Source: Pseudomonadales bacterium (GTDB lineage Bacteria; Pseudomonadota; Gammaproteobacteria; Pseudomonadales; Pseudohongiellaceae). Taken from it: DNA of 33,445 nucleotides. Shown here in pieces: positions 1 through 33,445 of the stretch (positions are counted from its first letter, which is position 1; every line of letters starts with the position of its first letter). The translations under genes were made by a program, and so were the position numbers. Where the stretch lies: assembly GCA_022825945.1 (NCBI GenBank), contig JAJDVS010000073.1, forward strand, positions 1-33,445. The letters run 5' to 3'. The notes under the pieces were generated by a model. It saw only the letters and a list, made by a program, of their open reading frames with translations. It had not been told where the DNA came from and did no database searches.

Positions 1-32
1 ACCAATGCAATCGTTCGGGAATTCGTCTGGTT

Positions 33-128
33 TGGCGGAAGAGGCAGGAGTCGAACCCACCAAGCCCGTCGTTAACGGACTTCACCGGGTTTGAAGTCCG
101 GGCGCCCCACCGGGGACGACGCTCTTCC
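33..128 (-). tRNA. selC: tRNA-Sec (UCA anticodon), selC
   Basis: Read on the minus strand this starts GGAAGAGC and ends CTCTTCCG plus an encoded CCA, with loop CTTCAAA giving anticodon UCA. It has the long 6-bp D stem (CGTCCC/GGGGCG, loop CGGT) and the long variable arm (AAGTCCGT/ACGGGCTT) that mark bacterial selenocysteine tRNA, and it aligns closely with E. coli selC from memory. It inserts selenocysteine at UGA codons with SelA, SelB and SelD, so the organism probably makes selenoproteins; none is obvious in this window. The 3' acceptor strand is one base shorter than in E. coli: 7 acceptor plus 5 T-stem positions, leaving C8 of the 5' strand without a partner. No clear promoter was seen upstream. 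Confidence 0.95.
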
Positions 129-148
129 GCGAAGCAGTCTAACACAGC

Positions 149-1098
149 TTGCCCAAGCGAAAATACGCTCCAGCTACAGGTGCCAAAATTGGATGGAATC
201 GTATGACTGAATGTATGGGCGATCAGGTGCGAATTGACACCTTGCACATAACTTCGGAGTTCTTGCGGCTTATTGCCGCGCTCGACGAATTCAAGGGGGC
301 CTGGGAGGTCACCGGACGGATCGCGCCGGAACGGCTGCTTGCCCTGCGCCGGGTGGCCACCATCGAAAGCGTTGGCTCGGCTACCCGAATCGAGGGCGCG
401 CGTTTGACCGATGTTGAAGTCGAGCGGTTGCTGTCGAGACTGGACATCACGACACTCGCCTCACGCGACGAACAGGAAGTTGCCGGCTACGCCGATGCCA
501 TGGACCTCGTTTTCGACTCCCGGGCGGATATCGACCTGACGGAAAATCACATCAGGCAATTGCACCAGGTGCTGTTGCAGCATTCTTCGAAAGACCTGCG
601 CCATCGGGGCGACTACAATACAAGACGCACGACAATCACGAGGAAACCTTCGCCCCGGACGGAACGAGTCTCGGCGTGGTGTTCAGGACAGCGACTCCGT
701 TCTATACGCCTGGATTGACGCGGGAGCTGATTGATTGGACTCGCGCCCAGCTTGAGGCCGGAGATCATCACCGACTGGTCGTGATCGCGGTTTTCGTCGT
801 GACCTTTTTGCAAATCCACCCGTTCCAGGACGGTAACGGTCGCCTGTCCCGTATTCTCACCAACCTGTTCTTGCTGCGGGCCGGTTACGCATACGCACCG
901 TTCAGTTCGCTGGAAAGCATGATCGAACAATCCAGGGAGGAATACTACTCGGCTCTGCGGCAAACCCAGCGAACGATTCGCGGCGACAGCCCGGACTGGC
1001 AACCGTGGCTCGGGTACTTCCTGCGCTCATTGACCACGCAAAAGGACCGGCTGGAAACGAAGATCACCCGCGAGCGCACCAGGCGCTCGACTTCATGA
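149..1098 (+). pseudogene. Fic-family protein (AMPylation domain), frameshifted
   Basis: The first frame (to 718) carries a Fic N-terminal domain with a TRIEG element resembling the inhibitory helix. The second frame (about 622-1098) carries the Fic core HPFQDGNGRLSR at 817-852, the active-site HPFxxGNGR motif. The frames are separated by a tandem duplication TACAA TACAA at 614-623. Removing one copy restores GDYKTHDNHEETF and joins the halves with no other change, so one ancestral gene is certain. Fic proteins transfer AMP or other groups to target hydroxyls. The usual C-terminal winged-helix region is missing and a transposase-like tail begins near 1070. The start could be TTG 149 or ATG 203. 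A sequencing error is possible but a 5-bp tandem copy is a typical slippage mutation. Confidence 0.85.
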
Positions 1099-1157
1099 CG
1101 CCCGACGAGTATCTTCGAAAAAACAAGGACAGCCCCTCTCAGTCTCATATGTGCTGA
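1071..1157 (+). pseudogene. Transposase C-terminal remnant (integrase-core, IS3/IS481-like)
   Basis: In the frame through 1077-1157 the translation reads AHQALDFMTPDEYLRK followed by about ten residues and a TGA stop. This resembles the RPHQALxYLTPxEYL end typical of integrase-core transposases of IS3/IS481 type. Nothing upstream in this frame is transposase-like, because the fic gene occupies it. It is best read as the last part of an insertion sequence that removed the 3' end of fic. The match is short, so the family is tentative. Confidence 0.5.
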
Positions 1158-1169
1158 ACCCGCAGTGTG

Positions 1170-1198
1170 TTGAACTGCGCGGGACGTTTCTGTACTAT
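1170..1198 (+). promoter_or_regulatory. Sigma70-type promoter for tRNA-Thr
   Basis: TTGAAC (1170-1175), a 17-base spacer and TACTAT (1193-1198) give a good -35/-10 pair, with a predicted transcript start about 80 bases before the tRNA. Confidence 0.5.
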
Positions 1199-1283
1199 CT
1201 TTGCCGCTCGCGCGCGCTTGCGCCGGGCGGGGAAAGCGGTGAATTCCCCATGCTACGGACAGCGAGCGCAAGCAATACACCGT

Positions 1284-1361
1284 GCCGCTATAGCTCAGCC
1301 GTGGTAGAGCAGCTGACTTGTAATCAGCAGGTCCCGAGTTCGACTCTTGGTGGCGGCACCA
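1284..1361 (+). tRNA. tRNA-Thr (UGU anticodon)
   Basis: A full cloverleaf is visible: acceptor GCCGCTA pairs with TGGCGGC (one T-G), the anticodon arm CTGA-CTTGTAA-TCAG gives UGU, the T loop is TTCGACT, and CCA is encoded at 1359-1361. It decodes threonine ACA/ACG codons. It stands alone between the fic remnant and the lipoprotein gene. Confidence 0.96.
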
Positions 1362-1388
1362 CTTCCCCTTGGCCTCACTCCCGCAAGC

Positions 1389-1417
1389 TTGACACGCTTT
1401 CGGGCGGGTGGTTATAT
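1389..1417 (+). promoter_or_regulatory. Strong sigma70-type promoter
   Basis: Perfect -35 TTGACA (1389-1394), 17-base spacer and -10 TTATAT (1412-1417). It sits just after tRNA-Thr and about 50 bases before the lipoprotein gene at 1470, which it should drive together with the DUF6152-like gene. Confidence 0.75.
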
Positions 1418-1469
1418 CTTCCGCTCGAAACAGCCCCGGTGATTCCACTTTTCAGCATAGGCAGAACCA

Positions 1470-2393
1470 ATGAAGATCAAGTGCATGCTCTTCGCCCTCG
1501 CGATGGTGTTTGCGGGATGTTCCCAGGAAACGACAACCGTTGGCGACGCCGCCGAGGCGGCTGCCGCGGAATCCAGCGGTTCCGATGTTCCCAGGACTCC
1601 CGGCGGCAGGCCGGACCTGAACGGTATCTGGCAGGTTCTCATGAATGCCAACGACAATCTCGAAGCGGCGGCGCCCAGGGCGGCCTACCAACTGGTTCCC
1701 GGTGATTTCGTGCCGGTGCCGGCGCCGGAAGTTGTCGCACTTGGCGCGGTCGGCGCGGTTCCCGCCAGTTTTGGCGTGGTGGAAGGCGGCACCATCCCCT
1801 ATCGCCCGGAAGCGCTTGCGCGGCGCGATGAGAATCGCGAAAACTGGCTGGAGCTGGACCCGGAGATCAAGTGCTTCATGCCGGGTGTGCCGCGGGCCAC
1901 ATATATGCCGCATCCCTTCCAGATTTTCCAGAGCGAGAGCGCTTTCTTCATCGCCTATTCCTTCGCCGGCTCGGTGCGCAATGTTTTCCTGGAAGACCCG
2001 GGCCCGCCGCCGCTGGATTCCTGGATGGGCCAATCCTACGGCTACTGGGAAGGCGATACCTTCGTGGTTGAGGTCACCGGCCTCGACGACCGAACCTGGC
2101 TCGACCGCGCCGGCAATTACCACAGCTATCAACTCAAGGTCACCGAGCGCTATGACATGATCGACGACAACGTCATCATGTATTCCGCCACCATGGAAGA
2201 CCCGGAAGTCTACCAGGAACCCTGGACGATCCGCATGCCGCTGTATCGCCGGCTTGAGGAGGGCTATGAACTGCCCCAGTTCAAGTGCGTCGAGTTTGTC
2301 GAGGAACTGATGTATGGCCAGTATCGCCGAGGCGGCGAGTTTGAGCGGCGGCTGCGTGAGGAAATGCAGCAGGAACAGCAGGACCAGCAGTAA
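1470..2393 (+). CDS. Putative lipoprotein, function unknown (partner of DUF6152 gene)
   Basis: This is a 307-residue protein with a lipoprotein signal: residues 1-17 end in VFAGC, so Cys17 is the likely lipidated residue. After an Ala/Ser-rich stretch comes RTPGGRPDLNGIWQ, a motif common at the start of secreted proteins of unknown function that often sit beside DUF6152 genes. A mixed beta-rich region follows with a cluster of aromatic residues (PHPFQIFQSESAFF, YGYWEGDTFVVEVTGLDD). The last 20 residues are Glu/Gln rich. No catalytic motif was recognised. A strong promoter lies upstream, and the DUF6152-like gene follows after 115 bases in the same direction, so the pair may be co-expressed at the cell envelope. 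Confidence 0.8.
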   Translation: MKIKCMLFALAMVFAGCSQETTTVGDAAEAAAAESSGSDVPRTPGGRPDLNGIWQVLMNANDNLEAAAPRAAYQLVPGDFVPVPAPEVVALGAVGAVPASFGVVEGGTIPYRPEALARRDENRENWLELDPEIKCFMPGVPRATYMPHPFQIFQSESAFFIAYSFAGSVRNVFLEDPGPPPLDSWMGQSYGYWEGDTFVVEVTGLDDRTWLDRAGNYHSYQLKVTERYDMIDDNVIMYSATMEDPEVYQEPWTIRMPLYRRLEEGYELPQFKCVEFVEELMYGQYRRGGEFERRLREEMQQEQQDQQ

Positions 2394-2508
2394 GCGAAAT
2401 CTGAAAATTTGGCTCCGGGGCGCCTGGCATTCCATCGGGCCTTTGGATAGAATGCGGGGTATTGTCCTTTCGGGGAAACTCTTGACAATACGATGAAGAG
2501 GTAGATTC

Positions 2509-2961
2509 ATGAAAATCAAAATGTTGGCTCTGGCAGCGGTCGCTGCGGCTGGCGCGGTCGCCATCAAGCCCCCGGCCACTGCGCATCATGCGTTCTCCGC
2601 GGAATTCGATGCGAACCTGCCGGTGCGTCTCGGCGGCCCCATCAGCCGCGTGGAGTGGATCAATCCGCATACCTGGATTCATCTGGAGAACAACGATCCG
2701 GAATCCACCCGCGACCCCGGCCCCTGGATGGTGGAAGGCGGCACGCCCAACACCTTGCTGCGCCGCGGCATCAACCGCAACTCCTTGCAACTCGGCACCG
2801 ACATCATCGTGACCGGCTATCAAAGCAAGGATCGCCTGTGCGACCCCACTTGCCGCGCCAATGGTCGGGATATCACCTTCCCGGACGGTCGCAAGCTGTT
2901 CATGGGCAGTTCCGGCACCGGCGCTCCCCGGGATGGTTCGGACCCGACCGAGCAGAACTAG
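2509..2961 (+). CDS. DUF6152-like secreted protein
   Basis: This is a 150-residue protein with a signal peptide (MKIKMLALAAVAAAGAVA...) cleaved probably before the HHAFSAEFD segment. The HHAF start of the mature protein, the EWINPHTWIHLE motif and the central GTPNTLLRRG element are those I associate with the DUF6152 family, small periplasmic proteins of unknown role. The start ATG has AGAGG about 8 bases upstream. It follows the lipoprotein gene in the same direction. The C-terminus is polar and disordered-looking. The family assignment is from memory of the motifs. Confidence 0.8.
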   Translation: MKIKMLALAAVAAAGAVAIKPPATAHHAFSAEFDANLPVRLGGPISRVEWINPHTWIHLENNDPESTRDPGPWMVEGGTPNTLLRRGINRNSLQLGTDIIVTGYQSKDRLCDPTCRANGRDITFPDGRKLFMGSSGTGAPRDGSDPTEQN

Positions 2962-2976
2962 CATTCGGGGGTGAGG

Positions 2977-3041
2977 CCCGGTCGGCGCAGCCGACAAAGA
3001 GCGAAGCTCTTTGAGGGCCGAACGGCCTGCCATGGATGGCA
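2977..3041 (+). repeat. 65-bp direct repeat, copy 1
   Basis: Matches 3112-3176 with a single base difference. The unit contains three small hairpins in a row: GTCGGC-GCA-GCCGAC, AAAGAGC-GAA-GCTCTTT and GGCC-GAAC-GGCC, then TGCCATGGATGGCA. No coding function is evident. Confidence 0.9.
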
Positions 3042-3111
3042 GGACCGGGGTGTGGCGAAACCCCAAAAGTCCCGCCATGGATGGCAAGCGCGATTTTGCG
3101 GGATGCGCGTT

Positions 3112-3176
3112 CCCGGTCGGCGCAGCCGACAAAGAGCGAAGCTCTTTGAGGGCCGAACGGCCTGTCATGGATGGCA
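3112..3176 (+). repeat. 65-bp direct repeat, copy 2
   Basis: Second copy of the hairpin-rich unit at 2977-3041, differing at one base near the 3' end. The 70 bases between copies hold another partial CCATGGATGGCA unit. The rest of the gene-free stretch 2962-3256 is the REP-like element at 3204-3238. Confidence 0.9.
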
Positions 3177-3203
3177 TTGGCAATACCACAGAATCCGCAA
3201 TGA

Positions 3204-3238
3204 AATTCCGCGACTGCGCTTTGCTCAGCGCAGAATGA
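3204..3238 (-). repeat. REP-like palindromic repeat (family C, copy 1)
   Basis: ATTCCGCGACTGCGCT ... AGCGCAGAATGAC. It is similar to sequences at about 5207-5240 and 5926-5965. The shared parts are a CGCGACT(T/G)CGCT core and a GAATGAC end, which can fold as an imperfect stem. It lies just after the end of the minus-strand gene ending at 3257. Confidence 0.65.
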
Positions 3239-3256
3239 CGGGAATGGTGGACGATC

Positions 3257-3820
3257 TCAGGGACCGGCGACCGGGTCGATGACGCGCTCGAAGTCGCCGC
3301 CGTCGCGGAACACCGTCGAAGTCTGGTAGAAGCCCGCGCTGTACACGCGAACGAGGATTCTTTGTGCGCTGCGGTTCTCCCAGAACCAGCCGTGGATGCC
3401 GGTGAAGGGAGCGTGGTACGAGCCCATGCGCTGGCTGGCGGTTCCCTGCTCGTAACTTCGCACTTCTTCCTCTTCCAGTCCTGTGGTTTCGGCGTGCATG
3501 TCGAAATACACCTCGCCGTCTGCCAGCCAACTGAAAACCAGCGACGCATCCTGGTCCATCAGGTATTTGTATTCCACCGATTGGAATGGGCCGAGTTCGA
3601 ACTCCACATAGTCTTCCCGATGCACCTCAACCTGCTCCTCGAAGGGGTTGGCGCCCCGGGAAAGCGCCGTGAGGCCGAGCAGGCTGCCGGTGCGCAGGGG
3701 GTCCTGGCCGAATTCCGCGGGCAGGATAAAGGCGAGCAGCACCAGCACGGAAACCAGAAAAGCCATGATGCCGGCCCGCATCAGGCTTGTGGGCGAAGGC
3801 GGCGAGTTTTGTGGGTTCAA
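3257..3820 (-). CDS. Membrane-anchored periplasmic protein ('transmembrane anchor protein' type)
   Basis: About 187 residues from TTG 3820, or 174 from ATG 3781. A single N-terminal membrane helix (MAFLVSVLVLLAFILPAEF) is followed by a periplasmic beta-rich domain. The LPAEFGQDPLRTGSLLGL segment after the helix and the GIHGWFWENRS motif near the end match small single-pass proteins that databases call transmembrane anchor protein and that commonly sit next to HupE-like genes. I chose TTG 3820 because AGGA precedes it by about 9 bases, whereas ATG 3781 has no ribosome site. That ribosome site lies inside a dispersed repeat end (3829-3850). It is the last gene of a three-gene minus-strand operon. 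The role is unknown, possibly metal handling. Confidence 0.75.
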   Translation of the reverse strand: MNPQNSPPSPTSLMRAGIMAFLVSVLVLLAFILPAEFGQDPLRTGSLLGLTALSRGANPFEEQVEVHREDYVEFELGPFQSVEYKYLMDQDASLVFSWLADGEVYFDMHAETTGLEEEEVRSYEQGTASQRMGSYHAPFTGIHGWFWENRSAQRILVRVYSAGFYQTSTVFRDGGDFERVIDPVAGP

Positions 3821-3828
3821 GGTTTTGG

Positions 3829-3850
3829 TTCCTGTGGCGCAGGCTCCTAG
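3829..3850 (-). repeat. Solo end of palindromic element (CTAGGAGCCTGCGCC type)
   Basis: On the minus strand this reads CTAGGAGCCTGCGCCACAGG, almost identical to the ends of the 13284-13450 element. It provides the TAG stop codon of the HupE-like gene and the AGGA ribosome site of the next gene. Confidence 0.75.
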
Positions 3851-4569
3851 CGCAGCAGAATGAATGCGCTCATCTGATAGCCGGTCAGCAGAAAGCCGCT
3901 CCCGAGCAGTACGGTATTCATGACGAAGGCATGGCGCAGGTAGGAACTTCTCGTGCGCCATATGCTCAGTCCGATATAGACCAGCGACAAGGCGAGAATC
4001 TGGCCGATCTCCACACCCACATTGAAACTGAGAATGTTCGCCGCCAGCCCATTGTCCGAGAGTTCGAATTCCTGCAATCTGGTCGCAAGGCCCAGGCCGT
4101 GGAAAAGACCGAAGATGAATACCGCCAAGCGGGTGTCGGGCTCGAATCCCAGGCGCGCGAATCCTCCCATGTTCTCGAATGCCTTGTATGCCACCGACAA
4201 GCCGATGACGGCATCGATAAAATGGGCGTTGACTTGCAAATCGGCAAGTACGCCAAGCAAAAGGGTGATGCTGTGTCCGACCGCGAACAAGGTCACATAT
4301 TGCACGATATGGCCGGGCCGGTAGAGAAAGAAGATCACTCCCAACAGGAACAGCAGATGGTCGTAGCCGGTCACCATGTGTTTGGCGCCGAGATAGATGA
4401 AGGGGCCGATGGCGGCGCCGTCGATGTTCTGCACGAAGCTGGCGTCGGAGCCTTCGATGGTATGGGCAAGCAGGGCGCCGGATGCCGGCAGCAACAGCAA
4501 CAGCCCGGCAACACACGATGCCGCTCGCGAAAACTTGTGGGACAGCGCGCCTGGGTCAAGGAGAATCAT
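3847..4569 (-). CDS. HupE/UreJ-family membrane protein
   Basis: This 240-residue, mostly hydrophobic protein has about six or seven membrane helices. The family hallmark GAKHMVTGYDHLLFLLGVIFF lies near residue 62, followed by GHSITLLLG and FGLFHGLGLA, with conserved His and Asp residues that could bind metal. The family includes nickel/cobalt uptake proteins linked to hydrogenase and urease, but neither enzyme is in this window, so the substrate is open. The gene starts 22 bases after the cytochrome-like gene and ends 26 bases before the anchor protein gene, forming an operon. The stop codon is supplied by a dispersed repeat. Confidence 0.85.
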   Translation of the reverse strand: MILLDPGALSHKFSRAASCVAGLLLLLPASGALLAHTIEGSDASFVQNIDGAAIGPFIYLGAKHMVTGYDHLLFLLGVIFFLYRPGHIVQYVTLFAVGHSITLLLGVLADLQVNAHFIDAVIGLSVAYKAFENMGGFARLGFEPDTRLAVFIFGLFHGLGLATRLQEFELSDNGLAANILSFNVGVEIGQILALSLVYIGLSIWRTRSSYLRHAFVMNTVLLGSGFLLTGYQMSAFILLR

Positions 4570-4591
4570 CTTCGCATTGTCCCCCGGTGAT

Positions 4592-5095
4592 TCAGTTTGA
4601 TACGAAGCGGCTGTTGATTTCCGGGTTGTAAGCCTGGTGACATGCCGAGCAGACGCTGTACACGTCGGCGCCAGCCTGGAACAGCGCTTCCTTGTCGCGG
4701 TCGATGGCGGCGGCCATGGCGCGTTGTCCCGCCTGAGTCAGGCCTTCGGAGTAGATTACCCAGGCGTCGTTGTCCATGCGGCGGCCGGGCAGATTGAGCA
4801 GGTTCCCGGCCTCGGCCACCATGGCTGCGTTGGCGACCACTTGCTCCCAGCCTTCTTCGGTTTCCGGGTAGAGTTCGCGGTAGCCATTGGCGTCTTCCAC
4901 CCAGCCGGCATTGCTCCAGAGTCCGTCGGCGGCGAACTCAAGCACATGCAGCATGAGTTCCCGCATGGTCAGCGTGGTGTCGAAACTGATTTCCGCAGCA
5001 ACCGGCGCCGCCCCTTCATCAGCGGAATCCGAGCAGCCGGCCAACAAGCCCGCGCTCAAAAATGCCGCCAGCACCCGCAAACAGATTTTCCGCAT
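4592..5095 (-). CDS. Cytochrome c'-like lipoprotein
   Basis: This is 167 residues from ATG 5095. The signal MRKICLRVLAAFLSAGLLAGC ends in a lipobox, so the protein is probably anchored to a membrane by lipid. A single haem-binding motif CSACH lies near the C-terminus (about residues 149-153). This is the position seen in class II cytochromes (cytochrome c'), which are four-helix bundles. The middle is helical with ELMLHVLEFAADGLWSNAG. The open frame extends upstream to 5167 but that part lacks a signal and I exclude it. It heads the operon with the HupE-like and anchor genes. The role may be electron transfer or gas sensing. Confidence 0.8.
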   Translation of the reverse strand: MRKICLRVLAAFLSAGLLAGCSDSADEGAAPVAAEISFDTTLTMRELMLHVLEFAADGLWSNAGWVEDANGYRELYPETEEGWEQVVANAAMVAEAGNLLNLPGRRMDNDAWVIYSEGLTQAGQRAMAAAIDRDKEALFQAGADVYSVCSACHQAYNPEINSRFVSN

Positions 5096-5206
5096 TTCTA
5101 TCCCCGAATCATGCCAGGCACCAGAGTCTGCCCCAATTCCCCGAAATTTTCTATGGGGGGCGGCCATCGCCGCGTAATGAATACGCTTGGAGAATCGTCA
5201 TGGAGA

Positions 5207-5240
5207 TTCCGCGACTTCGCTCCGCCACGCGAGGAATGAC
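5207..5240 (-). repeat. REP-like palindromic repeat (family C, copy 2)
   Basis: ATTCCGCGACTTCGCT, seven bases, CGCGAGGAATGAC. It shares core and ends with copies at 3204 and 5926. It lies between two minus-strand genes, in a 156-base gap that otherwise shows nothing clear. Confidence 0.6.
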
Positions 5241-5251
5241 ATTTCCACACG

Positions 5252-5878
5252 TCAGAAAGGCTGCGGGCGGTTGATTTGCTGGCGGATGAGTTCTTCTTCG
5301 AGTTGATCGAATTGCCGCAGGGTTTCGTTGTGGATTCCATGGTTGGGGGTTGTGGCATTCAGTTCATTTCGCCAGCCGCGGAGGCTTGACTGGAAATCAA
5401 TCCCGCCGAGCCGCCTTTGCAAGGAGAGGCCATTCAGGCGGCTGGCGCGGCGGGTACTGATGGCGTCGAATGCCTCCGCCACAAAGCGGGTCCGGCGGCG
5501 CAGGGCGTTTTCGCCGCAGGTCCGCTCAATTCCAATGAGCCGCTGCAGGTCGCGTTCGCCTTCGGTGGCCGCGGCTGGCGGATTCTCCACATAGTCATCC
5601 CGCCATTGCTTGAGCGCATCGCAGTGGGCGAGATAGCCGGCCAGGTTTTCGCCGTCGATGGCTGCCAGAAAATCCGCGCACATGGCCGATTGGCCAGCAT
5701 CGGATGTGTCCGCGAGTTGTGCGAGACAGCCCCCGGCTTGGGCATCCAACATCCGCAAGACTTGCTCGGCTTCGGCGATTCGCTCCTCGATGGCCACCTC
5801 CTGCCCGGACAGGGGGCTGGCCCAAAAGGCCATCACGGCCAGAAGACAACATCCTGAAGCGGTAGCGAATCGGAACAT
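5252..5878 (-). CDS. Secreted protein of unknown function
   Basis: 208 residues with a signal peptide (MFRFATASGCCLLAVMAFWASPLSGQ). The mature part is helical and rich in charged residues and Ala/Arg, with four Cys residues (GGCLAQ, AMCADF, AHCDAL, RTCGEN) that could form two disulfides. I do not recognise a family. The base composition and the clean signal support a real gene rather than a shadow. It stands alone on the minus strand between two REP-like repeats, with DUF6351 divergent beyond. Confidence 0.65.
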   Translation of the reverse strand: MFRFATASGCCLLAVMAFWASPLSGQEVAIEERIAEAEQVLRMLDAQAGGCLAQLADTSDAGQSAMCADFLAAIDGENLAGYLAHCDALKQWRDDYVENPPAAATEGERDLQRLIGIERTCGENALRRRTRFVAEAFDAISTRRASRLNGLSLQRRLGGIDFQSSLRGWRNELNATTPNHGIHNETLRQFDQLEEELIRQQINRPQPF

Positions 5879-5925
5879 GAATCCATACTACCAGCAATTT
5901 TCACTTTTGCGCTGCCCCGCTCACT

Positions 5926-5965
5926 GTCATTCTGCGCGTAGCGAAGCGAAGTCGCAGGATGACGG
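5926..5965 (+). repeat. REP-like palindromic repeat (family C, copy 3)
   Basis: GTCATTCTGCGCGTAGCGAA then GCGAAGTCGCAGGATGAC. This is the inverted orientation of the copies at 3204 and 5207 and shows the same GTCATTC ends. Confidence 0.65.
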
Positions 5966-6002
5966 ATACAGGCTCGCGCCACCGCGGCAGACGTTCACAA
6001 AC

Positions 6003-6031
6003 TTGACCTTGCTGGGCCGGATTTCCACAAT
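6003..6031 (+). promoter_or_regulatory. Possible sigma70-type promoter
   Basis: TTGACC (6003-6008), 17-base spacer, CACAAT (6026-6031). Transcription would start near 6038, which favours ATG 6064 over ATG 6046 as the start of the next gene. Confidence 0.4.
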
Positions 6032-6063
6032 AGCCGTCCTCCTTAATGACGGGACGCACTGCC

Positions 6064-8283
6064 ATGAGCCGCTTTTATCCTCTGCCCTTTGTTGCCGGAT
6101 TGCTTGCGATGTCCTGCACCGAACCGGTGAGCACGAGCGGAATGCTGATGGAGCCTGAGGCCGCGCCGCCCATCGAAATCGAGGTGCTTTCCACCCGCCC
6201 CTGGCTGGTCACCGGTGGCGACGCCCTGGTTGAAGTGCGGGTAACCGATGCGGCCCGTTCCCTGCGGCCGGCGGGTTTGCGAATCGAATTGAATGGGGAA
6301 AATGTCTCCGCCGGGTTTCGCCAGACGGGCGAGCAAACCATGCAGGGGCTGCTCGAAGGGCTGCCCGAAGGCGAGAGCGAACTTGTCGCGAGCATCGCCG
6401 GCGTGGGCGGGAAGGCAAAACAGGTAATCACCAACTGGCCAATTACCGGCCCCATCATCTCGGGCCCGCAACAGGCGCCGTTCTACTGCGAAACCGGTGA
6501 CTTCCGCGCCGTGACGGGCGACTCGCTCGGCGAGCCGCTGGACCGGAACTGCTCGGTGGCAATCCGGGTGGACCATGTCTACTGGAGCGATCTCGAGCAG
6601 GACTTCAAACCCTACCCGTCAGGCCCGGGTGCCTTGCCGCCCCCTGATCTAGCCCGGATCTTGAGCCGGGGCAGGATGATTCCCTATATCGTCCGGGTGG
6701 AAACCGGCACGGTGAACCGCGCCATATACGAAATCGCCATGCTGCACGACCCGGCCCAGGGCGAGCCCGACCCGTGGCAACGCAGCAATGGCTGGAACGG
6801 CAAGCTGGTCTACACCCACGGCGGCGGTTGCCGGGGCGGCTGGTATCGGCAGGGCGCGCGAACCGGCGGCGTCATGCGTCGGGGCCTGTTCGAGCAGGGA
6901 TACGCGGTTGTCTCGTCTTCGCTCAATGTGTTCGGCCAGAACTGCAACGACCTGCTCGCTTCCGAGACCCACATCATGGTCAAGGAACGATTCATCGAGC
7001 GTTACGGCGTGCCTGACTACACCATCGCCACCGGAGCTTCCGGGGGTTCGTACCAGTCACACCAGACCGCCGACAACTATCCCGGCGTATTCGACGGCAT
7101 CATCGTTTCCGCCAGCTTCCCCGATGTCACCTCGGCAACCATTTTCACCGTCGCCGATGCGCGACTGCTGCACCACTACTTTGAAGTGATCAGCCCCGGC
7201 GAATTCAGCCCGGAGCAGCAGCAGGCGGTTTCGGGTTTCGGCTCCTGGGGCTCCATCGCCAGTCTCAGCCGCGGCGCGGCCCGGCTCGACCCCATCTTCG
7301 AGCCCAATGCGCTGCCCGAGGACCAGGGCGGCGAAGTAGGCCTGGACGAATTGCACGCGATTCTCTATCGCCCGGGGCAGGGGGGAATCCGGGCCACTGT
7401 CTACGATCATACCGTCAACGTATACGGAGCAGACCCGGCCAGCGGCAGCGCCCTGCGTCCACTGGACAATTACGGCGTGCAATATGGCCTCGCCGCTTTC
7501 CATGCCGGACAGATCACGGCGCGGCAGTTCATCGATCTGAACCGCGGTATCGGCGGTTTTGACCGCGACCTGAACCATGTATTCGAGCGCCACCGCGCCG
7601 ACCCCCTCGCCAGTCGCCGGGCCTTCGAATCGGGCCGCATACTCAACGGCGGCGGCGGACTCGCGGCAATCCCGGTGATCGATTACCGCAGCTACACCGA
7701 TCACGCCGAAAACGGCGATATCCACATGATCGTGCATCAGTTCTCGACCCGGGAACGGCTGCGGCTCGCTAATGGCAATGCCCGCAATCACGTCATGCAG
7801 ATCGGCGGGCAATGGGGTTTTGAGCCCGGGAACGATGATCTCGGTGAGTTGTTTCGGAGCATGGATGAGTGGATTCTGGCGATCCGGCGCGACGAATCAT
7901 CCATGCCGGCGGACCTGATCGTTGCCGCCAACCGGCCCACCCGGCTGAATGACGCCTGCTGGGACGCCATCGGCCCGGAGCGAATCAAGATCGAGGAAGA
8001 GCTCGGCTACGCCGGCGAGGGCCGCTGCGGCGAGCTGTATCCCGCGTATCCCACGCCGCGCCATGTGGCGGGGGCCCCGCTGGCGAACAACATCGTCTCC
8101 TGCCACTTGCGACCCGTGAATCGGGATGAGTATCGTCAGCCGCTTACCGAACGCGAATGGGCCGAATTGCAGATGATTTTTGCCGACGGCGTATGCGACT
8201 GGAGCCGCGGCGACGCCGGCGGCGCAAAGTACCAGGGAGGCTGGCTGTCTTTCGGCCCGTCCCCGGTCAACCGGGTGAATTGA
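6064..8283 (+). CDS. DUF6351-like secreted protein, alpha/beta-hydrolase-like
   Basis: 739 residues with an N-terminal export signal (MSRFYPLPFVAGLLAMSC; a weak lipobox is possible). An Ig-like region at about 40-130 (EIEVLSTRPWLVTGGDALVEVRV) is followed by a large domain. This has KLVYTHGGGCRGGWY resembling an oxyanion-hole loop, ATGASGGSYQSHQTADNYPGVF resembling a nucleophile elbow around Ser, and a late IHMIVHQF and WILAIR region. The layout matches proteins annotated as DUF6351, which look like secreted esterase or tannase-type hydrolases, but no activity is known to me. ATG 6046 is an alternative start; 6064 gives a better signal peptide and fits the promoter. Confidence 0.8.
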   Translation: MSRFYPLPFVAGLLAMSCTEPVSTSGMLMEPEAAPPIEIEVLSTRPWLVTGGDALVEVRVTDAARSLRPAGLRIELNGENVSAGFRQTGEQTMQGLLEGLPEGESELVASIAGVGGKAKQVITNWPITGPIISGPQQAPFYCETGDFRAVTGDSLGEPLDRNCSVAIRVDHVYWSDLEQDFKPYPSGPGALPPPDLARILSRGRMIPYIVRVETGTVNRAIYEIAMLHDPAQGEPDPWQRSNGWNGKLVYTHGGGCRGGWYRQGARTGGVMRRGLFEQGYAVVSSSLNVFGQNCNDLLASETHIMVKERFIERYGVPDYTIATGASGGSYQSHQTADNYPGVFDGIIVSASFPDVTSATIFTVADARLLHHYFEVISPGEFSPEQQQAVSGFGSWGSIASLSRGAARLDPIFEPNALPEDQGGEVGLDELHAILYRPGQGGIRATVYDHTVNVYGADPASGSALRPLDNYGVQYGLAAFHAGQITARQFIDLNRGIGGFDRDLNHVFERHRADPLASRRAFESGRILNGGGGLAAIPVIDYRSYTDHAENGDIHMIVHQFSTRERLRLANGNARNHVMQIGGQWGFEPGNDDLGELFRSMDEWILAIRRDESSMPADLIVAANRPTRLNDACWDAIGPERIKIEEELGYAGEGRCGELYPAYPTPRHVAGAPLANNIVSCHLRPVNRDEYRQPLTEREWAELQMIFADGVCDWSRGDAGGAKYQGGWLSFGPSPVNRVN

Positions 8284-8350
8284 CTGCGGAACCTGGCCAA
8301 GTAGCCTGATTCGGGTCTTATGGAACAAGGAAAGCCCCGATTATGCCAGG

Positions 8351-8373
8351 GCATCCCTGCGGCACAGGGATGC
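8351..8373. repeat. 9-bp perfect hairpin
   Basis: GCATCCCTG-CGGCA-CAGGGATGC forms a perfect 9-bp stem with a 5-base loop. It has no T run, so it is not an obvious terminator of the upstream gene, but it may protect or end its transcript. Confidence 0.6.
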
Positions 8374-8390
8374 GATAATGAAAAATCCAG

Positions 8391-8546
8391 TTCAAACGCG
8401 GTCACGGCAACGACTTTGTCGATCAGTTCGGTCCTTCCGAGGACAAGATCGACCTGTCCGAGCTCAACGCCGCGGACTTCACCGACAGCATGTAGACGGA
8501 ACTCGGCGGATTATTCCGGGTCCGCTACGGCGGTGAAAACACATAA
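8391..8546 (+). pseudogene. RTX-type (haemolysin calcium-binding) C-terminal fragment
   Basis: The frame starting at 8391 reads FKRGHGNDFVDQFGPSEDKI then DLSEL, strikingly like the last part of RTX/serralysin-like secreted proteins (GxGNDxIxDFxxxEDKIDLS). It has no start codon, is preceded by TGA 8379, is interrupted by TAG 8493 and then continues with a plausible RTX-like tail to TAA 8546. The tail overlaps the CHRD-like fragment on the other strand. It is a decayed remnant of a larger exported protein gene. Confidence 0.6.
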
Positions 8547-8804
8547 ATCGCTTTGCCCCAGCGGGGAGGGGAGTAGGCGATCTCGGTTGCCATCACGCCG
8601 GGAACGCAAATTCATTCCCGCGGGAAAATTGCCTTCCAGGCTGAGAAACACCTCGCCTTCGCCGGTAATGCTGTCCACGGTCTGGGGCGTGGTGGGCATT
8701 GGAGAAAGGCGGGCGCGATAATTTTCCGTCTGCGCCCAGGCCGCCAGGGAAACCAGCAGCGGGGCCGCCAGGGAAATCTGCGCAAGATAGCGAACCCGCT
8801 TCAT
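8511..8804 (-). pseudogene. Truncated CHRD-like secreted protein
   Basis: 97 residues from ATG 8804 (GGAAG six bases upstream). A signal peptide ending AAWAQ precedes YRARLSPMPTTPQTVDSITG and EGEVFLSLEGNFP, which resembles the first strands of CHRD-domain proteins (YxAxLSPVPxxPxTVxxITGSG). CHRD domains are normally about 110-120 residues and end with an HIH-type motif; that part is absent, and the reading frame runs into unrelated sequence opposite the RTX-like fragment. It is probably a 3'-truncated gene, although a short expressed protein cannot be excluded. Confidence 0.5.
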
Positions 8805-8860
8805 CGTCACTTCCCACCAAAATCAGACCCCGATGTTACCCTGTTTGTCAATTTGTCCCA

Positions 8861-8921
8861 GGAGCCTGCGGCGCAGGCTCCCAGGGAAGCTCTGGTCAAG
8901 TCAGAGCTTCCCTGGGGCACA
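8861..8921 (+). repeat. Double-hairpin dispersed repeat, copy 1
   Basis: Hairpin one is GGAGCCTGCG/CGCAGGCTCC (8861-8881, one-base centre). Hairpin two is CCAGGGAAGCTCTG/CAGAGCTTCCCTGG (8881-8915, 14 perfect pairs, 7-base loop). The same two-hairpin unit recurs at 18740-18800. Smaller palindromes follow (TCGAAGC-GCA-GCTTCGA at 8962-8978, GGAGCTACGCTCC near 8998), so the gene-free stretch 8805-9159 is mostly palindromic repeats. Confidence 0.85.
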
Positions 8922-9066
8922 TGGAAGTGCCGTGGAATTCGATGGGTGGAGGCAAGCGTTTTCGAAGCGCAGCTTCGAGCGCGGCCGCAACGGTATGGAG
9001 CTACGCTCCGTAACTGGAGCAAGCCATTGAATTCAGATAATACTTGGATGCGCACAATTCACATTT

Positions 9067-9090
9067 GGCGGATTTCCGGGGAAATTCGCC
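9067..9090. promoter_or_regulatory. Imperfect 11-bp inverted repeat upstream of gcdH
   Basis: GGCGGATTTCC/GGAAATTCGCC with a 2-base centre and one mismatch lies about 70 bases before the gcdH start. Its size suits a regulator binding site, but no regulator gene is nearby. Confidence 0.3.
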
Positions 9091-9159
9091 GAAATTTCTG
9101 ATGTGACGGCAATCTGTTAGACTTTCGCGCCGCCCGTCCATTTCCCTCCGGAGGCCGAG

Positions 9160-10353
9160 ATGCCCGCTACGCCCGATTCCGCCCCCTTCCAGTGGGATGA
9201 CCCGTTTCTGCTGGACGAGCAGCTCAGCGAAGAAGAGCGCATGGTGCGCGAAACCACGCGGCAGTATGCCCGGGACAAGCTGCTGCCGCGGGTGCGCGAG
9301 GCCTGTCGCAGGGAGGAAACCGACCCGGCGATCTTTCGCGAAATGGGGGAACTAGGCCTGCTCGGCTGCATGATCGAAGGCCATGCCTGCGCCGGCATGA
9401 ATTACGTCTGCTATGGGCTCGTGGCCCAGGAGATCGAGGCGGTGGATTCGGGTTACCGTTCGATGATGTCGGTGCAGTCGAGCCTGGTCATGCATCCCAT
9501 CAACACCTTCGGCAGCGAATCCCAGAAGCGGAAGTACCTGCCGGGGCTTGCCAGAGGAGAGTTGATAGGCTGCTTCGGCCTTACCGAACCTGATTACGGC
9601 TCCGACCCTGGCGGCATGATTTCCCGGGCGCACAGCGTCGCCGGCGGTTATGAATTGACCGGCGCCAAGAACTGGATCAGCAACTCTCCAATCTCCGATG
9701 TCTTTATCGTCTGGGCCAGGGATGACGACGGCGCGATTCGCGGCTTCATTCTCGAGCGGGACATGCCGGGCCTGAGCGCGCCGAAGATCGAAGGCAAGCT
9801 GGCCTTGCGGGCATCCGTCACCGGCGAGATCGTCATGGATGGGGTTTTCGTTCCCGAAGAAAACCTGCTGCCCAATGCCCGGGGGCTTGCCGGGCCTTTC
9901 AGTTGCCTGAATTCCGCCCGCCTCGGCATTGCCTGGGGAGCCCTGGGCGCCGCGCGCACCTGCTGGCACACAGCGCTGGATTACACCCTGGAGCGCAAGC
10001 AGTTCAAGCGCCCGCTGGCGGCGAATCAACTGATCCAGAAAAAACTCGCCCAGATGCAAACCGATATCAGCATTGGCCTGCAAGGCTGCCTGCGGGCAAG
10101 CCGCCTGCGGGACGAAGGCAAGCTGGCGCCGCCCCTGGTTTCACTGCTGAAACGCAACTCCTGCCTCAAGGCGCTCGATTGCGCCAGGGAAGCCCGGGAC
10201 ATGCTCGGCGGCAATGGCATCTCCGACGAGTACCCCGTCATGCGCCACGCCCAGAACCTGGAAGTCGTCAATACCTACGAAGGCACCCAGGACATTCACG
10301 CACTCATCCTCGGCCGCGCCCAAACCGGCATTCAGGCGTTCGCCTCCCGTTAA
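9160..10353 (+). CDS. gcdH: Glutaryl-CoA dehydrogenase
   Basis: 397 residues, the usual length of the family. The protein has the acyl-CoA dehydrogenase fold: N-terminal helices ([17 protein letters not shown]), the FAD-contacting [17 protein letters not shown] and [13 protein letters not shown] segments, and a C-terminal helical domain. The catalytic glutamate lies in [20 protein letters not shown] (about residue 374), the arrangement characteristic of glutaryl-CoA dehydrogenase. The enzyme oxidises and decarboxylates glutaryl-CoA to crotonyl-CoA in lysine and tryptophan breakdown, in the cytoplasm, passing electrons to ETF. GGAGG sits 8 bases before the ATG. It stands alone; the partner CoA-transferase gene is not in the window. 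Confidence 0.93.
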
Positions 10354-10500
10354 GAGGTGAATCAGCGCAAGTCGCCTGTCGACAGCGACGGGTCAGAGTC
10401 TTGCAAGCCGCTCGAAAGCCAAAAAACATTTCGGGCATGCGGCCAATTTCATGTATAGTATGCCGAAATCCATTCTGCCATTCTGTTAGGGGAAACGTCC

Positions 10501-13020
10501 ATGAAGAAGCATCTTGCCTATGCCATCTGTACGGGGATCACGCTTGCGTCTCCTGCTTTCGCGCAGGCGCAAAACGAAGCAACCGCGGCAGTCGAGGAAA
10601 TCCTCGTCACCGCCACCAGACGCGAGGAATCCCTGCAGGAGGTTCCGGTCGCGGTAACCGCGATCAGCGCCGAAGCCCTTGACCGGGCCGGCATCAAGGA
10701 CCTGCGGGACCTTTCCACCCTGGCGACTTCATTCAACATGAATTCGTCCCAGACCGAAACCGGCGGCACCACCCTGCGCATTCGCGGAGTCGGCACCACC
10801 GGCAACAACATCGGCCTCGAAAGCGCCGTGGGCGTGTTTCTCGACGATGTCTACCTGAGTCGCCCGGGCATCGCCCTCAGCGATCTCATGGATGTGGAGC
10901 AGGTGGAAGTGCTGCGGGGGCCACAGGGCACCCTGTTTGGCCGCAACACTTCCGCCGGCGCCATCAGTATCCGCACCCGCAGGCCGAATCTGAGCGAAAG
11001 CGAATCCTTCGCCAATATTACCGCGGCGAATTACGATGGCCTCAACTTCCAGGCCGGAGTCAGCGGGCCGATCATTCAGGACGAGCTCGGCTACCGGCTG
11101 TCCATCGCCCGGCGCGAACAGGGCGGCTTTCTCGAATCCACCACCGGCGCCGAAAGCCGCAACCGGGACCGTCTCTCGCTGCGGGGGCAGTTGCTCTGGA
11201 ACCTCTCCGACACCGTCGACCTGCGGCTGATCGCCGACTACGCGGACTCCGACGAGCTATGCTGCGACGCTGTGACCATGCAGGATTCGGCGGGACGCGC
11301 CCTCGGCTCTTTTGCCGCCGCCGGGCTGCCCGCGGATGGCGGCATCCAGGCCCTGGGCGATTATGCCCTGGAAAACATGATCTCCAATGCGGAGCAGTTC
11401 GAGAACGGCTCCGAGCAAACCGGATTGTCCGCGGAGTTGAACTGGGACCTCAGCGAGAACGTGGCGCTCACCTGGCTCGGCTCCTGGCGTTCCTATGATT
11501 CGGATGCAGTGCAGCAGTCCGATTTCGTCAGTATGGATGTCTTTTCGGTATCGCCTGCCGCCGCCGGCGGATTTCCCACCGGCGCGCAAATCGACACGAT
11601 CACCACCGAATTGCGGTTGACGGGAGAAATGGACCGGCTGAGCTGGATGCTGGGCGCCTACCTGAGCACCGAAGACATCTATGCCACCGGCGGCCTTGGC
11701 CTTGGCAGCGACTTCACCGCCAACACCGACGCCATGCTGTGGCGATTCGCCTTCGCTCCCGTGCTCGGCGCGGCGCCCTTGCTCGGTCAGGTCCCCCTGG
11801 CCACAGGGGGCGTTTTCGCCGACGTGCTAGCCTCGCCTTCGCCCGCCACGGCATTCGCCGGCGGCGTCAATGCCGCGGGCAGCCACGCCCAGAACCACTT
11901 CACCCAGGACGGGCGTTCGACTTCCCTTTTCACCCAGAACACATTGGAGTTGACCGAAGATCTGGACCTGATTTTCGGCCTGCGCTGGATCGACGAACAG
12001 AAAGATGGCGCCTTCCGCCAGGGGCCATCGCCCAACCAGGCCTGCGCCAATACCGTCGCCAATGCGGGGGCTTTGGCCGCGGGGGCGGCGGGGACCGGGC
12101 TGGAAGTGGTGGCGGGAACCATCGGCGGCTTCAGCGCGGGATACGTCTGCTTTCCCTTCGCCGCGCCCGCCGACCTCATACCCGGCCGCCCGGAGACTTT
12201 CGCCGATACCTACGACGACGACGCGCTGGCCTATACCGTCAAGCTGTCCAATGATTTCAGCGAACTCGTTTCGGGTTACGTCAGCTTTACCCACGGTTAC
12301 AAGTCCGGCGGATTCAATCTCGACGCCACCGCCGCCATCGGCGGCGCCGACCCGAGATTCCGCGCCGAAACCAATGACGCCTGGGAAGTGGGGCTCAAAA
12401 CCCAACTCTTCAATGATCGCCTGCGCGCAAATGTCGCGGCCTGGACTTACGACCTGGAGGACTTCCAGGTGCTTGAATTCACCGGCGTGCAGTTCAGAAC
12501 CTTCAATGTGCCCAAGGCCCGGAGCCAGGGCGCCGAGCTTGAACTCGCCGCTCTGCTGACCGAAAACCTGAACCTGAACTTCGGCTACACCCTGGCGGAT
12601 TCCGAGTATCCCGAGGATTGCGACGGCAATGACCCGAACGCGCCGTCTTCGGTCAGTTCGCTTTGCGGGGCGGCCCTGACCAATGCGCCGGAGAATACCG
12701 CCACCGCGGGGCTGGAGTACCAGGGTTTTGTCGGCGATTACCGGTACTTCCTGGCCGGCAATTACCGCTGGGTGGACGATCGCCGCACCAGCACCCAGCC
12801 CAACTTGGACTTCGACATCATGGAAGCCCACGACATGGTCAATCTGCGCGCCGGCATCGGCGACGAAGACGGCGGCTGGATGCTCGAAATCTGGAGCAAC
12901 AACGTCACCGACACCCGGGCCCGCAACCTGACTTTCAATATCCCGCTGCGGCCGGGCGCCCGGGGCTCCTTCCTCGAAGCGCCCAGGACCTATGGCGCAA
13001 CCCTGCGGTTGAATTTCTGA
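10501..13020 (+). CDS. TonB-dependent receptor
   Basis: 839 residues. A signal peptide (MKKHLAYAICTGITLASPAFAQ) is followed by a TonB-box-like EEILVTATRR and a plug domain (about 40-160) with LRIRGVG, FLDDVYLSRPG and VEVLRGPQGTLFGRNTSAGAI. A long beta-barrel of paired strands ends in ATLRLNF, the terminal Phe expected of an outer membrane protein. It imports a ligand across the outer membrane using energy from TonB. The plug type is common among siderophore and plant or steroid compound receptors, and the substrate cannot be read from sequence. AGGGGA lies 8 bases upstream of the ATG. A near-consensus -10 (TATAGT, 10454-10459) is present but lacks a clear -35. Confidence 0.93.
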   Translation: MKKHLAYAICTGITLASPAFAQAQNEATAAVEEILVTATRREESLQEVPVAVTAISAEALDRAGIKDLRDLSTLATSFNMNSSQTETGGTTLRIRGVGTTGNNIGLESAVGVFLDDVYLSRPGIALSDLMDVEQVEVLRGPQGTLFGRNTSAGAISIRTRRPNLSESESFANITAANYDGLNFQAGVSGPIIQDELGYRLSIARREQGGFLESTTGAESRNRDRLSLRGQLLWNLSDTVDLRLIADYADSDELCCDAVTMQDSAGRALGSFAAAGLPADGGIQALGDYALENMISNAEQFENGSEQTGLSAELNWDLSENVALTWLGSWRSYDSDAVQQSDFVSMDVFSVSPAAAGGFPTGAQIDTITTELRLTGEMDRLSWMLGAYLSTEDIYATGGLGLGSDFTANTDAMLWRFAFAPVLGAAPLLGQVPLATGGVFADVLASPSPATAFAGGVNAAGSHAQNHFTQDGRSTSLFTQNTLELTEDLDLIFGLRWIDEQKDGAFRQGPSPNQACANTVANAGALAAGAAGTGLEVVAGTIGGFSAGYVCFPFAAPADLIPGRPETFADTYDDDALAYTVKLSNDFSELVSGYVSFTHGYKSGGFNLDATAAIGGADPRFRAETNDAWEVGLKTQLFNDRLRANVAAWTYDLEDFQVLEFTGVQFRTFNVPKARSQGAELELAALLTENLNLNFGYTLADSEYPEDCDGNDPNAPSSVSSLCGAALTNAPENTATAGLEYQGFVGDYRYFLAGNYRWVDDRRTSTQPNLDFDIMEAHDMVNLRAGIGDEDGGWMLEIWSNNVTDTRARNLTFNIPLRPGARGSFLEAPRTYGATLRLNF

Positions 13021-13077
13021 ATATGGAATCGAAGAACCTGCCAGTTGTCTTGCACTGAAGATCTGGAGGCCAAGACC

Positions 13078-13287
13078 TTGGAAGTAATTCTTGTAGCAGT
13101 TCTGGTATTGTTGTTTTTCGGGCTCGGGGTATTGCTGTATTTTCTGCCCGCCTTCGTCGCTTTCCGGCGCGAGCACCACAACCGGATGGCGATCCTGATC
13201 CTGAATATCTTCCTCGGTTGGACATTTCTGGGCTGGGTGGCCGCCCTGATCTGGTCATTCACTGCAGTGCGGTTTGCGGCACACTAG
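13078..13287 (+). CDS. Superinfection immunity-like small membrane protein
   Basis: About 69 residues with two membrane helices (ILVAVLVLLFFGLGVLLYFLP and FLGWTFLGWVAALIWSF) joined by a basic loop AFRREHHNRMAILILNIF. This matches the short family annotated as superinfection immunity protein (phage T4 Imm-like), which is common in bacterial chromosomes where its role is unproven. I chose TTG 13078 because GGAGG lies 8-9 bases upstream; the frame is open to 13045. It follows the TonB receptor by 57 bases. Its TAG stop codon is the first base triplet of the inverted-repeat element at 13284. Confidence 0.8.
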   Translation: MEVILVAVLVLLFFGLGVLLYFLPAFVAFRREHHNRMAILILNIFLGWTFLGWVAALIWSFTAVRFAAH

Positions 13288-13450
13288 GAGCCTGCGCCGT
13301 AGGAATTCGCGAAAGCGAAAATTCGCTATCGCCGCGCCCCTGGCCGGTCGATTGAGGCGAATATTGGTGGATATGCAACGAAATCGAGCGGCCTGGGGCG
13401 TGGATGAGAGCGGATTTGCAGCCGTGAATTCCCACGGCGCAGGCTCCTAG
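13284..13450. mobile_element. MITE-like 167-bp inverted-repeat element
   Basis: Both ends carry CTAGGAGCCTGCGCCGT in inverted orientation, followed by (A/G)GGAATTC and two more matching bases. Inner arms also match: CGCCCCTGGCCGGTCGATT against its complement near 13385-13405 with two differences. The whole unit could fold into one long hairpin. It encodes no protein. CTAG at both outer ends may be a target duplication or part of the termini. It fills the space exactly between the immunity-like stop codon and the next gene start. Confidence 0.75.
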
Positions 13451-13452
13451 CC

Positions 13453-14697
13453 ATGATTCGAATTGTGCAAGGCGTCGCCTTGCTGCTGCTGCCGGCAGTC
13501 ATATTCGGGCAGGCCCTGCCGCCGGGTGACCCGGCCTCGCTTGGCATGGACCTGGCAAAACTGGAACTCGTTACCGCCAGACTGCAGCGGCATATCGACG
13601 ACGGCGACATTCCCGGCGTGGTCGCGGCGGTAGCCCGCGACGGGAAGCTCGTCTACTTCGAAGCCCTGGGACAATACGACCTGGAAAACGGCAGGGAAAT
13701 GGGACCGGACACCCTGTTCCGCATCTATTCGATGACGCGGCAGGTCACCAGCACCGCCGTGCTGCAGCAATACGAACAGGGCAAGTTCGATTTCGACGAT
13801 CCGATCTCGATGTATCTGCCCGAATTCGCCGACCAGCGCGTGCTGCTCGACCCCGGCAGCACCGACATTACGCAAACCCGCGAGCGCATCGGCGACATTA
13901 CCGTGGCGCATCTGCTCACGCATACTTCCGGGCTCGGGTCTCGCAGTTCGGCGCTCTATCGCGAAAACAGCGTGCGCGACAAGTCGATCAGTCTCGACGA
14001 AATGACAAGCAATGCCGCGCGTATCCCGCTGTTCCACGATCCCGGCACGGCCTTCCGCTATGGCATCCACGCCACCATTCTCGGCAAGCTCGTCGAAGTC
14101 TGGTCGGGTCAGCCCTTTGACGAATACCTGCAAGAGAACCTGTTCGAACCCCTCGGTATGGACAGCACGATGTTCTGGGCCGAAGGCGAAGATGCCGAAC
14201 GGCTCGCGGTGGTCTACCGGCCCGCGGACGGTCGCCTGAATCCTTACCGGATCGAACAGGCGCCATGGACCTCACGGCCGCCGCTGATCGAAGGCGGCGT
14301 CGGACTGCTCTCCACCGTGCCCGACTTCATGCGCTACAGCCAGATGGCACTCAACAAGGGCGAACTCGACGGCGAGCGCGTACTGCGGGAGGAAACTGCG
14401 GAACTCATTTACCGCAACGCCGTGCCGGACGCCGCCATGCCCATCGGTACCGGCGGCTATTGGCTCGGCTCGGGCTGGACCCTCGGCGGTTTCAACCTGG
14501 TCATGGACTCTGATGCCTATGATTTCCCGGTCAGCAACGGCGAAATCTGGTGGGACGGCTCCGCCGCCACGCGCTATTTCATCGACCCGAATCTCGACAT
14601 GGTCATGGTCATCATGTCCCAGGTCTCCCCATCCCGCGGCGGCGGTTTTCGCGAGAACTTCAAACGCCTGGTGGACGAAGCCATCATCGACCGGTGA
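13453..14697 (+). CDS. Beta-lactamase-fold serine hydrolase (class C type), SxxK altered
   Basis: 414 residues with a signal peptide (MIRIVQGVALLLLPAVIFGQ). The fold is that of class C beta-lactamase-related esterases and peptidases: FRIYSMTR at 89-96, LLTHTSGLG at about 154-162, FRYGIHATILGKLVE with Tyr203, and a late WWDGSAATRYFIDP. In active members the first motif is SxxK with Ser as nucleophile and Lys as base; here it is S93-M-T-R96, an Arg in place of Lys. The Ser and Tyr are kept. It may be catalytically weakened, changed or inactive. It acts outside the cytoplasm; the substrate is unknown. It starts 2 bases after a palindromic element. Confidence 0.85.
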   Translation: MIRIVQGVALLLLPAVIFGQALPPGDPASLGMDLAKLELVTARLQRHIDDGDIPGVVAAVARDGKLVYFEALGQYDLENGREMGPDTLFRIYSMTRQVTSTAVLQQYEQGKFDFDDPISMYLPEFADQRVLLDPGSTDITQTRERIGDITVAHLLTHTSGLGSRSSALYRENSVRDKSISLDEMTSNAARIPLFHDPGTAFRYGIHATILGKLVEVWSGQPFDEYLQENLFEPLGMDSTMFWAEGEDAERLAVVYRPADGRLNPYRIEQAPWTSRPPLIEGGVGLLSTVPDFMRYSQMALNKGELDGERVLREETAELIYRNAVPDAAMPIGTGGYWLGSGWTLGGFNLVMDSDAYDFPVSNGEIWWDGSAATRYFIDPNLDMVMVIMSQVSPSRGGGFRENFKRLVDEAIIDR

Positions 14698-14758
14698 TGA
14701 CCTCCGGAAGCCCGATTTCATTGACAGCGAAAGAAAATCCCAAAGCCGCAGTCGGGGC

Positions 14759-16951
14759 TCAGAAAGTGCCGCTTACCTTGAAATTGATCACCCGGCCGGA
14801 AGAGTTGCAGCGAAACTCCAGCTCTTCCAGCACGCCGGCGGAAACGCGCCCGAGATAGCGCAGTCGCTCGCGGCAGTTTTTCGGGTTGGACAGGCTCTGG
14901 CCTTCCAGGCGCCAGGTCAGGCCGCGGCGGTCGATATACTCCACGAACAGCGAACCCCTGGGGTCGCCGGAGGCGTATTCGATATCGTCGATATCGACCC
15001 GCAGGATATTGCCGTCGTGGCGGTTCATCCAGCGGCCGCCCCAGTTGAGATTCCACTGGGGAATGTCGTGGCGGAAGCCGAAGGAATTGAACCCCCGGGC
15101 CATGTTCTGGAAGCGCCGCTCATAGGCCAGGAAGGGGTCCATGATGCGGGAGTCCTCCACCGTGAGGCTGGCGGTGAGCAGCAGGTTGGGCAGGTCGAAC
15201 ATGCGCATGCGGACGCTGGCGTTGCCCCGGAATCCCCACATTTCGCCATCGCCGATATTGCCGTTGGCGGACTGGAGATTGTCTTCGTCCACGGTGACAT
15301 CGATACGCTCGATGCGGTCGTGGTGGGCGTGATAATAGACATTGGCGTCGAGTACGCCATAGTCGTTGGGGAGCCGGTACTCGGCGTTGAAATCGTATTT
15401 CCACAGCCATTCCTGACGCAGGTTGACATTGCCCGCCTGGGTGTTGGAATCGTCGTCCTGCTCGTCGTTGGCGGCGACGAAATCGGCAAAGCTCAATTGC
15501 AGCACCACGCGCTCGATGGAGCCGCGCAATTGCAGTTGCGGCGTCAGGTTGTAGCGCAGGTCGAGCTTGGGCTTGAGGAACTGGAAACCCCGGGAATTGC
15601 TCACATCGCCGCTCTGGGTAATCGTTGAGGTTTCCCACAGCAGGGTCGATTCCAGCGTCATGCGCGGACTGAGCACCCAGTTGTGGATGGCGAAAGGCTC
15701 GTAGCGCAGTTCTTCCACTTCGGAATTGGCGTTGGCGACGGCAACCGGCGCCAGCCCGCCCACCGCCGCCGAAGGCGCGCCGGTTCCGGCAAGGCCCAGC
15801 GCAAGGCTTGAGTCGAGCACTGTCCGGGCGCCCTCGGCGCCAAACTCAATATCCTGATTTTCGCCAATGTCGAAAGTCCAGGAACCGCGGACGATGCGCT
15901 CGGTAATCGTCGAATCGGTATTCAGGAACAGGTTCTTCTCATCGCCGCCCGCGAGCACGTCGAAGCGCTCGCGCAGGGAGGCGTTGTCGTTTTCATTGGC
16001 GATGAAAAGCACCTTGAAGCGGGAGTTGTTGCCGGTGAGGTACTCGTAGTCGCCGCCGATTTCCCAGTTATTTGACTCGGCCGGAATCTCCTCGCGCTCT
16101 ATGTCCTGTTCGTTGGGTTCGACCTTGAGATCGGTGATATGGCGCATCACCGAGGATGGCCGGTCATTGCGGCCGAACAGCGCATTCAGCCGGGCGCTGC
16201 TGCGATTGCTGAACTGGTAATCGAGATTGGCGCTGAGTTCGTAATTGGCGGCATCGGTGGTGCGCTCCTCCCAGATGGTGTCATTGGGGGAGAAGTCGCC
16301 AAGCACCGATTCTTCCCAAGTGGTCTGGTCCATGAAGCGCGGCGCGGCCTGGGCGCTGATCACATAGTTGAGGCCACCGCGCTGGCCGCTGAGTGCGAGA
16401 TTGCCGCCGGGGCGGTTCTCGTTGCCGATGTAGTTGTCCATGTTGAGGCCATAGGAGATGCTGGTGCTGGACAATTCCTCGAACAGCACCACATTGACCA
16501 CCTGGCCCGAGCCGCGCACGTCGAGCGAGCCGCTGGTGTCGCGGATGATTTCAATATAGTCCACCTGGGCTGCGGTGATGCGGTCGAGCACGCCGCTGGT
16601 GTTGTTGTTCTTGCCCGCGGTGCGCTTGCCGTTGATGAGGATTTCATTGCCGCCGCTACGACCGCCGCCGAAGCCGCGGCCGCCCCGGGAAACATTCGGC
16701 CCGCCTCCCGCTCCGCCGGAAAAGCCCCGGGGAGGCCCGCCGCCGGGTCCGCCCCTGGACTCCATGCCGGGAATGCGGTCGAGCATGTCCTGGGCGCTGA
16801 CGGGGGAATATTCCTCGAAATACGAGGCGGGATAGACCACGGTGGACTCTTCCCCCATATTGTCCTGGGCTGCGGCGGCGCCGCCGCGGCCGAACGCGAG
16901 GCCAGCGAGTGCGGCAGCGGTCAAGCGGTATCGAAATCGACCTGGCATCAT
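14759..16951 (-). CDS. TonB-dependent receptor with Gly-rich plug region
   Basis: About 730 residues from ATG 16951, chosen because GAGG lies 7 bases upstream and a signal peptide (RLTAAALAGLAFGRGGAAAAQ) follows. The plug begins YPASYFEEYSPVSAQDMLDR then IPGMESRGG and carries an unusual Gly/Arg/Pro-rich insert at about 70-105. It continues with GNEILINGKRTAGKNNNT and IEIIRDTSGSLDVRGSGQVVN, typical of a receptor plug. The rest is beta-barrel with many aromatic strand ends, finishing FKVSGTF with a terminal Phe. It is an outer membrane importer of unknown ligand. It stands alone on the minus strand, converging with the hydrolase gene and diverging from the gene at 17257. Confidence 0.9.
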   Translation of the reverse strand: MMPGRFRYRLTAAALAGLAFGRGGAAAAQDNMGEESTVVYPASYFEEYSPVSAQDMLDRIPGMESRGGPGGGPPRGFSGGAGGGPNVSRGGRGFGGGRSGGNEILINGKRTAGKNNNTSGVLDRITAAQVDYIEIIRDTSGSLDVRGSGQVVNVVLFEELSSTSISYGLNMDNYIGNENRPGGNLALSGQRGGLNYVISAQAAPRFMDQTTWEESVLGDFSPNDTIWEERTTDAANYELSANLDYQFSNRSSARLNALFGRNDRPSSVMRHITDLKVEPNEQDIEREEIPAESNNWEIGGDYEYLTGNNSRFKVLFIANENDNASLRERFDVLAGGDEKNLFLNTDSTITERIVRGSWTFDIGENQDIEFGAEGARTVLDSSLALGLAGTGAPSAAVGGLAPVAVANANSEVEELRYEPFAIHNWVLSPRMTLESTLLWETSTITQSGDVSNSRGFQFLKPKLDLRYNLTPQLQLRGSIERVVLQLSFADFVAANDEQDDDSNTQAGNVNLRQEWLWKYDFNAEYRLPNDYGVLDANVYYHAHHDRIERIDVTVDEDNLQSANGNIGDGEMWGFRGNASVRMRMFDLPNLLLTASLTVEDSRIMDPFLAYERRFQNMARGFNSFGFRHDIPQWNLNWGGRWMNRHDGNILRVDIDDIEYASGDPRGSLFVEYIDRRGLTWRLEGQSLSNPKNCRERLRYLGRVSAGVLEELEFRCNSSGRVINFKVSGTF

Positions 16952-17190
16952 TGCAAACCTCGGATTCCCGTTTCGCCAGAACCGCCCCCGGTTTGTGTCC
17001 GGCGCCAGAAATTTCACGGCAGTGGCGGGAGGGTGGCGCGATGGACCGTATTGCCTTGTTTCAAGGATGAATATTAGGTGAGAATGCGGCCTGATACTGT
17101 TACAAATTGTCCGAACCGATCACGAACACATGCTCTGGAGACGACTGCGCGCAACGCTTGCCCCTGGCGGCCCTGGGGGATATTCTGCCA

Positions 17191-17250
17191 AGAGCCTGCG
17201 CCACAGGAATTCGCTATCGTCGCACCCTTGGCCGATTGATTGAGGAGAAC
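17191..17250 (+). repeat. Half copy of the 13284 palindromic element
   Basis: GAGCCTGCGCC, then AGGAATTCGCTATCG, then CCTTGGCCGATTGATTGAGG follows the left half of the 13284-13450 element, with about 16 bases deleted. Its end supplies the GAGGAG ribosome site of the gene at 17257. Otherwise the gene-free stretch 16952-17256 holds no feature I can name. Confidence 0.7.
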
Positions 17251-17256
17251 GCAGCC

Positions 17257-17778
17257 ATGGCAATCACCGCAAGTACCGCCAAACGCGCGGGCCTGGCCGT
17301 TCTGGTCCTGGCCCTGCTCGCCCTGCTTGTCTGGACAAGCGCATATCCCCGGGACCGGACGCCGGGGTTCTATCTTTTCGGCAGCGCCGGAGACGCCTCG
17401 GTGGATGACTGGACCTTCGCCAATGAAGTGCCGCTGTGCGCCCTGCAGATCTATGCCGGCGGCTGGCGGCCCCATGCCATCAATCTGAACTGCATGGCTA
17501 CGCCAGCGGGGGAACTTTATCTGAGTTGTTCGGTCTGCGACAGCAAGTACTGGGCGAGCCACGTGGGGACCGATTCTCCCGGCAGATTGCGCCTTGAGGG
17601 CGTGGTGTATCCCGTGAAGGTAAACCGGATCACCGACCCGGCGCTGATGGACCAGTCCTGGACCGCGCGCATCGCCAAATTGCAGAGCTTCGGCAATGAT
17701 CCCTACAACCCGAGGCCGGCTGCGGACGCCGAGCGCCCGGACCACTGGTGGACATTCCGCGTTGAATCGCGAAGCTGA
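17257..17778 (+). CDS. Single-pass membrane protein of unknown function
   Basis: 173 residues. One N-terminal membrane helix (AGLAVLVLALLALLVWTSAYP) anchors a periplasmic domain with beta-strand character: PGFYLFGSAGDASVDDWTFA, ALQIYAGGWRPHAINLNCMA, ELYLSCSVCDSKYWASHVG, GVVYPVKVNRITDPALMDQ. The CSVC pair might bind metal or form a disulfide. The VYPVxVxRxTDP phrase recalls split-barrel flavin-binding folds, but the likeness is weak and I assign no function. GAGGAG lies 9 bases before ATG 17257 within a dispersed repeat. The next gene starts 17 bases after the stop, so the two may be an operon. Confidence 0.7.
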   Translation: MAITASTAKRAGLAVLVLALLALLVWTSAYPRDRTPGFYLFGSAGDASVDDWTFANEVPLCALQIYAGGWRPHAINLNCMATPAGELYLSCSVCDSKYWASHVGTDSPGRLRLEGVVYPVKVNRITDPALMDQSWTARIAKLQSFGNDPYNPRPAADAERPDHWWTFRVESRS

Positions 17779-17795
17779 CAGGAAGGAAAGCCCTT

Positions 17796-18740
17796 ATGAA
17801 CAGAATCCTTGCAAGACTTGCGCTGGCGGCGACGGTATCCGCCGCGGGCAGCGCATCCATGGCCCAGAACGACTGGGTGGAACTTGCCGTGCACAATTTC
17901 GGCGCTCCCATCAATACCATGTGGGCCGAAGGGGAATTATCCTTTGCCGACGATGGCACCATGGTCTATTGCAGCGCGCGGCAGGACATGGCCGTGGCGC
18001 CCGGTGACCCGAAAGACCTGTATATCGCCACTTTCAACCAGGAAACCGGCACCTGGAACACGCCGGTGAACATGGGCATGCCCGTCAATGCGGCGCCCGC
18101 CACCGATGTGGACCCCCTGCGCAAGGGCGATGACCGTGAGCCCTGGATCACCGCAGACGGCAATACCATCTACTTCAAGTCCGACAGGTTGGCGACCACA
18201 TCGCCGCAGAACAACAATGACATCTTCATCACCCGCAAGGTGAATGGCGAATGGACCGAGCCGGAACTCATGGGCTACCCTATCAGCACCGACGAAGGCG
18301 ATGAACATTGCCCGGCGATTCTGCAGGACGGCGAAACGCTTTGCTTTGCATCGCGACGGGCGGGCGGCTTCGGCGGTTCCGACATTTACTGCTCGCGGCA
18401 GGATGCCGCCGGCAACTGGATGGAGCCGGTGAACCAGGGGCCGAACATCAATACCGAAGGCGAGGAATTCCATTTCAGCCAGGCCGAAGACGGCACCGTG
18501 TACTTCACCTCAAGCCGCCCCGGGGGCTACGGAGGCATGGATATCTGGGGCGCCGCCGCCGAAGGCGCGGACAGTTGGGGGCCGGCCTTCAATCTCGGGC
18601 CACAGGTGAATACCGCGGGCGCCGACATGTGCCCGGCGCTGCCCCCCGGCCAGGAAACGATAACCTGGTTTTCCTCCCGGGCCGACAACAGCCTGGGCAA
18701 TATCGACATATTCTGGACCAGCAGGCTGAATGTTGACTAG
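17796..18740 (+). CDS. Secreted PD40 beta-propeller protein (TolB-like)
   Basis: 314 residues with a signal peptide (MNRILARLALAATVSAAGSASMAQ). It contains four or five repeated blades with the PD40 pattern: EPWITADGNTIYFKSDR, HCPAILQDGETLCFASRRAG, FHFSQAEDGTVYFTSSRPGG and CPALPPGQETITWFSSRAD. Between them are GGSDIYCSR, GGMDIWGAA and GNIDIFWTSR. Such propellers bind proteins or ligands in the periplasm; TolB and OmpA-linked relatives share them. The specific role is unknown. GGAAGG lies 8 bases upstream. The TAG stop is the first triplet of the palindromic repeat at 18738, and the sterol operon begins after that repeat. Confidence 0.85.
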   Translation: MNRILARLALAATVSAAGSASMAQNDWVELAVHNFGAPINTMWAEGELSFADDGTMVYCSARQDMAVAPGDPKDLYIATFNQETGTWNTPVNMGMPVNAAPATDVDPLRKGDDREPWITADGNTIYFKSDRLATTSPQNNNDIFITRKVNGEWTEPELMGYPISTDEGDEHCPAILQDGETLCFASRRAGGFGGSDIYCSRQDAAGNWMEPVNQGPNINTEGEEFHFSQAEDGTVYFTSSRPGGYGGMDIWGAAAEGADSWGPAFNLGPQVNTAGADMCPALPPGQETITWFSSRADNSLGNIDIFWTSRLNVD

Positions 18741-18800
18741 GAGCCTGCGCCGCAGGCTCCCAGGAAGCTCTGATCAAGTCAGAGCTTCCTTGCGGCACAG
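18740..18800 (+). repeat. Double-hairpin dispersed repeat, copy 2
   Basis: Hairpin one GGAGCCTGCG/CGCAGGCTCC (18740-18760); hairpin two AGGAAGCTCTGA/TCAGAGCTTCCT (18762-18790, 12 perfect pairs, 5-base loop). It is nearly the same unit as 8861-8921, same strand. It could act as a transcript end or mRNA stabiliser between the PD40 gene and the sterol operon. Confidence 0.85.
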
Positions 18801-18819
18801 GCTCTTGGGCCGTTACAAT
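18790..18819 (+). promoter_or_regulatory. Candidate promoter of the sterol operon
   Basis: TTGCGG (18790-18795), 18-base spacer, TACAAT (18814-18819). It starts at the last base of the hairpin repeat and lies about 65 bases before the first gene. It is the best promoter-like pair in the gap, but the -35 is imperfect. Confidence 0.35.
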
Positions 18820-18884
18820 AAAATCAATTTCAACGGCTTACCGCGACAGAAGAAATCGCGGACTGACAATTGCCAGGAAACAAG

Positions 18885-20036
18885 GTGAATACCCAATCTT
18901 CCCAAGCCTCCGATACGCCGCAGGCGGCGCCGGTGCTCATTACCGGCTCCGCCGGTCATGTGGGGGCGAATCTCGTGCGCCGGTTGCTCGATGATGGGGT
19001 CAGGGTGCGTGTGCTGCTGCGCGAGGAAGACAATAACGCCGCGCTGGATGGCCTTGCGGTGGAGCGCGCCTGGGCCGATATTCGCGACCTCGACGCTACC
19101 CGTCGCGCCGTGGAAGGCTGCCGGGGCGTATATCACGTCGCCGCCAAGATTTCCACTATCGACGGCGACCTCGCCCACCGCCGGGAAATCTACGAATGCA
19201 ATGTGCTCGGCACCCGAAATTTGCTCCAGGCCGCCCGGGAAGCCGAAGCCGGCCGGGTGGTGGTTACCGGTTCGTTCAGCGCCGTGGGTTACGATCTGGA
19301 CGACCCGTCCGCGCCCAGCGACGAAACCATGCAGTTCTACCCCATGGAACGCACCATGCCCTACGAGCGCAGCAAGACGCTGGTGGAACATGAATGCCTG
19401 CGTGCGGTGGCCAAAGGCCAGGATGTAATAGTGGCGACCTGTTGCGCGGTGGTGGGCGGCGCCGATTACTTCCCATCGCGGCTCGGCAGGACGCTGTGCG
19501 ATTACACCAATGGCAAGCTGCGGGCCTATGTCGATGGGGGCTTCGAGTTCGTTGCGGCAAGGGACATTGTGCAGGGCCACCTGCTGTGCATGGAAAAAGG
19601 CCGCAGCGGAGAAAAATACATCTTCAGCAGCCAGTACCTGACGATTTCCGATATTCTCGACCTCTACGAGGAAGTTTCCGGCATACCACGCCCGAACCGG
19701 CGGATACCCGCCAATCTCATGTACGTGTTTTCAGAGATTGCCAGTTTTTATCTGAGCCGCTTCCATCCGGACTTTCCCCAGCGCTTTACCCCCGGCGCCA
19801 TCCGGCTACTGAAGAAATGCCGCCACGCCAATCTGGCCAAGGCGAAGAATGAACTCGGCTACCAGCCGGGCAGCATCCGCGACGCCGTCCACGAGGCCTA
19901 CGCATTCCACTACCATCAGCGCAAGGCGATTGATAATCCCTCGGCGAAACCGCCCCGGGACAATGCGGCCTATGAGTCATTGGAAGATTCAGGGGAAGAG
20001 GGCTCAGCGGCGACAGCCAGCGAGGCACAGGCATGA
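18885..20036 (+). CDS. sdmB: SdmB-like NAD(P)-dependent sterol dehydrogenase / 3-beta-HSD-type reductase
   Basis: 383 residues from GTG 18885, preceded by AGGA at a good distance; TTG 18870 is an alternative. An extended short-chain dehydrogenase: TGSAGHVG (20-27) binds the dinucleotide and Tyr160-x3-Lys164 (YERSK) is the catalytic pair, with Ser in VTGSFSAVG. The C-terminal half has the substrate domain and a polar tail. It resembles HpnA-like epimerases and 3-beta-hydroxysteroid dehydrogenases. In Methylococcus capsulatus such an enzyme, SdmB, works with the Rieske oxygenase SdmA to remove a C-4 methyl from sterols by oxidative decarboxylation. The direct neighbour here is a Rieske oxygenase and the operon is sterol-specific, which supports this role; the gene symbol is by context and likeness. 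Confidence 0.75.
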   Translation: MNTQSSQASDTPQAAPVLITGSAGHVGANLVRRLLDDGVRVRVLLREEDNNAALDGLAVERAWADIRDLDATRRAVEGCRGVYHVAAKISTIDGDLAHRREIYECNVLGTRNLLQAAREAEAGRVVVTGSFSAVGYDLDDPSAPSDETMQFYPMERTMPYERSKTLVEHECLRAVAKGQDVIVATCCAVVGGADYFPSRLGRTLCDYTNGKLRAYVDGGFEFVAARDIVQGHLLCMEKGRSGEKYIFSSQYLTISDILDLYEEVSGIPRPNRRIPANLMYVFSEIASFYLSRFHPDFPQRFTPGAIRLLKKCRHANLAKAKNELGYQPGSIRDAVHEAYAFHYHQRKAIDNPSAKPPRDNAAYESLEDSGEEGSAATASEAQA

Positions 20037-21142
20037 ATCCTGCCGAAACGACAACAGCAGCGCCGCCACCGGACTTCGCGGAGGCCCGCGGCCTGCGACA
20101 GAAATCCCGGGCGGCGGGCATGTGTCCGGATTACTGGTACGCGGTGGAAGAAGTGCGCAATGTCAAACCCGGAAGCGTGGTGGAAGTGGTGTTCTGGAAA
20201 CGCTCCATTGCCCTTTTTCGCAGCGATGACGGAGAATTTCACGCGGTGGAAAACCGCTGCGCCCATCGCCAGCTCAAGCTGTCGCTCGGACAGGTGGATG
20301 ACTGCAAGCTGGTCTGCGCCTACCACGGCTGGAAGTACGATGAGCAAGGCCGGGTGGTGGAAATCCCCGACCTGTTCGGCCGCAAGGAACTGCCCGACAT
20401 CTCCATCCGCAGTTATCCGGTCAGGGTGCGTTATGGGCTGGTCTGGCTTTTTCCCGGCAATCCGGAACTCGCGGGGCAGCGCGGCATTCCCGAGATTCCC
20501 GAAATCGAAGGCAAGGACCGCTGGGCCTGCGTGCCCCTGGGGTTCACCTGCTCGGCTCATCATTCGATGATCATCGACAATGTGAGCGATTTTTCCCATG
20601 CCCACCTGCATCGCAAGTACCGCCCCTTCGACGGGGCCGAACTCACCGCCTGCGAAACCGTGGGTAACGACGTGCATCTGGAGTACGACTCCAGAGTCGG
20701 TCGCGGGCGCATCTCCGGCCTGTTTGTCGATCATGGCCGGCTCGATACCAACCACATGAAGCTGTGCTACCAGTACCCCTACCAGTGGTCCAATACCGAC
20801 AATGAAATCAAGCACTGGCTGTTTGTGCTGCCCATTGATGAGCGCACCACCCGGACATTTTTCCTGTTCTACTTCAAGTCGCTGAAAATCCCCCTGCTGC
20901 CGGTGCGCATTCCGCGCTTTGCCATGAAGACCCTGATGAAGATTTCCAACCGGCTGCTGATCGGCCCCCTGCTCGACCAGGACCGGGTTGCCGTGGAAGC
21001 CGAGCAATTCGGTTACGAGCAACATTGGGACGAGCCGGCGATTGAGGTCAATCCGGTGGTGGCGGCTTTCCAGCGGGTCACCGTGCGCAAGTGGCAGGAG
21101 TATCTTGAGCGGGAAGCCGGGGCCGGACATGCCGCCGCCTGA
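20033..21142 (+). CDS. sdmA: SdmA-like Rieske oxygenase (sterol C-4 demethylation)
   Basis: 369 residues. The Rieske 2Fe-2S site is C76-x-H78 and C95-x2-H98 (CAHR ... CAYHGWKYDE). The catalytic domain holds the mononuclear iron site DNVSDFSHAHLH (182-193), and LDQDRVAVEAEQ probably gives the third ligand. The enzyme family hydroxylates unactivated carbons using electrons from a ferredoxin system. Placed between an SdmB-like dehydrogenase and sterol genes, it most likely oxidises the C-4 methyl of the sterol, the bacterial route that replaces eukaryotic ERG25. Its ATG overlaps the previous stop (ATGA), a sign of translational coupling. No reductase gene is nearby. Its symbol is by context; a general ring-hydroxylating dioxygenase cannot be excluded. 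Confidence 0.8.
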   Translation: MNPAETTTAAPPPDFAEARGLRQKSRAAGMCPDYWYAVEEVRNVKPGSVVEVVFWKRSIALFRSDDGEFHAVENRCAHRQLKLSLGQVDDCKLVCAYHGWKYDEQGRVVEIPDLFGRKELPDISIRSYPVRVRYGLVWLFPGNPELAGQRGIPEIPEIEGKDRWACVPLGFTCSAHHSMIIDNVSDFSHAHLHRKYRPFDGAELTACETVGNDVHLEYDSRVGRGRISGLFVDHGRLDTNHMKLCYQYPYQWSNTDNEIKHWLFVLPIDERTTRTFFLFYFKSLKIPLLPVRIPRFAMKTLMKISNRLLIGPLLDQDRVAVEAEQFGYEQHWDEPAIEVNPVVAAFQRVTVRKWQEYLEREAGAGHAAA

Positions 21143-22232
21143 TTCGCCATTCGCCGCCGGCATGTTTTCGGCGGCGACCCTGCTGCAAGCCGCGCTGATG
21201 CTGCTTGGCTTCATCGCCTTCCTCTTTGCCGGTTCCCGGCTGTTGCCGGGGCGCGAACTCATGCTGCGCGACGCGGATGGCGCGAGCCGGCCATGCAAGC
21301 TCAATGGCCTGCATCTGTTCCTGCTGAGTTTCGCCCTGGCAGGCCTTGCGGGATATTTCGGCTGGTTTTCGCTGGCGATGCTGTACAGCCATTTCCCGGC
21401 GCTGTTCGTGATGGCCAATGTTTTCGCCTTTGCCTTTGCCGGCTGGCTGTACTGGCGCGGCGCGAAGGCGCCGGGGGCGCCGGCGGGATTCTGGCGCGGC
21501 TATTTTTTCGGCAGGGAACTGAACCCCTCGTGCCTGGGCATTGATCTGAAAATGTTCAGCTATCGCCCCTCGCTGATCGGGCTGGCGCTGTTCAATGCCT
21601 CTTTCGCCGTGGTGCAGTACGAAACCCATGGCGAACTCAGCCTGGCCATGGTCTTGTATCAGCTTTTCACCTTTCTCTATGTCTTCAATTACTTCCAGTT
21701 CGAGCACGGCATGATTCACACTTGGGACATCGTCGCCGAACGTTTCGGCTGGATGCTTGTCTGGGGCGACTATGTGCTCGTGCCCTTCTTCTACTGCATC
21801 ACCGGCTGGTGGCTGGTGGACGCCACCGGGCCCGCCCTGCCGGCGCCCGCGGCTGCCGGGCTGGTGCTGCTGTTTCTGTTCGGCTTCTGGCTGTTTCGCG
21901 GCGCCAACGGGCAAAAGCACCGTTTCAGGCAGGATCCGGCCACCCGCATCTGGGGCAAGCCCGCCGAATCACTCGACGGGCGGCTGCTGGTTTCGGGATT
22001 CTGGGGCATTGGCAGGCACCTGAACTACACCGGCGAAATCTGCGTGTATCTGGCCTTCACCCTCACCGCGGGATTCGCCTCGCTTGTGCCCCTGCTGCTG
22101 CCGGCATGGCTGGCGGCATTGCTGTCCCACCGCTGCCTGCGCGACGAGCGCCGCTGCCACGCCAAGTACGGCGAGCTCTGGGAGCGCTACACCCGGCGGG
22201 CGCGGTTCGCCATGCTGCCCTTTGTCTATTGA
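21129..22232 (+). CDS. Sterol reductase, ERG4/ERG24/DHCR7 family (probable C-14 reductase)
   Basis: 367 residues from ATG 21129, overlapping the Rieske gene by 14 bases. It is a multi-helix membrane protein. Family motifs are clear: CKLNGLHLFLLS, FFGRELNPSCLGIDLKMF, HTWDIVAERFGWMLVWGDYV, FRGANGQKHRFRQDP, LLVSGFWGIGRHLNYTGE and HRCLRDERRCHAKYGELWER, the last two lining the NADPH and sterol pocket in eukaryotic relatives. It reduces a sterol-nucleus double bond with NADPH. After CYP51 creates a C14-C15 double bond, a C-14 reductase is needed, so this role is favoured. Some motifs (SGFWG, CLRDE) look more like DHCR7, the C-7 reductase, so the exact bond is uncertain. Confidence 0.88.
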   Translation: MPPPDSPFAAGMFSAATLLQAALMLLGFIAFLFAGSRLLPGRELMLRDADGASRPCKLNGLHLFLLSFALAGLAGYFGWFSLAMLYSHFPALFVMANVFAFAFAGWLYWRGAKAPGAPAGFWRGYFFGRELNPSCLGIDLKMFSYRPSLIGLALFNASFAVVQYETHGELSLAMVLYQLFTFLYVFNYFQFEHGMIHTWDIVAERFGWMLVWGDYVLVPFFYCITGWWLVDATGPALPAPAAAGLVLLFLFGFWLFRGANGQKHRFRQDPATRIWGKPAESLDGRLLVSGFWGIGRHLNYTGEICVYLAFTLTAGFASLVPLLLPAWLAALLSHRCLRDERRCHAKYGELWERYTRRARFAMLPFVY

Positions 22233-22240
22233 GAGCCGCA

Positions 22241-23632
22241 ATGACGCCGGGTTCGCAAAGCGCCGAAGCTACCCTGGAAACCGGGCCATCTCCGCCTGAA
22301 GTTTCCGGCGGCTGGCCTCTGCTTGGCCATTTGCGGGAATTCCAGCGCGACCCCGTCGCCATGCTCAGCCGGGGCTGCCGGGAGCAGGGGGAGTTGTTCG
22401 AGTTTCGACTCGGGCCGCGCAAGTTCGTATTGTTTTCCGGCCTTGACGCCCACAACGCCTACTTCAAGGCCCCGGAAGAAACCCTGGACGCCAAATCGGT
22501 GTATCAGTTCACCGTGCCCATCTTCGGCCGCGGCGTGGCCTACGATGTTTCCTCCGAAGTCATGACCGAGCAGCTCGGGTTTCTGTTTCCCGCGCTGCGC
22601 GAGTCCGCCATGAAGCGCTATGTGGACATCATGCACGAGGAAACCGGCCGCTTTGCCGACTCGCTTGGCGAGCAGGGTGAAATCGACCTGCCGGTGGCAA
22701 TGAACGAACTCACGATCCATATCGCCAGTCGCTGCTTTCTCGGCGAGGAAATTCGCAATGAAGTCGACTCCGGCTTTGCCGAGGCTTATCATGACCTGCA
22801 AAACGGCATCAATACCTTGGGCTTTTTCTTTCCCCGGCTGCCGACTCCCGCCCATCGGAGCCGGGACCGGGCGCGGCGCAGAATCACCGAAATCTTCATC
22901 CGCATCATGAATGACCGCCGCCGCGGCGGCGCGGAATCCACCGATTTCATGCAGACCCTGATGCAGGCGAACTACAAGGATGGCCGCAGCCTGAGCGATG
23001 ACGAGATCACCGGCATCCTGCTCACGGTGCTGTTTGCCGGCCAGCACACCAGCGCCGTGCTCGCCACCTGGGCCGCCCTCGAAATGCACCGCCATGCGCC
23101 TTTTCCCGACCGGCTGCGGGAAGAGATCCAGGCGGTGTACCAGGACGAGGCGAGGTTGAGCTATGCCGGCCTGAAGCAGCAGCAAACCATGGAAAACACC
23201 GTGCGCGAATGTGAGCGCCTGCATCCGCCGCTGATTATTCTCTTCCGCAAGGCGCTCAGATCCCTGCACTATGGCGGTTACACCGTTCCGGCAGGAACCC
23301 TGGCGGCGATTTCACCGGCGGTTTCCCATCGTTTGCCCGAAGTATTCGCCGAGCCGGAATCCTTCAACCCGGACCGCTTTGCCCAGCCTTCCAGTGAGGA
23401 AAAGCAGCATCCCTATGCCCTGATCGGCTTTGGCGGCGGCAAGCACCGCTGCATGGGCAAGAATTTTGCCATCATGCAGATCAAGGCGATCTGGACCGTA
23501 TTGCTGGACCAGTTCGATTTTCAACTCGCCACGCCATTTCCCGCGCCGAATTACGGAAGCTGGGTCACTGGCCCCAGGCTGCCATGTCGAATTCGCTATC
23601 AACGCCGCTCCCGGACCAGCCTGAAGCACTAG
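22241..23632 (+). CDS. cyp51: Sterol 14-alpha-demethylase, CYP51
   Basis: 463 residues. All CYP51 hallmarks are present: YQFTVPIFGRGVAYD (88-102) of the B'-C region, FAGQHTS (265-271) in the I helix, the E323-x2-R326 pair of the K helix followed by LHPP, and the haem loop FGGGKHRCMGKNFA with Cys404 as thiolate ligand. The enzyme removes the 14-alpha methyl of lanosterol-type sterols in three oxidations. There is no N-terminal membrane anchor, as expected for a soluble bacterial form, and no fused ferredoxin domain, unlike the Methylococcus enzyme. It starts 8 bases after the reductase stop, and its last 49 bases overlap the next gene. Electron partners are elsewhere. Confidence 0.95.
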   Translation: MTPGSQSAEATLETGPSPPEVSGGWPLLGHLREFQRDPVAMLSRGCREQGELFEFRLGPRKFVLFSGLDAHNAYFKAPEETLDAKSVYQFTVPIFGRGVAYDVSSEVMTEQLGFLFPALRESAMKRYVDIMHEETGRFADSLGEQGEIDLPVAMNELTIHIASRCFLGEEIRNEVDSGFAEAYHDLQNGINTLGFFFPRLPTPAHRSRDRARRRITEIFIRIMNDRRRGGAESTDFMQTLMQANYKDGRSLSDDEITGILLTVLFAGQHTSAVLATWAALEMHRHAPFPDRLREEIQAVYQDEARLSYAGLKQQQTMENTVRECERLHPPLIILFRKALRSLHYGGYTVPAGTLAAISPAVSHRLPEVFAEPESFNPDRFAQPSSEEKQHPYALIGFGGGKHRCMGKNFAIMQIKAIWTVLLDQFDFQLATPFPAPNYGSWVTGPRLPCRIRYQRRSRTSLKH

Positions 23633-26600
23633 GCAGCTACGACATCGCCATTGTCGGCGCCGGGCCGGTGGGCAGCCTCTGCGCCCTCGCCCATGCCCGC
23701 AAAGGCGCCAGGGTAGCCCTGCTCGAAGCCAATCCCAAGGCCGCGGACCGGCTGGCGGGAGAATGGCTGCACCCGCCCGCTGTGCGGATGTTGCGAAGCG
23801 TGGGCATTGATCTTGCCGGTCGCCCGGGATTCTCTCCCGGCAAGGGGTTCGTGGTGTTTCCCGAAGACGGTTCAGAGCCTGTGGTATTGCCCTATGCCGA
23901 TGGCGCCGGCGGCCTGGTGTTCGAACATGCCGCCCTTGTGGCCGCCCTGCATGAAGCGATCCGGGAAGCGTCTGCCATCGATGTTTTCCGGCGCGCCCGG
24001 GCCCGGGCCATCGAGGACGACGCCATCCGCTTCAGCCAGGACGGTGAGGAGCGCTTGCTGCGCGCCGGGCGCATCGTCGGCGCCGATGGGCGCGCTTCCA
24101 TCGTGCGGCAATCGCTCGGGCTGTCCACGGAGCGCATGACCTGCTCGCGCATGGTGGGCGTGGTGGTGGAAAACGCGGAACTGGTCCATGAGGGCTATGG
24201 CTATGTGGTGCTCGGCGCCCCGGGGCCCATGCTCACCGTGCCGCTCGGCGAGGGCCGCATACGGGTCATTGCCGACATGCCGCTGGACCACTGGACGCCA
24301 AAAGATCGGATCCATGTGCTTGCGGAATCCTATGCCGGCCTGCTTCCGAACGGCCTTGGCCCGGCCTTCCTTGCCGAATTGCAGGCGGGAAACTTCCAGG
24401 CCGCCGCCAATGAATTGCGTCCCCGGCTTACCTACGGAAACAGTCGGCGGACGCTCATCGGCGATGCCGCCGGACATTACCACCCCATGACCGCCGCCGG
24501 CATGACCCTCGGTTTCGGAGACGCCCTCGCCCTTGCCGAAAGCAACAACTTCAGGGATTTTTCCCATCGGCGGCTGAAGGACACCCGGATGCCCCAGCTT
24601 CTCGCCATGGGGCTGTACGAGGTTTTCAGCGACCATGCTCCGGAGTCTGCGGCCCTGCGCCAGGCCATCTACGGCAACTGGCGCCTCAGCAGACTCATTC
24701 GCCGGCAGACCATGCGGCTGCTTGCCTGTGAAAGCCGGTCGGTGGGCATGCTCAGTCTGGCATTCACCGCAACCGTATTGGCTGGCGTTGGGAACAGCTT
24801 GTTTCGACCAGGACACCGGATCGCCTGGCGCCAGGCTTCTCGGGAATTCCGCGCGATTACCAGGCGAATTCGCGCGCTGCTGGGCGCCGTGGGGGAAATG
24901 CGCAGGGCGCGCAGCCTGACCGGCGCCAATGAAAAGATTGTGCTGGAGAAGATGTCCGGGGCCTTCCTGACTTCCATGCGGGGATATACCCACAGCGCGC
25001 GCCCGGACCCGCCGCCCGCGCCGGCCAATGGCGCCGCCGCCCTGGAAAACGCAAGCAAGCGCCTGCTGGCGCTGCAGCGGGAAGACGGCGCCTGGGAAGG
25101 CGAAATGCGGTGGTGCCCCATGCTTGCCGCCCAATATGCGCTGCTGCATCACATCATGGGCAAGCCGGTCGCCCCGGAGCGTCGCCGCTTGCTGCTGCGG
25201 CAGTTCGAGCAAACCCGGCTTGCCGATGGGCTATGGGGACTGCACGATCATTCCGGGGCTTACCTGTATGTCACGACCCTGGTGTATGTCGCGGCGCGGG
25301 TGCTTGATGTGGAACCCGGCGACCCGCTCATCGCCCCCGCCCGGGAGTTTATCCACCGGGAAGGCGTGTTGAGTATTCCAAGCTGGGGGAAATTCTGGCT
25401 GGCGCTGCTCGGTCTCTATGACTGGCGGGGGATGCATGTGCTGCTGCCGGAACTCTGGCGCCTGCCACGCTGGCTGCCCCTGCATCCGGCAAATTGGTAT
25501 TGTCATACCCGCCTCATCTACATGGCGATGGCGGCGGTTTATGCCCACCGCGATGCCTTGCCGGAAAATCGCCTCGCTGAAACCCTGCGGCAAGAATTGT
25601 ATCCGGAAGGCTATGGCTCGGTGGATTTCAGCACCGGGTGCAACCAGCTGCGGGACGCCGAATTGTTCGCGCGTCCCAGCCTCTGGCTGCGGGTCGGATA
25701 CGCGCTGGCCCGAACCTATGAAGGCCATCACGGCAAGGGCCTGCGCGCCCGCTGCCGGGATGAGTTGATCGAGCGCATCCGCTGGGAGTTGCAAAGCTCG
25801 AGCCATACCAGTATCTCCCCGGTGAGCGGCATGCTCAACATTCTGGCCCTGTGGCTGCGGGACCCGGATGATGCGGACTGCGCCCGGGCCATGGCGAAAC
25901 TCGAGGACTGGATCTGGGAAGACGAAACCGGCGGAACCCGCATCACCGGAGCGCGCAGCGCTACCTGGGATACCGGCTTCGCCCTGCAGGCATTGGCTGC
26001 CGCGGACCGAAGCGATGCTGTGGGAGCCAGTCTCCAGCGGGGAGCGGACTTTCTTCGCAGCCAGCAAATTCCCCGCAGCTTCCCGGGCTTTCGCGAAGCC
26101 TTTCGCAACGACCCTGAGGGCGGCTGGTGCTTTGCCGGCGTCTGGCATGGCTGGCCGGTAAGCGACTGCGCCGCCGAGGCCATGCTCGGCATGCTTGCCG
26201 CAGGGGGGCAAACGGAGGACCGGGAAGCCCTGGCGCGGGGAATCCGCTTCCTGCTGCGGAGCCAGTGCCGGGACGGCGGCTTCGGTAGCTACGAGTCCAG
26301 ACGCTCCCGCATCGGCCTGGAATGGCTCATGCCGGCGGAGATGTTCGGCGAGTGCATGACCGAACATTCCTATGTGGAATGCACGGCTTCGTGCCTGGCC
26401 GCGCTTGCCGCCTGCCGCCGGGATGGCGCTCTTGCCGCGGAACCCGATCTGGACAAGGTCATGGTCCGCGCCGATGACTGGCTGCGGCGCCATCAGGCCG
26501 GGGATGGCTCTTGGCGGGGCGTTTGGGGCGTGCAGTACATCTACGGCACGATGTTTGGCGTCAAAGGGCTGGTGGCGGGCGGCGCCTGTCCCGGCGACCC

Positions 26601-27027
26601 GGCGCTAAGGTTGGCCTGCCGCTGGCTGCTGGACCGCCAGCGCAGCGACGGCGGCTGGGGCGAACATGCCAGTGGCTGTCTCGGCGGCGCCTATGTCGAA
26701 CACGGGGAAAGCCAGATCATCCAGACCGCCTGGGCATTGCTCGCCCTGTTGGAAGCCGGCGATTCACACTGGACCGCAATCTCCCGGGGCGCAAGATTCC
26801 TGATCGATGCCCAGCGAGCCGACGGCAGTTGGCCAAAGCAGGATATGGCAGGGGTTTTCTTTCGCACCGCACTACTCGATTACGGGTTGTACCGGCAGTA
26901 TTTCCCGCTCCACGCGCTCGGCCTGTTCGAGCGCCGACGCCGCGCCCGGCAACTGCGGGCGGAATCCTCAGCGGGGCAGACCCCGGGCGGCAAGGCGGAA
27001 CAGGCCGCGCAGGCCGCGATTGCTTGA
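23584..27027 (+). CDS. Fused squalene epoxidase - oxidosqualene cyclase
   Basis: 1147 residues in one uninterrupted frame. Residues 19-460 are an FAD monooxygenase: GAGPVG (25-30), GADGR (166-170) and GDAAGHYHPMTAAGMTLG (293-310), the layout of squalene epoxidase. After a Pro/Ala-rich linker (471-485), residues 486-1115 are a full oxidosqualene cyclase: IPSWGKFWLALLGLYDWRG, VSDCAAE (859-865) with catalytic Asp861, HSYVECTAS with Cys933, and GSWRGVWGVQYIYGT. QW repeats are visible (QREDGAW, QCRDGGF, QRSDGGW, QRADGSW). The SHC DxDD motif is absent. The protein would epoxidise squalene and cyclise 2,3-oxidosqualene to a lanosterol- or parkeol-type sterol. The usual DCTAE reads DCAAE; positions equivalent to human 449 and 453 are His855 and Val859, so product type is open. 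It is the last operon gene. Confidence 0.93.
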   Translation: MSNSLSTPLPDQPEALGSYDIAIVGAGPVGSLCALAHARKGARVALLEANPKAADRLAGEWLHPPAVRMLRSVGIDLAGRPGFSPGKGFVVFPEDGSEPVVLPYADGAGGLVFEHAALVAALHEAIREASAIDVFRRARARAIEDDAIRFSQDGEERLLRAGRIVGADGRASIVRQSLGLSTERMTCSRMVGVVVENAELVHEGYGYVVLGAPGPMLTVPLGEGRIRVIADMPLDHWTPKDRIHVLAESYAGLLPNGLGPAFLAELQAGNFQAAANELRPRLTYGNSRRTLIGDAAGHYHPMTAAGMTLGFGDALALAESNNFRDFSHRRLKDTRMPQLLAMGLYEVFSDHAPESAALRQAIYGNWRLSRLIRRQTMRLLACESRSVGMLSLAFTATVLAGVGNSLFRPGHRIAWRQASREFRAITRRIRALLGAVGEMRRARSLTGANEKIVLEKMSGAFLTSMRGYTHSARPDPPPAPANGAAALENASKRLLALQREDGAWEGEMRWCPMLAAQYALLHHIMGKPVAPERRRLLLRQFEQTRLADGLWGLHDHSGAYLYVTTLVYVAARVLDVEPGDPLIAPAREFIHREGVLSIPSWGKFWLALLGLYDWRGMHVLLPELWRLPRWLPLHPANWYCHTRLIYMAMAAVYAHRDALPENRLAETLRQELYPEGYGSVDFSTGCNQLRDAELFARPSLWLRVGYALARTYEGHHGKGLRARCRDELIERIRWELQSSSHTSISPVSGMLNILALWLRDPDDADCARAMAKLEDWIWEDETGGTRITGARSATWDTGFALQALAAADRSDAVGASLQRGADFLRSQQIPRSFPGFREAFRNDPEGGWCFAGVWHGWPVSDCAAEAMLGMLAAGGQTEDREALARGIRFLLRSQCRDGGFGSYESRRSRIGLEWLMPAEMFGECMTEHSYVECTASCLAALAACRRDGALAAEPDLDKVMVRADDWLRRHQAGDGSWRGVWGVQYIYGTMFGVKGLVAGGACPGDPALRLACRWLLDRQRSDGGWGEHASGCLGGAYVEHGESQIIQTAWALLALLEAGDSHWTAISRGARFLIDAQRADGSWPKQDMAGVFFRTALLDYGLYRQYFPLHALGLFERRRRARQLRAESSAGQTPGGKAEQAAQAAIA

Positions 27028-28008
27028 CACCAGCAGATTGGTGGCGAATACCGTGGCGCGCACGCTGCGCCGGGACACTTTCACCTGATCGGAGGCGGTA
27101 AAGCCGGAATTCCGCCGGAGCTTCTGCAGGGTCAATATCGCAAGACCCAGGGCCCAGAGGCAAAAGCGGCGCATGCCCCGCTCCCGGGCAGGCAGATGGC
27201 AGGTGAATTCGAGGGCGTTCGCGAGATGCCCGTTGGCGATTGCGATCAGGTTGTGGAGACCTTGCCGGAACTCTTCGCGCAAGTGGATTTCCGGCAGTTT
27301 CGCCAGCTCCAGGCGACCATCATCGAACTCGGAACGGGGCAGCCAGCAGGCGCCGCGCTGGTGATCGTCCCAGATATCCTTGAGGATATTGGTCATTTGC
27401 AGGCCCTGGCCGAACGACACCGCAAGCTTGCGCAACTCCTCCCGCTTCGGCGCAAGCTCCAGGCAATGAATGCAGAACAGGTCGGTGAGCATCTCGCCGG
27501 CAACGCCGGCCACGGCATAGCAGTAGGCATCGAGTTCGGCCAGGTCCCGCAGCCCCGCCAGACTGCTGTTGCGCTGAAATTTCGGCATGTCGACGCACAT
27601 GACGCTTACGCAGCGCTCAAGTATCCGGCGCTCCGCGTCGCTGAAGGAATGGGTTACCGCAACAACCCGCGCCGCATTGCGCATCAGATCGAGTTCCGCC
27701 TCGGGAGTTTCCCGGGCAAGCCGGGGCGTCATTGCCGCAGAGAAGCCGGCAGCCTCTTCCTCCCCCTTGACCGCGGCGAGGAAGCGCCCGAGCCCGGCCT
27801 CCTTCTGCCCGGCTTCGAGCTGCGGATCGTCCTCGACGGTATCGGCAATGCGGCAAAGCAGGTAGGCATTGGTCACCACCAGGGCGAGGCGGTCCGGCAG
27901 GGCGGGAATCGTCAAGGCGAAGGTGCGCGATACGTCAGGCAGAATCCCCGCCTGATATTGCCGGTGCGCTTCCACCGCGCCCGGCGAGTGTTCGTTCGAA
28001 TCGCGCAA
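26968..28008 (-). CDS. Squalene synthase
   Basis: 346 residues from TTG 28008, which has AGGA 7 bases upstream; the frame is open to TTG 28071 (367 residues) without a ribosome site. It has both Asp-rich motifs of trans-prenyl head-to-head synthases, DTVEDD (about 56-61) and DIWDD (about 211-215), with SRTFALTIPALP, YCYAVAGVAGEMLTDLFC and GLQMTNILKDIWDDHQRGACWLP around them. It condenses two farnesyl diphosphates and reduces the product to squalene with NADPH. The sequence suits squalene rather than phytoene synthase, and the context agrees. It runs opposite to the sterol operon, and its last 60 bases overlap the end of the epoxidase-cyclase gene. Confidence 0.88.
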   Translation of the reverse strand: MRDSNEHSPGAVEAHRQYQAGILPDVSRTFALTIPALPDRLALVVTNAYLLCRIADTVEDDPQLEAGQKEAGLGRFLAAVKGEEEAAGFSAAMTPRLARETPEAELDLMRNAARVVAVTHSFSDAERRILERCVSVMCVDMPKFQRNSSLAGLRDLAELDAYCYAVAGVAGEMLTDLFCIHCLELAPKREELRKLAVSFGQGLQMTNILKDIWDDHQRGACWLPRSEFDDGRLELAKLPEIHLREEFRQGLHNLIAIANGHLANALEFTCHLPARERGMRRFCLWALGLAILTLQKLRRNSGFTASDQVKVSRRSVRATVFATNLLVSSNRGLRGLFRLAARGLPR

Positions 28009-28040
28009 GGCCAAATCCTGTCTGGCTGTGCTGGGTATGC

Positions 28041-28072
28041 ATTGAAAAATTTCCTTTCCGGAATTTTTCAAT
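28041..28072. promoter_or_regulatory. 11-bp perfect inverted repeat upstream of squalene synthase
   Basis: ATTGAAAAATT (28041-28051), 10-base spacer, AATTTTTCAAT (28062-28072). It is AT-rich in a GC-rich region and sits 33 bases before the preferred squalene synthase start. It fits an operator for a dimeric regulator, or an RNA hairpin in the leader. Confidence 0.55.
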
Positions 28073-28239
28073 ATCGGCGAATTCTATCGCAATTCGCCCG
28101 CCGCAAGCTGCCCGCAAACCCCTGCGTCCCGATTGCCGGAATCCATTCCCCTTGCTGATGTGGTATGGTGCGACCGCTGGCGCGCTGCCCCTTTCCGGCT
28201 GGCCCGCCGGTGCCTGTTCTGGTTCTGGAACAAGAAATT

Positions 28240-29289
28240 ATGGATGAAAGATCGATACGGGAACTCGTGGCGGAATACGGCCCGCGGGTGAACACCGGCC
28301 GGCCGGTGCGGCAACTCATTGCCGATGGCGAATTGCCGCGGCTTGCCGGCGCCGCGGTGCAGGAGGGCAAGGTTTCCGATTCGGTCTATGGCGCGGACTT
28401 GCGCAGCCGCGACAGCAGGCCGCTGCGGCTGATGTTCCGCAACAACCGCATCTCCACCCATGACGTCAATCGCGGCGCGATTCCATTCAAGGACCAGGTG
28501 CTCGCGCTCAATCACGACCACATGCTCGGCCTTGTGGCGCCGCTGCTCGGCAGTTCCCAGTTTGTGGTGGAGGGACTGCATCCGGCCTCCACGGTGATTC
28601 CCGCGGAAAACCTGCAGCTGTTCGGGTTCGAAAACGTGCTGCGCATGTACATGGCGGAATCCAGCACTTCCACTTCGCTGTACCAGCACTGGTTGCAGGC
28701 GAAGGAGGAAGGCGCCGCCGAACTCGATTATGCGGGGCACCATCTGCTGGTCGATGAACTCAAGCCCAACGGCCGGCTGCCCTATCTGATGGACACGCCA
28801 AGCACCAAGGCCGCCGTGGACGCCACCACCGACGCCGCCACGCTGATTGCCGCCGGCGCCTGTGGCGAAGGCGAGTATGTCCAGATTCGCAATACCTCGC
28901 TGATGGCGTTCGGCCTGGTTTCCGGCTACCTCGCCAACAAGGGCATGGTGCTGGTGGACACCAAGACCGAGCACGGCCGCAATGTCGACGGCGGGATTGT
29001 CGCCGCCGACGAGTTGTACACCATGGATTCGAGCCGCTTCTGGCGTCTTGACGACGGAGGCGACGTGCTGCGGCAAAACGGCAAGCCCGTGTCCTTCTCC
29101 AAGGAGTTCGCCCGGGGCATGGTGAAAAGCCGCGACCAGCAATTCAGCGACGAGCAGGCCAACGAAATCGCCGTGCGCTACATCCTCGGCCTGCAGCATC
29201 TCACCGGCAAGACCTTCGAGCCCGACCTGCGCCCCCGGGACCAGCGCATCGTCGAATCCACCAATTTGATCCTCGACACGCTGACCTGA
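28240..29289 (+). CDS. purC: SAICAR synthase (phosphoribosylaminoimidazole-succinocarboxamide synthase)
   Basis: 349 residues from ATG 28240, preceded by GGAA at 9 bases; the frame extends upstream to 28165 without support. Motifs of PurC are visible: [14 protein letters not shown] (nucleotide-binding start), [18 protein letters not shown], a basic active-site region with a central [10 protein letters not shown] insert, and [14 protein letters not shown]. It ligates aspartate to CAIR with ATP to form SAICAR in purine synthesis, in the cytoplasm. It is a long form, as in several proteobacteria, compared with the 237-residue E. coli enzyme. It is divergent from squalene synthase and not functionally linked to it. 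Confidence 0.92.
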
Positions 29290-29303
29290 TCATCCACCGA
29301 GAC

Positions 29304-29470
29304 ATGCTTGGCCCCCCACTCCTGAGAGAGGCCAACGCGAGGGGTGAGGCTCTCGGGCTTTCCGAGGATGAACTCGCCTTCTGCGACGCATTGGAAACCA
29401 ACGACAGTGCCGTCACGGCGCTTGGCGATGAAGCCCTTCGCAAGATCGCTCTCGAACTCTTCGATTCAGC
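29304..29470 (+). pseudogene. hsdR (type I restriction subunit) C-terminal fragment
   Basis: The frame reads [20 protein letters not shown] then [20 protein letters not shown] then RKIALEL, very like the C-terminal helical domain of type I restriction enzyme R subunits ([30 protein letters not shown]). Only about 50 residues remain, without the helicase or nuclease domains; the frame then drifts into unrelated residues. It is a scar of a lost restriction-modification locus in the 256-base gap between purC and the S9 peptidase gene. Confidence 0.75.
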
Positions 29471-29545
29471 CTCGGCGCTCTCTTTCGGCAGCGGAATATT
29501 GCTACACTGTTTGCGGTGGATTTCCCGTAAGGGGGTGATTGGCCG

Positions 29546-31882
29546 ATGAATCCGCTCCGGCTGTTCGCACTGGCTCTCGGGCCGCTGATTCTTCTTGCCG
29601 GGGGCTGCGCCCCGGAAGCCGATACGTCGATGTCATCAAGCAGCGCAAACGAAGCCGAATACCGCCGCGCGGAAGCCATGCTGGCCGCCAATACCGCGCC
29701 GCTGCTCGCCAATCACGTCGCGGCCCATTACTGGCAGGACGACGATCGGCTGGTGTACCGGCGGTCCGACCTCGGCGCGCACGCTTACGTCGTCCTTGAT
29801 CCCGCCGGCGGTCGCCGGGAACTGCTCGATAATGACCGTCTTGCGGCTGCGCTGGGAGAATCGCTCGGGCGCGAAGTGGCTGCCCGGGACCTGCTGCTGA
29901 CCGGAATCCGCCTTGACGGCAGCGAGGCGCAATTCAATTTCGACGGCGAGCGCTATTCGCTGACCCTGGACGAAGAATACTCCCCAAGGCAACTCGAAGT
30001 CGCGCCGCGCAACGAGTTCCTGTCTCCCGACGGCAGCCGGGCGGCGTTCATCCGCGACCACAATCTGTGGATTCGCGATACCGCCTCCGGCGAGCTGACC
30101 CAGCTTACCTTCGACGGTGAGGAGAACTACGGCTATGCCACCAACAATGCCGGCTGGGTTCGCGGCGACGGCCCGGTGCTGAAGTGGTCGCCGGATTCCA
30201 GCCGGATCGCCACTTTTCGCCATGACGGCCGGGAAGTGGGCGATATTGCGCTGTGGGACACCCGGGTGGGCCGCCCCGAGGCCGATATCTGGAAGTACCC
30301 GCTGCCGGGCGATGAGCATATTTTCATGATCGAACGACTGGTCATTCATCTGGAGCCCGAGCCGCGAGTCGTCTTTCTCGACATGCCGCCCGACCCGCAC
30401 CGTTCCACCACCACCGATCATGTCGCCGACCGCGGCGGCGTTTTTCTCGATACCCAATGGAGCGCGGACAGCGAGCGTCTCGCTTTCATTTCCTCATCCA
30501 GGGACCACAAGCAGGCGCGGCTGCGTCTGGCGGACATCGACAGCGGCGGTGTTCGCGACGTCTATCTGGAAGTTGCCGAAACCCATTACATGGCGGGTTT
30601 CATGGATGAAAACTGGCGGGTTTTGCACGAGCGCGGCGAGTTCATCTGGTTTTCCGAGCGCGACGGCTGGGGGCATCTGTATCTGCACGATCTGGCGAGC
30701 GGCGAGTTGAAACACGCCATTACTACCGGCGACTGGCTCGCGCTCGACATCGAACAGATCGACGAGGAAAGCGGACAGCTCTGGCTGCTCGGCTCCAATG
30801 CCGAGCCCGGCGACCCGTATTTCCACTACCTGTACCGGGTCGGCCTCGATGGCGAAAACCGGCAACTGCTCACCCCGGAGCCAGGCCACCACGAGACAAG
30901 CTGGTCCCCCTCGGGGGAATACTTTCTCGATACCTGGTCAACGCCCGATACGCCGCCGGTATCCGCGCTGCGCAATCGAGAGGGAGAGATTCTCGTCATG
31001 CTGGAGCAAACCGACATCGCAGCGCTCGCGGATGCGGGCTGGCGGCCGCCGGTCCCATTCACCGTCAAGGCCCGGGACCATGTCACCGATCTGTATGGCC
31101 TGATGTATCTGCCGTCCGGCCTTGACGAATCGCGCCGCTACCCGGTGCTCAATTATCTCTATCCCGGCCCCCAGGCCGGCAGCGTGGGCAGCCGAGGATT
31201 TCGCGCATCCCGCGGCGACAAGCAGGCTCTGGCCGAACTCGGATTCATCGTGGTGGAAGTCGATGCCATGGGAACCCCGGGCCGTTCCAAGGCTTTCCAC
31301 GACATCTACCACGGCAACATGGGCGATAACGGCCTGCCCGACCAGGTGGGCGCGATCCGGCAACTCGCCAGCCGCCACCCCTGCATGGACCTGGAGCGCG
31401 TCGGCATCTGGGGACATTCCGGCGGCGGCTTCGCTTCCACCGCCGGCATTCTGCGCTACCCGGACTTCTACCGGGTCGCTGTCTCCAGCGCCGGCAACCA
31501 CGATAATCGCAACTATGCCGACGACTGGGGCGAACGCTGGCAGGGCCTGCTCGAATACAGCGGCGAAACCGACCCGGTGCGGGGCTACTCCCTGTCCAAC
31601 TACGACAACCAGTCCAACCCACTGCTCGCCGAAAACCTGCAAGGCAAGCTTCTCCTCGCCCATGGCCTGATGGACACCAATGTGCACCCCTCAAGCACCA
31701 TGCTCATGGTGGACGCCCTGATCGAAGCTGAAAAGGACTTCGATCTCATCGTCCTCCCCAAGCTGAGCCACGGCATCCTCAACTCCCGCTGGTTCATGAA
31801 ACGCCGCTGGGACTATTTCATCGAACACCTGCAAAGCCGCAGGCCGAACGCGCAATTCCGCTTCGGGGAAAACATCCGCTGA
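29546..31882 (+). CDS. S9-family peptidase, dipeptidyl-peptidase IV-like lipoprotein
   Basis: 778 residues. The lipoprotein signal [21 protein letters not shown] gives Cys21 as probable lipid site. Residues about 60-490 form an N-terminal beta-propeller ([32 protein letters not shown], typical of DPP-IV). The C-terminal alpha/beta-hydrolase domain has GHSGGG with Ser625, [10 protein letters not shown] with Asp710 and LSHGI with His742. It should remove dipeptides from peptide N-termini at the cell envelope, supporting peptide use. GGGGG lies 10 bases before the ATG. A serine hydrolase gene follows after 8 bases, so they form an operon. Confidence 0.92.
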
Positions 31883-31890
31883 GTGAGTCT

Positions 31891-33039
31891 ATGTGGCAGG
31901 CTGAAAAGAGAGTCCGGGAGCAAAACTGGCAATTTCGTCTCTGGTTGCTGCCAATTGCCTGCTGCATATTTGGCGCCTGCACGGCAAACAACCCTATCGA
32001 ACGGGCCCTTCGTGCGGACGAACCCGCCTTGCGGGCGGTGATGCAGAATCTCCCGCACCACCAAGTGCAGGTCCTGTTCACCGAAATCGAGCGCGACGCG
32101 GAGGGTTCCGTTACATTCCGCGAGCACAGTTTCGGGCTGGACGACAACCGGTATTTCTACCCCGCCAGCACGGTCAAGCTACCGGTGGCCCTGCTCGCCC
32201 TGGAAAAGCTGGAAGAACTGGAAGGGGTTGATCGGCACAGCCGCTACATCGTTGGCGAGGCGGGTGCGGAAAGCAGTTTCACCGACGACCTGATTGCCTT
32301 GTTCGTGGTCAGCGACAATCCCGCCAACAACCGCCTGTATGAATTTCTGGGCAAGGACGAGATCAATCTGCGCCTGCGGCGCAAGGGCTTGAACGCCCGC
32401 ATCTCCCATCGCCTTGGAAACCGCGATTCAGACTCGTTGCGAACCGAGGCAATCACGTTTTCCCGGCCCGAAGGTGGCCCGCTGCGCGTCGGGCCGATCA
32501 ACAATTCTCCGATTGAAGTGCTGCCGCTGGACAATCTCCTGCAGGGTTCGGCGTATATCGAAAACGGCGGCCGGGTCGAGGAGCCCTTCGATTTTTCCGA
32601 TAACAACTACCTGCCGCTGAGTTCGCTGCATCAAATCACGCAGCGGCTCGTGTTCCCCGAAGCATTCACCGGGGAGGAGCGGTTTCAACTCAGCGACGAG
32701 CATCGAGAATTCGTGCTGAGTACCATGAAAACGCTGCCCCGGGAGGCGGGCTACGACGAGTCGGTGTATCCGGACGGGAGACTGAAATATTTCCTGTTCG
32801 GGGACAGCCGGGAACGCACACCGGAACACATCGAGATTTACAACAAGATAGGGCGCGCCTACGGATACCTCACCGATTCGGCCTATATCGTCGATCGCCG
32901 GACGAATCGGGAGTTTCTGATATCAGCGACCATCCGCGTCAATGCCAACGAGACATTCAACGACGATAATTACGAGTATGTGGAAATCGGTATCCCTTTT
33001 CTCGCCGAACTCGGTCGCCAACTGGTCTTCGAACGGTAA
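31891..33039 (+). CDS. Class A beta-lactamase-fold serine hydrolase, lipoprotein
   Basis: 382 residues. A hydrophobic start ending in IFGAC (Cys30) suggests lipid anchoring. The three motifs of penicillin-recognising enzymes are intact: S93-T-V-K96, S141-D-N143 and K319-I-G321 (the KTG position). The class A type layout, with no obvious Omega-loop glutamate motif recognised, suggests a housekeeping hydrolase or peptidase rather than a proven antibiotic resistance enzyme. It lies 8 bases after the DPP-IV-like gene and 28 bases before the symporter gene, consistent with an operon for peptide and amino acid use. Confidence 0.85.
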   Translation: MWQAEKRVREQNWQFRLWLLPIACCIFGACTANNPIERALRADEPALRAVMQNLPHHQVQVLFTEIERDAEGSVTFREHSFGLDDNRYFYPASTVKLPVALLALEKLEELEGVDRHSRYIVGEAGAESSFTDDLIALFVVSDNPANNRLYEFLGKDEINLRLRRKGLNARISHRLGNRDSDSLRTEAITFSRPEGGPLRVGPINNSPIEVLPLDNLLQGSAYIENGGRVEEPFDFSDNNYLPLSSLHQITQRLVFPEAFTGEERFQLSDEHREFVLSTMKTLPREAGYDESVYPDGRLKYFLFGDSRERTPEHIEIYNKIGRAYGYLTDSAYIVDRRTNREFLISATIRVNANETFNDDNYEYVEIGIPFLAELGRQLVFER

Positions 33040-33067
33040 GCCTTAGCAGCCCGGTCATGGCCAAGTG

Positions 33068-33445
33068 ATGGAAAGCATCGAACGCGCGCTCGGCGCCTTC
33101 GCCGATTTCATGTGGGGCCCGCAACTCGTCGTATTGCTCGTGGGTGGCGGCCTGTTTTTCATGGTCCATTCGCGGCTGCGGCAGTTTCGCTATCTCGGGC
33201 ATGCGGTGGATTTGCTGCTAGGCCGCTACGATTCCGGCGACGCCGAGGGCGACATCAGCCATTTCCGCGCCCTGGCCACGGCGCTGGCGGGCACCATCGG
33301 CCTTGGCAATATCACCAGCGTGGCGCTGGCGATCACGCTCGGCGGCCCGGGCGCGGTGTTCTGGATGTGGGTGACCGCCGTGGTCGGCACTTCCACCAAG
33401 TTCTATACCGCGAGCCTGGCGGTGATGTACCGCGGTCGGGATGAT
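33068..33445 (+). CDS. Alanine/glycine:cation symporter (AGCS), 5' part
   Basis: The first 126 residues are present; the gene runs off the window. A membrane helix (LVVLLVGGGLFFMV) is followed by SHFRALATALAGTIGLGNIT and GGPGAVFWMWVTAVVGTSTK, the conserved core of sodium:alanine symporters. Such proteins import alanine or glycine with Na+ across the inner membrane. Its position just after a dipeptidyl peptidase and a lipoprotein hydrolase suggests peptide scavenging. Confidence 0.93.
   Translation, partial: MESIERALGAFADFMWGPQLVVLLVGGGLFFMVHSRLRQFRYLGHAVDLLLGRYDSGDAEGDISHFRALATALAGTIGLGNITSVALAITLGGPGAVFWMWVTAVVGTSTKFYTASLAVMYRGRDD

Follow-up and report, generated by a model that had tools for sequence, protein, structure and literature searches.

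The window analysed here, a 33,445-nucleotide stretch of DNA, is contig C23 of a 2.64-Mb assembly in 113 contigs (G000). Between two of its genes, one for a superinfection-immunity-like small membrane protein and one for a serine hydrolase of the beta-lactamase family, lies a 167-bp unit (13284-13450) with CTAG at each edge. The initial annotation had described this unit as a MITE-like element of a family it could not name, and both its extent and its CTAG edges can be read directly in the window. Comparison of copies and of empty sites places the TA and the outer C or G of each CTAG outside the element, leaving a MITE of 161 bp (Table 1). The ends are indeed inverted, although their pairing measures 25 bp, with 2 mismatches in the window copy, rather than the 27 or so bases first proposed; the repeat of the MITE consensus is also 25 bp long. 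As had been claimed, the inner arms pair too, so that the fold runs almost end to end. The 167 nt have a fold energy of -65.8 kcal/mol as DNA and -115.5 kcal/mol as RNA, with z = -13 for either and none of 200 shuffles equally stable. The unit was also said to encode nothing, and we found no gene of its own, the open reading frames that overlap it being mechanical ones that run beyond its limits. No promoter or terminator was called in the MITE region, and an Rfam search of it returned chance matches only, far under the cut-off.

Further traces of the same element occur in the window. A half copy, previously placed at 17191-17250, is present and ends three bases earlier; its edge reads CCAA in place of CTAG. 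A solo end, previously placed at 3829-3850, is likewise present at slightly shifted coordinates. Two palindromes of 21 bp that consist of MITE ends only had escaped the initial annotation.

Table 1. Features of the MITE locus and of related copies in the window
Feature	Position	Strand	Basis or remark
Upstream gene, superinfection-immunity-like small membrane protein (PF14373)	13045..13287	+	TAG stop arises at the junction with the MITE
Downstream gene, beta-lactamase/serine-hydrolase family (PF00144)	13453..14697	+	ATGA overlap with upstream gene in congeners
MITE, 161 bp, near-perfect palindrome	13287..13447		BLAST of at least 40 copies; 120/131 unique copies exactly 161 bp; empty sites
Left terminal inverted repeat	13287..13311	+	Both ends of IS1182-family element L194 have the same outer 19 bp, GGAGCCTGCGCCGTAGGAA
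Right terminal inverted repeat	13423..13447	-	23/25 match to left repeat
Left copy of duplicated target dinucleotide TA, within CTAG	13285..13286		Bases 1-2 of the upstream gene's TAG stop; copy flanks, empty sites
Right copy of duplicated target dinucleotide TA	13448..13449		Copy flanks, empty sites
Degenerate half copy of the MITE (left half)	17191..17247	+	16-bp internal deletion between ATTCGC repeats, then truncated mid-element
Solo MITE end, right terminal repeat, then TAG	3827..3847	-	Window sequence
21-bp ends-only palindrome, GGAGCCTGCGGCGCAGGCTCC	8861..8881		CA/CA flanks; facing-end length survey, window sequence
21-bp ends-only palindrome	18740..18760		Junction TAG serves as stop of ORF 17796-18740

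The window copies belong to a large and dispersed family. BLAST recovered at least 40 full-length copies in the window's genome at 94-100% identity, and the MITE end GGAGCCTGCGCC has 402 matches genome-wide at up to 1 mismatch, against 34 for the reversed pattern. A 31-bp core of the MITE occurs 73 times in this genome and 128, 9 and 33 times in three congeners, with a reversed control of 0; a fourth congener carries a diverged version of about 90% identity. Altogether 5 of the 37 congeners searched contain the MITE and the rest lack it. A search with the exact end located the family in MAGs labelled Pseudomonadales, Gammaproteobacteria or Candidatus Rariloculus versatilis, and no copy was found in the viral contigs, phages and plasmids searched. 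The MITE end is also present on a 3.2-kb contig labelled Latescibacterota (L184, JAJECR010000361.1), which may reflect mis-binning or transfer between phyla. Had the window's copies been the only ones, with no sign of movement, a MITE would have been doubtful; instead, copies are many and dispersed, and relatives retain empty sites.

The locus of the window copy is itself one of these empty sites. In two congeners the insertion is absent and the gene junction reads GCGGAAGACCACCCATGA (G032) or GCGGAAGACGAGCCATGA (G018), the TGA stop of the upstream gene overlapping the ATG start of the downstream gene, while the window junction reads GCGGCACACTA[161]TAGCCATGA. The window flanks, when joined over a single TA, align without a gap to both congeners; therefore the ancestral gene pair had no space between its members. 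The target was a CTAG that also supplied the TAG stop, and insertion kept the TAG. The exact fit between the two genes that had been noticed earlier is thus real, and it arises because the MITE targets CTAG, here the TAG stop of an ATGA-overlapping pair, and insertion regenerates TAG; it does not call for a special intergenic function. The insertion moved apart by about 165 bp an overlapping, probably translationally coupled gene pair, and a hairpin beside the start codon could lower translation of the downstream gene.

Other copies show the same target. In a survey of 131 unique copies with flanks, the three outer bases mostly read CTA at the left end (78 copies) and TAG at the right end (78 copies); the chief alternatives are CCA/CTG and TGG/CAG. 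Three copies carry rare dinucleotides that match on both sides (AA/AA, TC/TC and CT/CT), as expected of a 2-bp duplication inside C-NN-G. Orthologous loci without the MITE display the pattern of simple insertion, such as AGGAATA[161]TAGGCGG against the empty AGGAATAGGCGG at site L015, or CTT[161]TTGG against CTTGG at a further clean site; a few sites, for example L124 and L271, align uncleanly with relatives. At most sites a 2-bp and a 4-bp duplication are inseparable because the outer C and G are also the element's end bases. L015, the one non-CTAG site of this kind, favours 2 bp (TA), since the outer base on the left is A there, yet C is still the element's end base. The target itself is rare: outside the elements CTAG occurs 0.22 times per kb, whereas base composition would give 3.5, and its frequency is about half of the Markov expectation.

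A search for a transposase with the same ends had been proposed as a check, and such elements were found in the IS1182 family. L194, in another MAG (CAR3_bin_20), is an intact insertion sequence with 1,567 bp between its ends and a 440-aa transposase that matches the IS1182 model NF033551 at E = 7e-104 (348 bits, cut-off 270). Each of its ends matches the start of the MITE consensus at 19/19 positions, and CTAG stands at both flanks. The window's genome contains a decayed copy of an L194-type transposase, 77% identical over residues 1-179, with the end GGAGCCTGCGCCGTAGAAACTG; one CTAG is all that separates this decayed IS1182 copy from a MITE at G000:C40, and G018 has the same junction. In G022 at least four IS ends lie at contig edges; their four flanks all differ, and each ends in CTAG at the element. 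The MITE shares 16-19 bp of its end with these decayed or broken IS copies of the three genomes, and the likeness is limited to these terminal bases. Two IS1182 elements, on plasmids of Halomonas sp. KO116 and Marinobacter sp. M3C, have the end GGAGTCTGCGCGG directly preceded by CTA; like L194 and like the MITE, they have CTAG flanks and ends that are the same or nearly the same (GGAG(C/T)CTGCGC). They encode a transposase of about 440 aa, partly broken in Marinobacter, whereas the MITE encodes none. As the IS1182 elements of L194, the MITE-bearing genomes and these plasmids agree, the end sequence and the target are traits of this IS1182 subgroup. Among congeners, transposase matches of about 76-80% identity are confined to the MITE-bearing G000, G018 and G022; the search detected none in the MITE-bearing G032 and G036. 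In the 113 contigs of the window's genome we found one decayed copy and no intact IS1182 transposase with MITE ends.

Several other candidates for an autonomous partner were rejected. Two pairs of ends in the window's genome, 1.3-1.5 kb apart (L038 11498-12830 and L039 5463-6985), are degraded and have ordinary genes between them, and most DDE_Tnp_1 loci lack MITE ends. An IS of about 1.4 kb at about 1265-2657 of both L106 (G000:C36) and L111 (G032:C46) lies at CTAG and encodes a 385-aa transposase that scores best with the IS5 family (NF033581); its ends differ (CAGGCTGCGGAAAAACCC). Tandem repeats of the ACTACCCAAGAAA type occupy L042 3500-3720 (G000:C40), right beside the decayed IS1182 copy.

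We conclude, with a probability of roughly 93%, that the MITE is a non-autonomous transposon mobilised in trans by an IS1182-family transposase with the same ends and inserted at CTAG. On the sequence, the family left unnamed earlier is thus an IS1182-linked MITE. Such an element would carry nothing but the ends that a transposase recognises. The transposase of an IS1182-family IS with the same 19-bp ends would bind them, excise or copy the 161-bp palindrome and insert it at CTAG, with duplication of the central TA. As CTAG is scarce in coding DNA and often holds a TAG stop, which insertion regenerates, surviving copies accumulate just behind genes. Old copies decay, in many cases probably because the hairpin collapses and leaves a palindrome of 21 bp. 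We infer the actual movement in trans from the ends and target that the MITE has in common with IS1182 elements.

The family is new and its kind is known, with a direct precedent in MITEPye1 of Paracoccus yeei. MITEPye1 is a gene-less intergenic element of 159 bp with 18-bp ends like those of IS1182-family elements, a long hairpin and short direct repeats of 4 bp; it has 1-3 copies per chromosome, and IS1182 transposases have been proposed as its mover (PMC11578231). Likened by description, it is the closest precedent, being gene-less, intergenic, hairpin-forming and IS1182-like at its ends as is the window MITE, which under a 4-bp CTAG convention would measure 159 bp too. The window MITE differs in having 73-128 cores per genome, in belonging to another host class and in its duplication, for which 2 bp is the best reading. 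The result is an IS1182-linked MITE family of more than 100 copies in some genomes of uncultured gammaproteobacteria, described along with the autonomous element it pairs with, the rule of its target choice and the way its copies decay.

Placement beside genes bears on whether the MITE has been domesticated as a regulatory hairpin (for transcript stability, as a terminator or as a gene spacer), so that copies are kept beside stop codons. Contexts were taken from about 0.7 Mb of the window's genome and parts of five relatives and were judged with a simple codon-usage gene caller. None of 84 copies lies inside a gene, whereas 77% of positions drawn at random do, as do 34% of the remaining CTAG sites. 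At 24 adjacent gene ends the stop codon is the TAG of the junction, compared with 8 among 668 random intergenic points. This location at gene 3' ends and the strong hairpin speak for domestication. So does a covariation test in which both-side changes at MITE base pairs, that is, compensated changes, number 110 against a shuffle mean of 38; this excess is no proof of RNA function, as shared subfamily ancestry and self-correction of the palindrome can yield it. Measured against intergenic CTAG sites as background, the preference for stop codons is not significant (27/84 vs 59/261, p = 0.08). Intergenic CTAG sites without a MITE are nearly as often stops, and therefore target choice and the loss of harmful insertions explain the placement. 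With no terminator or promoter called, and with recent copies and empty sites that speak of spread rather than conservation, we regard domestication as unlikely. The placement illustrates how gene ends can take up a mobile element without harm, since the TAG stop within CTAG is restored on insertion.

The mode of integration could also differ from simple insertion. IS1272, an IS1182-family member with 16-bp inverted ends, is reported to replace target inverted repeats without duplication (PMC5678879). At one ambiguous locus the window's genome has a MITE where a 98%-identical relative has a 21-bp palindrome, which would fit such a replacement. By that paper's account the transposase family is the same, but replacement is not seen at the empty sites of the window MITE, and clean empty sites that lack a target palindrome and show a duplicated dinucleotide contradict it at most sites, making it very improbable. 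The TA within CTAG is also a target of IS630, and RUP and Correia (NEMIS) elements are short palindromic high-copy MITEs at TA targets that are linked to IS630-type transposases. The window MITE resembles them in form and in its TA duplication inside CTAG, but a DDE_3 (PF13358) transposase is present in none of the five MITE-bearing genomes, while IS1182 transposases with matching ends are found among them, and there is next to no room for an IS630/Tc1-mariner origin. A REP/BIME-type element moved by a RAYT (TnpA-REP, Y1 tyrosine transposase) would likewise be a short palindrome between genes, with the motifs GTAG and GGAG, but it can be dismissed almost entirely, given that Y1_Tnp (PF01797) was not found in the window's genome and that the MITE has target duplication and true terminal inverted repeats, which are not known as features of RAYT elements.

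Within the IS1182-linked family, the 21-bp palindromes form a discrete class. The spacing of facing ends has two sharp peaks, at 161 bp (99) and at exactly 21 bp (about 20 real cases). At up to 2 mismatches, the 21-mer GGAGCCTGCGCCGCAGGCTCC has 48 occurrences in the window's genome, 61 in G058, 30 in G018 and 30 in G032, with controls of 0. It is the exact remainder of a deletion between two CGCAGG repeats, one in a variant MITE end (about 28% of ends have this variant) and one in the opposite end. The shorter GCGC repeat would leave an 18-mer, which hardly occurs (3 vs 64). At one locus the window's genome has the 161-bp form and G058 the 21-bp form, with flanks 98-99% identical. The match to the deletion product and this locus therefore make collapse of the long MITE palindrome the likely origin of the 21-mers, presumably by slippage. 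Compared with MITE flanks, those of the 21-mers are poorer in TA and richer in CA, TG and CG, and 22 of 52 21-mers lie between divergent genes, against 10 of 84 MITEs; age and selection may account for these differences. Alternatively, the 21-bp palindromes could be mobile themselves, as two transposase sites with one base between them that insert at C-YR-G with a 2-bp duplication. One insertion-like site, GC-CA[21]CA-GG against GCCAGG at L260:8648, is of this form, and we hold such mobility to be improbable; if true, it would make the 21-mers exceptionally small transposable units.

Two further repeats accompany these elements. The inverted repeat GGAAGCTCTGATCAAGTCAGAGCTTCC at window positions 18761-18808 adjoins a 21-bp palindrome and is closed by another MITE-type end; with about 14 pattern matches on both strands in the fetched stretches, it is possibly a separate small repeat. 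A second dispersed repeat, starting GTCATTCTGCGCG...GTCGCAGAATCTC, occurs in the window at 5926 (+), 12838 (+) and 3239 (-), has 183 matches in about 0.72 Mb fetched from the window's genome (reversed control 0), and frequently adjoins MITE ends.
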